Positions 1-60,600 of a stretch of DNA of 60,600 nt are shown in pieces (position 1 is the stretch's first letter; each line of letters opens with the position of its first letter). Position numbers and translations under genes: made by a program. The DNA is from a virus, in the IMG/VR virus record IMGVR_UViG_3300024428_000003, positions 1 through 60,600 of that record. One strand, given 5' to 3'. The notes under the pieces were generated by a model. The model made no database searches and was not told the origin of the DNA. It worked only from the letters and a program-made list of their open reading frames with translations.

Positions 1-266
1 AAGCGGGGACGACGAGGATCTTACAGTACATAAATTCGCAGAGGAAGCAATGTATAAATACATAGCTCACGCGATTTTAGCAACGAGAATCAATACTCCG
101 GAATACTTAGTTAATAGATTTAAAAGAGAATTAGCTGCCGCGAGACGTAATACAAAAATAAGATTATCAAATATTAAAATAGAGGAAATTGCTCAAGTTA
201 TGCGCAATAAGTCCAAAATCATAAAACACTAGAATATGCCAGAATTAATTCACACGTTTACGTCAG
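1..266. repeat. Terminal overlap of the circular assembly (copy 1; copy 2 at 60335-60600)
   Basis: Bases 1-266 match 60335-60600 except at positions 37, 139 and 264. The first two differences are synonymous third-position changes (TTC/TTT, GCC/GCT) in the tail gene that crosses the junction. The third changes TCA to TAA in the tenth codon of the next gene, very close to the contig edge. The simplest reading is a circular or terminally redundant phage genome assembled from a mixed population, unit length about 60,334 bp. It could instead be a true direct terminal repeat. Confidence 0.9.
2..232 (+). CDS. C-terminal 76 residues of the tail tubular/ring-like protein (partial)
   Basis: This is the 3' end of the 303-residue gene that is complete at 59655-60566. 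The reading frame is open from base 2 to the stop at 230-232. The protein sequence is identical to the tail of that gene, because the two nucleotide differences are silent. It should not be counted as a separate gene. It is followed after 3 bases by the large tail gene, as at the other end. Confidence 0.9.
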   Translation, partial: SGDDEDLTVHKFAEEAMYKYIAHAILATRINTPEYLVNRFKRELAAARRNTKIRLSNIKIEEIAQVMRNKSKIIKH

Positions 267-3200
267 GGAGAATGAACAAAGACCTTGATGAGCGTTTAGT
301 TCCAAATGGCGAGTATAGAGATGCTCTAAACTTAGAAATATCTACGTCTGACACAGGTAATGTAGGTGCTTTGCAAAATATTCAAGGTAATACGCCTAAA
401 ATATATAGCTATAAAAATCCAAGCACAGGTGTTTACACCGAATGGGGATCTGGTTATATAAACGCTTTAGTGTCCCCTGTTAAAATAGGTGAAATAAGAG
501 ATGCAATAAACGAAACCATATACTGGTTCATATCAAGTGTAGGAGTGAGTGCTATTGCGGAGTACGACCAAAAAACAGAAGTAGTTGTCCCGGTTTTAGT
601 AGACACACAAGGTATATTAAATTTTAGTAAAGATTATTTAATAACAGGTATAAATATAATTGAAGATTTATTATTTTGGACAGATAATCAAACTGAGCCT
701 AAGGTAATAAATATAAATGATTTTAAAAGCGCTACTTCCCCAACCCCGGGCTTAACGGGAAACTTTTTCACTCATACGGTATTCAATGGTAGAGATTTCA
801 TAGAAGAGGACATTACTGTTATAAAGAAAGCACCAACGGTCCCGCTTAGCTTACAGCTGTCTGAAACACGAGCAGTAGATCAAGACGGTAATCCAGCTAT
901 AGTTGAAACTACAACTCAACAAAATTTTGTAACAGAAGATCCTGGAGCAGCTACTGGTAACTGTGTAGATATTACTTGTAGAATTCCTATGCAAATAGGG
1001 GAGGAATTAACTTTAACATGGGCTAGCTCGCCTTATCCTTTTTATAGGGTAGGTGATATACTAACCTTAGACGGGTCTGCTGTAGATGATGAAAATTTTG
1101 AAAACGAATATCAAGTAAGAGTAGAAGTAATGGCTGTCCCTCCAGGGGTTACACAAACTTATGCTGAAGTAAAAATACTTGTAGTCCCGGAAACTGTACA
1201 AGATGTAGAAATATTTTGGGAGGTTAAAATTGATGAGCCACCATTTTTTGAATTTAAGTTTCCAAGATTTGCTTACAGGTACAAATATAAAGATGGATAT
1301 TATTCAACTTTTTCCCCATTCTCTGAAATAGCATTCTTACCTGGTGAATTTGATTACGAAACAAAAAAAGGGTATAATCTAGGTATGGTAAACCAGCTTA
1401 GGCAATGTATCATAGAAGGCTTTAGACCCTCTAATATACCTTTAGATGTTGTTGAAGTAGATCTTTTGTATAAAGAAAGTAATAGTACAAGCGTGTATGT
1501 AGTAGATACATTCATTAAGGGTGATGATATATGGAACGCTAACGAATTCAATATAGAATCTGAAATCATATCTTCAATATTGCCGTCTAATCAGCTATTA
1601 AGAAATTATGATAACGTACCTAGGGTAGCAAAATCTCAAGAAATTACCGGTAATAGAATAGTCTATGGTAATTATCTTCAAAACTTTAATTTAAAAGATC
1701 TGTTTAATATAGATGTATCTCCTACTTTAACACAAACTATTACTCATAATGACAAATGGGACTGTGACTACACTAATGGCAGCTGTGAGCATACACTAAC
1801 GCTGGCAGGTGAAAGTTTACCAAAAGTACCATTCCAATCTATAAAATCGCAGAGAACATATCAAGTAGGTGTAGTATTCCAGGATAAATATGGTAGACAA
1901 ACACCGGTTTTTACATCGGAATCTGCTGCAACAACATTACAAAAACCTGAAGCAATTGAGTATAACCAAATAACAGCTCAAACCGATGGAAATGTCCCTA
2001 TTGGTTTCGAGGGTTTTAGATACTATATAAAAGAAACATCTAACGAGTATTACAACCTAGCTATGGACAGGTGGTACGATGCTGAAGACGGTAATGTTTG
2101 GATAAGTTTTCCTTCTGCAGAAAGAAATAAAGTTGACGAATCTACGTTCTTAGAGCTAAAGAAAAGACATGACAAAGACGAATTTGTATCAATACCTGCT
2201 AAATACAAAGTAGTAGCTATTTCAAATGAAGCGCCTCTGTTTTTAAGAAAAGTAATAAAAGTTGCAGGTAGTGTTGACGGCAGTGATAATATACTTGACA
2301 CTGGAATACCTCAACCAGATTTTACAGCTATAGATATAAAAGAAGATGCCCTAGAGGCTAGCACAGCTAGATCTATATTAGATTCAACGCAAAAGCAAAG
2401 AATAGTAAGAGTATATACAACTACAACAAGAAGTAATTGGTATAATGTAACTAGTATTCAAACCGACGGCAGTAACACGCTAAGAATAACAATAGAGGGT
2501 AAATTTGGGGACGACATGTCTTTCACTACCGACGCTAATGGTAATAAAGTTGTTGGGTTAAATGTACAATTTGCTACAGAGGATTTTGATGATAAACCAG
2601 AATTTGAAGGTAGGTTTTTTATTAAACTATATAAGGATTCAACTTTACAGGAATATATATTATCATCTATTAACTCAAATAATTATGCAGTAAAGCAATC
2701 TTTAAAAATGGGTTTTATTGGCACTGGTGTTAATAGAAGTTACATTACCGGAGGCTGGGGTTATACCGGTTGGTTCGTAGATCAAGGGTCTGTAGCTAAT
2801 GCCAACGGCTCTACTGGCGCTGCTTATACTGTAGGAGGTAATGATATTACAGTATCTTTCACGGGTATATGGCCACAAGGTGCAGATTTTAATGTAGGTA
2901 GGACAGTCTACAATCAATACAGAGATGCTGTAGATATACTTTTACAAGTTGGCGGTCTTTTTAGATTTGAGGAGGATCCTGATCAAGTTATATACGAGAT
3001 AACAGCGACCAAAGAATTTCAAAGAGTTAGGAATTACGAAAATAATTCAAAAAGAAACAAATACAACAAGGGATCAAACAAGAGAACTAGATTTCAACTT
3101 AAAGTTAAACCTATTGATACAGTAGCTAACGGTACTGGTTTATTTCAAGGACCCGCTGGTTGGTCTTTTCCTAGAGGAGGCAATCGCCCTATGAATGATG

Positions 3201-6067
3201 CAAGCTCACCTCGCATGGAGTTTTTAACCGTGCTTCCTGACACAGTAACTTTTACTAGTGATAATCCAGGTATATTTGAAACAGAGCCTAAAGAATCAGC
3301 TGAATTAGAATTATATTATGCGGCTTCTAAGGTTTACCCAATGAGTGAGTATGGCAACCCTCATATACTAGACTGGCATAATTGTATATCTTTTGGTAAC
3401 GGGGTTGAATCAGACAGGGTACGTGATGATTACAATGCGGTCACTATAGACAATGGCCCTATAGTTTCAGCCACTTTAAAAGAGCCTTATGCTGAGGAAA
3501 GAAGATTAACAGGTTTAATATATTCTCAAATATTTAATTCAACATCTGGTGTAAATAACCTAAATCAATTTATACAAGCAGAAAAAATAACTAAGGATCT
3601 TAATCCTATATATAGCTCTATACAAAAATTACATTCAAGAGATACCAATTTAGTGGCTTTATGCGAAGATAAAATACTTCGTATACTCGCTAATAAAGAT
3701 GCGTTATTTAATGCGGATGGTAACTCTAATGTTACATCTAACAATAATGTATTAGGGCAAGCAGTTCCTTACGCAGGAGAATTTGGCATAAGCAAAAACC
3801 CTGAAAGTTTTGCTTCGTATGGATTCAGAACATATTTTACTGATAAAAACAGGGGTGTTGTTTTAAGATTATCAAATGATGGCCTTGAAGATATATCTAG
3901 GTATGGTATGGGTGACTTCTATTCTGATAACTTAAAGCAATCTCAATACTTATGGGGCTCTTTTGACGATGATAAAAAAGCTTATAATTTATGTTTAGAT
4001 GGACTAACTGATGAATGGGCTAGTAGATTTCAAGATAGATTTTTTATAAAAGGTAATTGGTCAATATATACTCCTAATAATACAGTGGTATCTTTTAAAG
4101 AAGAAGTGAAAGGCTGGGAAAGCAGAAAAACTTTTAGTACAGAAGGAGGTATAAGTTTAAATGATAGATATTATACTTTTAGAAACGGTAGAATGTGGGA
4201 GCACAGAACAGCTGATTCTGTAAGAAACAATTTCTATGGCACTCAATATGATAGTTCAGTTGATTTCTTAATCAATGAAATGCCTAACGTAGTAAAAAAG
4301 TATAAGACTTTAAATTACTCAGGTAGTAAATCAAGAGAATATGTGTATAGCAATGATCAATACTCTAACCTATCTTTAGCAGAAGTAGAGGCTTTACAGT
4401 TGCAAAGTTTAACTTCTGAAACTTTATTGCACGAGGGTTGGTACACTCAGTACATGAACACAGATCTTCAAAATGGGTTTATAAAACAATTTTTAGATAA
4501 GGAAAACAAATATTTCCAATACATAAAAGGAGAGGGCAAATATTTCACATCCAACGATAATAATAATTTAGATTCACAGGAGTTTCCAATGCAAGGTATC
4601 GGTAGAGCCAATAATATAATAGCTCCTCCGGTAACTGTATTTAATGTGCATGTATTCGGAGAACCTGATTGTGCCATTCAAATACAACCCCCTAATGCTG
4701 ATAATAAATATTATGAAGTTTTAGAAGATTGCACATCTTGTACCGTATTGACATTGACAGGTAGCGACCCACAAGGCTTCCCACTTACATACGAGATTGC
4801 ATCCGACAACACTCTAAATGGGGTTTTAGGCGCTGTTAATGGAGACGAAATAATTTTTACGCCTAATGTATTAAATTACTATGGAGGAGCCGGCAGTTTC
4901 ACTTATAGAAGTTATAATGGATCTAGATATAGTTCTCCTGCTACTGTAGATGTTGAAATAATATCAGTTCCAGAAGGGCCTGTTATAAACTCAACGCCTC
5001 CAGCTGGTCCTTTTACCGCTGGTGATCCATATAGTTGGACAGGTATAACAGCAATAGATCCTGATCATACTTTATCAGAATTGGGGTGGAGCGTATCTAA
5101 TTTACCTTCCACTTTACAGTTGACTACTACAGGGAATGGTTTTACAGGAACAGCATCAATAACAGGGACTGTACCACAGGGCACATTCTCATACACTATA
5201 ACTGTTACTGACCCAGATAATCTTTCAGATAGTTTGCTAGTCGAGGAAGATGGCTTAGTTGCAGCTTTATTAAATCTAGATTTTGTGGCGTTTACAGGAG
5301 GCTCTGTGGTACCAACCACCTGGACAGATCCAAATGATCTTACATTTGTAGTTCCTCAAAAACAAAAAGCATCCAGTGGTCATTCGTGTGGTAGAGGTAC
5401 TTATAGACTGGTAGCTAACAAGCATGTGAATGGAGGTGTTGTAATTGGAAGACTCTATGTTGGTAACAGAGGAACCACTTATTTCGATTCACTTACCTTA
5501 GATGCTAACGGTAATCCAAATAGCCGAACTGGTGATCCTTATTCTCACCCACCCGGGGTGGGCAACCCAATACCAAGTGCTGTAGCTCAAGGAAATATTG
5601 ATGGACTAGGAAATCCCACCAATGAGCTGTACGCTAATAATGAGCCTGAATGGGGTAATGATCCAAATAATAGTTTACAAAAATATGTCACTCCAGCTTA
5701 TGGTAGTAACAAACAAAACTATAGAATATCGTATTTAAGTTTAACCGAGGACCAAGCCCAAACTGTAGCTAATGATTTTCCTGACACTTTTAATAATTGC
5801 TATGTTACATTTACATTTGAACCTGATACTTATAATGCAAATGGAAGTTTTAATACTCACGCGGACGCAGTTCAATTTTCAGTGATTCAGAAAGGTTCAA
5901 CTGCTGGAGAGCAAGGAGGTCCTGAAATATTTTCAGGAGGACTAGGTACATCTGGCAATCAATGTCAAACTGGGCAGCCTTGCGATCCGGCTCTCTTTGC
6001 TTATGTATCATTCGACGTTTGCACAGGCGCGTATTTACCTGATTACGATCCACTTAATCCAACTTAA
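236..6067 (+). CDS. Giant tail protein (1943 aa) with C-terminal Ig/cadherin-like domains
   Basis: The N-terminus (FTSGRMNKDLDERLVPNGEY, residues about 7-26) is a motif I recognise from large tail or tail-stabilisation proteins of marine podoviruses and crAss-like phages. About 1400 residues of beta-rich sequence follow. Residues about 1478-1585 and 1585-1670 look like tandem Ig/cadherin-type domains (repeated proline-rich linkers and 'TVTDPDN'-type strands), a typical place for host-surface adhesion. The end is glycine- and cysteine-rich. It sits directly after the tail tube-like genes and before fibre-like genes, so a tail hub, muzzle or nozzle role is likely. The exact role is inferred from position and the N-terminal motif only. 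Confidence 0.75.
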   Translation: MPELIHTFTSGRMNKDLDERLVPNGEYRDALNLEISTSDTGNVGALQNIQGNTPKIYSYKNPSTGVYTEWGSGYINALVSPVKIGEIRDAINETIYWFISSVGVSAIAEYDQKTEVVVPVLVDTQGILNFSKDYLITGINIIEDLLFWTDNQTEPKVININDFKSATSPTPGLTGNFFTHTVFNGRDFIEEDITVIKKAPTVPLSLQLSETRAVDQDGNPAIVETTTQQNFVTEDPGAATGNCVDITCRIPMQIGEELTLTWASSPYPFYRVGDILTLDGSAVDDENFENEYQVRVEVMAVPPGVTQTYAEVKILVVPETVQDVEIFWEVKIDEPPFFEFKFPRFAYRYKYKDGYYSTFSPFSEIAFLPGEFDYETKKGYNLGMVNQLRQCIIEGFRPSNIPLDVVEVDLLYKESNSTSVYVVDTFIKGDDIWNANEFNIESEIISSILPSNQLLRNYDNVPRVAKSQEITGNRIVYGNYLQNFNLKDLFNIDVSPTLTQTITHNDKWDCDYTNGSCEHTLTLAGESLPKVPFQSIKSQRTYQVGVVFQDKYGRQTPVFTSESAATTLQKPEAIEYNQITAQTDGNVPIGFEGFRYYIKETSNEYYNLAMDRWYDAEDGNVWISFPSAERNKVDESTFLELKKRHDKDEFVSIPAKYKVVAISNEAPLFLRKVIKVAGSVDGSDNILDTGIPQPDFTAIDIKEDALEASTARSILDSTQKQRIVRVYTTTTRSNWYNVTSIQTDGSNTLRITIEGKFGDDMSFTTDANGNKVVGLNVQFATEDFDDKPEFEGRFFIKLYKDSTLQEYILSSINSNNYAVKQSLKMGFIGTGVNRSYITGGWGYTGWFVDQGSVANANGSTGAAYTVGGNDITVSFTGIWPQGADFNVGRTVYNQYRDAVDILLQVGGLFRFEEDPDQVIYEITATKEFQRVRNYENNSKRNKYNKGSNKRTRFQLKVKPIDTVANGTGLFQGPAGWSFPRGGNRPMNDASSPRMEFLTVLPDTVTFTSDNPGIFETEPKESAELELYYAASKVYPMSEYGNPHILDWHNCISFGNGVESDRVRDDYNAVTIDNGPIVSATLKEPYAEERRLTGLIYSQIFNSTSGVNNLNQFIQAEKITKDLNPIYSSIQKLHSRDTNLVALCEDKILRILANKDALFNADGNSNVTSNNNVLGQAVPYAGEFGISKNPESFASYGFRTYFTDKNRGVVLRLSNDGLEDISRYGMGDFYSDNLKQSQYLWGSFDDDKKAYNLCLDGLTDEWASRFQDRFFIKGNWSIYTPNNTVVSFKEEVKGWESRKTFSTEGGISLNDRYYTFRNGRMWEHRTADSVRNNFYGTQYDSSVDFLINEMPNVVKKYKTLNYSGSKSREYVYSNDQYSNLSLAEVEALQLQSLTSETLLHEGWYTQYMNTDLQNGFIKQFLDKENKYFQYIKGEGKYFTSNDNNNLDSQEFPMQGIGRANNIIAPPVTVFNVHVFGEPDCAIQIQPPNADNKYYEVLEDCTSCTVLTLTGSDPQGFPLTYEIASDNTLNGVLGAVNGDEIIFTPNVLNYYGGAGSFTYRSYNGSRYSSPATVDVEIISVPEGPVINSTPPAGPFTAGDPYSWTGITAIDPDHTLSELGWSVSNLPSTLQLTTTGNGFTGTASITGTVPQGTFSYTITVTDPDNLSDSLLVEEDGLVAALLNLDFVAFTGGSVVPTTWTDPNDLTFVVPQKQKASSGHSCGRGTYRLVANKHVNGGVVIGRLYVGNRGTTYFDSLTLDANGNPNSRTGDPYSHPPGVGNPIPSAVAQGNIDGLGNPTNELYANNEPEWGNDPNNSLQKYVTPAYGSNKQNYRISYLSLTEDQAQTVANDFPDTFNNCYVTFTFEPDTYNANGSFNTHADAVQFSVIQKGSTAGEQGGPEIFSGGLGTSGNQCQTGQPCDPALFAYVSFDVCTGAYLPDYDPLNPT

Positions 6068-6069
6068 TA

Positions 6070-7713
6070 ATGGCATATAATAACTTTACAGTATCTGATT
6101 TCAATTTTAATGAAACTCAAGGAGACGACTTAAGCACAAACGGAACAATAAGACTTACTATAACACCAGATGATGGATATATTGTATTAGCTTCGGATTT
6201 TAGCTTAATAGCGCCGTTCCCAGCCGGGATAGACCCTAGTTCTGTTAGTTTTCAACAAAGCGGCAGTTTGGTATTTTTAGATGTAAACTTTTTAGCTGGC
6301 ACTATAATGCCAGGTAATGATGTAGAAGTACCTTTGTGTTTAAATGGTTTTGCTAGATTTGCCCCGTATTCAGTAGAGGGCATTGTAAATTTAGGTACAC
6401 AAAACGCAACACCTGTATCTCAACAATACGCTTATTCTCAAACGGGAGATTTTACTCAAACAAAATTAGTTTGGAATCAAACCATACAAGCTAATGCTGG
6501 ATTTTATTTTTACCAAGCACCTATAGCGGCCATAAACACGGGAGACCCTTCGGCTTACAGTATTATAACAACTGAAACGTTAAACCAATATAACGAATTA
6601 ATAGCTGTAACATACGATATAAATTATACTTTTCCAGCTAACTCTGTTACCGGCGATATAATAAACATACAAGCATTAGCTATTCCTTCTGTTGGAAATA
6701 CAACATACATTAATGCTTTCAATGTTAGCGGGGTAGGTAATTTTAACCAACCACCAATACCTAACGCAGGAGACACTAGAGTGTTAAATCTTTTTGGTGA
6801 CCCAACCGCTACATTTAGCGCTAGCTTGTTTTATCAAGATGGAACAGGTACTGAAATTATTATAGCTACAAATGAAGTAATGCCTAGTAATGGTCAATAT
6901 TCTAGTCCTAATATTGTTTTTCCTCCATCTGCCGATGGCGAATCACCTTATAAAATAATAATCACAGGCGATATAAATCCAGCTACAGCTAATCCTGGAT
7001 CATCAGATATCACATTAAGCTTTGCACAAACAGAAGAGGTTACATTCACTATATCTGCATTTAGTTCCTCTGGTGACTATAATGTCTCAGGATCTCCTGA
7101 CACATTTATAGCTGTACCAAATTACACATATCAACCAGGTGACCAAAATTCATTTGAATACCAGTTTATGATTACGGCTGCTAACGGAAATGATGTATCT
7201 AAGCTCGCTGACCATACCGCTAGTTCGTTTAATCCGGTTATTCCAGATCCAGCGAATCCTGGTACTTTATATTCTTTAAGCAACCCGCAGACAATTAACG
7301 GTCAGCTTGGCGATAGCGTAAAAGTAAAAGGTACCATAACGATACAAGCAACACAAGATGTTCCAATAGCGCACGCTTTAGATGTAGACACTTTTATTCA
7401 GGACGACGGTCCTCCGGGGCCTGGAGCGTGGATTGCAGCTTTATGCGTTGACCCATCTGATACTATTTTATTAAGCACAACACAAGCTTATTCTATAGCA
7501 TCCGGGGGAACTACAATTGCTACAATGACTAATTCCTATGCGCAAAATGATGTTGTATGGGCTGTAAACGGGCCAAATGACGAAAGAGAATGTAGAGAAT
7601 TAATAACTATAGATCTGCAAGCAACACCTACAAATTATCTTGACGAGAGAGCTAATGGTAATACTGGTAAATACAGCGATTGCTCTGGACCTAATATGTG
7701 CGTTGCGCCGTAA
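6070..7713 (+). CDS. Putative tail/appendage structural protein (547 aa)
   Basis: The protein is rich in Ser, Thr, Asn and Gly with repeated beta-strand patterns and no enzymatic motif, the composition of phage fibre or appendage proteins. The C-terminal region has a few cysteines (near residues 460, 520 and 540), like the end of the preceding giant tail protein. It starts 2 bases after that gene and is likely co-translated with it. A receptor-binding or tail-decorating role is inferred from position and composition; I cannot name a family. Confidence 0.6.
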   Translation: MAYNNFTVSDFNFNETQGDDLSTNGTIRLTITPDDGYIVLASDFSLIAPFPAGIDPSSVSFQQSGSLVFLDVNFLAGTIMPGNDVEVPLCLNGFARFAPYSVEGIVNLGTQNATPVSQQYAYSQTGDFTQTKLVWNQTIQANAGFYFYQAPIAAINTGDPSAYSIITTETLNQYNELIAVTYDINYTFPANSVTGDIINIQALAIPSVGNTTYINAFNVSGVGNFNQPPIPNAGDTRVLNLFGDPTATFSASLFYQDGTGTEIIIATNEVMPSNGQYSSPNIVFPPSADGESPYKIIITGDINPATANPGSSDITLSFAQTEEVTFTISAFSSSGDYNVSGSPDTFIAVPNYTYQPGDQNSFEYQFMITAANGNDVSKLADHTASSFNPVIPDPANPGTLYSLSNPQTINGQLGDSVKVKGTITIQATQDVPIAHALDVDTFIQDDGPPGPGAWIAALCVDPSDTILLSTTQAYSIASGGTTIATMTNSYAQNDVVWAVNGPNDERECRELITIDLQATPTNYLDERANGNTGKYSDCSGPNMCVAP

Positions 7714-7729
7714 ATAATAATATAAAAAT

Positions 7730-8071
7730 ATGGACGAAATAACATTATTATTCCCTAACCCCCTAAATGTATCAGTACAAATAGGAGACATAGCTTATTT
7801 TACGGATTCACCTAATGTATATGAAGGTCAAGTTTTGGAAAAGATAGGTTTAGTAAAAGGAATCAATCAAGGGTTAAACGCTATAATATGCGAAATATCA
7901 CCTGCTCAACAAAGACCAACTGTTAATAGCTTTATATTATTTCAAAAAGATAATACAGCTAACGGTGGATCTCTATTGGGTTACTTTGCTAGAGTGCAAT
8001 TTAGAAACGGAACCACAGAAGAGGCTGAAGTGTTTTCTGTAGGGTCAGAGATATTTGAGAGTAGCAAATAA
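7730..8071 (+). CDS. Small structural protein of the tail cluster (113 aa)
   Basis: A short, mostly beta protein between a fibre-like gene and an internal virion protein. It has a hydrophobic core pattern around IGDIAYFTD (residues about 18-26) and an SH3-like look. The sequence before the start (aataatataaaaATG) is A-rich, as throughout this genome. No family recognised; a tail connector or fibre-attachment role is a guess from context. Confidence 0.55.
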   Translation: MDEITLLFPNPLNVSVQIGDIAYFTDSPNVYEGQVLEKIGLVKGINQGLNAIICEISPAQQRPTVNSFILFQKDNTANGGSLLGYFARVQFRNGTTEEAEVFSVGSEIFESSK

Positions 8072-8102
8072 CATGTAATAATAATATATAAACTATACAG
8101 AT

Positions 8103-8759
8103 ATGATAGGAGGATTAATAAGCTCTGGTCTGTCAATAGCCGGAGGATTAATCGGTGCTGGCAAGAGGAAAAGAGAAATGCGTAAAGCGCAACAAGAATA
8201 TAATCGCCGTAAGAGACAGTACGAGGACTTAGATACGTCCAATGTATATGCTAACATGGAAAATACCATGGAAGATCTTACAGTCAACCAACAAGCCGCT
8301 CAGTTTCAAGCAGAACAAGAGCAACAAGGTTTGTCTAATATAATGGGGCAAATGCAAGGAGCTGCTGGTGGATCAGGAATTGCAGCTTTAGCACAATCAT
8401 TAGCAGGACAACAATCACAAAACTTACGTAGAGCTTCCGCAGACATAGGACAACAAGAAAGACAAAATCAAGTTGCAGAAAGACAGCAAGCTGCAAACCT
8501 ACAAATGTATGAAGCAAAAGGTGAATTAATATCTAGGGATGCTGAAAAAGACAAAGTGGAAACTATGTTTGGTATGGCTCAAGGTGACTTAGCTCAAAAG
8601 AAAGCAGCTGTTGAAGCTGGTAAAGCTAAAATAATGGGGGGCATTGGAGGAATAGCTAGTGGTGTTCTTGGTGGTTTTGCCAGTGGTGCAATAGGTAAAG
8701 GAACTGGATTTGGCGATTTCATGAGCGGAGCTAGTAACGGAGGCCAATCTCTGTTTTAA
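8103..8759 (+). CDS. Probable internal virion / DNA-ejection protein (218 aa)
   Basis: The architecture is a glycine-rich amphipathic N-terminus (residues 1-20), then a long Gln/Ala/Glu-rich helical region (about 25-175) and a second glycine-rich hydrophobic segment (about 178-205). This arrangement is typical of small ejection proteins of podoviruses, such as P22 gp7/gp14-like and T7 internal core proteins. These leave the capsid with the DNA and help it cross the envelope. It lies between tail genes and the two large internal-protein candidates, which supports the role. The assignment rests on architecture and position. Confidence 0.6.
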   Translation: MIGGLISSGLSIAGGLIGAGKRKREMRKAQQEYNRRKRQYEDLDTSNVYANMENTMEDLTVNQQAAQFQAEQEQQGLSNIMGQMQGAAGGSGIAALAQSLAGQQSQNLRRASADIGQQERQNQVAERQQAANLQMYEAKGELISRDAEKDKVETMFGMAQGDLAQKKAAVEAGKAKIMGGIGGIASGVLGGFASGAIGKGTGFGDFMSGASNGGQSLF

Positions 8760-8772
8760 ATAATATAATAAT

Positions 8773-10182
8773 ATGAATAAAGAATTAGTACAGGGCGATT
8801 TAATAGCTAATGCTCCCCCAGCAAAAACCTGGGATGACAATCTTACAGAAGGGTTTGCAGCAGGGTATGCAAATCACAAGCTAATAATGCAAGAAGCTAA
8901 GGCTAAGAAAGACGCTATAAACTCGAAGGTGGCTGGTTATATTGATGCTTTAGACACTAATGTAGATGTAACTGACCTTACGCCTACACAACAAAATTCA
9001 ATTACAAATTATTTAGTAAAGCAAAGATCTGAATATGCAGACGCAGCAAGTAGAATAGCAAAAATAGAAGATCCTACTTCTCCTCAGTATATGGAACTTA
9101 GGACTAAGATAAATGGTATATCTCAATCATTCCAGAATTTAGCAACCCAAGTTAAATCATATAAAGAAGATAAAGCTTCTTATCTAAAAGATTTTGACAA
9201 TGGATTAATATCTGATGGCAATGAAATAAATACTCTAAACGAAGCGTCTAAGCTTTATACTAATGAAGCTAGCTTAGGTGTAGGAGAGGGTGGTAGTTTA
9301 GTTTTTTGGAATGAAGGCAAAGAAACTTACGATTCGTATAATCAAATTCCTAAGCCTTTCTTAAAAGACTTCGATGGGGCTAATCAGCTGTTAGAAATGA
9401 ATAAAAGTATATACAGTGCTGGTTCTACTCTTACAGGAGCTAGAAAAAATATGATTCGCCAACAACTAAATAACATACTAATTAAAGGCGGTAGAAGAGG
9501 TTTGCTTTCTCTAGCGTCAGACGATTTTATAATGCAAGGCGGATTAGGCTTAGAAGACCCTGAATTATTTGCTCCTGGTAATGACGATGATTTAAGGCAA
9601 GCAGTACTGGACAACTATATGAACGTATTAACCGATACAGCAGCTCAAGGAGCCAGGGATAAAAGACCATCTAGTAGAGGTGGCAGCGGTGGTTTTAGCG
9701 GGGCGCTAAAAGACGAAATAAATGTTTCTGGAAATGTTGCGGATAAAGCTTTGCAGTTTTCTTTGCTAGCGAAAGAAGCAACAGGTGGGAACGCGGTGGC
9801 TATAGCTAATCAAATGGCAAACATAGTAAATTCAATTGATCCCACGTCTACAAAAATATACGTAACAAAAGGGCAAATGTATGAAAAATTTATGGTAGGA
9901 ATGGACGAGGAGGATAGCCCAGATCTTAGAAAACAGTTTGTAGACCAATTTGGTAATTTTAACATGTACATAACTAACCCCGCTAAAGATCCCAAAGAAG
10001 ACGCCCGCGGTATAAACGTGAACACTTCTGATCCCAGGTCAATGTTTGAATTCTACATAAACAATTCAGACTTGTCCGCTAAGGCTAAGAACTACTATAT
10101 AGATTTGTACGGGAAACAAACTTCAGGTTCTCAAAATAACAACAACAACAACTCAAACACTGGGTCGCTAGACAATCTTTAA
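8773..10182 (+). CDS. Probable internal virion protein (469 aa)
   Basis: A mostly helical, charged protein with no transmembrane segment and a polyasparagine stretch near the end (residues about 453-460). It has no recognisable catalytic motif. It lies between the small ejection-like protein and the giant multidomain protein, in the position where podoviruses keep their second and third internal core proteins. The N-terminus contains PPAKTWDDNLTEGFAAGYAN, which looks like a helical anchor. Function is inferred from context only. Confidence 0.55.
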   Translation: MNKELVQGDLIANAPPAKTWDDNLTEGFAAGYANHKLIMQEAKAKKDAINSKVAGYIDALDTNVDVTDLTPTQQNSITNYLVKQRSEYADAASRIAKIEDPTSPQYMELRTKINGISQSFQNLATQVKSYKEDKASYLKDFDNGLISDGNEINTLNEASKLYTNEASLGVGEGGSLVFWNEGKETYDSYNQIPKPFLKDFDGANQLLEMNKSIYSAGSTLTGARKNMIRQQLNNILIKGGRRGLLSLASDDFIMQGGLGLEDPELFAPGNDDDLRQAVLDNYMNVLTDTAAQGARDKRPSSRGGSGGFSGALKDEINVSGNVADKALQFSLLAKEATGGNAVAIANQMANIVNSIDPTSTKIYVTKGQMYEKFMVGMDEEDSPDLRKQFVDQFGNFNMYITNPAKDPKEDARGINVNTSDPRSMFEFYINNSDLSAKAKNYYIDLYGKQTSGSQNNNNNNSNTGSLDNL

Positions 10183-10186
10183 TTAA

Positions 10187-13100
10187 ATGGAAAAATTATA
10201 CGAGGCTTTAAATAAAAGCGGTAAATATACTAAGTCATTGGAAGACTTTAAAACTCAGTTTAGCTCTACGGCAGGGCAGGAAAAATTATATGGTGCTCTT
10301 AAATCTTCTGGTGATTATACTAAATCATTCAGCGATTTTAGCACACAATTTTTTAATACTGAAGAATCAGTAAAGACAAACGACTCTGCGGCTGCGGATC
10401 CAAGTGTGGAGTCAAACGCTACGGGATCCAATTGGGTAGATGGTTCGTCGGAGCAACTAGATAGTGGATTTGTATCAGAAAATAATAGAGGTAAAAGAGA
10501 AAAACTAATAGACGACGACTATAGTGGTACTATGATATCTAGGATGTTTGATGACGATCCTAACAATAGTTGGGCTGATGGCACAAGTGAATCTTTTAAG
10601 GATTCTTGGAAGGCCTGGGAAAAAAATAATCCTGTGTTCGCGAAAGCGGTTAAGGCGGACAAGAGCCTGACGCTAGGTAAGACGGCAAATATACCTGATG
10701 TTTTAGGCCCGCTTGCACGAGCTATATCAAACTGGGTGCGAAAAGACGACGCTGAAGACGAGGCCGCTATAAACAACAACCCTGAGCTTCATGAAAAATA
10801 CAGAGGGTATAGAAATGACGTTAGTATAGAAGAGCAGGCTGAGCAGTTTTATAACAGCAACGACTTAGACTTAAATGACACAAACTCTAATGCAGCATAC
10901 AATGATGATAAGCGCACTGATTTTATTGAAGAGTATTATATAAACAATCCTGAAAGCAAGGTGTTATTAGAAGAAGCTAACGTTAATGCTAGTGACTTCC
11001 AGGGCTTTTTGAATAGAAAAGGATATATAGACGAGTTCGATAAGCAAAAAGAAGCTGGAGCTTATGAGCAAGACGACTCTAATTTACCTGACAATTTAAC
11101 CATGCAGCAGGATCTTAAATCGTATTTTGACGAGTACTTAATTGAGACAGCTAGTAGAAATGTTGAAAGAGTAGTATTAGAAGAAATTAAAAATAACCCG
11201 TCTGAATACAAAAATATGAGTTTGCCTGAAGCGATGGGAGCTGCAGATGTTAAGCTAATGGAGGATCCTGAGAAGTACAATTACGGTACTCATTTGGATT
11301 TTAATAAATTAGAAGATTGGAATTCTAATAATTGGGATTCAATAAACAAATATAACGCTGAGCAAATTAAAAACATAGAAGATGCTCAACAAGCAAGAAT
11401 TGAAGAGACCGAAACCGGAGTTAAAACCGGTCTTTATGGCAGCGGAAGAACCTTAGTAGGCGCTTTAAATAAGCTAGGTGATGGTTTAGAAGACGTTTAC
11501 GATTTTGTAAAAATGGACGGTAAAGTGTTTGGTTGGGTGTTGCCAATTATTGGAGAAGGAAGACAAGCTAACGAATTTAGAGACTTAAGAGACAAGTCAA
11601 ACAGAAGAGCTTTAAGAGGAGAAGCTAATATAAATTACTTATATGCTGAAGGCAAGCAAGTTACTTTAAATGGCAAAGAGTATATAAAGCAAGCTAATGG
11701 TAGCATCAAGCAAATAACAAACGGATTTGATGTTTCTAAAACTATTTCAGATAAAGACAGAAAGGCTATAGATGATGCTATCGCAAATGGTGATTACATT
11801 TACGGAGCTGACTTTGATGGTTTTGGTGGTAGCATTATAGCAGGACAAACTATAGGTGAATTAGCAATACAGATTGTTGGACAAAAAGGCACAGGACTTT
11901 TAAGGAGAGCAGCTTCTTTAAAATATCTAGGTAAAGTTAAAAACTTATCCAAAGCTAGATTAACTAGAATGGAGTTAGGGTATAATAAAACTAAAGGAAT
12001 TAATTCTAGAGGTATTAATTACGGTGGAGTAACTGGGGGAGCAAAAGGAACTTGGGACACATTTGGCAAAAAGATACCTTTAGGTATAAGCAAAGGAATG
12101 GCTGATGCTGTAATATTCCAATCCGGGTATGGAGCAATGACTGGCTATAATCAAGCTAAGACAGCTGCACTGGATGCTGGTATGAGCATGGAAGAATCTG
12201 AAGCTATTGCTAATGAGGCAAGTTTAGGTATGGCTGCGCTATTTGCTTTAACAACACCAATAAACCCTAAGACTGGGCTTATAGATAAGATATTTAAAGG
12301 TACTGGAAAAAATTCCACAGCAAGCTTATTTAGACAGCTTATTAATGCTTCTGGTAATGCTGCAGGTGTAAGAAGAAACTTCGGAAGAATAGTAGCAGCT
12401 CCTCTGCAAACTAAATTAGCTAAATTTGGTGCGATTGTAGCAAGCGAAGGCGCTAAAGAAATGGTGCAGGAAAATGTACAACAAATAGGTGAAGCTGCTT
12501 TAAATAAAGTTTTGAACAAAGGTATTGGAAAAGATCTTTTAAAAGACACTTACACTTACGAAGACTTTGTAAATACTTCAGCATTGTCGTTTGCTGCTGG
12601 CGGATTTGCTGGTGGGGTTGGTAGCATATCAACTTTAACTGGCAGAAAAAACATAATGAATGACAGTGAAAAAGTTCAGAAGTTAAGGCAGCTAATACAA
12701 AACCCTGCTAAAGTTGAAAAGATATTTGATTCTTGGGTAAAAAACGGGGATATAACAAGAAAAGAAGCTGACGGCTTAAATCAAGAGATACAGAAGTTTG
12801 GTAGAAATATAAACAAAATGCCTAAGTTTCTATCAGATAGACGCATGTCAACAGAACTTTTAAAAGTCATAGACTCTCAGGAAAACATAAGTAAATTAGA
12901 AAAGCAAAGAAAGAACGCAATACCAGGAGAACAGGCCCTAATAGATGAAAAGCTTAAAGTTTTAAAAGAACAACAAACAAAATTGTTGGTAGACGCGCAA
13001 AACACATTAGATGCAGATAATAAAGTCTTCGAAGGCAAGTTTACAAAAAACACCGCTGCTGTTGTTAACTTTGCTAGAAAATTAGGATTTGGAGAAAGTA

Positions 13101-16100
13101 AGCTTCCAAGAATATTTGAAAACACCGACGCCTACGTAACCGCTATATATAGAGCTTTAAAAAGAAAAGAAAGATCTTATTTAAAAGCTGTAAAAGAAGG
13201 TAAGATAAAAGCTGACCCTGATTTTAAACCCCTAACAAAAGCTGAGGTTGCAAAACAAGCAGCTGAATCTGACGGAGTATATTTAGGGGCGGGTAGTCTT
13301 TTTATAAACAAAGAGATGGCTCGACAAACAGGTAAATGGACGGTTACTTCACATGAAATTATCCACCCTATACTTAACTCTTTAGTAGGTAGCTACTTAA
13401 ATCAGAAAGCAAACTACGATGACCTTATGAAGATTCTGCCTGCTAAGGTTAGAAGATCAATTAATAAAAAAATAGCGCAAACACAAGGTAAAGAAAAGCA
13501 AGCTATAGAGTTTTTAAACTATCTTTCTGATGCTGTTATTTCTGGTGAATTAGATTTTGACCCTTCTTTGTTTGATAAAATAAGATTGTGGTTTAACAAC
13601 ATAATAAGCAAGTTAGGCCTTAAGTCTGGTATTGAAAATCATGAAGACCTACATTTTGACGATGCCCGTGGTGTATACAACTGGCTTAAAGAATTTACAT
13701 CAGGTTTAAAAGAGGGCGGAGAAATAAGTGATAAAGCTGTAGAGGCTGTACAAAAAGCAGAAACAAAAGCAAATAGACTAGTTTCAGAAGATCCAGGATT
13801 AAGAGATCCTGAGAATGCAATGCAATTTTCTTCTAGTCAAGAAATATTAAATCTTGAAAATGCTTTAGATGATGCTTTAGATGCTTTTGCAGAAGACCCT
13901 AATAATCCTACTCTTGAAAAGAAAGTAGAAGAAGCGGAAAGATTACTAGAGGAAGCCGAAGAAAGGGTTGCTTCTGGTAGATCAGCTATTAAACAAGAAG
14001 CTAAACCTAAACCAAAGCCTAAAAAGAAAGTAGAGGCTAAGCCCGTTAGAACAACAGACTTAGGCCCTAGAGATCCAAAGTCTAAAAAGATTATGGACAC
14101 TTACAATGAAGGTATGGAGGGTGTCGAAAGAACAGAGTACAAGGCTAGTAAGCCATTACCAGCATCTTTAGAGAAAAAGCTAATACCTCTTTTTGAAGGG
14201 TATATTAATACAATAGTACAACAAAAGTTCAAGCAAGTTGGACCTGAAGCATTAGAGTTCCAAGATGCTTTGTCTATATTAAGAGCTGAGGTTGCTAGCG
14301 CAATACGTACATTTAATCCCGCTGTCAACAAAGATTTAGCAGGATATGTAAAAAGATACGGTGTACAAGCTAGGCAATCTTTAATGTTCGCAGACGCTAA
14401 CAAAGAATTTACTAGTGATATATCAGATGCTAAGGGAGTGGTCGACACTAATGATACACCGTCTATTGATCGTAGTGGCACAGTAGAAAGAGGCCAACGT
14501 ACTTTCGATGAGCTAGACATAGTAGACGAAGATTTAATAAACGATATTAGAACTGAGTTAGAAAAAGAAATAAGAATAAGAGTACAAAAAGGTACTTTGT
14601 CTGAAACTTTAGAAGTTAAGAAAGGTAGAGACACTTATATAGTTTCTTGGTTAGAAAACTATATACAAAAACAGTTATTTAAAAAGTTAATGAAAAAGCT
14701 AGGGGCTATAACAGGAGTATACCCTAATGCTGTAATCCCTGGATCTTATATAGACTTTCTAAACGATCCAAATACTTTTGATATAATAACTAAAGCTTTG
14801 CCAATTAAAAGCATTAAGAAGAGCTATGGCAAGTTATTTCCTCTTGAAAAAGTAGGTAGAGAAGTTACCCCAGAAGGCAACCCTGTATATAGAATTAAGA
14901 AAATAGAAAAAAGAGATTTCTTAACTTATTTTGTTAAAGGTAAAAAGTCTGCTGTACTAGAAAGACAGAAGCAATTATTTAGAGAAATACTTGAACCATT
15001 GGCAAAACAGGTTGTAGCAGACTATGCAACCCCCTCTAATTTAAGCGATTTAAAATCTATACAGGAATTGGCTCCAGAGAATTCTTTGGATGTTATTAAC
15101 GATATTGTTATAGAAGCACAATTAGCTAACCTAGAATCTAAGATAGATAGATACAAAGGCGAGAAAGAAGGTTTTGATATAATACAGTTTAGTAAAGAAT
15201 TAAACCAAAAAGACACTATAGATGTATTAGAGCAATTGGCTCAAAGAGAAAATATTACCGAGTTAAGAAAAGGTGTCTTGCAGGAGCTCATTAATAAAGT
15301 AACCAACGGACAAATCAGAACAACAAAAGACCTGATTAAAGCTGTTCATTCTATTGGAAAAGACCAATTAAGCACAAGAGCATATAGAGAATATGTTGTT
15401 AATGTATTATCTAAATTGCAATTTACACTAAGAACACCTAGTGTAGCTAACATAGTTAATGAAGGAGTAAAAGAATTTACAAAAATTTATAAGTACCAAC
15501 AAAAAATAATTGGTTATAATTATTCTACAACTAAGGTTAAGCGAGATTTTGACGAAGCTACAGATGATAAAAGCAAGGTTGAAGCTATAGTTAATTACTT
15601 AAATATAACAAGTAGATCCATACGTACCTTAGGGGTTGACGGTAATACAACTAATGAAAAAATATTTAATAATATATTAGTTCCTGCTTTTGGAGCGGAT
15701 CAATTATCAAAACTAAAAATAGATTTATTAAAAGAGTCTTATAAAGATAAAGACGGTAAAACTAGATTTAAAACCTACATTACAGTTAATAAAATAAAAC
15801 TAAAAGGATTAGTTCAAATAACAGAATTAAAATCAAACTTTGAAAATAATATTGATCAAGTTAACAAAGAGGCAATATTAGTAAGAAATTATTTAATTGA
15901 TGAAATTAACAGAGCCAAGCAAAATAACGAGGTAGATGCTGTAATTGGATTTATAAATTTATCGACAGCAGATCAAAGAGGAGCTGTTAGGAAACTAAGT
16001 TCTACTGGTATGTTTATGGTAAATACGCCAATAGCAAAATTAATACTGGAGCATGAAACTACTGCTAAGCAGCTAACAGAAGCTTTGGTTAAATATGCTA

Positions 16101-19033
16101 AAGGTGAAATTGATTTTAAAGTATTAACAAAAATACTCAACGGAGCTAAAATAAATTTAATACCTAAAAAATTAGATTTAATATTAAATAAACAAGGCTT
16201 AGACGGTATCGGGAGATACGAAACAGATCTTATTAAAGAAGAAATAAGCAAATTAAAAGCCAGCGGTAAATTAAAGTTTACTCAATATTCTAAAAGTAAG
16301 CTTGCTTTTGATCCATTTGATATGGCAGACGTAGTGACTATGTCGTTGTTTGGTGAAACTAAAGCCTTCAAGAACAGACAAGGATTTGAAAGAACTTATA
16401 AATATTTGAATCCATCCCAGCAAAAGCAGGTTCAGGAGGAAATGAAAAAACATAATTTATTTCAATTTAGCAAAACGCTTAATCAGGCTAAAGCTATGTC
16501 TAATAGAATAGACGCTCCTAATAAAGGTATAAGCGTATGGGATTTCGACGATACTTTAGCTACAACTAAGAGCAACGTTTTATATACATTGCCTAACGGT
16601 ACAAAAGGGAAAATAAATGCAACTGAATTTGCTTTACAAGCAGACCAATTAGCGGCACAGGGAGCTGAATTTGACTTTAGCGAGTTTAGCAAGGTTATGA
16701 ACGGTGCAAAAGGCCCAATGTTTGACAAAGCTGTTGCTCGTAATAAAAAGTTTGGTAATTCCAATGTCTACATTCTAACCGCTAGACCGGCTAATTCAAA
16801 ATATGCTATACATACGTTTCTTAAGGGAATCGGTTTAGATATTAAATTAGAAAATATATTTGGACTAGGTGATGGCACAGCTATTGCTAAAGCTAAGTGG
16901 GTAATTGGAAAAGTAGCTGAAGGTTACAATGATTTTTACTTTGCAGATGACGCATATAAAAACGTACAAGCGGTACAAGAAGTTTTAGAACAAGCAGACG
17001 TTAAGTCTAAAGTTCACCAAGCTAAAATACAATTTGCAAAAAGCTTAAATTCTGATTTTAATAATATTATACAAGATGTTACTGGAATAGATGCTGATAA
17101 AAAAATATCAGGTAATAAAGCAAAAATGCTTGGCAAAAAGAAAGGTAGGTTCAAATTCTTTTTACCACCCTCTGCAGAAGATTTTGCTGGGTTGTTATAC
17201 AAGCTAACTGGTAAAGGCAAAAAAGGTGAAGCGCATCAAGCTTGGTTTAAAAAATCATTGTTTGATCCATTTGCAAAAGGTATTAGAGAATTCGAAAGCT
17301 ATAAGCAAAACGCTACAGCTATTGTAAAGCAATTAAAGAAAAGCATAAAAAATATACCAGCTGGGTTAGGTAAGATTAATGAGACTGGTTTTACAAACGA
17401 AGCAGCAGTTAGAGTTTACTTGTGGACTAAAAATGGATTTGATATTCCAGACCTAACAGCAGAAGAGCAACAAGAATTGATAGAGGTAGTTAACAACAAC
17501 CCTAAATTGAAAAAATTTGCAGATCAATTAGATAAAGTGTTGGATGGTTATCCAGAGCCCCAAGATAGTTGGGTGGCTGGAACTATAACTACAGATGCTA
17601 TCAACATGATCAATACTGTAAAAAGAGCGGAGTTTTTAAAAGAGTGGCAAGAAAATGCAGACGCTATCTTTACAAAAGATAATATAAATAAACTAAGATC
17701 CCAATTTGGGGATAGCTATGTAGAAGCACTACAGGACATGCTCTACAGAATGAAAACAGGCCGTAACAGACCATCTGGCGCAAATAAGCTTACTAATCGC
17801 TTTATGAATTGGGTTAATGATTCTGTAGGTACAATAATGTTTTTCAATACTAGATCAGCATTGCTACAAACTTTGTCTATTGTAAACTTTATAAATTGGC
17901 ACGATAACAACCCTATACAAGCTGCAAAAGCTTTCGCAAACCAAAAACAATTTTGGAGTGATTTTTCAATGATATTTAATTCAGACTTTTTGAAACAAAG
18001 AAGATCTGGTTTAAAAAATGACGTTAATGCGGATGATATTGCTAGCGCTGCTGAAAATGAAACAAATAAAGCTAAAGCTGTGTTTGCCTCATTGTTAAAA
18101 GCAGGTTTCTTACCTACGCAGATAGCGGATAGTTTTGCAATCGCAATGGGTGGAGCTTCATTTATTAGAAATAGAATAAATATGTACGTGGCCGAGGGAA
18201 TGACTAAAGCAAAAGCTGAAGAGCAAGCTTTTTTAGATTTCCAAGAAATTGCAGAAGAAACACAGCAATCCTCAAGACCAGATAGAATATCGCAACAACA
18301 AGCGAGCCCATTAGGACGTATTGTATTAGCCTTTGCGAATACCCCTATGCAATACATGAGATTATCTAAAAAGGCTTTCTTGGATCTTAAAAACGGACGT
18401 GGAGACGCTAAAACAAATATAACCAAGATCATATATTATACAGCTGTGCAGAATATTATATTCTCTAGCTTACAAGCAGCTTTATTTGCGGTAGCATTTG
18501 ATGACGACGAAGAAAAAGCAAAAAACAAAGAAATCAGAGTCGCTAATTCTATGTTAGATTCCATCTTACGTGGAACTGGTATTTATGGAGCTATAGCTTC
18601 TACGATTAAGAATATAGTTGCGGAAATTTATACACAAAGTGAAAAAAGCCGACCTGATTATACGGTTGCTGCTCAAAGAGCTTTAAGCATATCTCCACCT
18701 ATAGATTCTAAGATGCGGAAGATAATGTCTGCAGCTAGAGCTTTTAGTTATAAAACTACTAGAGAGAAAATGGTTGGGTATGGTTTAGACAACCCCGCAT
18801 ATTATGCAGTGGGGCAAATACTTTCAGCAGGGTTTAATTTACCTGTTGATAGATTGATTAGAAAAGCTGACAACATAAGAGTAGCGCTTGATAATGAAAC
18901 TAAGATGTGGCAATCAATAGCACTAACATTAGGCTACAGCCAATGGGATCTAGGACTGATTGAAAGCGGAAAAAATAAAAAGAGTAATAAAAAAGGCTGG
19001 CACAATGTAAAGCGCGGCAGCTGGAAAGACTAA
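10187..19033 (+). CDS. Giant polyvalent virion protein (2948 aa) with zincin and HAD-phosphatase motifs
   Basis: Seen in the sequence, in order: two tandem copies of a short motif at the N-terminus (about residues 4-25 and 34-55, LY-AL--SG-YTKS--DF-TQF); a helical region; an HEIIH zinc-protease signature (H1056, E1057, H1060); a Lys/Pro-rich linker near 1265-1300; a HAD-type phosphatase module with DFDDT (D2119, D2121), an ILTARP motif (T2198) and the acidic pair D2254/D2255; and a C-terminal part with a hydrophobic segment near 2750-2775. Large proteins of this type are known as polyvalent proteins, carried in the virion and injected to act on the host. It is nearly 15% of the genome. Ejection with the DNA is inferred from its place after two internal-protein candidates. 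Confidence 0.8.
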   Translation: MEKLYEALNKSGKYTKSLEDFKTQFSSTAGQEKLYGALKSSGDYTKSFSDFSTQFFNTEESVKTNDSAAADPSVESNATGSNWVDGSSEQLDSGFVSENNRGKREKLIDDDYSGTMISRMFDDDPNNSWADGTSESFKDSWKAWEKNNPVFAKAVKADKSLTLGKTANIPDVLGPLARAISNWVRKDDAEDEAAINNNPELHEKYRGYRNDVSIEEQAEQFYNSNDLDLNDTNSNAAYNDDKRTDFIEEYYINNPESKVLLEEANVNASDFQGFLNRKGYIDEFDKQKEAGAYEQDDSNLPDNLTMQQDLKSYFDEYLIETASRNVERVVLEEIKNNPSEYKNMSLPEAMGAADVKLMEDPEKYNYGTHLDFNKLEDWNSNNWDSINKYNAEQIKNIEDAQQARIEETETGVKTGLYGSGRTLVGALNKLGDGLEDVYDFVKMDGKVFGWVLPIIGEGRQANEFRDLRDKSNRRALRGEANINYLYAEGKQVTLNGKEYIKQANGSIKQITNGFDVSKTISDKDRKAIDDAIANGDYIYGADFDGFGGSIIAGQTIGELAIQIVGQKGTGLLRRAASLKYLGKVKNLSKARLTRMELGYNKTKGINSRGINYGGVTGGAKGTWDTFGKKIPLGISKGMADAVIFQSGYGAMTGYNQAKTAALDAGMSMEESEAIANEASLGMAALFALTTPINPKTGLIDKIFKGTGKNSTASLFRQLINASGNAAGVRRNFGRIVAAPLQTKLAKFGAIVASEGAKEMVQENVQQIGEAALNKVLNKGIGKDLLKDTYTYEDFVNTSALSFAAGGFAGGVGSISTLTGRKNIMNDSEKVQKLRQLIQNPAKVEKIFDSWVKNGDITRKEADGLNQEIQKFGRNINKMPKFLSDRRMSTELLKVIDSQENISKLEKQRKNAIPGEQALIDEKLKVLKEQQTKLLVDAQNTLDADNKVFEGKFTKNTAAVVNFARKLGFGESKLPRIFENTDAYVTAIYRALKRKERSYLKAVKEGKIKADPDFKPLTKAEVAKQAAESDGVYLGAGSLFINKEMARQTGKWTVTSHEIIHPILNSLVGSYLNQKANYDDLMKILPAKVRRSINKKIAQTQGKEKQAIEFLNYLSDAVISGELDFDPSLFDKIRLWFNNIISKLGLKSGIENHEDLHFDDARGVYNWLKEFTSGLKEGGEISDKAVEAVQKAETKANRLVSEDPGLRDPENAMQFSSSQEILNLENALDDALDAFAEDPNNPTLEKKVEEAERLLEEAEERVASGRSAIKQEAKPKPKPKKKVEAKPVRTTDLGPRDPKSKKIMDTYNEGMEGVERTEYKASKPLPASLEKKLIPLFEGYINTIVQQKFKQVGPEALEFQDALSILRAEVASAIRTFNPAVNKDLAGYVKRYGVQARQSLMFADANKEFTSDISDAKGVVDTNDTPSIDRSGTVERGQRTFDELDIVDEDLINDIRTELEKEIRIRVQKGTLSETLEVKKGRDTYIVSWLENYIQKQLFKKLMKKLGAITGVYPNAVIPGSYIDFLNDPNTFDIITKALPIKSIKKSYGKLFPLEKVGREVTPEGNPVYRIKKIEKRDFLTYFVKGKKSAVLERQKQLFREILEPLAKQVVADYATPSNLSDLKSIQELAPENSLDVINDIVIEAQLANLESKIDRYKGEKEGFDIIQFSKELNQKDTIDVLEQLAQRENITELRKGVLQELINKVTNGQIRTTKDLIKAVHSIGKDQLSTRAYREYVVNVLSKLQFTLRTPSVANIVNEGVKEFTKIYKYQQKIIGYNYSTTKVKRDFDEATDDKSKVEAIVNYLNITSRSIRTLGVDGNTTNEKIFNNILVPAFGADQLSKLKIDLLKESYKDKDGKTRFKTYITVNKIKLKGLVQITELKSNFENNIDQVNKEAILVRNYLIDEINRAKQNNEVDAVIGFINLSTADQRGAVRKLSSTGMFMVNTPIAKLILEHETTAKQLTEALVKYAKGEIDFKVLTKILNGAKINLIPKKLDLILNKQGLDGIGRYETDLIKEEISKLKASGKLKFTQYSKSKLAFDPFDMADVVTMSLFGETKAFKNRQGFERTYKYLNPSQQKQVQEEMKKHNLFQFSKTLNQAKAMSNRIDAPNKGISVWDFDDTLATTKSNVLYTLPNGTKGKINATEFALQADQLAAQGAEFDFSEFSKVMNGAKGPMFDKAVARNKKFGNSNVYILTARPANSKYAIHTFLKGIGLDIKLENIFGLGDGTAIAKAKWVIGKVAEGYNDFYFADDAYKNVQAVQEVLEQADVKSKVHQAKIQFAKSLNSDFNNIIQDVTGIDADKKISGNKAKMLGKKKGRFKFFLPPSAEDFAGLLYKLTGKGKKGEAHQAWFKKSLFDPFAKGIREFESYKQNATAIVKQLKKSIKNIPAGLGKINETGFTNEAAVRVYLWTKNGFDIPDLTAEEQQELIEVVNNNPKLKKFADQLDKVLDGYPEPQDSWVAGTITTDAINMINTVKRAEFLKEWQENADAIFTKDNINKLRSQFGDSYVEALQDMLYRMKTGRNRPSGANKLTNRFMNWVNDSVGTIMFFNTRSALLQTLSIVNFINWHDNNPIQAAKAFANQKQFWSDFSMIFNSDFLKQRRSGLKNDVNADDIASAAENETNKAKAVFASLLKAGFLPTQIADSFAIAMGGASFIRNRINMYVAEGMTKAKAEEQAFLDFQEIAEETQQSSRPDRISQQQASPLGRIVLAFANTPMQYMRLSKKAFLDLKNGRGDAKTNITKIIYYTAVQNIIFSSLQAALFAVAFDDDEEKAKNKEIRVANSMLDSILRGTGIYGAIASTIKNIVAEIYTQSEKSRPDYTVAAQRALSISPPIDSKMRKIMSAARAFSYKTTREKMVGYGLDNPAYYAVGQILSAGFNLPVDRLIRKADNIRVALDNETKMWQSIALTLGYSQWDLGLIESGKNKKSNKKGWHNVKRGSWKD

Positions 19034-19038
19034 ATAAT

Positions 19039-19335
19039 ATGAAACCAATAACAGCAGTAGTAAAAGAAAAAGGTGGAGCTAGCACATATCCCACTAATAG
19101 AGAAGTTGCTTTAAATGCGGACGGATCAGGTGGTCCTATATATAAGATAGGATTGCAGGGGTTAGGCGCTAAGGGTAACAAAGGTTATCACGTAGGATCT
19201 CCTGCGAAAAAGAAAGATGCTTGTTACAGTAAAGTAAAGAGCAGATACAAAAAGTGGCCGTCAGCTTATGCTAGTGGAGCGCTAGTTAAATGCAGAAAAG
19301 TTGGTGCCGCTAACTGGGGAAATAAATCTAAGTAA
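19039..19335 (+). CDS. Small basic conserved phage protein (98 aa)
   Basis: The C-terminal half (KDACYSKVKSRYKKWPSAYA and the following GALVKCRKVGAANWGN) is a pattern I recognise from many marine phages, where its function is unknown. It has two cysteines and a high Lys/Arg content. The N-terminus (MKPITAVVKEK) resembles that of two other basic proteins here (45989 and 47662), and it contains an SPAK motif. It starts 5 bases after the giant protein. A DNA- or RNA-binding virion role is possible but unproven. Confidence 0.7.
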   Translation: MKPITAVVKEKGGASTYPTNREVALNADGSGGPIYKIGLQGLGAKGNKGYHVGSPAKKKDACYSKVKSRYKKWPSAYASGALVKCRKVGAANWGNKSK

Positions 19336-19336
19336 T

Positions 19337-19561
19337 ATGGCTTATAAACAAAATTCACCATTTAAGAATCTTAATAGATGGTTTAAAGAGGAATGGAAAA
19401 CACCTAGTGGTAAAGAAGATTACAGCGAAGGTGAAAACACATTTAGGCCCACCAAGAAAGTATCTAAAGAAACACCAAAAACCTGGAGTGAAGTTACTCC
19501 TGAATCCAAAAGAAAAGCCCAAAAAGAAAAGAACACTAAAGGTAGAGTTACCAAATACTAA
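19337..19561 (+). CDS. Small charged protein with MAYKQNSPFK N-terminus (74 aa)
   Basis: The start at 19337 is chosen because it follows the previous stop by one base and because the resulting N-terminus (MAYKQNSPFK) matches MAYTQNNPFK of the gene at 47068 and MAYKQKGCSP of the gene at 47662. An upstream in-frame ATG at 19301 would overlap the preceding gene and break that match. The rest is highly charged and probably disordered. Function unknown. Confidence 0.65.
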   Translation: MAYKQNSPFKNLNRWFKEEWKTPSGKEDYSEGENTFRPTKKVSKETPKTWSEVTPESKRKAQKEKNTKGRVTKY

Positions 19562-19566
19562 AATAC

Positions 19567-19722
19567 ATGAGCTTACAAGAAATTAAGTTATACGCTATAA
19601 ACGGCAGCACGCTAGGAGTCACAACCTTTACACAGATAGAGGATTGGTTAAAAATAATATTATTAGTAGTAACTATAGGTTATACCATTGCCAAGTGGTC
19701 AAAAGTAAAAGAAGAGGATTAA
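19567..19722 (+). CDS. Single-span membrane protein, candidate holin or pinholin (51 aa)
   Basis: It has an N-terminal soluble part and one transmembrane helix (about residues 29-44, LKIILLVVTIGYTIAKW) with a charged C-terminal tail. Its stop overlaps the start of the M15 endolysin gene (TAATG), so the two are translationally coupled. That coupling is the main argument for a lysis role. A separate, better-supported holin lies at 48648, so this one may be an accessory lysis or spanin-like protein. Confidence 0.55.
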   Translation: MSLQEIKLYAINGSTLGVTTFTQIEDWLKIILLVVTIGYTIAKWSKVKEED

Positions 19723-20075
19723 TGAGGTATTTTAAGTTAGAAGAATTTGATTCGCCTGATGAAAAAGGCAGCGGCAGTAAAATGAGTGAAGAGCTTTTAA
19801 GTATGCTTGATATAGCTCGTAAAAAGTTTGGTAAACCTATAAAAATAAACTCAGGGTATAGAACAGCCGCACACAATAAAAAGGTAGGTGGAAAACCTTC
19901 TTCTTCCCACCTCAAGGGTTTAGCTGCAGATATATCTTGCACTAATTCTATAGATAGATTTAAACTAGAGGGTATATTGAGAGAAGTGGGGTTTAATAGA
20001 TTAGGTGTAGCTGGTTCATTTATTCACGTAGACATAGACAAAAACAAATCACCTAATGTAATGTGGGTATATTAA
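19722..20075 (+). CDS. M15-family peptidoglycan peptidase (endolysin, 117 aa)
   Basis: It matches the Peptidase_M15 (VanY/D-Ala-D-Ala carboxypeptidase type) fold. The zinc ligands are visible as SSHLKGLAAD (H63, D70) and FIHVDID (H102), and the SGYRT motif lies near residue 44. No signal peptide is present, so export would need a holin. The start at 19722 is preferred over an earlier in-frame ATG at 19644, because it gives a TAATG overlap with the upstream membrane protein and a full-length M15 domain. It should cleave peptide cross-links in the cell wall at lysis. Confidence 0.85.
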   Translation: MRYFKLEEFDSPDEKGSGSKMSEELLSMLDIARKKFGKPIKINSGYRTAAHNKKVGGKPSSSHLKGLAADISCTNSIDRFKLEGILREVGFNRLGVAGSFIHVDIDKNKSPNVMWVY

Positions 20076-20101
20076 AAATTATAATATATAAAAATAAAAC
20101 T

Positions 20102-20197
20102 ATGAAATCAAAACTAAAGTATTTAATTTACAAATTCAAAAGTACTTGGAATAAATTAATGTATAAATTAATGTTTCACAATTACAAAGACAAATAA
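20102..20197 (+). CDS. Very small basic protein (31 aa), uncertain
   Basis: A short open frame in the 3' part of the late operon, just before the terminator. The peptide is Lys-rich and aromatic (MKSKLKYLIYKFKSTWNKLM at the start). The start is preceded by an A-rich run (aaaataaaactATG) typical of this genome. There is no homology I recognise. Its stop lies in the A-tract of the terminator, which is common for the last gene of an operon. Confidence 0.4.
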   Translation: MKSKLKYLIYKFKSTWNKLMYKLMFHNYKDK

Positions 20198-20230
20198 AAA
20201 AAAGGGCCTCAATTAAGAGACCCTTTTTTT
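20196..20230. terminator. Bidirectional intrinsic terminator between convergent operons
   Basis: An A-tract, the stem GGG-c-CTC, loop AATTAA, stem GAG-a-CCC, then a T-tract. It can terminate the plus-strand late operon ending at 20197 and also the minus-strand operon ending at 20316. It marks the convergence point of the two transcriptional arms. Confidence 0.85.
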
Positions 20231-20315
20231 ATTATAGTAACTAATAGTTATAACTTTTAGCCTTTAGTAAACACACACGCTTACTTCTGCTTCATATTGT
20301 AAACATATATGCTTA

Positions 20316-22034
20316 CTATCCATCACAAGCTAAACAATCTTCACTCATAGCTTGCTGAGCTATATCACCGCGCAAAACAGATTCAGTACGTGTATAGTAT
20401 AAAGTTTTAACGCCTTTTTTCCACGCATCAAAATGAACTTTATTAAGCCACTTAGGAGTAGCTTCGCTAGGGAATGCTAAATTTAAACTAACTGATTGAT
20501 CTATGTACTGCTGCCTTAGTCCGGCCTGGGCAATGAGTTCCAGCTGATTGATTTCTTTAAATGTTTTAAAAACTTCTTTAACTGGTATGTCATGCCCCAT
20601 AGTAGTATTATCCAAAGCATCGATACCCTGTATACTACCTCCGTCTTCCAATATCTTATTCCATGTCTCACTTGTATTTAATTTATGTTTTTTTAATAGT
20701 TTAACTAATGTAGGGTTTTTTCTAATAAAAGTACCTTTAGCAGATTGTTCTGTAAAAACATTAGCAGCCCAAGGTTCTATTCCTGGCGAAACATTCCCGC
20801 CAAGCTTTGAATTACTAACAGTGGGAGCAATAGCGCGCAGGTGAGTATTGCGCATACCAGTACCAACACACCACAAAGGCTCGCCATAAATCTCAGCAAG
20901 GGCCATAGAAGCTCTTTCACTTTCAATTTTAATTTGACTAAAAATTTTCCTAGTTTCAAACTGAGCAAGTAAACCTTCAAAAGGTATTCCCTTTTCTTGG
21001 AGATACGTGTGCCATCCGAGTACACCCAACCCAAGCGCTCGTCCTTTTGTAGCAGAACGAACGGCATTTTCAAAACCTCTAAGTCCTTTTGCTCTTTGAA
21101 TAAATTCCTCCATAACGCCATCAAGAAACCATGTGGCGTCGTGTATAAGGTTTGTTCCTTTCCATTCATCATATTTAGCTAAGTTTAATGACGACAAACA
21201 GCATACAAAGCTATGATTCTCGTCTGTGTGTAATGTTATTTCGCTACATATATTAGTCATGTGAACCTTTAACCCATTGCCTTTATATGCTGCTGGATTC
21301 GCTTTGTTAACATTTCCTTTAAACATAATATACGGTTCTCCAGTTGCTTTTCGCTTTCTAAGTAGTTTACTCCATCTAGTTCTAGCATTCGCATCTCCTT
21401 GTTCAAGGCGTCGCATAAACTTATCACCCACAACTGCGCATTGATGTAGGTTAAGTGATTGTCTGTTAACATCTCCTTTAGGTTCTCTAATTTCAAGCCA
21501 CTCTTCAAAATCATCGTGTTCAATATTGATGTTAACCGATGCTGCTCCTCTTCTGACTGATCCTTGATTAGTCGCGAGTATTGTTGAGTCATATATTTTA
21601 CAAAAGGGTACAACTCCGTCTGATGTTCCATTACCTGTTATTGTTGCGCCAGCGGGTCTAATTTGATTAACTCCGATACCAACTCCACCGCCGTGCTTAG
21701 CGAGTAGCATCATCTCTAAATTCTTTTGACCAATATCCTGTATCGAATCAGCAACATCAATACCGAAACAGCTAATAGGTAAGCCCCTATCAGTCCCAGT
21801 GTTTGAGAGTACCGGACTAGCAAGGCACAACCAGCCATTCCAGATATAATTAAAAAATACTTCAGCCATTTCAGGCTTATATAACCTACGAGCAACTGTT
21901 TTAGCGACTCTTTGGTATGCTTCTCGTGGTGTTTCTCCGTCGAATAAATATCCCCCGGATATAGTCTTCTTGTATACGTCGTTGTTACCCCACGTAGGGT
22001 AATCTTCACCTTTTTTCCAGTTTTCATTCCACAT
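20316..22034 (-). CDS. nrdA: Class I ribonucleotide reductase large subunit
   Basis: Reduces ribonucleoside diphosphates to deoxy forms for phage DNA synthesis. Visible active-site features are LPISCFG (C89), N261/C263/E265 in NICSEI (radical cysteine and its partners), the cysteine pair C278-C279 before SSLNL, YYTRT (Y546, Y547) and the C-terminal CLAC redox pair (C567, C570). At 572 residues it lacks the N-terminal ATP-cone of long NrdA proteins, as is usual in phages, so dATP feedback at that site should be absent. It is the last gene of the minus-strand operon. Its start overlaps the stop of the small upstream membrane protein gene (TAATG). Confidence 0.95.
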   Translation of the reverse strand: MWNENWKKGEDYPTWGNNDVYKKTISGGYLFDGETPREAYQRVAKTVARRLYKPEMAEVFFNYIWNGWLCLASPVLSNTGTDRGLPISCFGIDVADSIQDIGQKNLEMMLLAKHGGGVGIGVNQIRPAGATITGNGTSDGVVPFCKIYDSTILATNQGSVRRGAASVNINIEHDDFEEWLEIREPKGDVNRQSLNLHQCAVVGDKFMRRLEQGDANARTRWSKLLRKRKATGEPYIMFKGNVNKANPAAYKGNGLKVHMTNICSEITLHTDENHSFVCCLSSLNLAKYDEWKGTNLIHDATWFLDGVMEEFIQRAKGLRGFENAVRSATKGRALGLGVLGWHTYLQEKGIPFEGLLAQFETRKIFSQIKIESERASMALAEIYGEPLWCVGTGMRNTHLRAIAPTVSNSKLGGNVSPGIEPWAANVFTEQSAKGTFIRKNPTLVKLLKKHKLNTSETWNKILEDGGSIQGIDALDNTTMGHDIPVKEVFKTFKEINQLELIAQAGLRQQYIDQSVSLNLAFPSEATPKWLNKVHFDAWKKGVKTLYYTRTESVLRGDIAQQAMSEDCLACDG

Positions 22035-22195
22035 TATATTAAATGATTTATCCAGGCAATAAGCCCATTAATATTTAAAGCTACTAGATTCCATTGTTTT
22101 CTAGAGGCTGTTTGCAATACTACTAAAATAAACCCCACAACATATAGTTGAGGGTCTATAGTCCATTGAGCAGCGATTAAAAAACCACTGCCCAT
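22034..22195 (-). CDS. Small membrane protein (53 aa)
   Basis: A hydrophobic protein with one or two membrane segments (MGSGFLIAAQW... and LYVVGFILVVLQTA), ending NINGLIAWINHLI. I recognise this type of small protein from marine phage genomes, where it has no known function. An upstream ATG at 22297 in the same frame would overlap the coiled-coil gene by 92 bases, so the internal ATG at 22195 is preferred. The stop overlaps the nrdA start (TAATG). Confidence 0.65.
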   Translation of the reverse strand: MGSGFLIAAQWTIDPQLYVVGFILVVLQTASRKQWNLVALNINGLIAWINHLI

Positions 22196-22205
22196 ATATC
22201 CTGCT

Positions 22206-22436
22206 CTAGTCGCTAATCTCTTCCAAGGGCTTAGCCTCTTCTGTCTTACTAGACTCTTTAGAAATTTTTGCTTTAAGACTTTCAATTGCATCTGCATAAT
22301 CGTCCATTTGTTTTATTGTTTCTAATGTACCCACAGCTAGATCTTTTAACTGGGGTACCTCTCTCATTAAAAACTGAACAGCTTGTCCAAGCGTTTCAAT
22401 TTTATTTTTCATTTCTATTAAAGTTTGTTCTTTCAT
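22206..22436 (-). CDS. Coiled-coil protein (76 aa)
   Basis: Predicted helical throughout, with heptad-like spacing (KIETLGQAVQFLMREVPQLK) and an acidic C-terminal tail. It lies between nrdB and the small membrane protein in the same orientation with short gaps. No family recognised; it could be a structural or regulatory partner. Confidence 0.6.
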   Translation of the reverse strand: MKEQTLIEMKNKIETLGQAVQFLMREVPQLKDLAVGTLETIKQMDDYADAIESLKAKISKESSKTEEAKPLEEISD

Positions 22437-22448
22437 TTTTTTTTATAA

Positions 22449-23417
22449 TTACCAAATATTTTCAAAATCTTCTCCTTCTCCTGCCTTCGAATAATCTGTC
22501 GAACGAATAGCGAAAAAATCAGTATGGGTAACGCCCCCGGTAAGATGGTAAAACCAATCAAGATTGCTCGCTGCCGAGGTGTCATACGCGAAGTAGTTTC
22601 CAAGGTCGACATAGCCGAGCTCAACAAGTTTTTCATTTGCTCTCTTTTTTATAAAGTGTTTTAGATCGTTTGATTTGATACCTTCAATGTCGCCCATTTC
22701 AAACATCTTGTCTATATACTTTGTTTCTAACGTAACCATGGTTTCGGCAGCTTTAATTATATCTTCTCGACATAAGTTCAGCAATTGATTGTTTTCACTG
22801 CACATATCTCGAAACAATTTACATCCCATTTTACTATGCAAAGATTCGTCCCTAACTGACCACTTCATTTGTTGACCTATGCCTTTCAATAAATTTCTTA
22901 ATTGAAAGCTATATAGTACAGCAAAAGCAGAATAAAGGCTAACCCCTTCAGCAAATGCAGAAAACACAGCAAGACTTTTACCAATACCAATAGGATCGTC
23001 CCCCTTATAAGCAACCAAATTATCAAACCTCGCTGCTGTATTAGGCTCGTGTAAAAACGCTTCATAATCCTCTAGTTTTAATGTCTCATTCAAGTAGCTG
23101 TACGCTACAGCGTGTACGGTCTCTTGCGAGCCGAACATCATCGCCATCTGCCTGATTTCGTGTTTAGGAAACCACGATACGACGTTCTGGGTCCAATAAT
23201 CTGAAACGGCGCATTCGGTTTGCGCGAATCCAAGAAGTATGTTCCCGACGAGGTGCTTTTCTTTTTCGTTAAGTTTTTCATTCCAATCTTTTATGTCGCT
23301 CTGCATAGAGATTTCAGTATGTAACCAAAATGCTTGAGCTTGTTTTAACCAACCTTCTGTATAATATTCAGGGTATTCAAATGGCTTGTACGCAATGCGC
23401 TCATCAAATAATCCCAT
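22449..23417 (-). CDS. nrdB: Class I ribonucleotide reductase small subunit
   Basis: The di-iron ligands can be read as E68, E99, H102, E157, E191 and H194. Y106 sits in the ETVHAVAY motif, matching the ExxHxxxY spacing of the radical tyrosine in class Ia enzymes. The 322-residue length is normal. It supplies the tyrosyl radical to NrdA, which is encoded three genes downstream. Two small genes separate the subunits. Its start overlaps the stop of the next upstream gene (TAATG). Confidence 0.95.
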   Translation of the reverse strand: MGLFDERIAYKPFEYPEYYTEGWLKQAQAFWLHTEISMQSDIKDWNEKLNEKEKHLVGNILLGFAQTECAVSDYWTQNVVSWFPKHEIRQMAMMFGSQETVHAVAYSYLNETLKLEDYEAFLHEPNTAARFDNLVAYKGDDPIGIGKSLAVFSAFAEGVSLYSAFAVLYSFQLRNLLKGIGQQMKWSVRDESLHSKMGCKLFRDMCSENNQLLNLCREDIIKAAETMVTLETKYIDKMFEMGDIEGIKSNDLKHFIKKRANEKLVELGYVDLGNYFAYDTSAASNLDWFYHLTGGVTHTDFFAIRSTDYSKAGEGEDFENIW

Positions 23418-23569
23418 TAGTTATCAATTTCTAAAGCTAAATCTATTAAGGGCAGGTATAATACGTGTGTTGAAAAATCTTTTTCGTGATAACTTCTAAC
23501 TCCAAATAATATACCAGGGTAAAACCCTATAGTTAATGTCCAACTTCTTTCGTTTTTATTTTCCTCCAT
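23417..23569 (-). CDS. Small conserved phage protein (50 aa)
   Basis: Begins MEENKNERSWTLTIGFYPGI, with 'FGVRSY' shortly after. It is a compact beta-type peptide that I recognise as recurring next to nucleotide-metabolism genes in marine phages. Function unknown. It is coupled to nrdB by a TAATG overlap and overlaps the upstream small gene by 14 bases. Confidence 0.6.
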   Translation of the reverse strand: MEENKNERSWTLTIGFYPGILFGVRSYHEKDFSTHVLYLPLIDLALEIDN

Positions 23570-23735
23570 AAACTTTTATATTGTATCTATCCATTAATTC
23601 TTTTAATTCTTTAAATTTAATCTTCCCGCGAACTTCCCAGCTCCATTTAACAAACTTATCAATCTGGCGTTCAGCGTACTTTTGTTTGGCTATCCTTTTC
23701 GCTTGTTGAGGATTAGCCTTATTGTCTCGTCGCAT
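23556..23735 (-). CDS. Small basic protein (59 aa)
   Basis: A Lys/Arg-rich helical peptide (MRRDNKANPQQAKRIAKQKY at the start). It overlaps the upstream nuclease gene by 46 bases and the downstream small gene by 14. The chain of overlaps and same-strand packing support it being real, although the long overlap with the nuclease gene lowers confidence. No family recognised. Confidence 0.5.
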   Translation of the reverse strand: MRRDNKANPQQAKRIAKQKYAERQIDKFVKWSWEVRGKIKFKELKELMDRYNIKVYGGK

Positions 23736-24148
23736 TCCTTTTGATTTTGTGGTTTATATAATGTAATCGAAGGGAATTGATTCATAACCAATCGCTTGAA
23801 TAACTTCCAACGCATAGGAAATGATTCGTTAGCTCTACCTTTTGTTTCTATAATAAAATCCTCTCCAATAAAATCCGGTGTATATTTAATAGGTAAAATA
23901 CGTTTGCATCCTCTATTCTTATAATCACCTTTACCATTAGATTGTCTTTCGTAAACTTCATTATCAAAATGAAATCCACTTAACAAAACAAAAGTTTCTC
24001 CTTCGTACTTAGCCTTGATCTTTTCTTTTTTAAGAGCCATATACATATACCTCTCAAGACCTGAAGCGAAGTTGATCCCATCATAAGTAACTTTTTTACT
24101 TACAACAGGACCTCTTTTCTTTTTTCTTTTATAAGGTAGTCTCTTCAT
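23690..24148 (-). CDS. PD-(D/E)XK endonuclease (Holliday-junction resolvase or endonuclease I type)
   Basis: The motif set E32 (SGLERYMY), D92 (YTPDF) and E101-x-K103 (IETKG) is the PD-(D/E)XK nuclease signature, in an order like DUF1064/phage resolvase-type proteins. The 152-residue length fits. The N-terminus is a strongly basic stretch (KRLPYKRKKKRG) suited to DNA binding. Likely role: resolving branched replication intermediates or degrading host DNA. The fold assignment is firm; the precise substrate is inferred. Confidence 0.8.
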   Translation of the reverse strand: MKRLPYKRKKKRGPVVSKKVTYDGINFASGLERYMYMALKKEKIKAKYEGETFVLLSGFHFDNEVYERQSNGKGDYKNRGCKRILPIKYTPDFIGEDFIIETKGRANESFPMRWKLFKRLVMNQFPSITLYKPQNQKECDETIRLILNKRKG

Positions 24149-24392
24149 GAACTTCGATGTTTTTTAATAATGCTTCTTGCATCTCTTCAGTGCTTGATTC
24201 TTTTAGCTTTTGCATGTATAGCACAGCATCCATTAGCTCTTCTTGAAGATGATTTATCCAAGCAAACAAATTTGATTTATCGTCGTTAAGAGTTACGCCA
24301 TACTTTGCAAAGCCTACATCTGATCTTGATACAAACTTATCAACTACACGTTCAACAACTGGGTCTCTGAATTCTATTTGTTTTTTTCTCAT
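24129..24392 (-). CDS. Small MazG-like / nucleotide pyrophosphohydrolase-type protein (87 aa)
   Basis: The core DPVVERVVDKF...KYGVTL...HLQEELMDAVLYMQKL resembles a widespread phage family related to all-alpha NTP pyrophosphatases, with the acidic EELMD motif as a possible metal site. It overlaps the genes on both sides by short stretches (ATGA type). It would fit with the RNR and ThyA genes in nucleotide-pool control. The enzyme activity is inferred from family resemblance. Confidence 0.6.
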   Translation of the reverse strand: MRKKQIEFRDPVVERVVDKFVSRSDVGFAKYGVTLNDDKSNLFAWINHLQEELMDAVLYMQKLKESSTEEMQEALLKNIEVHEETTL

Positions 24393-25150
24393 AATGTTTC
24401 TTTTACAAATGTTCCGTTAATCATTTTACCTTTACGCCTAGCTATTACATTGTAAGCGGTATCAATACAGTCTTCTATCTTTAATCCTTCTAGCTCGGCT
24501 AGATTAGTTAAGACTACAGCAATATCTCCAATAGCATCAACGATCTCCGCTTTGTCATTGTTTAATAAAGCTTTAGCTAGCTCACCTGCTTCTTCCATAA
24601 GTTTTACATACTGCGTGGTAGAATTACCTTTAGCGTATATACCTTTATCTTTAGCCCAAAACCTTATAAGATCAAATCTATCTGGTATTTCATTTGGATT
24701 GTGTACAGGATTAAAAAAGGCCTCATAAAAAGCCTTGTTATATATATAGCTTCGATTGTTATTATACATCGAGGTTTTAGCATTCTGCATTATCCAGGGT
24801 ATATGTTCTTTTTGTAATTTAAACTTGAACTCTGGTGTTTCCCATTCTAATCCTAAGTTATCTGAAAGGTTGCCCTTTAGTTTATTTAGGGGTACAGGAA
24901 ACGTACTTGTTTGTTCTGTTGGATTTATTTTCATATTTGATTTGAATAAATTTTTATATAGTGTCCGATCTCTTTTATAGCCATAAGACTTTTGAAGTTC
25001 TATTTCCTTGTTAGATATAAAATCAATATCATCACTTGTAAATAAAACTTCGTATTCTCCTGGAGCATAACCTTGTTGTTCCGTAACTCTCTTATTAAGA
25101 TTACGTGTAACTCCAATTTTTTTACCAGGAATGTGATAAATGTTGTACAT
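24389..25150 (-). CDS. GIY-YIG-like domain fused to a MazG nucleotide pyrophosphohydrolase
   Basis: The first 60 or so residues (YNIYHIPGKKIGVTRNLNKR) look like a GIY-YIG nuclease core, with the IGVTRNLNKR segment in the usual place of the catalytic Arg. The C-terminal half is a clear MazG domain: E186-E187-xx-E190, then E202-xx-D205 and D209. The middle (about 75-165) has no family I recognise. The fusion joins a possible DNA-cleaving module to a dNTP-cleaving module and is unusual. It lies next to a second MazG-like gene and to thyA. Confidence 0.75.
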   Translation of the reverse strand: MYNIYHIPGKKIGVTRNLNKRVTEQQGYAPGEYEVLFTSDDIDFISNKEIELQKSYGYKRDRTLYKNLFKSNMKINPTEQTSTFPVPLNKLKGNLSDNLGLEWETPEFKFKLQKEHIPWIMQNAKTSMYNNNRSYIYNKAFYEAFFNPVHNPNEIPDRFDLIRFWAKDKGIYAKGNSTTQYVKLMEEAGELAKALLNNDKAEIVDAIGDIAVVLTNLAELEGLKIEDCIDTAYNVIARRKGKMINGTFVKETL

Positions 25151-25158
25151 AATTTTTG

Positions 25159-25983
25159 TTATTTACCAACACTTAACTCTGCTTTGATTGCAGGATAAGG
25201 ATTGTATTTAATTAATTTAATATCGGTAGCTTGAGGTATATTTACGCCTCCTAGAACATTAGCATTGACTCCTCTTTCTAATTGAAGCTTAGGTAATACT
25301 CGCTTAGGTCTTAATCTATATTGCTCTGCTTGTTTCAAATGATTGTTATACAAATGACAATCACCTAATTGACCAATCAACTGACCTGCTTTTAAACCTG
25401 TATCTTTTACTAACAATTCTAGCAATAAGCCGTACATAGTAATATCATAAGGTAAACCTAAGAATACATCAGCGGATCTTTGTTGCCACATTAAATCCAT
25501 TGTACCGTTATTAATATATACTTGAAAAGCATAATGACACGGAGGTAAGACCATATCTTTCATCTCGTGTGGAGCCCATGCGCTAACCATAAGACGTCTA
25601 GAATCTGGATTAGTATTGATGCTATACACAAGATTATAAAGCTGATCTACGCCGTTAAAATTACGCCACTGTTTTCCATATACAGGACCCAATGTTTCAT
25701 CTGTTCTACCCGAGCGTTCGTAATCTGGTCGCCAGTACTTAACGCCGTTATCTTCTAAATACTTAAGATCAGTTCTACCTTGTAATATCCACAGCAGCTC
25801 CGTTCTTGCTGCATTAAAGCTTATCTTCTTTCCTGTAAGTATAGGGAAGCCCAATGACATATCGTGTCTAATCGTTCTTCCGAAGACAGACTTCGTCCCA
25901 GTCCCTGTTCTATCCGACTTATCCAATCCTCTGTCGAGTATTTCTGATAATAATTCTTTGTATTCATTTTCTATATTTATCAT
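25159..25983 (-). CDS. thyA: Thymidylate synthase
   Basis: Methylates dUMP to dTMP using methylene-tetrahydrofolate. The family landmarks are present: RTGTGT (R25) at the phosphate site, the WRPDYER region, the catalytic cysteine C149 in LPPCHYAF, RSADVFLGLPYDI and the C-terminal IKAELSVGK (truncated form of the closing segment). The 274-residue length is normal. It is followed by the GIY-YIG/MazG gene and preceded by a small gene that it overlaps by 20 bases. Confidence 0.95.
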   Translation of the reverse strand: MINIENEYKELLSEILDRGLDKSDRTGTGTKSVFGRTIRHDMSLGFPILTGKKISFNAARTELLWILQGRTDLKYLEDNGVKYWRPDYERSGRTDETLGPVYGKQWRNFNGVDQLYNLVYSINTNPDSRRLMVSAWAPHEMKDMVLPPCHYAFQVYINNGTMDLMWQQRSADVFLGLPYDITMYGLLLELLVKDTGLKAGQLIGQLGDCHLYNNHLKQAEQYRLRPKRVLPKLQLERGVNANVLGGVNIPQATDIKLIKYNPYPAIKAELSVGK

Positions 25984-26239
25984 AATAATATTTACACATT
26001 TTATAATATTCCGGCCAAATTGTATTTCTACAATACTTACTGGGTGATAAGTTAGGCTTTTCCCATTTTGTATAAGCTCCTAAACTAATAGCTATATGCC
26101 AGTGATCAGTATCATTTTGTATACCATAAGGTGATATTCTTATATTGTTTCTAACACAATACATATACCACTTATCTTCTTCTTCACTTCTTGCATAAGG
26201 CGGCATAGGTTTAGTACGCTTTCCGTATATACTAGGCAT
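25964..26239 (-). CDS. Conserved hypothetical protein (91 aa)
   Basis: An aromatic-rich small protein (KWYMYCVRNN, DHWHIAISLGAY, IWPEYYKMCKYYY). It lies between primase-helicase and thyA with a 20-base overlap into thyA and no gap to the primase gene. I recognise the pattern as recurring in phage replication regions but know no function. Confidence 0.6.
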   Translation of the reverse strand: MPSIYGKRTKPMPPYARSEEEDKWYMYCVRNNIRISPYGIQNDTDHWHIAISLGAYTKWEKPNLSPSKYCRNTIWPEYYKMCKYYYDKYRK

Positions 26240-27970
26240 CTATTCCCAAGGCATTTTTTCACCAGCTAAATTAACTTGCTCGTGTGGGATAAAACAACCG
26301 GACTTTGGTTCCCATTTAAAATGAGCTTCAGCGCCGTTCTCTCCTAAGTTTTGAAACTTAATCTTTAATACCTTGGCTTTAACAGTTTTTTGTTCATAAT
26401 CTCTATGAATTAATATACCGTGATAAGATGCATCATACCATTCACCTCCACCTTTTATGTTATACATTGTTGGTTCGTCAATCTTTCCTGTTGATTGATT
26501 CTTGTACATTTTAGTAGGGTGTGCTACAATAAATACTAATACATCATACTTCTTAGCAAACATTTCTATTTTGCTTAAGTATTCCATAGTATACCTATTA
26601 ACATCTTCCGTCTTACAATCTACATCTCTTACTTTATTAAATGGATCTATAACTAAACATTTAATACCTTTACGTTTAACTAACTCAGCACCCTTTTTAA
26701 GTACAGATTCTAAAGTATAACGCTCCATGTCAATGTGAAAGTAATTACTATTACAGTGGTCCGCTATTTGATTCCATTTCTCTCCCCCAATATCTGTCTT
26801 AGTTGGCATACCTTGCCAAGTCTTTCTCATTAACTTATGAGCATGTAGATATGTTGGTACGTTTTCCGGAGAAGCGAAAGCTGTTTTCCAACCATAGTTC
26901 GCATTATATCCGACAACCATCTGATCCACGAAATCCGACTTTCCTGAAGAGGGTATGCCAGTGACAGTAATAAACTGACCAGTGTACGTCGAAAATATAT
27001 TATCAAAGTTTTCCAAACCAATTTGAAAGCCAGGCTTGAAACCATTACGAACAAAGTCCGTGACTTCATCTTCGATATCCCTGAACGTTGTAACATTCTC
27101 CAGTGGTACTGGCTTTGATCTTGAAATACGCTCTGATAATTTTTCTTTTCCATACTTTAATAAATATTCGTTAGCGTCCTTACAATCATCAAACGTAGCT
27201 ATATAACATACTTCTGATCCTAATCTACGTATTAATTCAGTTTGTAATGCCTGTCCAGCTTCGTCTGAATCTACGGCTAAAATAACTTTTTCCTTGTCTT
27301 CGAAATAATCTATGCAATTGTCTAAGTAATCTAAATTGTTAGTATTAAGCGTTGCTCCATTAGGAACTGATATTGCGTTTGTAATACCTGCTTCGTGCAA
27401 AGCTAACACATCCATTTCGCCTTCAACTATGACACAATATTCATAGCCTACTATGCTGTCTATATTATAGAATACTTTTTCAGCACCCTTATATAATTTA
27501 AAGTTCTTTCTTCCATCTCGGTATTTAACATTAGTTAATTCGCCGCCCATAAAATAATTGAACTTTATTACATTCTCGGTTTTACCGGTCTGAGGCATAT
27601 ATTCAGGGCCCTCCCCAATCTTTAGATCGAAGAGAGTTTCCTGAGATATACCACGAGTTTTAAACCACTCAATTACTTGATCGCGTATAGCAAATGACTT
27701 ATCAGGATATTCTGGATCTGGCTGTTCAGGTTTAATATATACCTTTTCAGCTTTACCTTTACGTTGATAAGAATGTAATTGAAATGATGTATTACAATTA
27801 TGACAAGTACCGAGACCCCGTTCCCAATCATAAGACGCACACTTTGCCTTTTGATTCTTGGGTTTTCTATCGTGAGAACATACAGGGCATGTGCCTTGCT
27901 TCTTTCCCTCTTCAAGCTTATGTATATTGAACTCGTCAATAACAAATCCATTGATCTCTAATGTCTGCAT
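26240..27970 (-). CDS. T7 gp4-type bifunctional DNA primase-helicase
   Basis: The domain order is a zinc-binding site (C28, C31, C56, C59), a TOPRIM primase core (E183 in VIVEGEMDVL, then DSDEAG near 234-239) and a RecA-like hexameric helicase (Walker A GIPSSGKS, K344). The 576-residue length matches T7 gp4. It should unwind DNA and prime the lagging strand at the fork. No phage DNA polymerase is found in the window, so it must couple to the host's or to an unrecognised one. Upstream of the start is an A/T-rich repeat close to the 18-mer found before groEL. Confidence 0.95.
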   Translation of the reverse strand: MQTLEINGFVIDEFNIHKLEEGKKQGTCPVCSHDRKPKNQKAKCASYDWERGLGTCHNCNTSFQLHSYQRKGKAEKVYIKPEQPDPEYPDKSFAIRDQVIEWFKTRGISQETLFDLKIGEGPEYMPQTGKTENVIKFNYFMGGELTNVKYRDGRKNFKLYKGAEKVFYNIDSIVGYEYCVIVEGEMDVLALHEAGITNAISVPNGATLNTNNLDYLDNCIDYFEDKEKVILAVDSDEAGQALQTELIRRLGSEVCYIATFDDCKDANEYLLKYGKEKLSERISRSKPVPLENVTTFRDIEDEVTDFVRNGFKPGFQIGLENFDNIFSTYTGQFITVTGIPSSGKSDFVDQMVVGYNANYGWKTAFASPENVPTYLHAHKLMRKTWQGMPTKTDIGGEKWNQIADHCNSNYFHIDMERYTLESVLKKGAELVKRKGIKCLVIDPFNKVRDVDCKTEDVNRYTMEYLSKIEMFAKKYDVLVFIVAHPTKMYKNQSTGKIDEPTMYNIKGGGEWYDASYHGILIHRDYEQKTVKAKVLKIKFQNLGENGAEAHFKWEPKSGCFIPHEQVNLAGEKMPWE

Positions 27971-27987
27971 TTAATTTAATTTAATTG

Positions 27988-28098
27988 TTAATCCCCGTCT
28001 CTGCATTCTGGACATATATCGCAAAAATCTATTTCTTCTTGCGACATACCAGCGTGACACATTTGACACGCCAGTTCGCCATTGTTTTTATAGTGCAT
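27988..28098 (-). CDS. Tiny zinc-ribbon-like protein (36 aa)
   Basis: The peptide has CQMC-H...CDICPEC, that is C-x2-C followed by C-x2-C-x2-C, consistent with a small zinc knuckle. Its start overlaps the stop of the SSB-like gene (TAATG). It sits just upstream of the primase-helicase. Real but uncharacterised; a regulatory or replication accessory role is possible. Confidence 0.55.
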   Translation of the reverse strand: MHYKNNGELACQMCHAGMSQEEIDFCDICPECRDGD

Positions 28099-28406
28099 TA
28101 AAACGGTAGATCGTCTGCAGGCGCAGGAGCCGGAGCTGCCTGAGCTGGTTGGTCTTGCCTTGGAGCAGCAGCAACATTGTCGCCGTTAGTCCATACTACT
28201 TGAACGTTTCCTAAATAAGTTTTACCTTGTTTAGCTTCGCGCTCTTCTTTTGTTTGTGCTACAACAATCGGACCTTGATTTCCAAATTGATCTACTTCAT
28301 CATTGATAGTAATAGTTACAGGTAAATACTTACCTTTCTTTCCAATAATGATTTTGTCTTTTGGTATCTCATTCAGATTGATACTCGCTTTAATAATACT
28401 TGCCAT
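28098..28406 (-). CDS. SSB-like single-stranded DNA-binding protein (102 aa)
   Basis: A beta-rich core of about 75 residues is followed by a disordered Pro/Ala/Gln tail ending DDLPF. That ending closely resembles the acidic-hydrophobic tip of bacterial SSB (DDDIPF), which recruits replication partners. It lies in a replication and recombination block with ERF, exonuclease and primase-helicase. The core is not a clear classical SSB OB-fold by eye, so the call rests on the tail and context. Confidence 0.7.
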   Translation of the reverse strand: MASIIKASINLNEIPKDKIIIGKKGKYLPVTITINDEVDQFGNQGPIVVAQTKEEREAKQGKTYLGNVQVVWTNGDNVAAAPRQDQPAQAAPAPAPADDLPF

Positions 28407-28408
28407 TC

Positions 28409-28585
28409 TTAATATTGATTTACTTGATTAAACATTCTTTGCAACTGTTCTTTGGTCGCGCCGCTATTCCGCCTTAAGTTGTCTACGGCTTTTACATGGT
28501 TTTGGTTGGTATAAAAATTAGTTACATTAGTTTCTAATCCTGTTACACTACATACTTTTGTTACTGGTTTTCTGGTTCTTCCCAT
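28409..28585 (-). CDS. Small protein in the recombination block (58 aa)
   Basis: Starts MGRTRKPVTKVCSVTGLETN. It has a short basic N-terminus and a helical C-terminal part (KEQLQRMFNQVNQY). It fills the gap between the exonuclease and the SSB-like gene in the same orientation, with normal spacing. No family recognised. Confidence 0.55.
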   Translation of the reverse strand: MGRTRKPVTKVCSVTGLETNVTNFYTNQNHVKAVDNLRRNSGATKEQLQRMFNQVNQY

Positions 28586-28596
28586 TTTGTTTAAGT

Positions 28597-29328
28597 TTAA
28601 AGGGTTTTGTTAATAAAATAATTGTTTGGATCAAAATCCGGGTTTTGGTAGAACAACTTGTATTGCTCTGCCGCTTGTTGAACTTTGTCTGCTCCACGTT
28701 GATAAAAATCAGGGGAACAATCAAATATTCCTATTTGGTGCGTGGTTTTATCCATAACTATGAATAACATTTCATACCCAAATAATTTACTATAAATATA
28801 AGCTTGAGAATCGTAATTGTAACGGTAGGCCGAGCTTCTGAATCTTGTAATATCTCCAGTGGTTTTCAAATCAATGATTAAACCTTCTTCGTGATTTACA
28901 ATATCCGCTTTTCCTTTCCACTTCAATCCTTCTAACTCTGTAATCGCAGGCTGTTCATAATCTACTTTAGATCCTCTTATTAATCCTCTGCAGATATCGT
29001 TTTCCATTAACTTATCCGTCATCAAATCAATTTGATCAACCTCTTTTTGTAGAAGACATAGCTCTCCGCCTGAGATCTCTTTATACGCTTTTGTATTTCT
29101 AGTTGAACTTTCTACTATCTTATACTTTTTTAACTTGTCTGGTTCAAGAATAGCAGTATGAAAGTAACCGCCAACTAAAAATGCAGCTGATGGTTTCATA
29201 GAAGTACCTAACGCTAAAGGGTTTGTCATTAAGGTAGATATATCACTATTAGATAAGTATTGTTTTCCAAACTTACCATAATAGTTTTCATCTTCTCTTA
29301 ACTTTTCAATAGCTACTTTGTCGTTCAT
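28597..29328 (-). CDS. RecE/lambda-exonuclease-like PD-(D/E)XK nuclease
   Basis: The N-terminal half has GGYFHTAILEP (H57), and the catalytic core ADIVN...IIDLKTT gives D142, D153 and K155. This matches phage exonucleases of the RecE/DUF3799 type. It is followed upstream by an ERF annealase gene ending one base away. An exonuclease plus an annealase is the standard phage pair for recombination-dependent replication. The 243-residue length fits. Confidence 0.85.
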   Translation of the reverse strand: MNDKVAIEKLREDENYYGKFGKQYLSNSDISTLMTNPLALGTSMKPSAAFLVGGYFHTAILEPDKLKKYKIVESSTRNTKAYKEISGGELCLLQKEVDQIDLMTDKLMENDICRGLIRGSKVDYEQPAITELEGLKWKGKADIVNHEEGLIIDLKTTGDITRFRSSAYRYNYDSQAYIYSKLFGYEMLFIVMDKTTHQIGIFDCSPDFYQRGADKVQQAAEQYKLFYQNPDFDPNNYFINKTL

Positions 29329-29883
29329 TTATAGTGTTTTTAATTCTGCCTCTATCTCTTTAGATAAAGAATACTTAGCTTTTATAGCTTCAATTTTACC
29401 ACCTGCTTTTACATAGTCGATCGCTTTATTATACGCTGGATCTTTTTTAGAGGTTAAGGTTTCTTTGTTTTTAGCTGCGGAAGCTTTTCCGTGTGAATTT
29501 GTAGCATCACTGTCTGCTGTATCGTCAATTAAAAATAAATTACCGAGAGCATACTTTTTGCCATAACTAGAAGCGCTCCCAAACTTTTGAGGCATTTGCA
29601 TACCTTTTTGTTGAAGATCAATACCAACAATAGCTTTAGCGTGTATAGCAAGATCTGCATCGCCGTCACTTATTGTAGCTGTTGATTCCAATATAGGGAA
29701 TGGGTCGCTAGCAATTAACTTTTCATTAATTGTAACAGTTACTCCTAACTCTAATAGATAGGGTTTTGTTGCTTCTAGGATGTCTTCGGCTGATCTGAAG
29801 TTGTACTTGCCGAAGGAGTTAAATCTAGATTTTTTAGATTTAAACTTTGTCTGGATCGTTGCCAGTTTTTTATTTAAGGTCAT
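29329..29883 (-). CDS. ERF-family single-strand annealing protein
   Basis: YNFRSAEDILEATKPYL (about residues 27-43) and GSASSYGKKYALGNLFLIDD (about 101-120) are hallmarks of the ERF superfamily. It anneals complementary single strands during recombination and genome circularisation. The C-terminal part is a charged helical tail. It is paired with the exonuclease immediately downstream. Confidence 0.9.
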   Translation of the reverse strand: MTLNKKLATIQTKFKSKKSRFNSFGKYNFRSAEDILEATKPYLLELGVTVTINEKLIASDPFPILESTATISDGDADLAIHAKAIVGIDLQQKGMQMPQKFGSASSYGKKYALGNLFLIDDTADSDATNSHGKASAAKNKETLTSKKDPAYNKAIDYVKAGGKIEAIKAKYSLSKEIEAELKTL

Positions 29884-29944
29884 AAGGTTTTTGGTTTTCT
29901 TATTTATATAATTACGTATTTGTTCTATTTGTTAAGCACTTAAA

Positions 29945-30700
29945 CTAAAGATAATCAATCACTTGCGTTGCGTCAACGTTAGCGATAAGATAGTCAATAG
30001 CTTCTTTTTTTATCTGTGAAACAATCACTGTTGCGGTAGGAACTGTTAAGCCGATATGCGCAGCAATTTCTTTAGCGGACTTTTTATCGCAGTCTAAACC
30101 ATAGAACATTCTAACAACATCGTATTGCTTAGTTGTTAAGTGCTCTTGCATTAAACTTAATAAATAAGTATTTAAAAGATCTATATTATAGGGCTCAGAG
30201 TTGTCAGGAAATTGATAAGCATAATTATCTTCGTCTGCTGGACTCATATCATAGCTAGTGAATATACTGTTAAAGAATAATGAAACCATTTTATCGTCTT
30301 CAGGATTCTTACGTATTTCATTGAGCTTATGTTCGGGTATTTTAATATCACCCCGGTTAATATCTATTGCGCGTCTTATTGCTCCTTTAATTCTTTTACT
30401 TAAAAAAGACTTTAATGTTTTTTCAACATCAGGTGATTCATCTATCATTAACCAATCTATTTTGTCTACAGCTTTAATTAAACCTGAGTTGCCTTCTTGT
30501 ATTAAATCGTTAATGCTTAGTACACCAGAAGCTTGTTGAGTAGTAGAAAATTTTCTAGCTAAGTTCTCTACAAGTGGCATAAACTTTACTATAAGTTCAT
30601 TTCTAGTATATTCGTCATAAAACTTTCCCTCTAGATTACATATAGAAGTTTTTAGATCTTCTTTGTATCTTATATAATTTTGTATGTTATATTTTTTCAT
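29945..30700 (-). CDS. Phage-encoded sigma-70 family sigma factor (251 aa)
   Basis: Region 2 is visible as LIVKFMPLVENLARKFS and LSINDLIQEGNSGLIKAVDK. A C-terminal region 4 helix-turn-helix is visible at SAKEIAAHIGLTVPTATVIV. It should redirect host RNA polymerase to phage promoters. It is itself preceded by one of the ten 36-bp promoter elements, whose -10-like box ends only 4 bases before the ATG. That implies a leaderless or near-leaderless mRNA and possible positive feedback. No phage RNA polymerase is seen, so sigma-switching is the likely control strategy. Confidence 0.9.
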   Translation of the reverse strand: MKKYNIQNYIRYKEDLKTSICNLEGKFYDEYTRNELIVKFMPLVENLARKFSTTQQASGVLSINDLIQEGNSGLIKAVDKIDWLMIDESPDVEKTLKSFLSKRIKGAIRRAIDINRGDIKIPEHKLNEIRKNPEDDKMVSLFFNSIFTSYDMSPADEDNYAYQFPDNSEPYNIDLLNTYLLSLMQEHLTTKQYDVVRMFYGLDCDKKSAKEIAAHIGLTVPTATVIVSQIKKEAIDYLIANVDATQVIDYL

Positions 30701-30704
30701 CGTT

Positions 30705-30740
30705 TATATTATCAATACTCATTCGTATTACGTTTGCAAA
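30705..30740 (-). promoter_or_regulatory. Phage promoter, copy a (sigma gene)
   Basis: On the minus strand: TTTGCAAACGTAATACG, 10-bp spacer, GATAATATA. The -10-like box ends 4 bases before the sigma-factor ATG. Confidence 0.85.
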
Positions 30741-31361
30741 TTACAATTGCTGGTTAAGTAATTCTTTTTCTTTTTTAAGTTCATTACTCATATTGCGGTA
30801 TATAGTCCTTGTTGAACATTTTAAAGCTTTAGCGACTTTAGTAATAGTTATATTTTCGTTTTCGTCATTAATTAGAAGCATGGCATCGTATATTTCGCTT
30901 TCAGATATTTTAGACCTACCAACTAGTTTACCAACTATAGATAGCTTTTGTCGCATATCTAAACCTGTGAAGTCTTTAAATATAACTTTACGTAGTTTAT
31001 TAGGAGGTGGTCTTTCAAGATCCATTAAAGATACATCATAAACCATGCTTTGTAGCAATTGTTCAGAAACCTTGAATGTCACAAAACCCGCTCGCTTATT
31101 ACATACATGCTCAGCAATAGAATTAAAGCTTTCTTGATCCAATTGAGGATTAAGATACCATAACACATACAAATGCCATTTAAGGCTTCTATATGTGGTT
31201 ATTTTAGCACGAGAGTTAAACAGTGTATAGCATTGATGTGTTCCGTCCTTATAGAACCAACCCCAATCAAATGTTTCCGTGGGTTTATCGGTTATAGGAT
31301 TTCTACGATATATTATACGATGCTTATCTAGGTATGTGGTATTTCGGTCGTATTGTGACAT
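30741..31361 (-). CDS. Helix-turn-helix DNA-binding protein, candidate transcription regulator (206 aa)
   Basis: The C-terminus carries a clear helix-turn-helix (ITKVAKALKCSTRTIYRNMS, about residues 174-193). The N-terminal 165 residues have no family I recognise and are rich in aromatic residues. It lies directly upstream of the sigma gene, whose promoter starts at its stop codon. Together they form a regulatory pair. It is a good candidate for the factor that binds the palindromic part of the ten phage promoters; that link is inference. Its own upstream has only a degenerate version of the element, which suggests earlier expression. Confidence 0.7.
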   Translation of the reverse strand: MSQYDRNTTYLDKHRIIYRRNPITDKPTETFDWGWFYKDGTHQCYTLFNSRAKITTYRSLKWHLYVLWYLNPQLDQESFNSIAEHVCNKRAGFVTFKVSEQLLQSMVYDVSLMDLERPPPNKLRKVIFKDFTGLDMRQKLSIVGKLVGRSKISESEIYDAMLLINDENENITITKVAKALKCSTRTIYRNMSNELKKEKELLNQQL

Positions 31362-31400
31362 TAGGTTCTTACTATTAATTATATATTAGCTATCGTCGTA

Positions 31401-31622
31401 TTAGTAGATTAAAATCTTTAATCTTCTGTTGTACTTCTTTAAAAGCTTTGCTTTATTTTCTACATTACTGTATATAACAGTTATACCTTTATTGAATTGA
31501 AATTCACCTTTAAAGGAAGCGCTAACTATTTCATTGTGCAGGAAGGCTATCCTGTTTTCTAGAAACTTTACGTGCTTTGCTTTTCTTCTGTTCTTTTTGT
31601 ATCTTCGTATTAATGTTCGCAT
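31401..31622 (-). CDS. Small basic protein (73 aa)
   Basis: A Lys/Arg-rich N-terminus (MRTLIRRYKKNRRKAKHVKF) is followed by a helical, then beta, segment. It overlaps the upstream gene by 13 bases on the same strand. Could bind nucleic acid; no family recognised. Confidence 0.5.
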   Translation of the reverse strand: MRTLIRRYKKNRRKAKHVKFLENRIAFLHNEIVSASFKGEFQFNKGITVIYSNVENKAKLLKKYNRRLKILIY

Positions 31623-32104
31623 AATTCGTTGATGTTATGTGGTCGTATAATTTTTTGCTCATCTTTGTTTTTTACTGTGTGTTTTTCGTTTTCGTAATAA
31701 TTCCAATACCCCAACACACTGTTGCCCAATACTTTATATTGATCGGGCATACATTGCGGTGGTTGCTTAAATTCGTCGTTAGATATATTATTAGGTAATG
31801 TGTATAGCAATTCACGGCATTTAGTTATTGTTAAGTGGTGTTTGCCATAGCGCCTAGTATATTCTTGACCTAAGGCTAGCATGTGCTCGTAAGCCCACAT
31901 ATACGCTTCAGCGGATGATCTTACCCATATAGCTGAAGGGTGATTTTTATGCGTAGCTTTGTAGGGTATATCAATGGTTGAACCAAGCTCGTGATGCGCA
32001 GTACATAATAACTGTGCGGTTTCTAGGATCATTTTAACAACGTGCTTGTTGTATTGATATTGCGCTGCTTTCTTAGGGTCATGAGACAAATAAAAGATAT
32101 TCAT
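31610..32104 (-). CDS. Conserved phage protein of unknown function (164 aa)
   Basis: Begins MNIFYLSHDPKKAAQYQYNK, then HVVKMILETAQLLCTAHHEL and a YKATHKNHPSAIWVRSS segment. I recognise this conserved His/Lys-rich pattern in many phages, where it is annotated only as hypothetical. The clustered conserved histidines suggest an enzyme or metal site. Its C-terminal end overlaps the next gene by 13 bases. It belongs to the small-gene operon transcribed from copy b and its neighbours. Confidence 0.65.
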   Translation of the reverse strand: MNIFYLSHDPKKAAQYQYNKHVVKMILETAQLLCTAHHELGSTIDIPYKATHKNHPSAIWVRSSAEAYMWAYEHMLALGQEYTRRYGKHHLTITKCRELLYTLPNNISNDEFKQPPQCMPDQYKVLGNSVLGYWNYYENEKHTVKNKDEQKIIRPHNINELCEH

Positions 32105-32105
32105 A

Positions 32106-32396
32106 TTAAAGTTTATTAAGTTTGTTTTCTAAGATTTTTAATTTGTTATGTACTATAGCCGCTTTTTCGTATTGTTCATTCTGTTCATAAGATGACAATA
32201 GCGTCATAAGCCTAGCTATCTCGGCGAGTATTAACTCTTCTTCACTAACTAGTTTCGCGTTACCAAAGCCGTCTTGTTGCAAATTATTTAGGTCTGTAGT
32301 AAACTGCTGATCCCATTCTTTTTGCTTTTCAATTAAGCCATCTAATACTAATTTAGCAACGCGGACTGCTAGTTTTTCTAATTGTTCATCTGTCAT
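32106..32396 (-). CDS. Helical protein with UVR-like C-terminal motif (96 aa)
   Basis: The last 35 or so residues (LLSSYEQNEQYEKAAIVHNK and following LKILENKL) resemble the UVR helical hairpin of UvrB/UvrC and ClpC, a protein-interaction motif. The N-terminal part is another helix pair. It touches the KTSC gene at a shared base (32396). Confidence 0.6.
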   Translation of the reverse strand: MTDEQLEKLAVRVAKLVLDGLIEKQKEWDQQFTTDLNNLQQDGFGNAKLVSEEELILAEIARLMTLLSSYEQNEQYEKAAIVHNKLKILENKLNKL

Positions 32397-32623
32397 TATA
32401 GATCTATTCTCTCTGCTTTGAAGTTTTTAAATATAAACTTGTTTAGGAATTTACCTTTAGATGAAGATTCAAATAAACCACGCCAGTAAAAAATTGGTAC
32501 ATCGTGGTATTTATATATACTATCATTGTTAAAGTACACTAACATAGTGCTTTCGTTGTTGTTGTATTCTGCACTATATATAGCGCTAGAATCAACCATT
32601 ACTGATTCAAGAGTGTTTGTCAT
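32396..32623 (-). CDS. KTSC-domain protein (75 aa)
   Basis: The VDSSAIYSAEY start, YKYHDVP in the middle and SSKGKFLNKFI near the end match the KTSC domain, a small beta domain of unknown function common in phages. The start is preceded at 16 bases by promoter copy b, so this is the first gene of a transcription unit. Confidence 0.85.
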   Translation of the reverse strand: MTNTLESVMVDSSAIYSAEYNNNESTMLVYFNNDSIYKYHDVPIFYWRGLFESSSKGKFLNKFIFKNFKAERIDL

Positions 32624-32638
32624 ATTATTATTGTTTAT

Positions 32639-32674
32639 TATATTATCAATTGTTCTACGTATTACGTTTGCAAA
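32639..32674 (-). promoter_or_regulatory. Phage promoter, copy b
   Basis: Minus strand: TTTGCAAACGTAATACG, 10-bp spacer, GATAATATA. It lies 15 bases before the KTSC gene start. Confidence 0.85.
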
Positions 32675-33280
32675 TTAATGAAATACTAATCCCACTCTGT
32701 TAGTGGAATTGAACCATCTTGTGGCGTAGAGGTCCACAGATGAAGCATCAGTATAGCCAGCAGATACAAGATCGCTATGACTAGAAAATATTTTGGTATG
32801 TCTGTGTTTTCTTTCATTTATTAAATGTTTTTGTTTACCCGAGTCACTAAATATAATGTCATAATTACTTGGCAATGAAGACTTTAGCATCATATCGATC
32901 ATATTGGTATAACTGTAAAACCGTACGTTCGGATTGTGTATAGCAATCTCTATCCACTTCTTTAGATATTTGGGCGAGTAATAATCACCGCTATCGTGGA
33001 CTCTTACATAATCAGGTTTCTTCTTACGTATTTCAGCGTTCATAGCTTCGACAAAGTCGTCAGTCTTTGTTAACTGATAACGCTTTTCAAACGCCGGTTT
33101 TACGTTAGACCAGATGTAGGCTCCTTTCTTGGCATAACAGAATTTAACACAACTGTCAGCCATGGGGCACGTCAGTTTCCCGCTAGCAGATTTGTAGGCA
33201 GGAATACCGAAGTTGAAAACCCGAAGCCCGAGTTCTTTTGATGTCTTTTTTAATTTAGAGTTTTGAGTAAGTAAATTCAT
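32675..33280 (-). CDS. GP88-like phage protein with cysteine cluster (201 aa)
   Basis: The N-terminus LLTQNSKLKKTSKELGLRVFNFGIPA is followed by TCPMADSCVKFCYAKKGAY, a C-x5-C-x3-C cluster near residues 38-48. This pattern is known from the phage 'gene product 88' family and from Fe-S cluster proteins. The function of that family is not established. The middle has HDSGDYYSPKYLKKW (about 95-109). Its 3' end abuts promoter copy b. Confidence 0.75.
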   Translation of the reverse strand: MNLLTQNSKLKKTSKELGLRVFNFGIPAYKSASGKLTCPMADSCVKFCYAKKGAYIWSNVKPAFEKRYQLTKTDDFVEAMNAEIRKKKPDYVRVHDSGDYYSPKYLKKWIEIAIHNPNVRFYSYTNMIDMMLKSSLPSNYDIIFSDSGKQKHLINERKHRHTKIFSSHSDLVSAGYTDASSVDLYATRWFNSTNRVGLVFH

Positions 33281-33282
33281 AG

Positions 33283-33555
33283 TTAATCTAGTAATATCAT
33301 ATAAGCTTCAGTGTTGTTCTTGCGAAACCACGTTAACGCTTTATGAAAGTCATTAATCATTTTTTGGTTTACCGTTTTAGGTGCCATTTCAAATACTCTC
33401 TGGCTACCGATAATAAAATCGTATATCGATAGCTCAAGAGCATTCAAGGGATAACTTGCGTTACTAAATGGATTGGTTACTTCCTCACCTTTATCATATA
33501 TCATACCTTTAAACCATTTAGGTATTTTTTGTTCTTTAATCTTCGTCATCGCCAT
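33283..33555 (-). CDS. Conserved hypothetical protein (90 aa)
   Basis: The sequence PKWFKGMIYDKGEEVTNPFS, with later LELSIYDFIIGSQR, is a small globular pattern seen repeatedly in phages. It overlaps the upstream gene by 20 bases. The start may be the second Met (33549). Function unknown. Confidence 0.6.
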   Translation of the reverse strand: MAMTKIKEQKIPKWFKGMIYDKGEEVTNPFSNASYPLNALELSIYDFIIGSQRVFEMAPKTVNQKMINDFHKALTWFRKNNTEAYMILLD

Positions 33556-33892
33556 CTATTTTGAATAAGTCTTCAATTTCACTGCAAATGTTTTCTTCAA
33601 GATCATCTGTGTAGTTGAATTCTATGTTAGACACCTCTATTCTGTTATCGTAGTTTAATTCAAAGTCAATATCGTAGTTGTCGGCATTATCGAATTGATA
33701 ACCTCGTATGCCTTCACATACGGCCTCACGTATTTGATCTCGTATTTCTACAGATATTACAGGTTTGTTTACATCAGCGAGCTGTACTTTAGCTTCTTGT
33801 AATTGCTTAGCAAGTGCTGTTTGATCGGTTTCAAATTGTGTTAACGCGGCGGTTAACTCTTTTACTTTTAATTCTAATTGTTCTTTAGTCAT
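33536..33892 (-). CDS. Acidic protein with N-terminal coiled coil (118 aa)
   Basis: Residues 1-35 form a coiled coil (KEQLELKVKELTAALTQFET). The rest is very acidic and ends IEDLFKIDGDDED. It may mimic DNA or interact with a basic partner, but there is no direct evidence. It is part of the minus-strand small-gene operon. Confidence 0.55.
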   Translation of the reverse strand: MTKEQLELKVKELTAALTQFETDQTALAKQLQEAKVQLADVNKPVISVEIRDQIREAVCEGIRGYQFDNADNYDIDFELNYDNRIEVSNIEFNYTDDLEENICSEIEDLFKIDGDDED

Positions 33893-33903
33893 TGGTATAT
33901 ATA

Positions 33904-34116
33904 TTAATTATTAGTTTCTATTATTGTAGCGATATGATTCCATACTTCACGCTCACGCAAAGTTGCAGTGTATAGCGAATACATTTGCTCGCGATCAAGA
34001 CCACCATACAATTCATTCTTTATATCGCTTTTTAATTTATCGATATCGAAATCAAGCATAGTGATCTTAGCGAAAGCTTTGTTGCTTGCACGTTCTTGTA
34101 GTTCAGCACTACTCAT
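33904..34116 (-). CDS. Small helical protein (70 aa)
   Basis: Helical by composition (MSSAELQERASNKAFAKITM, then FDIDKLKSDIKNEL). It overlaps the upstream gene by 8 bases, indicating translational coupling. No family recognised. Confidence 0.55.
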   Translation of the reverse strand: MSSAELQERASNKAFAKITMLDFDIDKLKSDIKNELYGGLDREQMYSLYTATLREREVWNHIATIIETNN

Positions 34117-34360
34117 TGTTTATAGGTGTTAAAATATTCTCACCGTATTTAAAATCCCAAGCGGAAACTTTATAGAATTCTAGATGGGTGAATGTATATA
34201 GTGAGCTAACGTCACTAATTTTTAATTCACTATAAAATTGTGTGCTTGAAAGTGCATCAACTATAGAGTCAATAGAAGCTTTGTATTTTTCGTTTTCAGA
34301 GGAATGTAATGCCTCTTTGATCTCGGGCTTTAGCCTTTCATAAATGGTTAATCTACTCAT
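34109..34360 (-). CDS. Small protein, first gene after promoter c (83 aa)
   Basis: No known motif; mixed helical and aromatic composition. Its start lies 21 bases downstream of the -10-like box of promoter copy c. It is coupled to the next gene by an 8-base overlap. Confidence 0.55.
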   Translation of the reverse strand: MSRLTIYERLKPEIKEALHSSENEKYKASIDSIVDALSSTQFYSELKISDVSSLYTFTHLEFYKVSAWDFKYGENILTPINNE

Positions 34361-34381
34361 AATTATTTATTTTTAGTTTAT

Positions 34382-34417
34382 TATATTATCGTTACTCTGT
34401 CGTATTTTGTTTGCAAA
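34382..34417 (-). promoter_or_regulatory. Phage promoter, copy c
   Basis: Minus strand: TTTGCAAACAAAATACG, 10-bp spacer, GATAATATA. It overlaps the 3' end of the upstream 69-aa gene. Confidence 0.85.
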
Positions 34418-34601
34418 TATCTTGTACGTTCTCTAAGGCTAGCTTGTAACCGAAGTTCATCGCCATTTGCATTAATAGTATATCCATAGATCCCTGATTC
34501 GCTTTAGCAAATGATTCTAGGTATTCTCTGTTTGCTGGTGTAGCGACGATTCCTCGATCCAGCATTTTCATTTCTTGGTCAATATAGTTTTGTATATCCA
34601 T
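34392..34601 (-). CDS. Small helical protein (69 aa)
   Basis: MDIQNYIDQEMKMLDRGIVA, then a helical segment, ending with two cysteines (C64 within DICKQN). Its last codons overlap promoter copy c. Separated by 1 base from the upstream 188-aa gene. No family recognised. Confidence 0.5.
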   Translation of the reverse strand: MDIQNYIDQEMKMLDRGIVATPANREYLESFAKANQGSMDILLMQMAMNFGYKLALENVQDICKQNTTE

Positions 34602-34602
34602 G

Positions 34603-35169
34603 TTATATAAAGTTATTTAAGTTTACTACTTCATGCTCGTACACATTATTGTTTTTTCCGTGAGCATAAGGTAATCTCCACTTTTCAATTATTTCAGGGT
34701 ACAATAATTTAGTGATCATGCGGAATTCGAAATCATCAGCGTATAGCATTTCACCGTTTTTATAGTCAGTCATTTCAGTGGTAGCCTTGTCTACTACTTC
34801 AAATTTTTGTTTCCAACACTTTAATAATTGAGATTTAGTTAATGACTTAAGACCAGGGTATTGACTAGTGATCATGTGGTAGTCTTCAATTTCTTTAATC
34901 GTATCGGAACAAAACACACTGAAGTTATCTACTCCAAATAGTTTGCCGTATAGTTCTTTAAATCCATCATACTTACAACGCTTACCGTCTACATAAAAAT
35001 CTAACTCAGTGTCGTTAATATCATGGTGATAAACTGCTTCACTAATGTGATCAAACTTACTAACTACACTATATAAGCTAGCTTTCACTGTGAACATTCC
35101 TTTATCTACTTCATAGTAGCCATTGACGTTGAACCCGATCTCTTCACCGGTCTTTTTAATTTTACTCAT
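34603..35169 (-). CDS. Hypothetical protein downstream of the structured RNA (188 aa)
   Basis: An aromatic, charged protein without a family I recognise (HHDINDTELDFYVDGKRCKY is its most distinctive stretch). It starts 22 bases after the 3' end of the tmRNA-like element and should be co-transcribed with it from promoter copy d. The RNA would be released by processing. Confidence 0.55.
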   Translation of the reverse strand: MSKIKKTGEEIGFNVNGYYEVDKGMFTVKASLYSVVSKFDHISEAVYHHDINDTELDFYVDGKRCKYDGFKELYGKLFGVDNFSVFCSDTIKEIEDYHMITSQYPGLKSLTKSQLLKCWKQKFEVVDKATTEMTDYKNGEMLYADDFEFRMITKLLYPEIIEKWRLPYAHGKNNNVYEHEVVNLNNFI

Positions 35170-35190
35170 ATCTATTTAATTTAAATTTAG

Positions 35191-35269
35191 TGGAAGTGGA
35201 CAGAATCGAACTGTCTTCCGTAGTAATTCCTTTGCAGGCTTTTTACTACGTCAAAACCATATCACCCCC
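35191..35269 (-). ncRNA. tmRNA-like tRNA-like domain lacking an mRNA-like domain (79 nt)
   Basis: Read 35269 to 35191 on the minus strand. It has a 7-bp acceptor stem (GGGGGTG with CACTTCC) containing a G3-U70-type wobble at the third pair, the alanine identity signal of tmRNA. The D-loop text ATATGGTTTTGACG fits the tmRNA 5' consensus and has no D-stem. An 8-bp perfect stem (CGTAGTAA with TTACTACG) follows in the position of helix P2, capped by a short loop. The T-arm is GACAG-TTCGATT-CTGTC, and the discriminator is A, with CCA not encoded. There is no 5-bp/7-nt anticodon arm. A normal tmRNA would insert about 280 nt with a tag frame in the P2 loop; here the loop is 16 nt. Family assignment by eye only. 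Confidence 0.5.
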
Positions 35270-35660
35270 GTGTGCTACAAGCTAGGGTAATAACTATTGA
35301 GTGTTTTTAGATTCCTGAGTTCATAACGATCCCTCACCAGTTCACTTGCATTATCACTCGCATTACTACTCGATACTAACTTGTAGTTATTTGTAACTAG
35401 TGAGGATTCGAACCTCATACCCGTCGGTAGTCATAGTCATTGTAGGCTCGTGAAAACGTTTACCTACTTCAGTACTAAACCTAACCTAGTCGCCTCTAGC
35501 TATTCACTTATGTATTAAAGAGTTGCGGGCTGTATACGGCCACCTTTAACCTAATTAAGCTACTCGTCTAGTTTGTTATTGAAAGCGTGATCGGCGTCTA
35601 ATACATTTTCGTCATTAGATATACCGGCCGGTCCACCGATGTTTGCTTCCTTATTACATA
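35270..35660 (-). other. Non-coding structured leader with tRNA-like fragments
   Basis: No credible gene in about 390 bases downstream of promoter d. A T-arm-like hairpin occurs at about 35399-35423 (TGAGG-TTCGAAT-CCTCA), and a short perfect hairpin TAGTTA-CAAA-TAACTA follows it. A D-arm-like string (TAGCTTAATTAGGTTAAAGG) lies at about 35543-35562. Another hairpin is GTAGG...CCTAC near 35441-35466. Near the 3' end TATTACCC can pair with GGGTGATA of the tmRNA-like element, an alternative fold. I could not assemble a full tRNA from these parts, so they may be decayed tRNAs or one larger RNA. An open frame without ATG also runs through the first 100 bases. Confidence 0.45.
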
Positions 35661-35696
35661 TATATTATCGATCGGTGATCGTAATACGTTTGCAAT
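35661..35696 (-). promoter_or_regulatory. Phage promoter, copy d (structured RNA)
   Basis: Minus strand: ATTGCAAACGTATTACG, 10-bp spacer, GATAATATA. It has no gene start within 400 bases downstream; instead it faces the structured RNA region. Confidence 0.85.
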
Positions 35697-35939
35697 TTAA
35701 CCTCTTTCTGTACCCATATAACCAGGTAGTTGTTCTAGAGGGTCTTCATAGTAGCCCTTCTTTATTTCGAACCACATTTTCTCGATTGCACGGAACATTA
35801 CTTCAGAGTGTATAGCATTATACTCGTCGCCATCTGCTTCGAAGTCCGCTAATTGCCAATCGATACTATCATACATTAATTCCATAGTGACGTCCGCTAC
35901 TCCTTCAGCGATCTCGTCTAGTTGTTTCATCTTGCTCAT
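35697..35939 (-). CDS. Small acidic protein (80 aa)
   Basis: Begins MSKMKQLDEIAEGVADVTME; acidic and helical. The start at 35939 gives a TAATG overlap with the upstream 35-aa gene, so it is preferred over the ATG at 35945. The stop abuts promoter copy d. No family recognised. Confidence 0.55.
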   Translation of the reverse strand: MSKMKQLDEIAEGVADVTMELMYDSIDWQLADFEADGDEYNAIHSEVMFRAIEKMWFEIKKGYYEDPLEQLPGYMGTERG

Positions 35940-36046
35940 TACCATTTGGTTTCTTTGGGCATAGGACCCATAAATTCATAAAATGCTTTGTGATACTTTG
36001 TTATCTTAGCTATCACTAAGTGACTAAATTTTCTTACTTTTTTCAT
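35939..36046 (-). CDS. Tiny basic protein (35 aa)
   Basis: MKKVRKFSHLVIAKITKYHK at the start, then a short aromatic tail. Coupled to the next gene by TAATG. It lies 1 base after the stop of the upstream gene. Real by packing, function unknown. Confidence 0.45.
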   Translation of the reverse strand: MKKVRKFSHLVIAKITKYHKAFYEFMGPMPKETKW

Positions 36047-36047
36047 A

Positions 36048-36323
36048 TTATTTACAGTTTTCTTCGTTAAAATCTATTAATCTTCTTATTCGATCGGCAT
36101 GATTGGTTATTAAATCTCTCACATAGTTATAACCATATTTACTCTTTGGCTTATACCAGTGCTTTCTTTGCCTATTTATTTGGTACATTAGCGGTTTTTT
36201 ATGGTAATAGTTATCTTGTTTGGTAGATACTCTTACGTAACCACTAGGGTATGTAGCGCCAATTCTTCCATCACTCAATTTAAAATGTAGAGCTCCATCT
36301 TTAGTTACTTTTATTAATTCCAT
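36048..36323 (-). CDS. Basic protein, possible nucleic-acid binding (91 aa)
   Basis: Basic and aromatic: GYVRVSTKQDNYYHKKPLMY followed by NRQRKHWYKPKSKYGYNYVR. It overlaps the upstream gene by 10 bases. Resembles small DNA-binding or homing-type fragments in composition, but I see no catalytic motif. Confidence 0.5.
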   Translation of the reverse strand: MELIKVTKDGALHFKLSDGRIGATYPSGYVRVSTKQDNYYHKKPLMYQINRQRKHWYKPKSKYGYNYVRDLITNHADRIRRLIDFNEENCK

Positions 36324-36544
36324 ATTGTAGTATTTTTAGTAAAATAATTTATATTAGGGTTTGCTCCTATACTTTTAGCGACATTTTGACGTAATTGCCA
36401 CTCTCGTTTGCGGTATTCCGGATCGGTACACCACTTACGCCACGCTTTTGACGTTGTATTAGGTTTATACTTCTTCTCGAATGCCTCAACTCGCTTTAGT
36501 TTCTCTGCGATCTTGTCGGCTGGGAAATCTTTAAACTCTGACAT
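36314..36544 (-). CDS. Small helical basic protein (76 aa)
   Basis: Helical and charged (KIAEKLKRVEAFEKKYKPNT, then WRKWCTDPEYRKREWQLRQN). It overlaps both neighbours by 10-14 bases. No family recognised. Confidence 0.5.
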   Translation of the reverse strand: MSEFKDFPADKIAEKLKRVEAFEKKYKPNTTSKAWRKWCTDPEYRKREWQLRQNVAKSIGANPNINYFTKNTTIWN

Positions 36545-36722
36545 AGGTAAATCCTTTATAGTTAAACCACTCTGTTATACCGTCTTGATCTTTTTCTTCG
36601 TTATAGATGAAGGCGAATGTGTTAGGTAAGTTACCGATCGTGTATGGTCGATAGTTAATGCCGTTAAGTATGGCGTGTATAGCACCGGTCATACTGTCTT
36701 TCTTAAATTTTATTTTGTTCAT
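36531..36722 (-). CDS. Small protein, first gene after promoter e (63 aa)
   Basis: MNKIKFKKDSMTGAIHAILN at the start; a compact beta-type peptide. Its ATG is 23 bases after the -10-like box of promoter e. It carries one copy of the GTGTATAGCA word on the opposite strand (36675-36684). Confidence 0.55.
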   Translation of the reverse strand: MNKIKFKKDSMTGAIHAILNGINYRPYTIGNLPNTFAFIYNEEKDQDGITEWFNYKGFTYVRV

Positions 36723-36745
36723 AGTATTAGTATTTTAGATTCATA

Positions 36746-36781
36746 TATATTATCGATTAGGTATCGTATTTTGTTTGCAAA
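36746..36781 (-). promoter_or_regulatory. Phage promoter, copy e
   Basis: Minus strand: TTTGCAAACAAAATACG, 10-bp spacer, GATAATATA. Confidence 0.85.
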
Positions 36782-36782
36782 T

Positions 36783-37022
36783 TTAATTACTATGATAGAA
36801 GGTGTGAATACGGTTGGATCGGTTTTGATCACTCCATAGCTTGGTATGAGAATACTTTCTACCTCTACTACCGGCTCCTTTACCTTTCACTTTGAGTCTT
36901 CTATACTCTTTATCCGTTAAACCACTACATAGATCACCTTGTGTTACTTCTACTCTATGCTTCTTAGCTTTAGCTATTCGGGAGGTTTTTACGTACTCAC
37001 ACGCTTCTTTCATTGTCATCAT
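36783..37022 (-). CDS. Small basic protein (79 aa)
   Basis: Contains EYRRLKVKGKGAGSRGRKYS and other Arg/Lys-rich stretches, plus a single Cys pair spread (C8, C32). Its 3' end abuts promoter copy e. Probably binds nucleic acid, by composition only. Confidence 0.5.
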   Translation of the reverse strand: MMTMKEACEYVKTSRIAKAKKHRVEVTQGDLCSGLTDKEYRRLKVKGKGAGSRGRKYSHTKLWSDQNRSNRIHTFYHSN

Positions 37023-37032
37023 AGTATTCGTT

Positions 37033-37278
37033 TTAATTATTATTTATAGTTACTTCAACCCAACCTTTTTCACTGTGGCCGGCATATACTTTTAATCCGT
37101 CTTTAGTTAGTATTTCTTCTAACCGTTCCGCTGCTCGCCAAAGACTTGGTTCCGGCATTTCATCGTGCTCGTCGTCGTACATTACTTCGCCTCTACACTG
37201 GTAGAACACATCGTCTACGTCATTCTCTACTAATTCAAAGTCCCAACCGTTTACGGTTATAGTTTCTGTTAATTCCAT
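37033..37278 (-). CDS. Small acidic protein (81 aa)
   Basis: Very acidic middle (VMYDDEHDEMPEPSLWRAAE) flanked by beta-type segments. No family recognised. Part of a run of small genes read from promoter f. Confidence 0.5.
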   Translation of the reverse strand: MELTETITVNGWDFELVENDVDDVFYQCRGEVMYDDEHDEMPEPSLWRAAERLEEILTKDGLKVYAGHSEKGWVEVTINNN

Positions 37279-37280
37279 AA

Positions 37281-37415
37281 TTACTTAAATTTATTTGCTA
37301 CTTCGTATATTTCTTCTTTATCGTCTTGATCCAAATTGTCTGTTTGATTAGCGTACATTCTTAGTACATAGTGTACAAAGGTACAATCACCGTCGGTAAG
37401 TTTTATATTTCTCAT
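37281..37415 (-). CDS. Tiny acidic protein (44 aa)
   Basis: MRNIKLTDGDCTFVHYVLRM at the start, then an acidic segment. Spacing of 2 bases to the next gene and 1 base from the upstream one supports translation. No family recognised. Confidence 0.45.
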   Translation of the reverse strand: MRNIKLTDGDCTFVHYVLRMYANQTDNLDQDDKEEIYEVANKFK

Positions 37416-37416
37416 A

Positions 37417-37497
37417 TTACTTGTTATTATTTATTAGCCACATTAACTGTGCATACTCTTCGTACTCTTGTTCGTTGGTAAATTCGTATTCTCTCAT
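37417..37497 (-). CDS. Tiny acidic peptide (26 aa)
   Basis: Begins MREYEFTNEQEYEEYAQLMW. It lies 1 base upstream of the next small gene with tight spacing. Too short for a strong call. Confidence 0.3.
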   Translation of the reverse strand: MREYEFTNEQEYEEYAQLMWLINNNK

Positions 37498-37513
37498 TGT
37501 ATATAGTATTTAA

Positions 37514-37615
37514 TTAATAATCATCTTCTTCGTCGAACTCTGCCCATTCCAAGCAAGCACCACATAACTCGTCACTTAAGTAACTCGGTTCTGCACCGCA
37601 ACAATTACTCCACAT
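37514..37615 (-). CDS. Tiny cysteine-rich protein (33 aa)
   Basis: MWSNCCGAEPSYLSDELCGA then C-LEWAEFDEE: CC and C-x2-C pairs like a minimal zinc ribbon. Similar mini-ribbons occur in many phages. It overlaps the upstream gene by 11 bases. Confidence 0.5.
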   Translation of the reverse strand: MWSNCCGAEPSYLSDELCGACLEWAEFDEEDDY

Positions 37616-37823
37616 CGGTACTCGCTATTTGAAAGGTTGATGGAAATTGAGACACCATATAGTTGGCTAAACCTAGCCCGTCGTTTGCTTGTTCCGCTAT
37701 GTATTTAGCGATCCGATCTTGCATTTCGAATAAGTCATCTTGGCAATATTGGTCGCACAAGAAAAATCGGTCACCTCCCATTAGTTCGCAGAGTCTAGTG
37801 ATAAATAGTACATTTTTGGTCAT
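37605..37823 (-). CDS. Small protein, first gene after promoter f (72 aa)
   Basis: Contains LCELMGGDRFFLCDQYCQDD with three cysteines. The ATG is 23 bases after the -10-like box of promoter f. No family recognised. Confidence 0.5.
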   Translation of the reverse strand: MTKNVLFITRLCELMGGDRFFLCDQYCQDDLFEMQDRIAKYIAEQANDGLGLANYMVSQFPSTFQIASTDVE

Positions 37824-37846
37824 AATAGTTATATTTTTAATTCATA

Positions 37847-37882
37847 TATATTATCGATCTACCTACGTTTTTTGTTTGCAAA
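37847..37882 (-). promoter_or_regulatory. Phage promoter, copy f
   Basis: Minus strand: TTTGCAAACAAAAAACG, 10-bp spacer, GATAATATA. Confidence 0.85.
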
Positions 37883-38253
37883 AAAGTATATACTTTGTTT
37901 ATTGGTAAAATTAGTAGTACAGGTATTACTCTACCTCTCTTAGTACGAAGTAAAATAAAAACTGTGACGTTAGGTTGTTAAGTTAAATATAGTAACACGC
38001 TATTGTCGCATTTTTTGATGAGGTTTAGGTACTCTTTTGCTTCACCGATCGATCACTCTTCACCGTGTATAGCACCACGAAACATTCACGTAGGACGGAG
38101 TCTACTCTTCCGGTGTATAGCAAATATACCCAGGCCAAATGTATAGCATTTTGTTATTTACCCATCAAGGTGGTGTCGGGCACTCATTTTCATGAGGTAG
38201 AATTTTATGGTCATTCACCAACCCGAACACCTCATCCCTGAGGGAAAGTAAAC
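37883..38253. other. Gene-free region with hairpins and three GTGTATAGCA-type words
   Basis: No credible gene. At about 38173-38223, GGTGTCGGG pairs with CCCGAACACC (one bulge), enclosing a perfect CTCAT-TTTC-ATGAG hairpin. It is followed by CCTCA-TCCC-TGAGG at about 38230-38243. Copies of the GTATAGC word lie at 38065-38074, 38113-38122 and 38140-38148. It is the 3' UTR of the 103-aa gene on the minus strand and may hold a small RNA or a protein-binding region. Confidence 0.4.
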
Positions 38254-38565
38254 CTATTTTTCAAGGTCTACTCTTTCAATTACCGTTTGTCTAACGTTTG
38301 AAGGCATATCGGTACTTTGTGACCAGTAACCTCGTTTGATCCAACATGGCATGATGTTTAGTTTAGGTAACATTACTTTTAATACCTCATCATGATTATA
38401 GGTAATCTTTTGATTTTTGTTGTTGACAAAGGTAATGATTTGATTTCTACCCATCCAACTTTTACGGACTACGAAGTTCTTTCTTTCGATCGGTGGATAG
38501 ATTGCCAACTTTTCTTCGTTTGATAATTTTGAAATTGTTTGTTGTAATAATTCTTGATTTGTCAT
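38254..38565 (-). CDS. Hypothetical protein, first gene after tandem promoters g and h (103 aa)
   Basis: Starts MTNQELLQQTISKLSNEEKL; the rest is basic and aromatic (SWMGRNQIITFVNNKNQKI). No family recognised. Two 36-bp promoters stand in tandem upstream, suggesting strong or doubly controlled expression. Confidence 0.6.
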   Translation of the reverse strand: MTNQELLQQTISKLSNEEKLAIYPPIERKNFVVRKSWMGRNQIITFVNNKNQKITYNHDEVLKVMLPKLNIMPCWIKRGYWSQSTDMPSNVRQTVIERVDLEK

Positions 38566-38608
38566 AATTTATTATATTTAATTGTTTATTAAGTTACTTT
38601 GTTACATT

Positions 38609-38644
38609 TATATTATCGAATACTATTCGTACTTCGTTTGCAAA
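38609..38644 (-). promoter_or_regulatory. Phage promoter, copy g
   Basis: Minus strand: TTTGCAAACGAAGTACG, 10-bp spacer, GATAATATA. It lies 43 bases before the 103-aa gene. Confidence 0.85.
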
Positions 38645-38687
38645 TTTGTTTATTTCTATTTAAGTTTAGTATTATTTTGTATTCATA

Positions 38688-38723
38688 TATATTATCGATA
38701 ACTACACGTACTACGTTTGCAAA
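38688..38723 (-). promoter_or_regulatory. Phage promoter, copy h
   Basis: Minus strand: TTTGCAAACGTAGTACG, 10-bp spacer, GATAATATA. It is in tandem with copy g. Three GCTATAC words follow on the plus strand at 38726-38753. Confidence 0.85.
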
Positions 38724-38833
38724 GTGCTATACAGCGTATGCTATACGCTATACGCGGCGTACCGCGGAGTATACTCTTCCGCTCCTATTTCAAAAGCAGG
38801 CCGTAAGCCGGACCAGATGCCAGAGCCAGGATC

Positions 38834-38992
38834 TTAGTCCCGCTCCAGGATCTCGTGCCCGATCACTTTGGATGTGGCTTCATCCCGATAGCACACGCGC
38901 AGATAATTGCTGAGGTGCTGCTCGTTGCTGAACCGAACCACGCGACTGTTATAATTGCCGCGCCAGTTCTTCGTGTCGATACGAACCAGCAT
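38834..38992 (-). CDS. Small GC-rich gene product (52 aa)
   Basis: MLVRIDTKNWRGNYNSRVVR at the start. Coupled to the upstream gene by a TGATG overlap. Codon use (CTG, CGC, GAG, ATC) is unlike the AT-rich rest of the genome. No family recognised. Confidence 0.55.
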   Translation of the reverse strand: MLVRIDTKNWRGNYNSRVVRFSNEQHLSNYLRVCYRDEATSKVIGHEILERD

Positions 38993-39144
38993 CAGATCGA
39001 TTCCCAGAACAGATCACGCTGCTCGTTTGTTAGACCTATCAGGTTGTCCTGACCGAACATCTGCTGGCAGATTACAGTTCTGCGCTCAGACTCTTTAATG
39101 TTTCGCATGACTTCATCCCATGCTTGTTGATTTGTTTGATACAT
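38992..39144 (-). CDS. Small GC-rich gene product (50 aa)
   Basis: MYQTNQQAWDEVMRNIKESE at the start, helical. First gene after promoter i, 27 bases from its -10-like box. GC-rich codons as in its downstream partner. No family recognised. Confidence 0.55.
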   Translation of the reverse strand: MYQTNQQAWDEVMRNIKESERRTVICQQMFGQDNLIGLTNEQRDLFWESI

Positions 39145-39171
39145 AATTATTAGTTTTATTTGTTATACATT

Positions 39172-39207
39172 TATATTATCGGTGTGTCACCGTGTTATGT
39201 TTGCAAA
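39172..39207 (-). promoter_or_regulatory. Phage promoter, copy i
   Basis: Minus strand: TTTGCAAACATAACACG, 10-bp spacer, GATAATATA. Confidence 0.85.
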
Positions 39208-39210
39208 GCT

Positions 39211-39369
39211 CTAGCCGTAGATCCCAAAGGATGTTGGCGCGCCGTGCTCGATCATGTGTGCTACGATTGCGATCAGGCTCAGGCCAATGAATGCTGTTGT
39301 GCCGTAGACCACGATGCCTGTTGCGATGTTGATCAGTCTGTTGTGGTGGAATGTTCTGTTAGTTTTCAT
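39211..39369 (-). CDS. Small single-span membrane protein (52 aa)
   Basis: A basic N-terminus (MKTNRTFHHNR), then one hydrophobic helix (about residues 12-38, GIVVYGTTAFIGLSLIAIVA) and a short tail. Its ATG is 26 bases after promoter j. Encoded with GC-rich codons. It could modify the host membrane early in infection; that is a guess. Confidence 0.55.
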   Translation of the reverse strand: MKTNRTFHHNRLINIATGIVVYGTTAFIGLSLIAIVAHMIEHGAPTSFGIYG

Positions 39370-39395
39370 ATTGTTATTGTTATTTGTTATTCATA

Positions 39396-39431
39396 TATAT
39401 TATCGGGTGACCAGCGTAGTACGCTTGCAAA
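39396..39431 (-). promoter_or_regulatory. Phage promoter, copy j (outermost)
   Basis: Minus strand: TTTGCAAGCGTACTACG, 10-bp spacer, GATAATATA. It is the first promoter of the minus-strand arm at the divergent junction. Confidence 0.85.
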
Positions 39432-39435
39432 ATTT

Positions 39436-39640
39436 TCAGGACCAGAGTTCAGGACCAGGCTACAGCACAGCCAGGGCCGCGGACCAGGACCAGGATCCTG
39501 CCCAGGAAAAAGGCTAAACCCTGCACGGAATCCGGACAGCCAGGCTCGGACAGCTGCGGACCCAGACCCAGGCAAAGGCCAGACCCCAGGCCAGACCCGG
39601 GAAAAACACAGGGGACCCCCTAAAAAAAAGTAACTTTCCG
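39436..39640. repeat. GC-rich direct-repeat block at the divergent junction
   Basis: GGACCAG occurs at 39439, 39452, 39481 and 39487, with further CCCAGG/CCAGACCC words to 39600. Composition is far above the genome average. It is followed at 39640-39760 by A/T-tracts. Repeats beside an AT-rich stretch at the point where gene direction splits is how many replication origins look. It could equally be acquired DNA. Confidence 0.5.
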
Positions 39641-39813
39641 CACGGCAAAAAAAAATTGTATAGCATAGCGTAACACAATCGTTCCAAGTATCTAAAAAAA
39701 TTTTTATTATATTTTTTTTCTCGTCTACGACGTTAGCTAGTTATATAGAAATAGTAATAACCTATTGTCACTATTGGATTAATAATAATAAAAACAGCGT
39801 AATCATAGAGAGT
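39641..39813. other. AT-rich junction upstream of the plus-strand arm
   Basis: No gene. Contains one TGTATAGCA word (39657-39665), long A and T tracts, and the 5' untranslated part of the plus-strand operon that starts at 39814. A promoter for the plus arm must lie here or nearby, but I cannot point to one matching the ten minus-strand elements. Confidence 0.4.
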
Positions 39814-40059
39814 ATGAGACAACAGTTATCGCCACAAGCACGAAGAGACAAAGCGGCAAGAGATAAAGCCTATGCGATGTCACCTGCTAGAAAAGCGAAG
39901 AAAGCTCACGCTCAAAGAGAACGTAGGAAGAATCCGTCTGAAGCAGAAGGACAAGACTATGATCACAAAAGACAAAAGTTTGTTTCTGTAAAATCTAACA
40001 GAGGAAACGAGGGGCAAGGTACCCAGAGCGAAAGTGGCGCAAACTATAATACAGACTAA
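39814..40059 (+). CDS. Small basic conserved phage protein (81 aa)
   Basis: Very Arg/Lys-rich N-terminal half (ARRDKAARDKAYAMSPARKA), then DYDHKRQKFVSVKSNRGNEG. I recognise the second part from marine phages; function unknown. First gene of the plus-strand arm, with the next gene 1 base away. Confidence 0.6.
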   Translation: MRQQLSPQARRDKAARDKAYAMSPARKAKKAHAQRERRKNPSEAEGQDYDHKRQKFVSVKSNRGNEGQGTQSESGANYNTD

Positions 40060-40060
40060 C

Positions 40061-40741
40061 ATGGCAAGAATAAGTACATACGCATTAGACACCAATATAA
40101 AGGGTACAGATAAATTAATAGGTACCGATGTTGAGAATAACAATGTTACAAAGAATTTCTCTGTCAAAGAGTTAACTGATTACATTAGTGAGAACGAGGC
40201 TGCTGATTTAGATTTAGTAGGTATAAAGTTAAGGTGGAACCAAGACCAAACCTACAGTTCTCAAAGAGCCTGGAACAATACTAGTATGGTGGTGGCAGTA
40301 CCACGATTATACATGGAGTTTGAAAATCTAACTTTAGAGCCTGGTGTAACTTACGAGGTTGTTATAGAGAGATTTACTAAGAAAAGAAAAAGAGGAGCGA
40401 GTGCTTCAGGAAACAAATCTTCTGGTATGAAGATAGAAGAGCCAGCAAACACAGCACCTCCTTACGATGTAAGACCTGTTTCTCTGCCTATAAATAATGC
40501 AGCGGGTGATTGGTATGATTTTAAATTTGATTATTACTTTAAACTATCATTTCCATTGCTTTCAGGCTACAGTTCTATAACTAATCATTTTCCTAACAAC
40601 ACGAAATTGCCTATAGGATTTAGAATTAAAAAAACAAAAAAAGGAGTAGTGACATATTCACACACTCTTAGAAAAATAAACTTAACTGGAGGAATCGCTG
40701 ACGATCAAAAAAAGAACGGCATCGCATTCTCTGAATTATAA
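40061..40741 (+). CDS. Putative appendage/fibre protein (226 aa)
   Basis: The N-terminus (MARISTYALDTNIKGTDKLI then GTDVENNNVTKNFSVKELTDY) is a recurring anchor sequence of phage fibre or appendage proteins in Bacteroidota phages. The remainder is beta-rich. The start at 40061 is chosen over an upstream in-frame ATG (40034) because it directly follows the previous stop and gives the conserved N-terminus. Likely attached to the head or tail surface. Confidence 0.6.
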   Translation: MARISTYALDTNIKGTDKLIGTDVENNNVTKNFSVKELTDYISENEAADLDLVGIKLRWNQDQTYSSQRAWNNTSMVVAVPRLYMEFENLTLEPGVTYEVVIERFTKKRKRGASASGNKSSGMKIEEPANTAPPYDVRPVSLPINNAAGDWYDFKFDYYFKLSFPLLSGYSSITNHFPNNTKLPIGFRIKKTKKGVVTYSHTLRKINLTGGIADDQKKNGIAFSEL

Positions 40742-40752
40742 ATAAAGTACAT

Positions 40753-41770
40753 GGGCGCTATTTTTAGTACTCCCGGTGTTCGTCGGTATTCATATCGCGG
40801 CCGCTGGGTGAACTGCATTCAGCACCCCTGCACGACTCCTTGATATAGTGACACTGAGTCTCTTCTTGCATTTTTTGTGGGGATAGGACCCTGTCCCTGT
40901 GATAGGTTGCACAGTCAGCGACAATAGGTAGTAATTTGCTTCGTAGTGGATTTACGTCGCCAATTTGAAGTTGAAAGTGAAGACGGCGATCCTAGACATC
41001 TATTCTTGTATGGGTCTTCCTTCTTGCACTGTGAGTAAAACCCGCCCTATGCCAAAGGTGCGGTGGATTGAAAGGTGCATAACCTTTCTTAACATAAGGC
41101 ATTAATACGTTAACCTGAGCGGTTGCCCTCTAGACTTTGGAGAGGGGCCTCTGTAACTGTTACGTCCTGATTTTCCCCCTTAGCGGGGGGAACTTCGGGG
41201 CCTCTGACGACTTCATGCCTCTGTCCATAACTTATGGCGACCGAGGGAGTACACCCCGTCTCTAACCTGCGTCCCTTTTTGGCCTTTAACCTAGAATAAC
41301 ATTGTGCCCGGATCGAAGCCTATTCCTGCAGCAGAAGCGGCGCTGAAAGCTTTGCATTAAGTGGACACCAGCTCGATATGGTTGCATTCTAGTAACGGAC
41401 TACCCATAGGAACAGCACCCGGGCATCGTAGTAGTTTCTTTGGCTCCCCTCAAAAGGAGTCACTGGGATGAAAAGGTGCAGCAGTGACCCCTCGGATCTG
41501 GATATGGAGATGCGTCGAGTACGGATGAAACGTAACTGTACTTCAAACGCCGACGATAGCCGGACATGCAACTGACAAGGATTGAGTAGGCTTATGGCTG
41601 AAATTTCTTTTACTTGAGGTAGCGCTTAATCGCTCTACTAGACGGGCTCTGAATACTGCAAAACTTGTATTTTGGGACGACTTTGATCTATTCATTGGTG
41701 CGGGGGTGCTGTAATTAGCGCCCAATTATAACGAAACACATGGACTTTAGCGAGTACCATGTGTTTTTGT
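40753..41770 (+). ncRNA. Giant ornate structured RNA (about 1 kb)
   Basis: About 1,100 bases without a gene and with much higher G+C than the flanks. Closing stem P1: 40753-40760 with 41716-41723, 8 perfect bp. P2: 40767-40774 with 41702-41709, 8 bp including two G-U. Internal hairpins include 40806-40827, 40897-40914, 40956-40990, 41070-41088 (7 bp), 41126-41146 (6 bp), 41172-41192 (8 bp), 41225-41237, nested 41512-41550, and 41659-41674. It ends in an intrinsic terminator. Size, ornate folding, phage origin and late-gene setting recall the GOLLD and ROOL RNA classes. I cannot assign a family by eye. Confidence 0.8.
41734..41770 (+). terminator. Intrinsic terminator of the giant RNA
   Basis: AACACATGG (41735-41743) pairs with CCATGTGTT (41757-41765) over a 13-nt loop, followed by a T-run (41764-41768). 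It sets the RNA's 3' end and the plus-strand direction. Confidence 0.9.
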
Positions 41771-41838
41771 ATTAATATATTAGTAAAATGAGTAATAATA
41801 ACTTTATAAACCAAAATTAACTTACAAAACCTAAACCA

Positions 41839-42129
41839 ATGACAGTTTATTACCAGACTAATTCGTGGAGTAGTCAACCACAACCAACAGAAGATCGATT
41901 AGAATTATGGAACCATATTGCTGATAAAGCTAACTGGCGAATAGTTCAATTACCAAACGGATATTACCAAACGGAATATCAAGATCTTAGAAAAGACGAC
42001 GAGTGGGTTGATATAACAAGAAGAGAAACAATGGAAGCTGCGGAAACTTCTATAGATTCTACTATCGAACACTACAATAAAAAATTAGAATTTATAAAAG
42101 GCCCCAAAGTGGTTAAAACTTTCAAATAA
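41839..42129 (+). CDS. Hypothetical protein after the giant RNA (96 aa)
   Basis: Trp/Tyr-rich N-terminus (MTVYYQTNSWSSQPQPTEDR), helical C-terminus (EAAETSIDSTIEHYNKKLEF). No family recognised. Because the RNA terminator precedes it, the gene needs read-through or its own promoter; none is obvious. Confidence 0.55.
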   Translation: MTVYYQTNSWSSQPQPTEDRLELWNHIADKANWRIVQLPNGYYQTEYQDLRKDDEWVDITRRETMEAAETSIDSTIEHYNKKLEFIKGPKVVKTFK

Positions 42130-42138
42130 AAACAAAAA

Positions 42139-42951
42139 ATGGGATATTTAGTAATAGAGACTCAAGAACAGGGTCAAATAGTAATTGATGGCAGTCGTGT
42201 TCTAAGCATAATAAAAGGCAAAAAGAATAATGACTATTATTTAGACTTAATACTTGGGGTTCAAAAAAATAACCCTAATAAAAATGATATAGTAAGGTTA
42301 GAGTTCTCTGGCGATATAACAGGAGAAACTTTAGAGCAGTACAATGCAGCTTTAATACAATGCGAAGTGGAAGCTTTCGTGAACGTTTTGCCAGCTGAAG
42401 GCGAAGAAGTCTTTGATGTTAAGTTTAATCCTTCAACACCAGCAACTGGTTCTTCAATTAGGGATTCTTTCTCTGGTACCTTTGTAAACTTTGGAGCGGC
42501 AGGAGGATCTGCTGATGTACTTGGAGGTGATACTGTAAATTGGGGTACAGAATTAACTACAGCGTCGGATCATTTAGGTAATTTAACTATAATGGATGAT
42601 TGTAAAATTAAAGCTGTAGCTGTTAAGTGGTCAAGCACCGTTGGTATGACTACTATAAACAATAATGCTACTGTTTCTTTTAGGTTTTCTAAAGCTATAA
42701 ACCCTAATTTGAACGTGACGCAAGCCTCTACTTGGGCAACCGCTGGAGCAATACAAAAACAATGGAGAACCTCTGATGGAGATTACCCTGGGTTTTATGA
42801 AGATGTTAGCAATTTAAACCTAACATACGAAAAAGGGAATTTATTAGCATTTACTGCATCTACATCCACTGGGTTTTCAAATACAGGTGAAGATGTTGAG
42901 GTTACTTTAATATTAGAAGGGGTTGATAGCCCAGTAGTGGTTCAAGCGTAG
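42139..42951 (+). CDS. Putative structural/fibre protein (270 aa)
   Basis: A beta-rich, Gly/Thr/Asn-rich protein. The C-terminal half is a single beta domain (VTQASTWATAGAIQKQWRTS region). No enzymatic motif. Its place among appendage and late genes suggests a capsid decoration or fibre protein. After it lies a short ACCC-TGCC-GGGT hairpin before groEL. Confidence 0.5.
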   Translation: MGYLVIETQEQGQIVIDGSRVLSIIKGKKNNDYYLDLILGVQKNNPNKNDIVRLEFSGDITGETLEQYNAALIQCEVEAFVNVLPAEGEEVFDVKFNPSTPATGSSIRDSFSGTFVNFGAAGGSADVLGGDTVNWGTELTTASDHLGNLTIMDDCKIKAVAVKWSSTVGMTTINNNATVSFRFSKAINPNLNVTQASTWATAGAIQKQWRTSDGDYPGFYEDVSNLNLTYEKGNLLAFTASTSTGFSNTGEDVEVTLILEGVDSPVVVQA

Positions 42952-43006
42952 ATAAAAAATAACCCTGCCGGGTAAAAGGCAAATTAAATTTAATTAAATA
43001 AAATAC

Positions 43007-44563
43007 ATGGAAACAAACAATCCAAGCGATATAGTGAAGACACTGACATTCGGTGAACCTGCTAGAAATGAAATAATGCAAGGCGTTGATAAATTAGCAA
43101 GCGCAGTGAGGTCCACTTTAGGAGCCTCGGGAAAATGCGTAATATATGAAGATGCTTTGGGTAGACCGGTAATTACAAAAGATGGTGTAACCGTTGCGGA
43201 AAGCGTAGTCTTATTACATCCGGTTGAAAATATAGGAGCAACCTTAATAAAGGAAGCTGCTAGCAATACAGTAAGAGAGGCTGGTGACGGTACCACGACG
43301 GCTACCGTACTGGCTGATTCTCTGTTAAAAATAGCTAATGAAAGTTTAAATGAAGAAAAAGTTAGAGGTATTAAAGATGGCATTATTAGTTGTGCTAACA
43401 AAGTTAAGATACATCTTGATAAGTCCAGTACTCCAGTTGAAGGTGAAATGTTACGGAGTGTTGCTACAATTAGCTGTAACAACGATGTTGAGCTTGGAAG
43501 AAAAATTGGAGAAGCTTACGAAAAAGTTGGAAGTAATGGAGTCGTATTAATGGAAGAGTCTGAAACGAACGAAACTTACGTGGAATTCGTTGAAGGAGTA
43601 CAATTTGATTCAAAATTAAAATCAATACATTTAGCGACAGACAAAGACAAGAGATCTGCTGTTTTAGATAACCCCTATGTGCTTATTGTTTCCTCTCCTA
43701 TTCCTAATATAAGAAGAATACAAAACGTCTTAGAACACGTTATAAAGAACAAAAGAAGTTTATTAATAGTTTCAGAAGTAGAGCAACAACCTTTAGCTAC
43801 TTTGATATCAAATAAAGTGAAAGGTAATATTAAGGTAAACATTATAGATACACCTGGTTTTGGGCCAACAAGACAAGATACTATAGAAGATTTAGCTATA
43901 TTGACAAATGCTACTATAATAGATGAATCACTTGGAGATGACTTAGATTTAATAGATCCTAATGTATTAGGTGAAGCCGTTAAATCAGTCACTGACGAAA
44001 AAGGCACAGTGCTGCAAGTTGAAACAAATGGAGATATTTTAAATGAAAGAATATCTTTTGTTGAAAATAAGATTGCAGATGAGACTAATCCTTTCTTTAG
44101 AAAAAAGCTAGAACAAAGATTATCTATGCTAACTGGTAAAGTTGGTATTATAAGAGTTGGAGCTGATTCCAAAGTGGAATTAAAAGAAAAGAAAGATAGA
44201 GTTGAGGATGCCATTCATGCGACAAAAGCCGCTTATAAAGAAGGTATTGTTGCTGGTGGAGGTGTAGCTTTACTAAATGCTTCACAGAAAATTAAACCTG
44301 CTAACAGGGGTGAGGAAATATTGCTAGAAGCAATCAAAGCACCTTACTACACCATATTAGACAACGCGGGTATTGTAGAGATCAAAAAGCTTACTATTAA
44401 AAATAGAGGTATTGATGTTAAGACTGGCAAAGAAGTTAATATGATTAAAGCAGGTATTATAGATCCGGTTTTGGTTACAAAATCGGCGCTAAAAAATGCA
44501 GTAAGTGTTGTAACAACAATAATATCTGCAGACTGTGTAATTAGTAATAAAAGATTAGCATAA
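43007..44563 (+). CDS. groEL: Phage GroEL-like chaperonin (518 aa)
   Basis: Clear chaperonin with ITKDGVTVAE (D59), AGDGTTTATVLA (ATPase D94), KKDRVEDAIHATKAAYKEG (near residue 400, catalytic Asp) and VAGGGVALL. It is about 30 residues shorter than bacterial GroEL and lacks the Gly-Gly-Met tail, ending CVISNKRLA. GroES is encoded immediately downstream, its ATG overlapping this stop (TAATG). The pair should fold phage proteins, most likely the capsid or giant virion proteins. An 18-bp A/T palindrome-like repeat lies just before the start. Confidence 0.95.
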   Translation: METNNPSDIVKTLTFGEPARNEIMQGVDKLASAVRSTLGASGKCVIYEDALGRPVITKDGVTVAESVVLLHPVENIGATLIKEAASNTVREAGDGTTTATVLADSLLKIANESLNEEKVRGIKDGIISCANKVKIHLDKSSTPVEGEMLRSVATISCNNDVELGRKIGEAYEKVGSNGVVLMEESETNETYVEFVEGVQFDSKLKSIHLATDKDKRSAVLDNPYVLIVSSPIPNIRRIQNVLEHVIKNKRSLLIVSEVEQQPLATLISNKVKGNIKVNIIDTPGFGPTRQDTIEDLAILTNATIIDESLGDDLDLIDPNVLGEAVKSVTDEKGTVLQVETNGDILNERISFVENKIADETNPFFRKKLEQRLSMLTGKVGIIRVGADSKVELKEKKDRVEDAIHATKAAYKEGIVAGGGVALLNASQKIKPANRGEEILLEAIKAPYYTILDNAGIVEIKKLTIKNRGIDVKTGKEVNMIKAGIIDPVLVTKSALKNAVSVVTTIISADCVISNKRLA

Positions 44564-44820
44564 TGAAAGCAATTAATTATTACTTAATAGTAGAAAAAAT
44601 AAAAGAGGCTCCGAAGAAAGTAGGAGGCTTAGAGCTCACTGAAAAACAAAACAAAGATATTAGATACCTAAAAGCTAAAGTAATTAGTGTTGGTGATCAA
44701 GTACCTGTAATAGCTAAAGACGATGTGGTTTGGTATGATAAACACGCAGGACACGGTATAGAGTGGGACGATAAATTTTATTTAGTTTTAAAAGCTCCCG
44801 ATATAGTTCTTATAGAATGA
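44563..44820 (+). CDS. groES: GroES-like co-chaperonin (85 aa)
   Basis: A GroES-fold barrel: NYYLIVEKIKEAPKKVGGLE at the start, AKVISVGDQVPVIAKDDVVW in the core and the DKFYLVLKAPDIVLIE end. The mobile loop region (KKVGGLELTEKQNKD) shows a GGLELT where bacterial GroES has GGIVL, which contacts GroEL. Coupled to groEL by overlap. Its partner is the phage GroEL or the host's. Confidence 0.9.
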   Translation: MKAINYYLIVEKIKEAPKKVGGLELTEKQNKDIRYLKAKVISVGDQVPVIAKDDVVWYDKHAGHGIEWDDKFYLVLKAPDIVLIE

Positions 44821-45257
44821 TATTTACTAGCCAAGATTTAAGAGATATGAATTTGTTTAAGTATTATAGGCTTGTTAGAAGATGGGCTTGTAAAACTTAT
44901 GATCTTAAAGATGCTGATTTAGAGTTGCTGATATATTTAGATTGTAAAAAACTTTTTACTAGGAATGATTTTATTAATGGTACTTATACTTATAGTTGGG
45001 ATAAAAATCGCTGGGAGCGATTAAGAAGAGATGGCTGGATTGATGTTTTTAAAGAACGGAATAGAACAACCTCAAAGTATGCTGCCTATAAAGTATCACT
45101 AAAGTGTAGTCAATTAATAATGCGAATATATAGAATATTATTAGGACAAGAAGATTTACCGGTTTCACGTAATAGTAAATTTTACAAAAACAAAACATAT
45201 ACTGATAAAGTTTATAATAAAGCTATTGATGATATGATAAACGACAGCGAAAGATAA
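44817..45257 (+). CDS. Winged-helix-like protein (146 aa)
   Basis: The middle (KKLFTRNDFINGTYTYSWDK, then RWERLRRDGWIDVFKERNRT) resembles a MarR-type winged helix with its beta wing. It starts inside the groES stop (ATGA overlap). Could be a late regulator or a virion DNA-binding protein. The fold call is by eye. Confidence 0.6.
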   Translation: MIFTSQDLRDMNLFKYYRLVRRWACKTYDLKDADLELLIYLDCKKLFTRNDFINGTYTYSWDKNRWERLRRDGWIDVFKERNRTTSKYAAYKVSLKCSQLIMRIYRILLGQEDLPVSRNSKFYKNKTYTDKVYNKAIDDMINDSER

Positions 45258-45607
45258 TGGGATTTAGATTAAAAGAATTTTCAGACCTTGTAGGTATAGA
45301 TAAAGAAACATCCTCTTACAACACTCCGGTGTTTAAAAAAGAACTAGAGGGAGGCATACTAGCTGAGGCTAATAATGACGGTACTATATTTATAGACAAA
45401 GCATTAAAAGGCAAGGCTAAGGAGGACGCTATTAAACATGAACAAGTTCATTTAGACCAGATGGCTCAAGGTAAGTTGCAGTATGATAACAATACGGTAA
45501 CATGGAAAAAAGACACCAAATCCCCCGCTAGAGTATACAAAAGAGATCAAATGAACGAAGGGGCAGAAAATCTGCCTTGGGAAAAAGAAGCATACGAAAA
45601 TTCATAA
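45257..45607 (+). CDS. Small zinc metallopeptidase-like protein (116 aa)
   Basis: HEQVH (H61, E62, H65) is a zincin signature within AIKHEQVHLDQMAQGKLQYD. The C-terminus has AENLPWEKEAYENS, a pattern recurring in small phage proteins of this kind. The start shares a base with the previous stop. It may process a virion protein such as the capsid or the giant protein; no prohead protease is otherwise seen. Confidence 0.7.
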   Translation: MGFRLKEFSDLVGIDKETSSYNTPVFKKELEGGILAEANNDGTIFIDKALKGKAKEDAIKHEQVHLDQMAQGKLQYDNNTVTWKKDTKSPARVYKRDQMNEGAENLPWEKEAYENS

Positions 45608-45609
45608 AA

Positions 45610-45975
45610 ATGGGATATAAAGCAAAATCAATAACAAGCAAAGCGTCAAGCGCCTGCAAAATGAATATGGCTCTTATAAAAGGAGAGGCTAAAATTGGAG
45701 CAGTTAAGAAAGCTGGCATAGGTGATTTACAAGCAGAATTTGACGCAGGGAGACAATCAGAAGAATCTTCTCCAGCTGAAATGAGAAGCTCCCCAGCTAA
45801 ATTACCAATTGCAGCTATAGCGAAAGCGGCCCCTATGATATTAGGTGCTTTAGGCGGAGGTAAAAAAGGCGGCGGTGGCGGCGGTGGCACAAAAGTAGTT
45901 GTTAATAACTCAGCTGATGCAAATGCAAGTTCAGAAAGTAATAGCCAAGCAGCAAACGCGATAGACCCTAAATAA
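45610..45975 (+). CDS. Basic, glycine-rich SPAK-motif protein (121 aa)
   Basis: Starts MGYKAKSITSKASSACKMNM. Contains two SP motifs (ESSPAEMRSSPAK) and an oligoglycine stretch (GGGKKGGGGGGG). The start at 45610 follows the previous stop closely; the longer frame from 45577 would overlap it. Probably disordered, virion-associated. Part of a family of small basic proteins in this genome. Confidence 0.55.
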   Translation: MGYKAKSITSKASSACKMNMALIKGEAKIGAVKKAGIGDLQAEFDAGRQSEESSPAEMRSSPAKLPIAAIAKAAPMILGALGGGKKGGGGGGGTKVVVNNSADANASSESNSQAANAIDPK

Positions 45976-45988
45976 TAAAACATAAGAC

Positions 45989-47065
45989 ATGAGCAAACCA
46001 ATAACTAGCAGAGTAAAAAGATCACCTCTTTTTAAATATTCCCCTTTAAAGCAAGACACCCCTGCAACAGCCGGAGGTACTGAAGAGGGTGAAGAATCAA
46101 CTAAAAAAGTAACCACGACTACAGAGGACCCAAACTTATCGGAGTTTAAAAAACGTTGCGGTAAATTCAAAGGTAAAAATTCTAAAGAAGCTAAATTGGC
46201 TGGCTGTGAATGGAAAGAGGGTGTAAAGGATCCAGAGCCTGTAACTACTACTAAAGAGGTTACTGTTAAAGGTGAAGACTTAGATTACGAAGGCACTTTA
46301 CAAACAGCTAAGCAAGGTAGAGTTTTAGAGCCTTGGGAAATAAATCGTTTAAAAAGAGGGACTAGAAAAGCTACAAATGAAAGAGACCAGGCTGCTAGAA
46401 GACTGGATAAAAATAAAGGTGTTACTTTTAAAGACGGTAAATATGTATTAAACGACGATGCAACCGCTAAGGAGAGACGTAAGTTTAATAAGCAAAATGA
46501 TCGATTTATAGATGCTGACAATACAGCAAAAAATCAAACATTAGCAAGAGAGTCTGGTAGACAAGCCGGAGAAGAGTATTACAAAGGGGATAGAGATAGA
46601 GGTTTAGGTGAACAATCAGATCCTGAACAAAAAGCTCAATTCAAAAGAGATGCTATAAAAAAGAAGAAAGCAGAGAAAGCCGCGGCCGCTGCAGCAGCAA
46701 AAGCAGCAAAAGATAAAGCTGAACTCGATGCTGCTAAAAAGGTAGCAGATGAAGAAAACCAGCAGATAGAAGCAGATGCTAACGGCGTAACTACAGGTCA
46801 AGCCGCTAATGCTATAGGCGCAAATGATATAGCCCCTATAAGTTTAGGAGGTGGGTTTGGTTCTGGCTTGGATTTATATAAACAATCTAGTTACGGTCCC
46901 TTAGCCATGACTAAAAAGGGTTATAATATGAAAGCTAAAAGCCCCGCAACTAAAAAACTACAAGGAGCTCAAAATACGTTACCCCCTCATTTACAAGCGG
47001 CTATTAAAGCAGCCCCCGGTAAAATGAGAAGCGCTTTAAAGAAAGGTTACTTTAAAAATAAATAA
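45989..47065 (+). CDS. Basic/charged repeat-rich protein with SP-K motifs (358 aa)
   Basis: N-terminus MSKPITSRVKRSPLFKYSPL, then a long Lys/Glu/Ala coiled-coil-like region (about 210-265, with a run of alanines) and a C-terminal KSPATKKLQGA. Similar N-terminus to the genes at 19039 and 47662. Likely a virion or DNA-binding protein; no catalytic motif. Confidence 0.6.
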   Translation: MSKPITSRVKRSPLFKYSPLKQDTPATAGGTEEGEESTKKVTTTTEDPNLSEFKKRCGKFKGKNSKEAKLAGCEWKEGVKDPEPVTTTKEVTVKGEDLDYEGTLQTAKQGRVLEPWEINRLKRGTRKATNERDQAARRLDKNKGVTFKDGKYVLNDDATAKERRKFNKQNDRFIDADNTAKNQTLARESGRQAGEEYYKGDRDRGLGEQSDPEQKAQFKRDAIKKKKAEKAAAAAAAKAAKDKAELDAAKKVADEENQQIEADANGVTTGQAANAIGANDIAPISLGGGFGSGLDLYKQSSYGPLAMTKKGYNMKAKSPATKKLQGAQNTLPPHLQAAIKAAPGKMRSALKKGYFKNK

Positions 47066-47067
47066 TT

Positions 47068-47412
47068 ATGGCTTATACTCAAAATAATCCCTTTAAAACA
47101 TCAGATTGCGGTTGCGACTCGCCTTTAAAGAAAAAAGGAGACGCTCCATCTAGGAAAAAATCTAAAGGGTACTATAATAAAGCTAACAAGACAGGCACTG
47201 GAGCAGCAGCTGGAGGAGGTATGACCGCTAAAGGAACGGCTAAGTACAGAGCTGATAATCCAGGTAGTAAACTTAAAACAGCGGTTACTAAAGATCCTTC
47301 TAAATTAAAGCCAGGTGGTAAAGCAGCTAAAAGAAGAAAAGCTTTTTGCGCTAGATCCAAAAGTTGGACATCTGAAAGAGGTAGAGCGGCTAGACGAAGG
47401 TGGAATTGCTAA
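47068..47412 (+). CDS. Small basic protein with conserved CAR...WNC end (114 aa)
   Basis: MAYTQNNPFKTSDCGCDSPL at the start and RRKAFCARSKSWTSERGRAA then RRRWNC at the end. The C-terminal block is a pattern I know from many phages. It is highly Lys/Arg-rich with four cysteines. A nucleic-acid-binding role is likely. Two bases separate it from the upstream gene. Confidence 0.7.
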   Translation: MAYTQNNPFKTSDCGCDSPLKKKGDAPSRKKSKGYYNKANKTGTGAAAGGGMTAKGTAKYRADNPGSKLKTAVTKDPSKLKPGGKAAKRRKAFCARSKSWTSERGRAARRRWNC

Positions 47413-47422
47413 TACATAAGAT

Positions 47423-47557
47423 ATGGAAATAATAGAGCACATTACAGGGGCATGTGGGGAAGCGCATGTAAACATAAATCATATTGCAATAATATCATTA
47501 GTAATTTTAACTTATGGAATCAAAAGGATTAGGAGATACAGTAGAAAAATTTACTAA
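47423..47557 (+). CDS. Tiny membrane-associated protein (44 aa)
   Basis: MEIIEHITGACGEAHVNINH then a hydrophobic helix (IAIISLVILTYGI) and a basic end (KRIRRYSRKIY). Overlaps the next small gene by 44 bases. Could be part of the lysis set; too short for certainty. Confidence 0.45.
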   Translation: MEIIEHITGACGEAHVNINHIAIISLVILTYGIKRIRRYSRKIY

Positions 47558-47660
47558 AGCTACTGGTATAAAAAAATTAGCAGATAAAATACCTGGAGGG
47601 TGTGGCTGCAAAAAAAGAAAAGAAACATTAAATAAATATTTCCCATATAAAAATAAATAA
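47514..47660 (+). CDS. Small conserved CGC-motif phage protein (48 aa)
   Basis: GLGDTVEKFTKATGIKKLAD then GGCGCKKRKETLNKYFPY. This exact type of short protein is widespread in marine phages, always uncharacterised. The cysteine pair suggests zinc or a disulfide. Directly followed by the 327-aa basic protein. Confidence 0.7.
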   Translation: MESKGLGDTVEKFTKATGIKKLADKIPGGCGCKKRKETLNKYFPYKNK

Positions 47661-47661
47661 G

Positions 47662-48645
47662 ATGGCATATAAACAAAAAGGCTGCAGTCCTATAACCGCA
47701 AAAATTAAAAGAACAACCCAAGGAGGTATGGTAACACAACCTATATTAAACATGGGTGCTCCTGTTAAAATGAAAATGTCCTCACCTGCTAAAGATAGAT
47801 ATGACGGGCAATCCATTAAAAAAGGAGAAGATGGGCTAGGCACAATAGGGGGAAATCAGAAAGCTAACAACGCCATGCAAGCTATCCCCTCGGATGATAT
47901 TTCTATGACTCCTTATTCAGTAAAAAAAGAGTACGCTAATCTTGTTGAATTAAATCCAAAGGTTAAGAAAACCGGCGTGATACACGGACCAAAGGTTAGT
48001 TACGATATGGCTTATGAGAAAGCTAAGAAAACTAAAAGGTATGCGGGTATGTCAAAAGCTGATTATATAAAGGAAGCGAAAAGACAAACAAAATCTTTTA
48101 CTGGAACAGGAAACTGGGATGCTAAGCCGAAAAAAAGGAAAAAGGTAGCAGCTGTTTCAACGATTAAGTCAACAGGTATTAAGCCTTTATCAGTAGAAAC
48201 AAAATTGACAGGAAAAATAGATGCTGCTGTTATAAAGCCTAAAGGTAAAAAAGTAGAGCCTACTAAAAAGCAAACTAGAAAAACAAAGTCTATTGATAAA
48301 AAATTAGCTAAAGCTAAAACTGCTAGAGATGCTGGAAACATTAAAAAAGCAGAAAGAAAAGAAAGAGCTGCAGAAAGAAAAGCGGCTAGAGTAGCAAGAA
48401 GAGCAACTAAAGCTGCTAAGCCTTCAGTAGCTAAACAAACACAAAAGCAGAAAGCTTCTAAAAAGGCTAAAACTGCCTATACTAAAAAGCTTAACAAGAG
48501 CGCACGTAAACCCGGCTATGTAAAGCACCCAACTTACACTTTGAACGGTGAGCCGCTAGAATATAACCCTAAATATGATCCGAAAAATCTAATAACTGAT
48601 CAATCACAAAAAAGGGATAAAGCGTCGTTAAAGGACAATAAATAA
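47662..48645 (+). CDS. Large Lys/Ala-rich basic protein (327 aa)
   Basis: MAYKQKGCSPITAKIKRTTQ at the start, SSPAK near residue 35, and a central Lys/Arg/Ala region (about 150-280) like histone H1 tails. Probably disordered and DNA-binding; may condense DNA in the capsid. Shares its N-terminal tag with two other proteins. Starts 1 base after the previous stop. Confidence 0.65.
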   Translation: MAYKQKGCSPITAKIKRTTQGGMVTQPILNMGAPVKMKMSSPAKDRYDGQSIKKGEDGLGTIGGNQKANNAMQAIPSDDISMTPYSVKKEYANLVELNPKVKKTGVIHGPKVSYDMAYEKAKKTKRYAGMSKADYIKEAKRQTKSFTGTGNWDAKPKKRKKVAAVSTIKSTGIKPLSVETKLTGKIDAAVIKPKGKKVEPTKKQTRKTKSIDKKLAKAKTARDAGNIKKAERKERAAERKAARVARRATKAAKPSVAKQTQKQKASKKAKTAYTKKLNKSARKPGYVKHPTYTLNGEPLEYNPKYDPKNLITDQSQKRDKASLKDNK

Positions 48646-48647
48646 AA

Positions 48648-49043
48648 ATGAAAAAAATATGGGAATGGCTATCAGGTAGCGTTATCAAAGAGGTTGGTAA
48701 CGTTATCGATAAGCTTACAACAACCAAGGAGGAAAAACTTGAGGCGCATAGGCTTATAACTGAAATATTAGAAAAAGCAGATAAAGAGGCTCAAGAACAA
48801 GTTACCGCAAGATGGGAATCAGATATGAAATCTGACTCTTTTCTTTCTAAAAATATTCGGCCAGCTGTTCTTATATATTTAACATTTATATTTACGGTAT
48901 GTGCATTTTTCGATGGCAACATTGGGGAATTCGTAATAGCCGAGGAATATATACCAATATTTCAAACATTGTTAGTGACGGTTTATGGTGCTTATTTTGT
49001 TGGAAGATCTTGGGAAAAAGCGAAATCAATGCAATCTAAGTAG
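48648..49043 (+). CDS. Holin of the 3TM type (131 aa)
   Basis: N-terminal amphipathic part, then two or three membrane segments (LIYLTFIFTVCAFF, and IFQTLLVTVYGAYFVGRSW). The RWESDMKSDSFLSKNIRPAV segment before the helices is typical of the three-TM holins of phages and gene transfer agents. It would make the membrane holes for the M15 endolysin encoded 29 kb away. Confidence 0.8.
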   Translation: MKKIWEWLSGSVIKEVGNVIDKLTTTKEEKLEAHRLITEILEKADKEAQEQVTARWESDMKSDSFLSKNIRPAVLIYLTFIFTVCAFFDGNIGEFVIAEEYIPIFQTLLVTVYGAYFVGRSWEKAKSMQSK

Positions 49044-49044
49044 C

Positions 49045-49299
49045 ATGTCAGAACTTAAGCCTAATTTTAAAATACAAAAAACCACTATAATGCAGCTTCC
49101 TGATGATAGATGGAGTTTGCAAGTGGGTTGCCCCGCTTATAGATTTATAGTCGATACACCTCAGGAAATGGTAATACAATATGCAAAATGCTTGTCTGAT
49201 CCGGAGAATTGGTTCAAAGAAAACAAAGCGGCTATGGGTAATAAAGTATTAAAAGATGTTGATTTAGACGTAATTATTAATTATCTAAAGCAAAAATAA
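49045..49299 (+). CDS. Small hypothetical protein (84 aa)
   Basis: MSELKPNFKIQKTTIMQLPD at the start; a compact alpha-beta protein (WSLQVGCPAYRFIVDTPQEM). The start at 49045 follows the holin stop by one base; the longer frame from 48985 would overlap the holin. No family recognised. Confidence 0.6.
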   Translation: MSELKPNFKIQKTTIMQLPDDRWSLQVGCPAYRFIVDTPQEMVIQYAKCLSDPENWFKENKAAMGNKVLKDVDLDVIINYLKQK

Positions 49300-49325
49300 A
49301 AAAAATAACAATTAAATTTAATTAA

Positions 49326-49568
49326 ATGAGTAAATTAGAAAAAAAAGAGCTGGACGAATTGCAAGCCGGCATACACAAGATTAATAATCTTCAATTGCAA
49401 ATAGGGGGTATAGAAGCACAGAAGCACGAGTTATTACACGCTATAACCGAGGCGTCTAAAGAGTTCCAATCTAAGCAGTCTGAGTTACAAGACAAATACG
49501 GTAAAGTAGACATAGATATATCTACAGGCGAAATAAAAGAGAAAGATGAGTCTATTAAGGAAGATTAG
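49326..49568 (+). CDS. Small coiled-coil phage protein (80 aa)
   Basis: Helical over most of its length (LEKKELDELQAGIHKINNLQ then LQIGGIEAQKHELLHAITEA). This type is common next to terminase genes of marine phages. The ATG lies at the end of an 18-bp A/T repeat identical to that before groEL. Confidence 0.65.
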   Translation: MSKLEKKELDELQAGIHKINNLQLQIGGIEAQKHELLHAITEASKEFQSKQSELQDKYGKVDIDISTGEIKEKDESIKED

Positions 49569-49764
49569 CATAGGTAAAGACTATAAGAATGATGCGATGC
49601 ACTACGCAGTAGGTCAAGAGGTTTACGGCGGGCATACTATAGTTAATATTATAGAAGAGAAAGATAAGTACTCTATTTATATACAGAAAGGGGACGACGT
49701 GTTACCTTGGAAAGATTTCAATAAAAACATGGCAATAGCTATTGAATATAATATAGATTATTAA
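49546..49764 (+). CDS. Small beta-type protein (72 aa)
   Basis: AVGQEVYGGHTIVNIIEEKD, then SIYIQKGDDVLPWKDFN: a small beta barrel pattern common in marine phages. Overlaps the coiled-coil gene by 23 bases and ends where the next gene begins. Confidence 0.6.
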   Translation: MSLLRKISIGKDYKNDAMHYAVGQEVYGGHTIVNIIEEKDKYSIYIQKGDDVLPWKDFNKNMAIAIEYNIDY

Positions 49765-50355
49765 ATGAAAGCTATTTTTGAGTTTATTGTAAAACCTAAA
49801 AACAGCAGGACCAATAATGAAAAAGTAATTGGTGATTCAAAACTTATATTAAATACAGAATTGCAAAATCACAATTATGTAAGTAGAGAAGGTATAGTGA
49901 TAGCAATACCACTAGGAATTGAAACAAGCATAAAAATAGGTGATGAGGTTATTGTACACCATAATGTTTTTAGAAGGTATAGAGATATACGAGGAAATGA
50001 AAAGAATAGCAAAAGCTATTTCGAAAATGACACTTTTTTTGTAAGCGCTGATCAAGTATATGCTTATAAAAGAAAAAATAAATGGGAAGCTTGTAAAGGT
50101 TATAATTTTGTAAAACCCATTCATGAAGATAAAATGTTTTCTATTAATTTTGAAAAGCCATTAATAGGAGTTATTAAAACAAAAGATCCAGATCTCAAAG
50201 ACGTTGAAGAGCAGGATTTAATAGGCTTTAAACCTAGTAGCGAGTACGAGTTTATAATAGACAGGCAAAAGCTATATAGAGTACCAACTAATCAAATCAC
50301 AATCAAATATGAACGTCAAGGAAACGAAAAAGAATATAATCCAAGCTGGGCATAG
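49765..50355 (+). CDS. GroES-like beta-barrel protein (196 aa)
   Basis: REGIVIAIPLGIETSIKIGD then EVIVHHNVFRRYRDIRGNEK resembles the GroES/gp31 barrel in the order 'VV..P....I..GD.V.VHHN'. It is much longer than GroES and has a second domain (about 120-196). It may be a further co-chaperonin or an unrelated barrel used in assembly. Lies beside the packaging genes. Confidence 0.5.
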   Translation: MKAIFEFIVKPKNSRTNNEKVIGDSKLILNTELQNHNYVSREGIVIAIPLGIETSIKIGDEVIVHHNVFRRYRDIRGNEKNSKSYFENDTFFVSADQVYAYKRKNKWEACKGYNFVKPIHEDKMFSINFEKPLIGVIKTKDPDLKDVEEQDLIGFKPSSEYEFIIDRQKLYRVPTNQITIKYERQGNEKEYNPSWA

Positions 50356-50584
50356 AGCAGTAGAAGAATTAATAAAAGTAGCTAAAGAAGCTATCGTTGA
50401 TTCGGGAGACGATATTACTGCTGATAGATTAAAGAATGCAGCAGCAACTAAAAAGCTAGCTATTTTTGACGCTTTCGAAATACTAAACAGAATACAAGAA
50501 GAACAGAACTTACTAGACGATAAGCCGAAAGAAGAAGTTAAAAAAGAGGCTTTTAAAGGTTTTGCTGAAAAAAGATCTAGGTAA
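50309..50584 (+). CDS. terS: Putative small terminase subunit (91 aa)
   Basis: A short helical protein (RAVEELIKVAKEAIVDSGDD, then ITADRLKNAAATKKLAIFDA and FEILNRIQEE) immediately upstream of the large terminase. Start overlaps the previous gene by 47 bases; its stop touches the terL start. Size and position fit the small terminase that recognises DNA for packaging. Sequence alone does not prove it. Confidence 0.65.
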   Translation: MNVKETKKNIIQAGHRAVEELIKVAKEAIVDSGDDITADRLKNAAATKKLAIFDAFEILNRIQEEQNLLDDKPKEEVKKEAFKGFAEKRSR

Positions 50585-52797
50585 TGTATAAGCAAAATCT
50601 ATACAGTGTAATAACGCCAATAAAGCAAAATACTATATCTAGGCTAAATAAGTCTAGAAAATGGAAATACGGCTACAATAAAGAAAATGATGTAGTTGTA
50701 ATAAGCAAGACAGGGCAGATAGGTGAAGTGTACAATATACAAGGATTAAAAATAGCTTTACCTAAAGTTCCTGCTAAATTAGATAAATCAAATAACAAGT
50801 GGACAGTTGAAGAATATCCAAAAGAATTAAAACAAATACAAAGTGTTTTTGATTGGAGGGATTACCCTGATGCTTTTCATAAAAAATGGGAACCATATAT
50901 AGATGAACAATTTAAACGCAGAGAAGAAGGCCATTGGTTCAATAATAAAAGTGTGGCTACTTACATTACTGGCACTCACTTTATGTACTTGCAGTGGTCC
51001 AAAATTGATGTTGGGTTCCCAGACTTTAGGGAAGCAAACAGATTATTCTTCATTTTCTGGGAGGCTTGCAAAGCCGACACCCGGGCTTATGGAATGTGTT
51101 ATCTTAAAAACCGTAGATCAGGGTTCTCTTTTATGTCCTCAGCTGAGTCAGTTAACCTTGCTACAATTTCCTCGGATTCACGGTTCGGCATATTGTCCAA
51201 ATCGGGTTCCGATGCTAAGAAGATGTTCACAGATAAGGTGGTACCAATTTCCGTCAACTATCCCTTCTTTTTCAAACCGATCCAAGACGGTATGGACCGC
51301 CCCAAGACCGAGCTTGCCTATAGAATACCTGCCAGTAGACTCACTAGAAAATCCATACAAAATAAACAAGATCAGGAACTCCTCGAGGGTCTCGATACCA
51401 CTATCGACTGGAAGAACACGGGCGACAACTCCTACGATGGGGAGAAGCTTAAACTCCTCGTCCATGATGAATCGGGTAAATGGGAGAAGCCGGACAACAT
51501 CCTCAACAACTGGAGGGTTACGAAAACAACGCTAAGATTAGGAAGCAGAATTATTGGTAAGTGTATGATGGGATCAACATCAAACGCTTTAGATAAGGGA
51601 GGTGAAAATTTCAAAAAGTTATTCAACGATTCTAATGTTTTAAAAAGAAACAGAAATGGACAAACCAAGTCAGGACTCTATTCTTTGTTCATACCTATGG
51701 AATGGAACTACGAAGGATTCATTGATTCTTTTGGAATGCCTGTCTTCGATAAGCCACCAGAGGATTGTGTTGGCCCTCACGGGGAACAAATAGACCAAGG
51801 AGTAATAGAGCATTGGAATAATGAAGTAGAAGGATTAAAAGGAGACCAAGATGCTCTTAATGAATTTTATAGACAATTCCCTAGGACAGAGGAGCACGCA
51901 TTTAGAGATGAGACTAAAAACAGTATATTTAATTTAGTTAAAATATACGAGCAAATAGACTACAACGAAGACTTAAGCAATTCTAATGTAATAACAACAG
52001 GAAGCTTTAGTTGGGAGAACGGAATAAAAGACACTAAAGTTAGATTTACGCCAAATCCTAACGGTAGGTTTAAATTATCTTGGGTGCCTACAGTTGCATT
52101 ACAAAATAAACAAGTAATTAAAAACAATATGAAAAGCCCAGGTAATGATCACATGGGTGCATTCGGATGCGATAGTTACGATATATCAGGCACAACTGAC
52201 GGTAGAGGTTCAAAGGGGGCTTTGCATGGGTTAACTAAGTTTAGCTTAGAAGATCATCCGCCTAATACTTTTTTCCTTGAATACGTAGCAAGACCTCAAA
52301 CAGCTGAGATGTTTTTTGAAGATGTATTAATGGCATGTGTATTTTACGGGATGCCTTTATTATGTGAGAACAACAAGCCAAGGTTGCTTTATTATTTTAA
52401 AAGAAGAGGTTATAGAGGGTACTCAATGAACAGACCCGATAAAATATGGAACAAGTTATCCGTAACAGAAAAAGAAATAGGCGGAATACCTAATTCAAGT
52501 GAAGATATAAAACAAGCACACGCTGCGGCAATTGAATCTTATATAGATCAACACGTAGGATTAAAGAGTGACGGGCAATACGGTACAATGTACTTTAATG
52601 AAACTTTAAACGATTGGTCAAAGTTTGACATAAACAAAAGAACAAAGTTTGATGCTGCTATAAGTTCTGGTCTCGCCATTATGGCTTGCAATAGGAATTT
52701 ATACCGCCCCGTGCCTCAACTAGAAAAAAGAAAATTAAATTTAAGAATAGCTAAATACACCAATTCAGGTGCGTTTTCCAAAATAATAGAAAAATAA
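50584..52797 (+). CDS. terL: Terminase large subunit (737 aa)
   Basis: ATP-driven DNA packaging motor and nuclease. Walker A-like KNRRSGFS at 175-182, Walker B LLVHDE with D295-E296, and the nuclease acidic motif FGCDSYDISG near residue 528. Length is within the range of large phage terminases. The stretch 51060-51522 (residues about 159-313, covering both ATPase motifs) has GC-rich, C/G-ending codons, while the gene before and after it uses A/T-ending codons. That suggests recombination of the motor core. Confidence 0.95.
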   Translation: MYKQNLYSVITPIKQNTISRLNKSRKWKYGYNKENDVVVISKTGQIGEVYNIQGLKIALPKVPAKLDKSNNKWTVEEYPKELKQIQSVFDWRDYPDAFHKKWEPYIDEQFKRREEGHWFNNKSVATYITGTHFMYLQWSKIDVGFPDFREANRLFFIFWEACKADTRAYGMCYLKNRRSGFSFMSSAESVNLATISSDSRFGILSKSGSDAKKMFTDKVVPISVNYPFFFKPIQDGMDRPKTELAYRIPASRLTRKSIQNKQDQELLEGLDTTIDWKNTGDNSYDGEKLKLLVHDESGKWEKPDNILNNWRVTKTTLRLGSRIIGKCMMGSTSNALDKGGENFKKLFNDSNVLKRNRNGQTKSGLYSLFIPMEWNYEGFIDSFGMPVFDKPPEDCVGPHGEQIDQGVIEHWNNEVEGLKGDQDALNEFYRQFPRTEEHAFRDETKNSIFNLVKIYEQIDYNEDLSNSNVITTGSFSWENGIKDTKVRFTPNPNGRFKLSWVPTVALQNKQVIKNNMKSPGNDHMGAFGCDSYDISGTTDGRGSKGALHGLTKFSLEDHPPNTFFLEYVARPQTAEMFFEDVLMACVFYGMPLLCENNKPRLLYYFKRRGYRGYSMNRPDKIWNKLSVTEKEIGGIPNSSEDIKQAHAAAIESYIDQHVGLKSDGQYGTMYFNETLNDWSKFDINKRTKFDAAISSGLAIMACNRNLYRPVPQLEKRKLNLRIAKYTNSGAFSKIIEK

Positions 52798-52801
52798 AAA
52801 T

Positions 52802-55228
52802 ATGGCTGAGTCAGTTATAACAAGTTATTTTCCGAGCCAAATAGCGAGCGATGAAGAAAAGATGTCACTAGATTATGGTACATCTATCGGTAGAGCTATA
52901 GAGAACGAGTGGTTCAAAACCGATAACGGCCTAGGTAGGTTTAAAAGTAATCAAAACACTTTTCACAATCTTAGATTGTATGCAAGAGGCGAACAAGGAA
53001 TACAAAAATATAAAGATGAGTTGTCTATCAATGGTGACTTGTCGTATTTGAATTTAGATTGGAAGCCTGTTCCGGTTATACCCAAGTTTGTAGATATAGT
53101 AGTAAACGGAATGTCAGAAAGAACTTTTGACATAAAAGCTTATTCGCAAGATCCATACGGCGTTGAGAAACGTACAAGATACATGGAAGCTATCATAAGA
53201 GATATGCAAACTAAAGAGATAAACGAGTTTGCAGCAGCTGAATTTGGGGTTAATTTATTTGAAACAGATCAAGAGACTTTACCAAAGAACAAAGAAGAGC
53301 TCGATTTACACATGCAGCTTAGCTATAAGCAACAAGTAGAATTAGCCGAAGAACAAGCGCTTAATGTTTTATTAGAGGGCAATAAGTATGATTTAATAAA
53401 AAGAAGATGTAATTACGATTTAACCACTATAGGTATAGGGGCTGTTAAGAATTCATTCTCTAAAGCAGAAGGAGTTAAGGTTGAATACGTTGATCCTGTC
53501 AACTTAGTTTGGTCATATACTGAATCACCTTATTTTGATGATATATATTATGTAGGTGAAATTAGAAGAGTTCATTTAAACGAGCTTAAAAAAGAATTTC
53601 CTGGTCTTACTAATGACGATTTATCTGAAATATCAAGTCAGTCATACAATAATAACGGCTTTTATGACCGCACGCTGACTAACTATGACGAGGACGATTC
53701 AAACACTGTACAAATATTGTACTTTAATTACAAGACTTTTGCTAATGATGTTTATAAAGTAAAAGAAACAGCAACAGGAGCTGAAAAAACTATACCTAAA
53801 AGCGATGATTTTAATCCGCCGCCAGAATTGATGGAGGAGTACGGAATATCAAAAGCTTCTCAATCCCTAGAGGTTTTATACGAAGGAGTAAAAGTATTAG
53901 GAGGTAAGATGCTTAAATGGGAAATGGCTAAAAATATGATAAGGCCAAAGAGCGACTATACGAAGGTTAAAATGAATTATAGTATAGTAGCACCTAGAAT
54001 GTATAAAGGTCGAATAGAGAGCATCGTATCACGTATAACAGGGTTTGCGGATATGATTCAGCTTACACATTTGAAGCTTCAACAAGTAATGTCTAGAATG
54101 GTGCCTGACGGTGTTTACTTAGACGCTGATGGTTTAGCTGAAGTTGACTTAGGTAATGGTACAAATTATAATCCCCAAGAAGCGTTGAATATGTTTTTCC
54201 AAACAGGTTCTGTTATTGGTAGATCATTTACGCAAGAGGGAGATATGAATCCTGGCAAAGTACCTATACAGGAATTACAAACAGGCTCAGGCGGAGCAAA
54301 GCTTCAAAGTTTAATAGCTACATATAATTATTATTTGCAAATGATAAGAGATGTAACTGGCCTTAACGAAGCAAGAGATGGAACAACACCAGACGCTAGA
54401 GCTTTAGTGGGTGTTCAAAAACTTGCGGCAGCTAATTCTAATACGGCAACTAGGCATATACTAAACGGTAGTTTATTTTTAACATCGGATTTATGCGATA
54501 ATTTATCGTTAAGAATATCTGATATAATAGAGTACTCTCCAACCAGGGAAGCTTTTATACATAAGATAGGCAACCAGAACGTAGCTGTATTGGAGGAAAT
54601 GTCTAATTTATATTTATATGATTTTGGTATATTTATAGAATTATCACCAGATGAAGAAGAGAAAGCAGTTCTTGAGAATAATATACAAGCTGCGGTTGCA
54701 GCGGGTATGATTGATTTGTCAGACGCAATTGATTTAAGAGATATAAAAAACATAAAGCTAGCTAATCAGTTATTAAAAGTAAGGAAGAAAGAAAAGCAAA
54801 TGCTAGATCAGCAGATGCAACAACAAAATATGCAAGCTCAAGCACAGGCTAACGCTCAAGCAACAGAAGCGGCTGCGATGGCAGAGGTGCAAAAGCAACA
54901 AGCTTTAACTCAGCAAAAAGTTTCTTTTGAACAAGCTAAAGCACAAATTGATGCTCAAAGATTAATGCAAGAAGCTGCTTTAAAGAAAGAGTTAATGCAA
55001 CTAGAATTTTCAATGAACATGCAGCTTAAGGGAGTTGAGGTTCAAGGTAGAAAGTCTGAACTAGCAGAAAAAGAAGATAGAAAAGACGATCGAACTAAAT
55101 TGCAAGCAACACAACAGAGTGAATTAATAAATCAAAGAAAGAATGATTTGCCTCCTAGAAACTTCGAATCCAGTGGAAACGATATACTTAGCGGGGATTT
55201 CGACCTAGGTTCCTTTGATCCTAGGTAA
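52802..55228 (+). CDS. Portal protein (808 aa)
   Basis: Large protein directly after terL. The N-terminal and middle parts (LDWKPVPVIPKFVDIVVNGM, VEYVDPVNLVWSYTESPYFD) match podovirus and crAss-like portals. The C-terminus is a Gln/Ala-rich helical barrel-like region (about 665-760), as in P22. It forms the dodecameric gate for DNA at the tail vertex. Confidence 0.9.
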   Translation: MAESVITSYFPSQIASDEEKMSLDYGTSIGRAIENEWFKTDNGLGRFKSNQNTFHNLRLYARGEQGIQKYKDELSINGDLSYLNLDWKPVPVIPKFVDIVVNGMSERTFDIKAYSQDPYGVEKRTRYMEAIIRDMQTKEINEFAAAEFGVNLFETDQETLPKNKEELDLHMQLSYKQQVELAEEQALNVLLEGNKYDLIKRRCNYDLTTIGIGAVKNSFSKAEGVKVEYVDPVNLVWSYTESPYFDDIYYVGEIRRVHLNELKKEFPGLTNDDLSEISSQSYNNNGFYDRTLTNYDEDDSNTVQILYFNYKTFANDVYKVKETATGAEKTIPKSDDFNPPPELMEEYGISKASQSLEVLYEGVKVLGGKMLKWEMAKNMIRPKSDYTKVKMNYSIVAPRMYKGRIESIVSRITGFADMIQLTHLKLQQVMSRMVPDGVYLDADGLAEVDLGNGTNYNPQEALNMFFQTGSVIGRSFTQEGDMNPGKVPIQELQTGSGGAKLQSLIATYNYYLQMIRDVTGLNEARDGTTPDARALVGVQKLAAANSNTATRHILNGSLFLTSDLCDNLSLRISDIIEYSPTREAFIHKIGNQNVAVLEEMSNLYLYDFGIFIELSPDEEEKAVLENNIQAAVAAGMIDLSDAIDLRDIKNIKLANQLLKVRKKEKQMLDQQMQQQNMQAQAQANAQATEAAAMAEVQKQQALTQQKVSFEQAKAQIDAQRLMQEAALKKELMQLEFSMNMQLKGVEVQGRKSELAEKEDRKDDRTKLQATQQSELINQRKNDLPPRNFESSGNDILSGDFDLGSFDPR

Positions 55229-55260
55229 TAATAATAGTAATAATTATATAATATTTTATC

Positions 55261-56436
55261 ATGTCAGAAGAAACACAACAAGAAACTCCAGTCGTTGAAG
55301 AAACAACTGCAGTAGAGCAAAACCCAATGTCTTACGACGAAGGCGTTATTAAGGTTAATTTAGACGAGCTTAGTAAACCAAAAGAAGATGCCGTTCCAGA
55401 ACAAGAAACAAATGCAAGCAATGCTCCTCTCGAGCAACCCGAAAACCCGCCAAGTAGCGAAGGAGTGGTTGAAGAAGTACGGGAGCCCATCCAAAATGAA
55501 GAACAGCCCGTTCAAGCTGAGGAATCCGTTATTGAAGAAATAACAGATCAAGTAGAGGAACTAAACGAACAAGTTGAGCAGGCTATAGTTGAAGCGGATG
55601 CTGGTATTGAATTACCAGAAAATATACAAAAAGTGGTTGAGTTTATGGATGAGACCGGGGGAAGCCTGGAGGATTATGTAAAGCTTAACACGGATTACGC
55701 TTCATTAAATGAAACGCAATTATTAAGAGAATATTACGAGAACACCAAACCATATCTTGACAAAGAAGATATTGATGTCCTCATGGAAGACTTTTCTTAT
55801 GACGAGGAGTTAGATGAAGAGAGAGAGGTTAGAAAAGCAAAATTAGCATACAAAGAAGAAGTAGCTAAAGCTAAAAGTCACTTAGAAGGTTTAAAAACCA
55901 AATACTATAAAGAAGTTAAAGCTGGATCTAAATTAAATCCAGAACAAACAAAAGCGGTTGAGTTTTTTAATCGCTATAAAAAAGACAACGAGGAGGCAAC
56001 TAAAATAGCTGCACAACAACAATCTACGTTTAATACTAAAACAGAAAAGCTTTTTTCCAACGATTTCAAAGGTTTTGATTTCAGTGTTGGTGAAAAGAAA
56101 TTTCGTTTCAAAGTTAACAACGCAGATAAAGTTAAGGAGAGTCAATCCGACATCACAAATTTTGTCAAGAAGTTCTTGAATGATAAAAATGAAATGAATG
56201 ATGCGGCCGGATATCACAAATCCTTATTTACAGCTATGAACCCTGATGCGATTGCAAATCACTTTTATCAGCAAGGTAAAACCGACGCAATAAAAGAAAC
56301 GATGTCCAAAGCTAAGAACATTGACATGGATCCGAGAGGGACCCACGAAACTGTCAAAGCTTCTAACGGCTGGACTGTTAAATCAGTATCAGGTGGTCAA
56401 AGTTCTTCCAAGTTGAAAATTAGAAGAAAAAAATAA
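55261..56436 (+). CDS. Probable scaffolding protein (391 aa)
   Basis: Very acidic, probably disordered first 120 residues, then a helical region and a basic C-terminus (SSKLKIRRKK). Its place between portal and major capsid genes and this charge layout are typical of scaffolds that guide capsid assembly through a basic C-terminal helix. A protease or processing function is not seen in it. Confidence 0.75.
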   Translation: MSEETQQETPVVEETTAVEQNPMSYDEGVIKVNLDELSKPKEDAVPEQETNASNAPLEQPENPPSSEGVVEEVREPIQNEEQPVQAEESVIEEITDQVEELNEQVEQAIVEADAGIELPENIQKVVEFMDETGGSLEDYVKLNTDYASLNETQLLREYYENTKPYLDKEDIDVLMEDFSYDEELDEEREVRKAKLAYKEEVAKAKSHLEGLKTKYYKEVKAGSKLNPEQTKAVEFFNRYKKDNEEATKIAAQQQSTFNTKTEKLFSNDFKGFDFSVGEKKFRFKVNNADKVKESQSDITNFVKKFLNDKNEMNDAAGYHKSLFTAMNPDAIANHFYQQGKTDAIKETMSKAKNIDMDPRGTHETVKASNGWTVKSVSGGQSSSKLKIRRKK

Positions 56437-56458
56437 TTAATATTTAAAATTTACGACT

Positions 56459-57883
56459 ATGGCCGCAAACGGATCATTTACGGGTAGCGCAGGAGCATTA
56501 GCTCACTTAACGCCACGCCCAACACAAACGTTGTTTAACGACAACTATCTAACTCTTGCAGATTTAGATTTTACACAACAATTCTTACCAGAAGTATATG
56601 AGAAAGAAGTAGAAAGATACGGTAACCGTACTATCTCTGGATTCTTACGTATGGTAGGAGCTGAAATGCCTATGGCATCTGACCAAGTAGTATGGTCTGA
56701 GCAAGGGCGTTTACACATTGCATACGACCCAATTGTATCTACAGCAACAACTGTAGTTATTCCTGGAGACGCTGCTAATAACTCAACTAACCTTATTGGA
56801 CCTGGTGCTACTATTGTAGTTGCTTCAGCCAACGGATTAGTTGTTGAGAAAGCTTATGTACAATCTGTTGGTGCACCTGACGCAGCTGGAGATGTAACAC
56901 TTACTGTAGCTGGATATGCTGGAGCTATTACTGCTCATGCTGCTGGTAAAGTATTTGTATACGGTTCTGAATACGCTAAAGGTACAAGCAACGCAGGTAC
57001 ATCTGTAGATGCTGCTTTCGAGCAATTCAACAACAAACCAATCATTCTTAGAGACAAGTATGCTGTAAGCGGTTCTGATACTGCACAAATTGGATGGGTT
57101 GAAGTAACTACTGAAGCTGGAACTTCTGGGTACTTATGGTACTTAAAGTCTGAGCACGAAGCAAGAATTCGTTTTGAGGATCAATTAGAAATGAGTATGA
57201 TTGAAGCTGAAAAAGCTGCCAACGCAATTACGCCGGCTGCTAATTTAGGTGGAGGTACTCAAATTACTGGATCTGATGGACTATTCGCTGCACTTGAAAA
57301 CAGAGGGTTAGTTTATACTGATGCTGATTTCGGAGCTGCTGGAACTGGACTAGAAGATTTCGACGCTATCTTAGGAGAGCTTGATAAGCAAGGAGCAATT
57401 GAAGAGAATATGTTATTCTTAGATCGTTCTACATCTTTAGGTATCGACAATATGTTAGCTGCTCAAAATTCTTATGGAACTGGAGGTACTTCTTTTGGAG
57501 TATTTGAAAATTCTGAAGACATGGCACTTAACTTAGGATTCTCTGGATTCCGAAGAGGTTCTTACGACTTTTACAAAACAGACTGGAAATACTTAAACGA
57601 CGCTACTACACGTGGATTAGTTGGAGATGTTGAAGGTGTTATTGTACCAGCTGGAACTTCAACTGTATATGACCAAGCATTAGGGCAGAACATTTCAAGA
57701 CCATTCTTACACATCCGTTACAGAGCTTCTGAAGCAGATGATAGAAAAATGAAATCTTGGATCACTGGATCTGTTGGTGGAAACTATACAAGTGACGAAG
57801 ACGCAATGAACGTTCATTTCTTATCAGAAAGATGTTTATGTGTACAAGCTGCTAACAACTTTGTGTTATTGAAAAAAGCATAG
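56459..57883 (+). CDS. Major capsid protein (474 aa)
   Basis: Starts MAANGSFTGSAGALAHLTPR; alpha-beta HK97-type protein following the scaffold gene. Landmarks such as FLPEVYEKEVERYGNRTISG (near 45-64), ARIRFEDQLEMSMIEAEKAA and the C-terminal FLSERCLCVQAANNFVLLKK fit this family. Its codon choice is strongly biased, as expected of the most abundant virion protein. A hairpin follows at 57903-57929. Confidence 0.9.
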   Translation: MAANGSFTGSAGALAHLTPRPTQTLFNDNYLTLADLDFTQQFLPEVYEKEVERYGNRTISGFLRMVGAEMPMASDQVVWSEQGRLHIAYDPIVSTATTVVIPGDAANNSTNLIGPGATIVVASANGLVVEKAYVQSVGAPDAAGDVTLTVAGYAGAITAHAAGKVFVYGSEYAKGTSNAGTSVDAAFEQFNNKPIILRDKYAVSGSDTAQIGWVEVTTEAGTSGYLWYLKSEHEARIRFEDQLEMSMIEAEKAANAITPAANLGGGTQITGSDGLFAALENRGLVYTDADFGAAGTGLEDFDAILGELDKQGAIEENMLFLDRSTSLGIDNMLAAQNSYGTGGTSFGVFENSEDMALNLGFSGFRRGSYDFYKTDWKYLNDATTRGLVGDVEGVIVPAGTSTVYDQALGQNISRPFLHIRYRASEADDRKMKSWITGSVGGNYTSDEDAMNVHFLSERCLCVQAANNFVLLKKA

Positions 57884-57902
57884 AGCTTAATTAATGTAAT
57901 TC

Positions 57903-57929
57903 TTACCCTCGTTACATCAACGGGGGTAA
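57903..57929 (+). terminator. Strong hairpin after the capsid gene (partial terminator or stabiliser)
   Basis: TTACCCTCGTT pairs with AACGGGGGTAA (11 bp, one G-U) over ACATC, followed by a T-rich but not pure run. Probably reduces read-through or protects the capsid mRNA. Confidence 0.7.
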
Positions 57930-57965
57930 TTATTACTTTTATCAATTATTTAATTTTATTATATT

Positions 57966-58799
57966 ATGGCTAAAAAGGCTAAAGTAGCAGAAGAAACTGT
58001 TGAGGTTGCGCCTCAAATCGTTGCGGAAAAAGCAACACCAAAAGTAAAAGCACCGGTAAAGCCAGTGTTTGAATTTAAAGACAGAACTTATGTTTTAAAA
58101 ACAGGTAAATCACCATTAGTTTATAGTTTACCTTCAAAGCATTCTGCAAGAAAACCTTTATTGTATTTTGACAAAGAATTAGGTTACAATAGAGAAATTA
58201 GATATGCAACAAATCAACCGTCTGCTTTTGTAGACGAACAAAAAGGAACTTCAACATTAGGCAGAATTATATTACGTAATGGCCAATTAGTAGTACCTAA
58301 AGAAAGAGTTGCACTTCAAAAATTATTATCATTATACCACCCATATAAAGATCAAATATATTATGAATTTGATCCTGTTGGAATATCAGAAAATGAATTA
58401 GATTGGATTGAGCTTGAATTAGCGGCTTTAAACGCAGCTAAGAAATTAACTGTAGATGAGGCTGAAGCAATTCTTAGGGTTGAATTTGGAAGCAAGGTTA
58501 GTCAGTTATCTTCTAGTGAGATAAAAAGAGATTTAATGATCTTTGCAAAAAGACAACCTCAAACTTTCATTCAGCTAGTAAATGATGATAATGTTCAATT
58601 AAGAAATGTAGGCGTGAAAGCTGTAGAAGCTGGAATCATAAGCTTATCTCAAGATCAGCGAACATTTTCTTACGGTGACACAAATAGAAAATTATTAACG
58701 ATTCCTTTTGATGAGCACCCTTATTCCGCTTTAGCTGCATACTTCAAGACAGATGAAGGTATGGAGGTTTATAAAGCAATAATGAAGAAACTTTATTAA
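57966..58799 (+). CDS. Putative head/connector protein (277 aa)
   Basis: N-terminal Lys/Val/Ala linker (about 1-35), then a beta-rich domain (DRTYVLKTGKSPLVYSLPSK) and a helical C-terminal half. Follows the capsid gene in many marine phages I recognise, function unknown. Flanked by two strong hairpins, so its mRNA level is likely set apart from both neighbours. Confidence 0.6.
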   Translation: MAKKAKVAEETVEVAPQIVAEKATPKVKAPVKPVFEFKDRTYVLKTGKSPLVYSLPSKHSARKPLLYFDKELGYNREIRYATNQPSAFVDEQKGTSTLGRIILRNGQLVVPKERVALQKLLSLYHPYKDQIYYEFDPVGISENELDWIELELAALNAAKKLTVDEAEAILRVEFGSKVSQLSSSEIKRDLMIFAKRQPQTFIQLVNDDNVQLRNVGVKAVEAGIISLSQDQRTFSYGDTNRKLLTIPFDEHPYSALAAYFKTDEGMEVYKAIMKKLY

Positions 58800-58807
58800 G
58801 TTACTTT

Positions 58808-58848
58808 TATAGCGGTTAGGTCGCTTTAAAAGTGGCCTAATCACTATA
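58808..58848 (+). promoter_or_regulatory. Long hairpin between head and tail genes
   Basis: 58808-58825 pairs with 58831-58848 with one mismatch and a few G-U over a 5-nt loop. No T-run follows, so it is more likely an mRNA processing or stability element than a terminator. Confidence 0.6.
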
Positions 58849-58865
58849 AATAATAATAAAAGAAT

Positions 58866-59651
58866 ATGAGCGTAAGTATAGATACTGTTTACCAAAGAGT
58901 ATTAGGAATACTCAATAAAGAACAACGAGGGTATGTTACGCCTCAGGAATTTAATTTGTTTGCAAATCAAGCTCAAATGGATTTGTTTGAACAATACTTT
59001 TATGACATCAACCAGTTCGGGAGGGTACCAGGCAACGACACTGAATACTCTGACATGCTTGATGTATTAAATAAAAAAATATCAGCATTTGAAACTAAGC
59101 AAGCCTTGATACGTAATCTTACAGATACACGGTTTGTTTTACCAACAGACATGTACCGACTTGGTACAATTATATATAAGCATGTAACAACTAAAGACTT
59201 ATATCCTTCTCCTACTCAACCCGCAAATTACCCAGTAGCAAATCCAACTGTCTACAGACAAGAAAATATACATTATGTTGAAGCTGAAAGGATAAATCAT
59301 AATGAATTTTTATATATAAACTCTTCTCCTTTAACCAAACCTAAGGATTCAAGACCAGTATATACTTCTGATACAGAAGGACTAGAGGTTTACGGTAATT
59401 CTGATATAGTTACGGATGTTAGCGCAACGTATATAAAAAGGCCAAAAAAAGTAGAATGGAAATACCAAACAGTTTATGGAGAAGCATTATATGACTCTAC
59501 TTACTCTGTTAATTTTGAATTAGATCCATCAGAAGAATCTGAATTGGTTATAAAGATATTAGAATTAGCTGGACTGCTAGTTAAAGATTTGAGTATATAT
59601 CAAGTATTTAATTCAGAAGAACAAGAACAAATACAACAAGAAAAAGCATAA
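58866..59651 (+). CDS. Putative tail adaptor/tubular protein (261 aa)
   Basis: Starts MSVSIDTVYQRVLGILNKEQ, then RGYVTPQEFNLFANQAQMDL FEQYF: an N-terminal helical pattern I know from head-tail adaptor or ring proteins of marine phages. Lies between the connector gene and the second tubular protein, 3 bases apart. Confidence 0.65.
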   Translation: MSVSIDTVYQRVLGILNKEQRGYVTPQEFNLFANQAQMDLFEQYFYDINQFGRVPGNDTEYSDMLDVLNKKISAFETKQALIRNLTDTRFVLPTDMYRLGTIIYKHVTTKDLYPSPTQPANYPVANPTVYRQENIHYVEAERINHNEFLYINSSPLTKPKDSRPVYTSDTEGLEVYGNSDIVTDVSATYIKRPKKVEWKYQTVYGEALYDSTYSVNFELDPSEESELVIKILELAGLLVKDLSIYQVFNSEEQEQIQQEKA

Positions 59652-59654
59652 TCT

Positions 59655-60566
59655 ATGAGCGTAATAAACCAAACAGACGAACAATACTACTTAGGTCCAG
59701 ACGGTCAATGGAATAGCTGGGATGAAGATTATGGAGCGTACCAATTTACAAGCATTAAAGATATCGTGAATAACTTTATAATATCTTATGTAGGTGAAGG
59801 TAAGATAATAAGCAAAATAAAACGAACGGACGTAGCTTTTCATGCTCAGCGTTGTTTACAAGAGTTTAGCTATGATATTTTACCATCTGTAAAGTCACAA
59901 GAAATAGAGATAGGGCCAAGCCTGAATTTTATACTGCCTAAAGATTATGTAAATTATGTTAAGGTAACATGGACAGACGAAAGAGGGATTGAAAGAGTAG
60001 TCTACCCTGCTATAAAAACTTCAAATCCATTACCTATATTGCAAGGATCAGACTACCAATACTTGTACGATGAGCAAAACAGGGAACTATTATTAGCGGA
60101 TCAATCGCAAACAAAGACAGCTTTCCAATCCGCACCTAGTGGTCAACAAAATTCAGACAATATAAATAGCTCTGACATAATTGCTAATAATCACTTTGGA
60201 AGAAGATATGGGCTAACGCCAGAAAGAGCTCAAGCTAATGGTGTATTTTATATAGATCCCATAGCCAACATAATAAACTTTGACTCTAGCTTTGTAGGTA
60301 GAATAGTCACATTAAAATATATATCTGACGGCTTAAGCGGGGACGACGAGGATCTTACAGTACATAAATTTGCAGAGGAAGCAATGTATAAATACATAGC
60401 TCACGCGATTTTAGCAACGAGAATCAATACTCCGGAATACTTAGTTAATAGATTTAAAAGAGAATTAGCTGCTGCGAGACGTAATACAAAAATAAGATTA
60501 TCAAATATTAAAATAGAGGAAATTGCTCAAGTTATGCGCAATAAGTCCAAAATCATAAAACACTAG
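59655..60566 (+). CDS. Tail tubular/ring protein (303 aa)
   Basis: Helical, beta-mixed protein ending in the conserved helical stretch KFAEEAMYKYIAHAILATRI near residue 237-256. Resembles P22 gp4/T7 gp11-like tubular or ring proteins that link portal and tail. The last 76 residues are repeated at window positions 2-232 because of the circular overlap. Followed after 3 bases by the giant tail gene. Confidence 0.7.
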   Translation: MSVINQTDEQYYLGPDGQWNSWDEDYGAYQFTSIKDIVNNFIISYVGEGKIISKIKRTDVAFHAQRCLQEFSYDILPSVKSQEIEIGPSLNFILPKDYVNYVKVTWTDERGIERVVYPAIKTSNPLPILQGSDYQYLYDEQNRELLLADQSQTKTAFQSAPSGQQNSDNINSSDIIANNHFGRRYGLTPERAQANGVFYIDPIANIINFDSSFVGRIVTLKYISDGLSGDDEDLTVHKFAEEAMYKYIAHAILATRINTPEYLVNRFKRELAAARRNTKIRLSNIKIEEIAQVMRNKSKIIKH

Positions 60567-60600
60567 AATATGCCAGAATTAATTCACACGTTTACGTAAG
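60335..60600. repeat. Terminal overlap of the circular assembly (copy 2)
   Basis: Second copy of bases 1-266 with three substitutions. It ends with the start of the giant tail gene (ATG at 60570), where codon 10 reads TAA instead of TCA, two bases from the end of the contig. Confidence 0.9.

Follow-up and report, generated by a model that had tools for sequence, protein, structure and literature searches.

The locus studied here raises two questions: what kind of RNA lies in a gap of ~530 bases that holds no open reading frame (ORF) of at least 60 aa (35170-35696), and what might it do for the virus that carries it? The window, by which we mean the whole 60.6-kb IMG/VR virus record analysed, encodes a terminase with 62% identity to that of the uncultured podovirus MW202828, 45% to Flavobacterium Elemovirus and ~37% to Cellulophaga phages, together with a primase-helicase, a ribonucleotide reductase and GroEL (homologue at 43007-44563). 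It also has two giant ORFs (236-6067 and 10187-19033; 1943 and 2948 aa). The minus strand of the gap, from 35269 to 35188, encodes an 82-nt tmRNA tRNA-like domain (TLD) without a tag-coding region, comprising 79 nt up to the discriminator A73 and then an encoded CUA. The ATG of a 188-aa ORF starts 18 nt past the TLD; used as a query, this downstream gene returned no viral relatives. Read along the minus strand, the TLD runs GGGGGUG AUAUGGUUUUGA CGUAGUAA AAAGCCUGCAAAGGAA UUACUACG GAA GACAG UUCGAUU CUGUC CACUUCC A CUA, with the following parts:

35188..35269, minus strand: whole TLD, 82 nt, from the RF00023 match and a family of 78 sequences
35263..35269, minus strand: acceptor 5′ strand GGGGGUG, with G3 at 35267, pairing with 35192-35198
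35251..35262, minus strand: 12-nt D-loop-like linker AUAUGGUUUUGA, without a D stem and with the tmRNA 5′ consensus as aligned to RF00023
35243..35250, minus strand: P2 helix 5′ strand CGUAGUAA, with two-sided changes in 8 of 8 pairs
35227..35242, minus strand: 16-nt P2 tip AAAGCCUGCAAAGGAA with a mini-hairpin CCU-GCAA-AGG and no tag frame
35219..35226, minus strand: P2 helix 3′ strand UUACUACG, from P2 covariation
35199..35215, minus strand: T-arm GACAG-UUCGAUU-CUGUC, whose 5-bp T-stem has all five pairs in 76/76 family members
35192..35198, minus strand: acceptor 3′ strand CACUUCC, with U70 at 35194 and the discriminator A73 at 35191

The 7-bp acceptor contains G3·U70 and a further G·U at pair 4, and the P2 tip sits where the tag domain and pseudoknots would be. 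Free folding of the minus strand alone returns the acceptor, an 8-bp P2 with a small tip and the T-arm (-25.9 kcal/mol). Using Infernal, the Rfam tmRNA model RF00023 spans the TLD end to end (57.3 bits, E 7.3e-20; gathering score 47 bits), in an alignment that covers model positions 1-374 but skips ~304 of them, which take in all of the tag and pseudoknot region. Fold and model bear out the anatomy described in a first-pass annotation (an acceptor with a G-U third pair, no D-stem, an 8-bp P2, a 16-nt loop and a T-arm) as well as its view of a tmRNA-like RNA without tag coding. The coordinates it gave, 35191-35269, run exactly from acceptor to discriminator and leave out the encoded CUA.

All the hallmarks of a tmRNA TLD are present, namely G3·U70 with A73, A8, a GG linker without a D stem, a P2 helix in place of the anticodon arm, and a T-arm. 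An odd or canonical tRNA, which the annotation had marked for exclusion, can be dismissed, as RF00005 gives nothing at E≤10 and ARAGORN calls neither a tRNA nor a tmRNA. A mitochondrial-type tmRNA is rejected by RF02544, which likewise gives nothing at E≤10, and a two-piece (permuted) tmRNA by the contiguity of the 5′ and 3′ halves in normal gene order. With 82 nt, ~304 model positions gone and no tag frame above chance, the element is not a complete trans-translating tmRNA. Nor is it an attP or integration fragment, for neither end is truncated and the two covary. We therefore describe it as a one-piece tmRNA reduced to a predicted alanine-accepting tRNA-like domain. As a phage-borne TLD with no tag CDS it is of the CDS-less kind known from mycobacteriophage DS6A, a likeness drawn by description.

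Relatives were gathered from IMG/VR, yielding at least 78 different elements, each some 73-106 nt long. An exact 21-mer search added four contigs and an RF00023 search of terminase relatives four divergent copies, and a loose pattern (base 3 free, C or U allowed at 70) returned at least 120 stretches. Removal of ordinary ssrA fragments left 76 different elements in which the acceptor was complete; ssrA 3′ fragments (AATAG...CCACCA; L103, L158 and others) were set apart by their unpaired acceptors. Rescanning the retrieved loci with the acceptor sequence left free gave 78 elements. Members of the B and C types score 34-38 bits against RF00023, under the cut-off, with E values of 1e-10 to 1e-12.

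The window’s terminase occurs in 40 of 50 tested carrier contigs at 71-90% identity. The carriers that lack it (for example L142, L116 and L119) bear other phage replication genes, so TLD-type RNAs probably exist in other phage lineages too. Among 43 terminase-bearing contigs sampled regardless of the element, many of them short fragments, four have a TLD, and it is absent from the 67.6-kb relative G038 and from MW202828; the TLD is thus not essential to the clade. SmpB was absent from all 49 viral carrier contigs searched, and a host partner would therefore be needed. A scan of genome contigs with a narrower pattern produced one match, in an actinobacterial metagenome-assembled genome (L216) that encodes the bacterium’s own SmpB. 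Named phages searched at the DNA level with two family sequences gave short T-arm matches only.

Conservation across this family singles out alanine identity. G3·U70 is present in 77 of 78 members, window included, in the scan that left the acceptor sequence free, and the sole exception is an A-U pair in a tandem extra copy (L215). The adjoining pair 4-69 is variable among 76 members (CG 31, GC 22, AU 20, UA 2, GU 1). Because G3·U70 persists while its neighbour varies, alanine identity is under selection against changing surroundings; conservation of the G-U pair in relatives was a check that the annotation had proposed. The discriminator A was imposed by the scans, and its constancy is no independent evidence. 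At the 3′ end, 63/76 encode ACUA, not ACCA.

The P2 helix is maintained by compensatory change, and a failure of the stem bases to covary, named beforehand as a ground for refutation, was not seen. In family A (11 aligned sequences), two-sided changes occur at all eight P2 pairs, 97.7% of P2 cells pair, and the covariation score is 0.416 versus 0.129 when shuffled, with none of 500 shuffles reaching the observed values. For the B/C families, with coordinates kept fixed, 145/185 cells of the first five P2 pairs are paired; random reassignment of partners yields 75.6 ± 6.5, and a one-base slide abolishes the signal. These covariation and shuffle tests reject a chance P2. In most members 10-12 nt separate the acceptor from P2 and 3 nt separate P2 from the T-stem, and the linker GG is invariant across family A. 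Inserts contain an Ala-to-stop frame in 20 of 76 cases versus 25.6 in shuffles, which is not above chance; with no such frame conserved either, even a very short (2-aa) tag is rejected.

The annotation had missed both the exchange of P2 tips and the setting of the TLD, which is the last unit of an array of structured RNAs that precedes it on the minus strand:

35275..35386, minus strand: structured RNA unit with closing stem CUACAAGUUAG...CUAGCUUGUAG, read by eye, directly upstream of the TLD
35391..35491, minus strand: second anticodon-less tRNA-like RNA, found as 14 distinct sequences across contigs
35496..35572, minus strand: further structured unit CUAGACGAGUAGCUUAAUUAG...ACAUAAGUGAAUAGCUAG, which recurs upstream of TLDs

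The second tRNA-like RNA has a 6-bp acceptor (GACUAG/CUAGUU), a cassette stem, a small V-arm-like hairpin UACCGACGGGUA (UACC-GAC-GGGUA), a T-arm (UGAGG-UUCGAAU-CCUCA) and a 3′ ACAA, without G3·U70. Its 14 sequences lie beside or near TLDs and share the acceptor (A/G)ACUAG/CUAGUU with 3′ ACAA or ACUA; their insert is swapped among phages, and in L157 the RNA is only ~55 nt. The unit at 35496..35572 recurs in L085, L157, L087 and others, its inside partly exchanged, and the inner cassettes of this unit and of that at 35275..35386 are common to several phages. Large structured phage RNAs of the ornate GOLLD/ROOL type are known, GOLLD often beside tRNAs; in the nine array loci searched, however, only tmRNA and tRNA models of Rfam matched, and the non-TLD units had no match.

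P2 tips are hypervariable between phages, yet long ones reappear on more than one outer stem (for example L152 and L194, with similar cassettes). The tip of one phage’s TLD can also be found letter for letter, over 15-43 nt, in other phages, there within RNA units that are not TLDs. In the window, the unit directly upstream of the TLD holds the 34-nt cassette UGAACUGGUGAGGGAUCGUUAUGAACUCAGGAAU (35344-35311, 42 nt upstream of the TLD), which is identical to the P2 tip of the TLD of another phage (L136). Of 35 placed cassette occurrences, 31 lie 0-400 nt upstream of a TLD, a few of the contigs being near-duplicates, and the chance expectation for 15-mers in this search is ~5.6 matches over all 4.3 Mb. 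On this evidence P2 tips are interchangeable cassettes, common to the TLD and to neighbouring array RNAs, and we found no description of such exchange in the literature searched. Some phages carry two TLDs with different P2 tips (L154/L230 of record G081, and L150; also L215).

Among known systems, the window TLD shares with the one-piece bacterial tmRNA of RF00023 the G3·U70 pair, A8, the GG-UU-GAC linker, P2 and the T-arm, and differs in having no tag frame, resume codon, P5 or pseudoknots (~300 nt). Long tag inserts, which the annotation had named as a contrary finding, occur nowhere within the family and only in distant phages: Cellulophaga phages phi38:1 and Calle_1 have a full-length tmRNA (362 nt, 87 bits) with the tag AQIEANMEAVNAILNLEVAVGV. 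Their terminase is ~37% identical to the window’s and their tmRNA shares with the TLD the linker UGGUUUUGAC and 3′ ACUA, but it keeps the tag that the window’s lacks. The Calle tmRNA was already reported (PMC8776804); that of phi38:1 (NC_021796.1, 26803-27164, minus strand) is unannotated, and the hypothetical ORF gp041 is annotated across it on the opposite strand. Mitochondrial (RF02544) and plastid CDS-less tmRNAs have lost the coding region likewise, but they are organellar, and since the RF02544 model does not match, the mitochondrial comparison made by the annotation holds as an analogy only; phage and bacterial one-piece tmRNAs appear to be the nearer relatives. The simplest origin would be a one-piece tmRNA, taken from phage or host, whose coding region was lost.

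The closest precedent for function is DS6A, which like the window carries a phage tmRNA with little beyond the tRNA-like domain. According to the passages on it in PMC11915505 and PMC4131195, which cite Mao 2009, the TLD-only tmRNA of DS6A acts in E. coli as an inhibitor of the endogenous tmRNA; the inhibition, known for DS6A only, is reported whether or not the RNA is chargeable and is perhaps due to SmpB titration (Hudson 2014, PMC4131195). The decoy role suggested by the annotation agrees with this precedent. DS6A is a single actinobacterial phage, and those passages mention no family, covariation or cassette exchange, whereas the window family, compared with DS6A by description, belongs to another phage clade, is diversified and has a distinct P2 domain. 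CDS-less tmRNAs are thus already known as a kind from one phage, plastids and mitochondria. What appears to be new is a phage family, large and diversified, that conserves alanine identity and whose P2 cassettes can be exchanged.

Because the DS6A RNA inhibits in E. coli, we take an alanylated blocker of host trans-translation as the most likely function, a reading drawn from DNA evidence that we favour with belief and doubt about evenly balanced. Once transcribed, the TLD would be processed by host RNase P and tRNA 3′-end enzymes, receive CCA, and be charged by AlaRS through G3·U70 and A73. Host SmpB and EF-Tu would bind the charged RNA, and the complex would compete with host tmRNA. At stalled ribosomes its alanine would take over the nascent chain, with no resume codon, tag or stop on offer, so that infection would dampen the host’s trans-translation and proteolytic tagging, to the presumed benefit of the phage. 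The parts that the TLD keeps are those used by AlaRS, EF-Tu, the T-loop elbow and SmpB; the parts it has lost are those that make trans-translation productive. The RF00023 match, which spans the TLD but lacks the tag region, the G3·U70 and P2 evidence, and the want of a tag frame and of SmpB in viral carriers are all consistent with the blocker, as is DS6A itself.

Other observations fit it less well, and they bear on the alternatives. As TLD-only inhibition is reported with or without charging, an SmpB-binding decoy leaves the strict alanine identity unexplained, and G3·U70 would be more than a simple SmpB sponge requires. That strictness suggests instead a natural importance of charging, and so points towards ribosome entry rather than mere SmpB binding. 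The clade can also do without the TLD, the 3′ end encoded by most members is ACUA and not ACCA, and a pure decoy does not predict a hypervariable P2 tip swapped among RNAs. The swapping is what the main rival explains: the TLD would be a stable, self-processing frame displaying the tip, the cassette would do the work by binding a factor from host or phage, and the other array units would display the same cassettes. The verbatim tips concentrated just upstream of TLDs, far above chance, the similar cassettes on unlike outer stems and the contigs with two differently tipped TLDs all speak for this, but a mere frame need not keep G3·U70 or SmpB-type linker geometry, and family A retains one short tip (AAAG..GGAA) in many phages; we hold it to be possible, at something like half the weight of the blocker. 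The two may both be true. Slightly more credible than the frame, and still tentative, is a modular small-RNA system in which anticodon-less tRNA-like and other closed frames carry exchangeable hairpin cassettes that move from frame to frame and from phage to phage, perhaps tracking host targets or defences; its frames could be the Ala-charged TLD and the second tRNA-like RNA, the latter chargeable by a synthetase that ignores the anticodon.

Conserved alanine identity would equally suit a rescue function without tagging, in which the alanylated TLD and host SmpB help to clear stalled ribosomes and leave phage proteins untagged, as supposed for tag-less mitochondrial tmRNAs. The mitochondrial CDS-less tmRNA persists alongside SmpB (Nawrocki 2025, PMC11915505), and complete tmRNAs survive in distant phage relatives, so trans-translation can be of use to such phages. 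Without a stop codon, however, the ribosome would not be released by termination, and the one TLD-only phage tmRNA described as tested, that of DS6A, inhibits; we regard rescue as unlikely. A role away from the ribosome, as an anticodon-free alanine carrier for a transferase or a sink for AlaRS or EF-Tu, would account for strict alanine identity with no anticodon and for the second anticodon-less RNA in the same array, but it would make the tmRNA-specific A8, GG linker and P2 geometry superfluous, and is improbable. Least probable by far is a functionless relic, either an integration-site fragment or a dying tmRNA: ssrA-integrating phages do carry 3′ fragments, and AATAG... 73-mers turned up as false positives, but the gene is intact at either end, the acceptor and P2 show covariation, and G3·U70 is under selection in dozens of diverged phages, so that covariation refutes a relic at the level of the family.

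A TLD-only tmRNA could formerly pass as a curiosity; it is now widespread among uncultured viruses that form a clade related to the Flavobacterium and Cellulophaga phages, where it probably interferes with host ribosome rescue. Phage attack on trans-translation thereby becomes testable, with charging predicted to matter, and the family offers natural minimal tmRNAs for study.

Several minor observations accompany these loci. In L215 (79-260) the two TLDs adjoin without a spacer, and the first has A3-U70. A 72-nt tRNA-like RNA with no D arm and an enlarged loop (L227, 1501-1572; Tenacibaculum phage Gundel_1, 73061-73132) is not called by ARAGORN and adjoins tRNAs. A recurrent RNA unit UAUCACGGG...GCACGGUGGAAGUCCGAUCG...GAGAUAAC lies upstream of the TLD in L178, L156, L187 and L141. 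Another unit, UGUGCAG-CGAAUAAAUAAC...UGA-CUGCACA, recurs upstream of the TLD in L125, L133, L138, L160, L088 and L186, and its CGAAUAAAUAAC segment is also found inside some TLD P2 tips.
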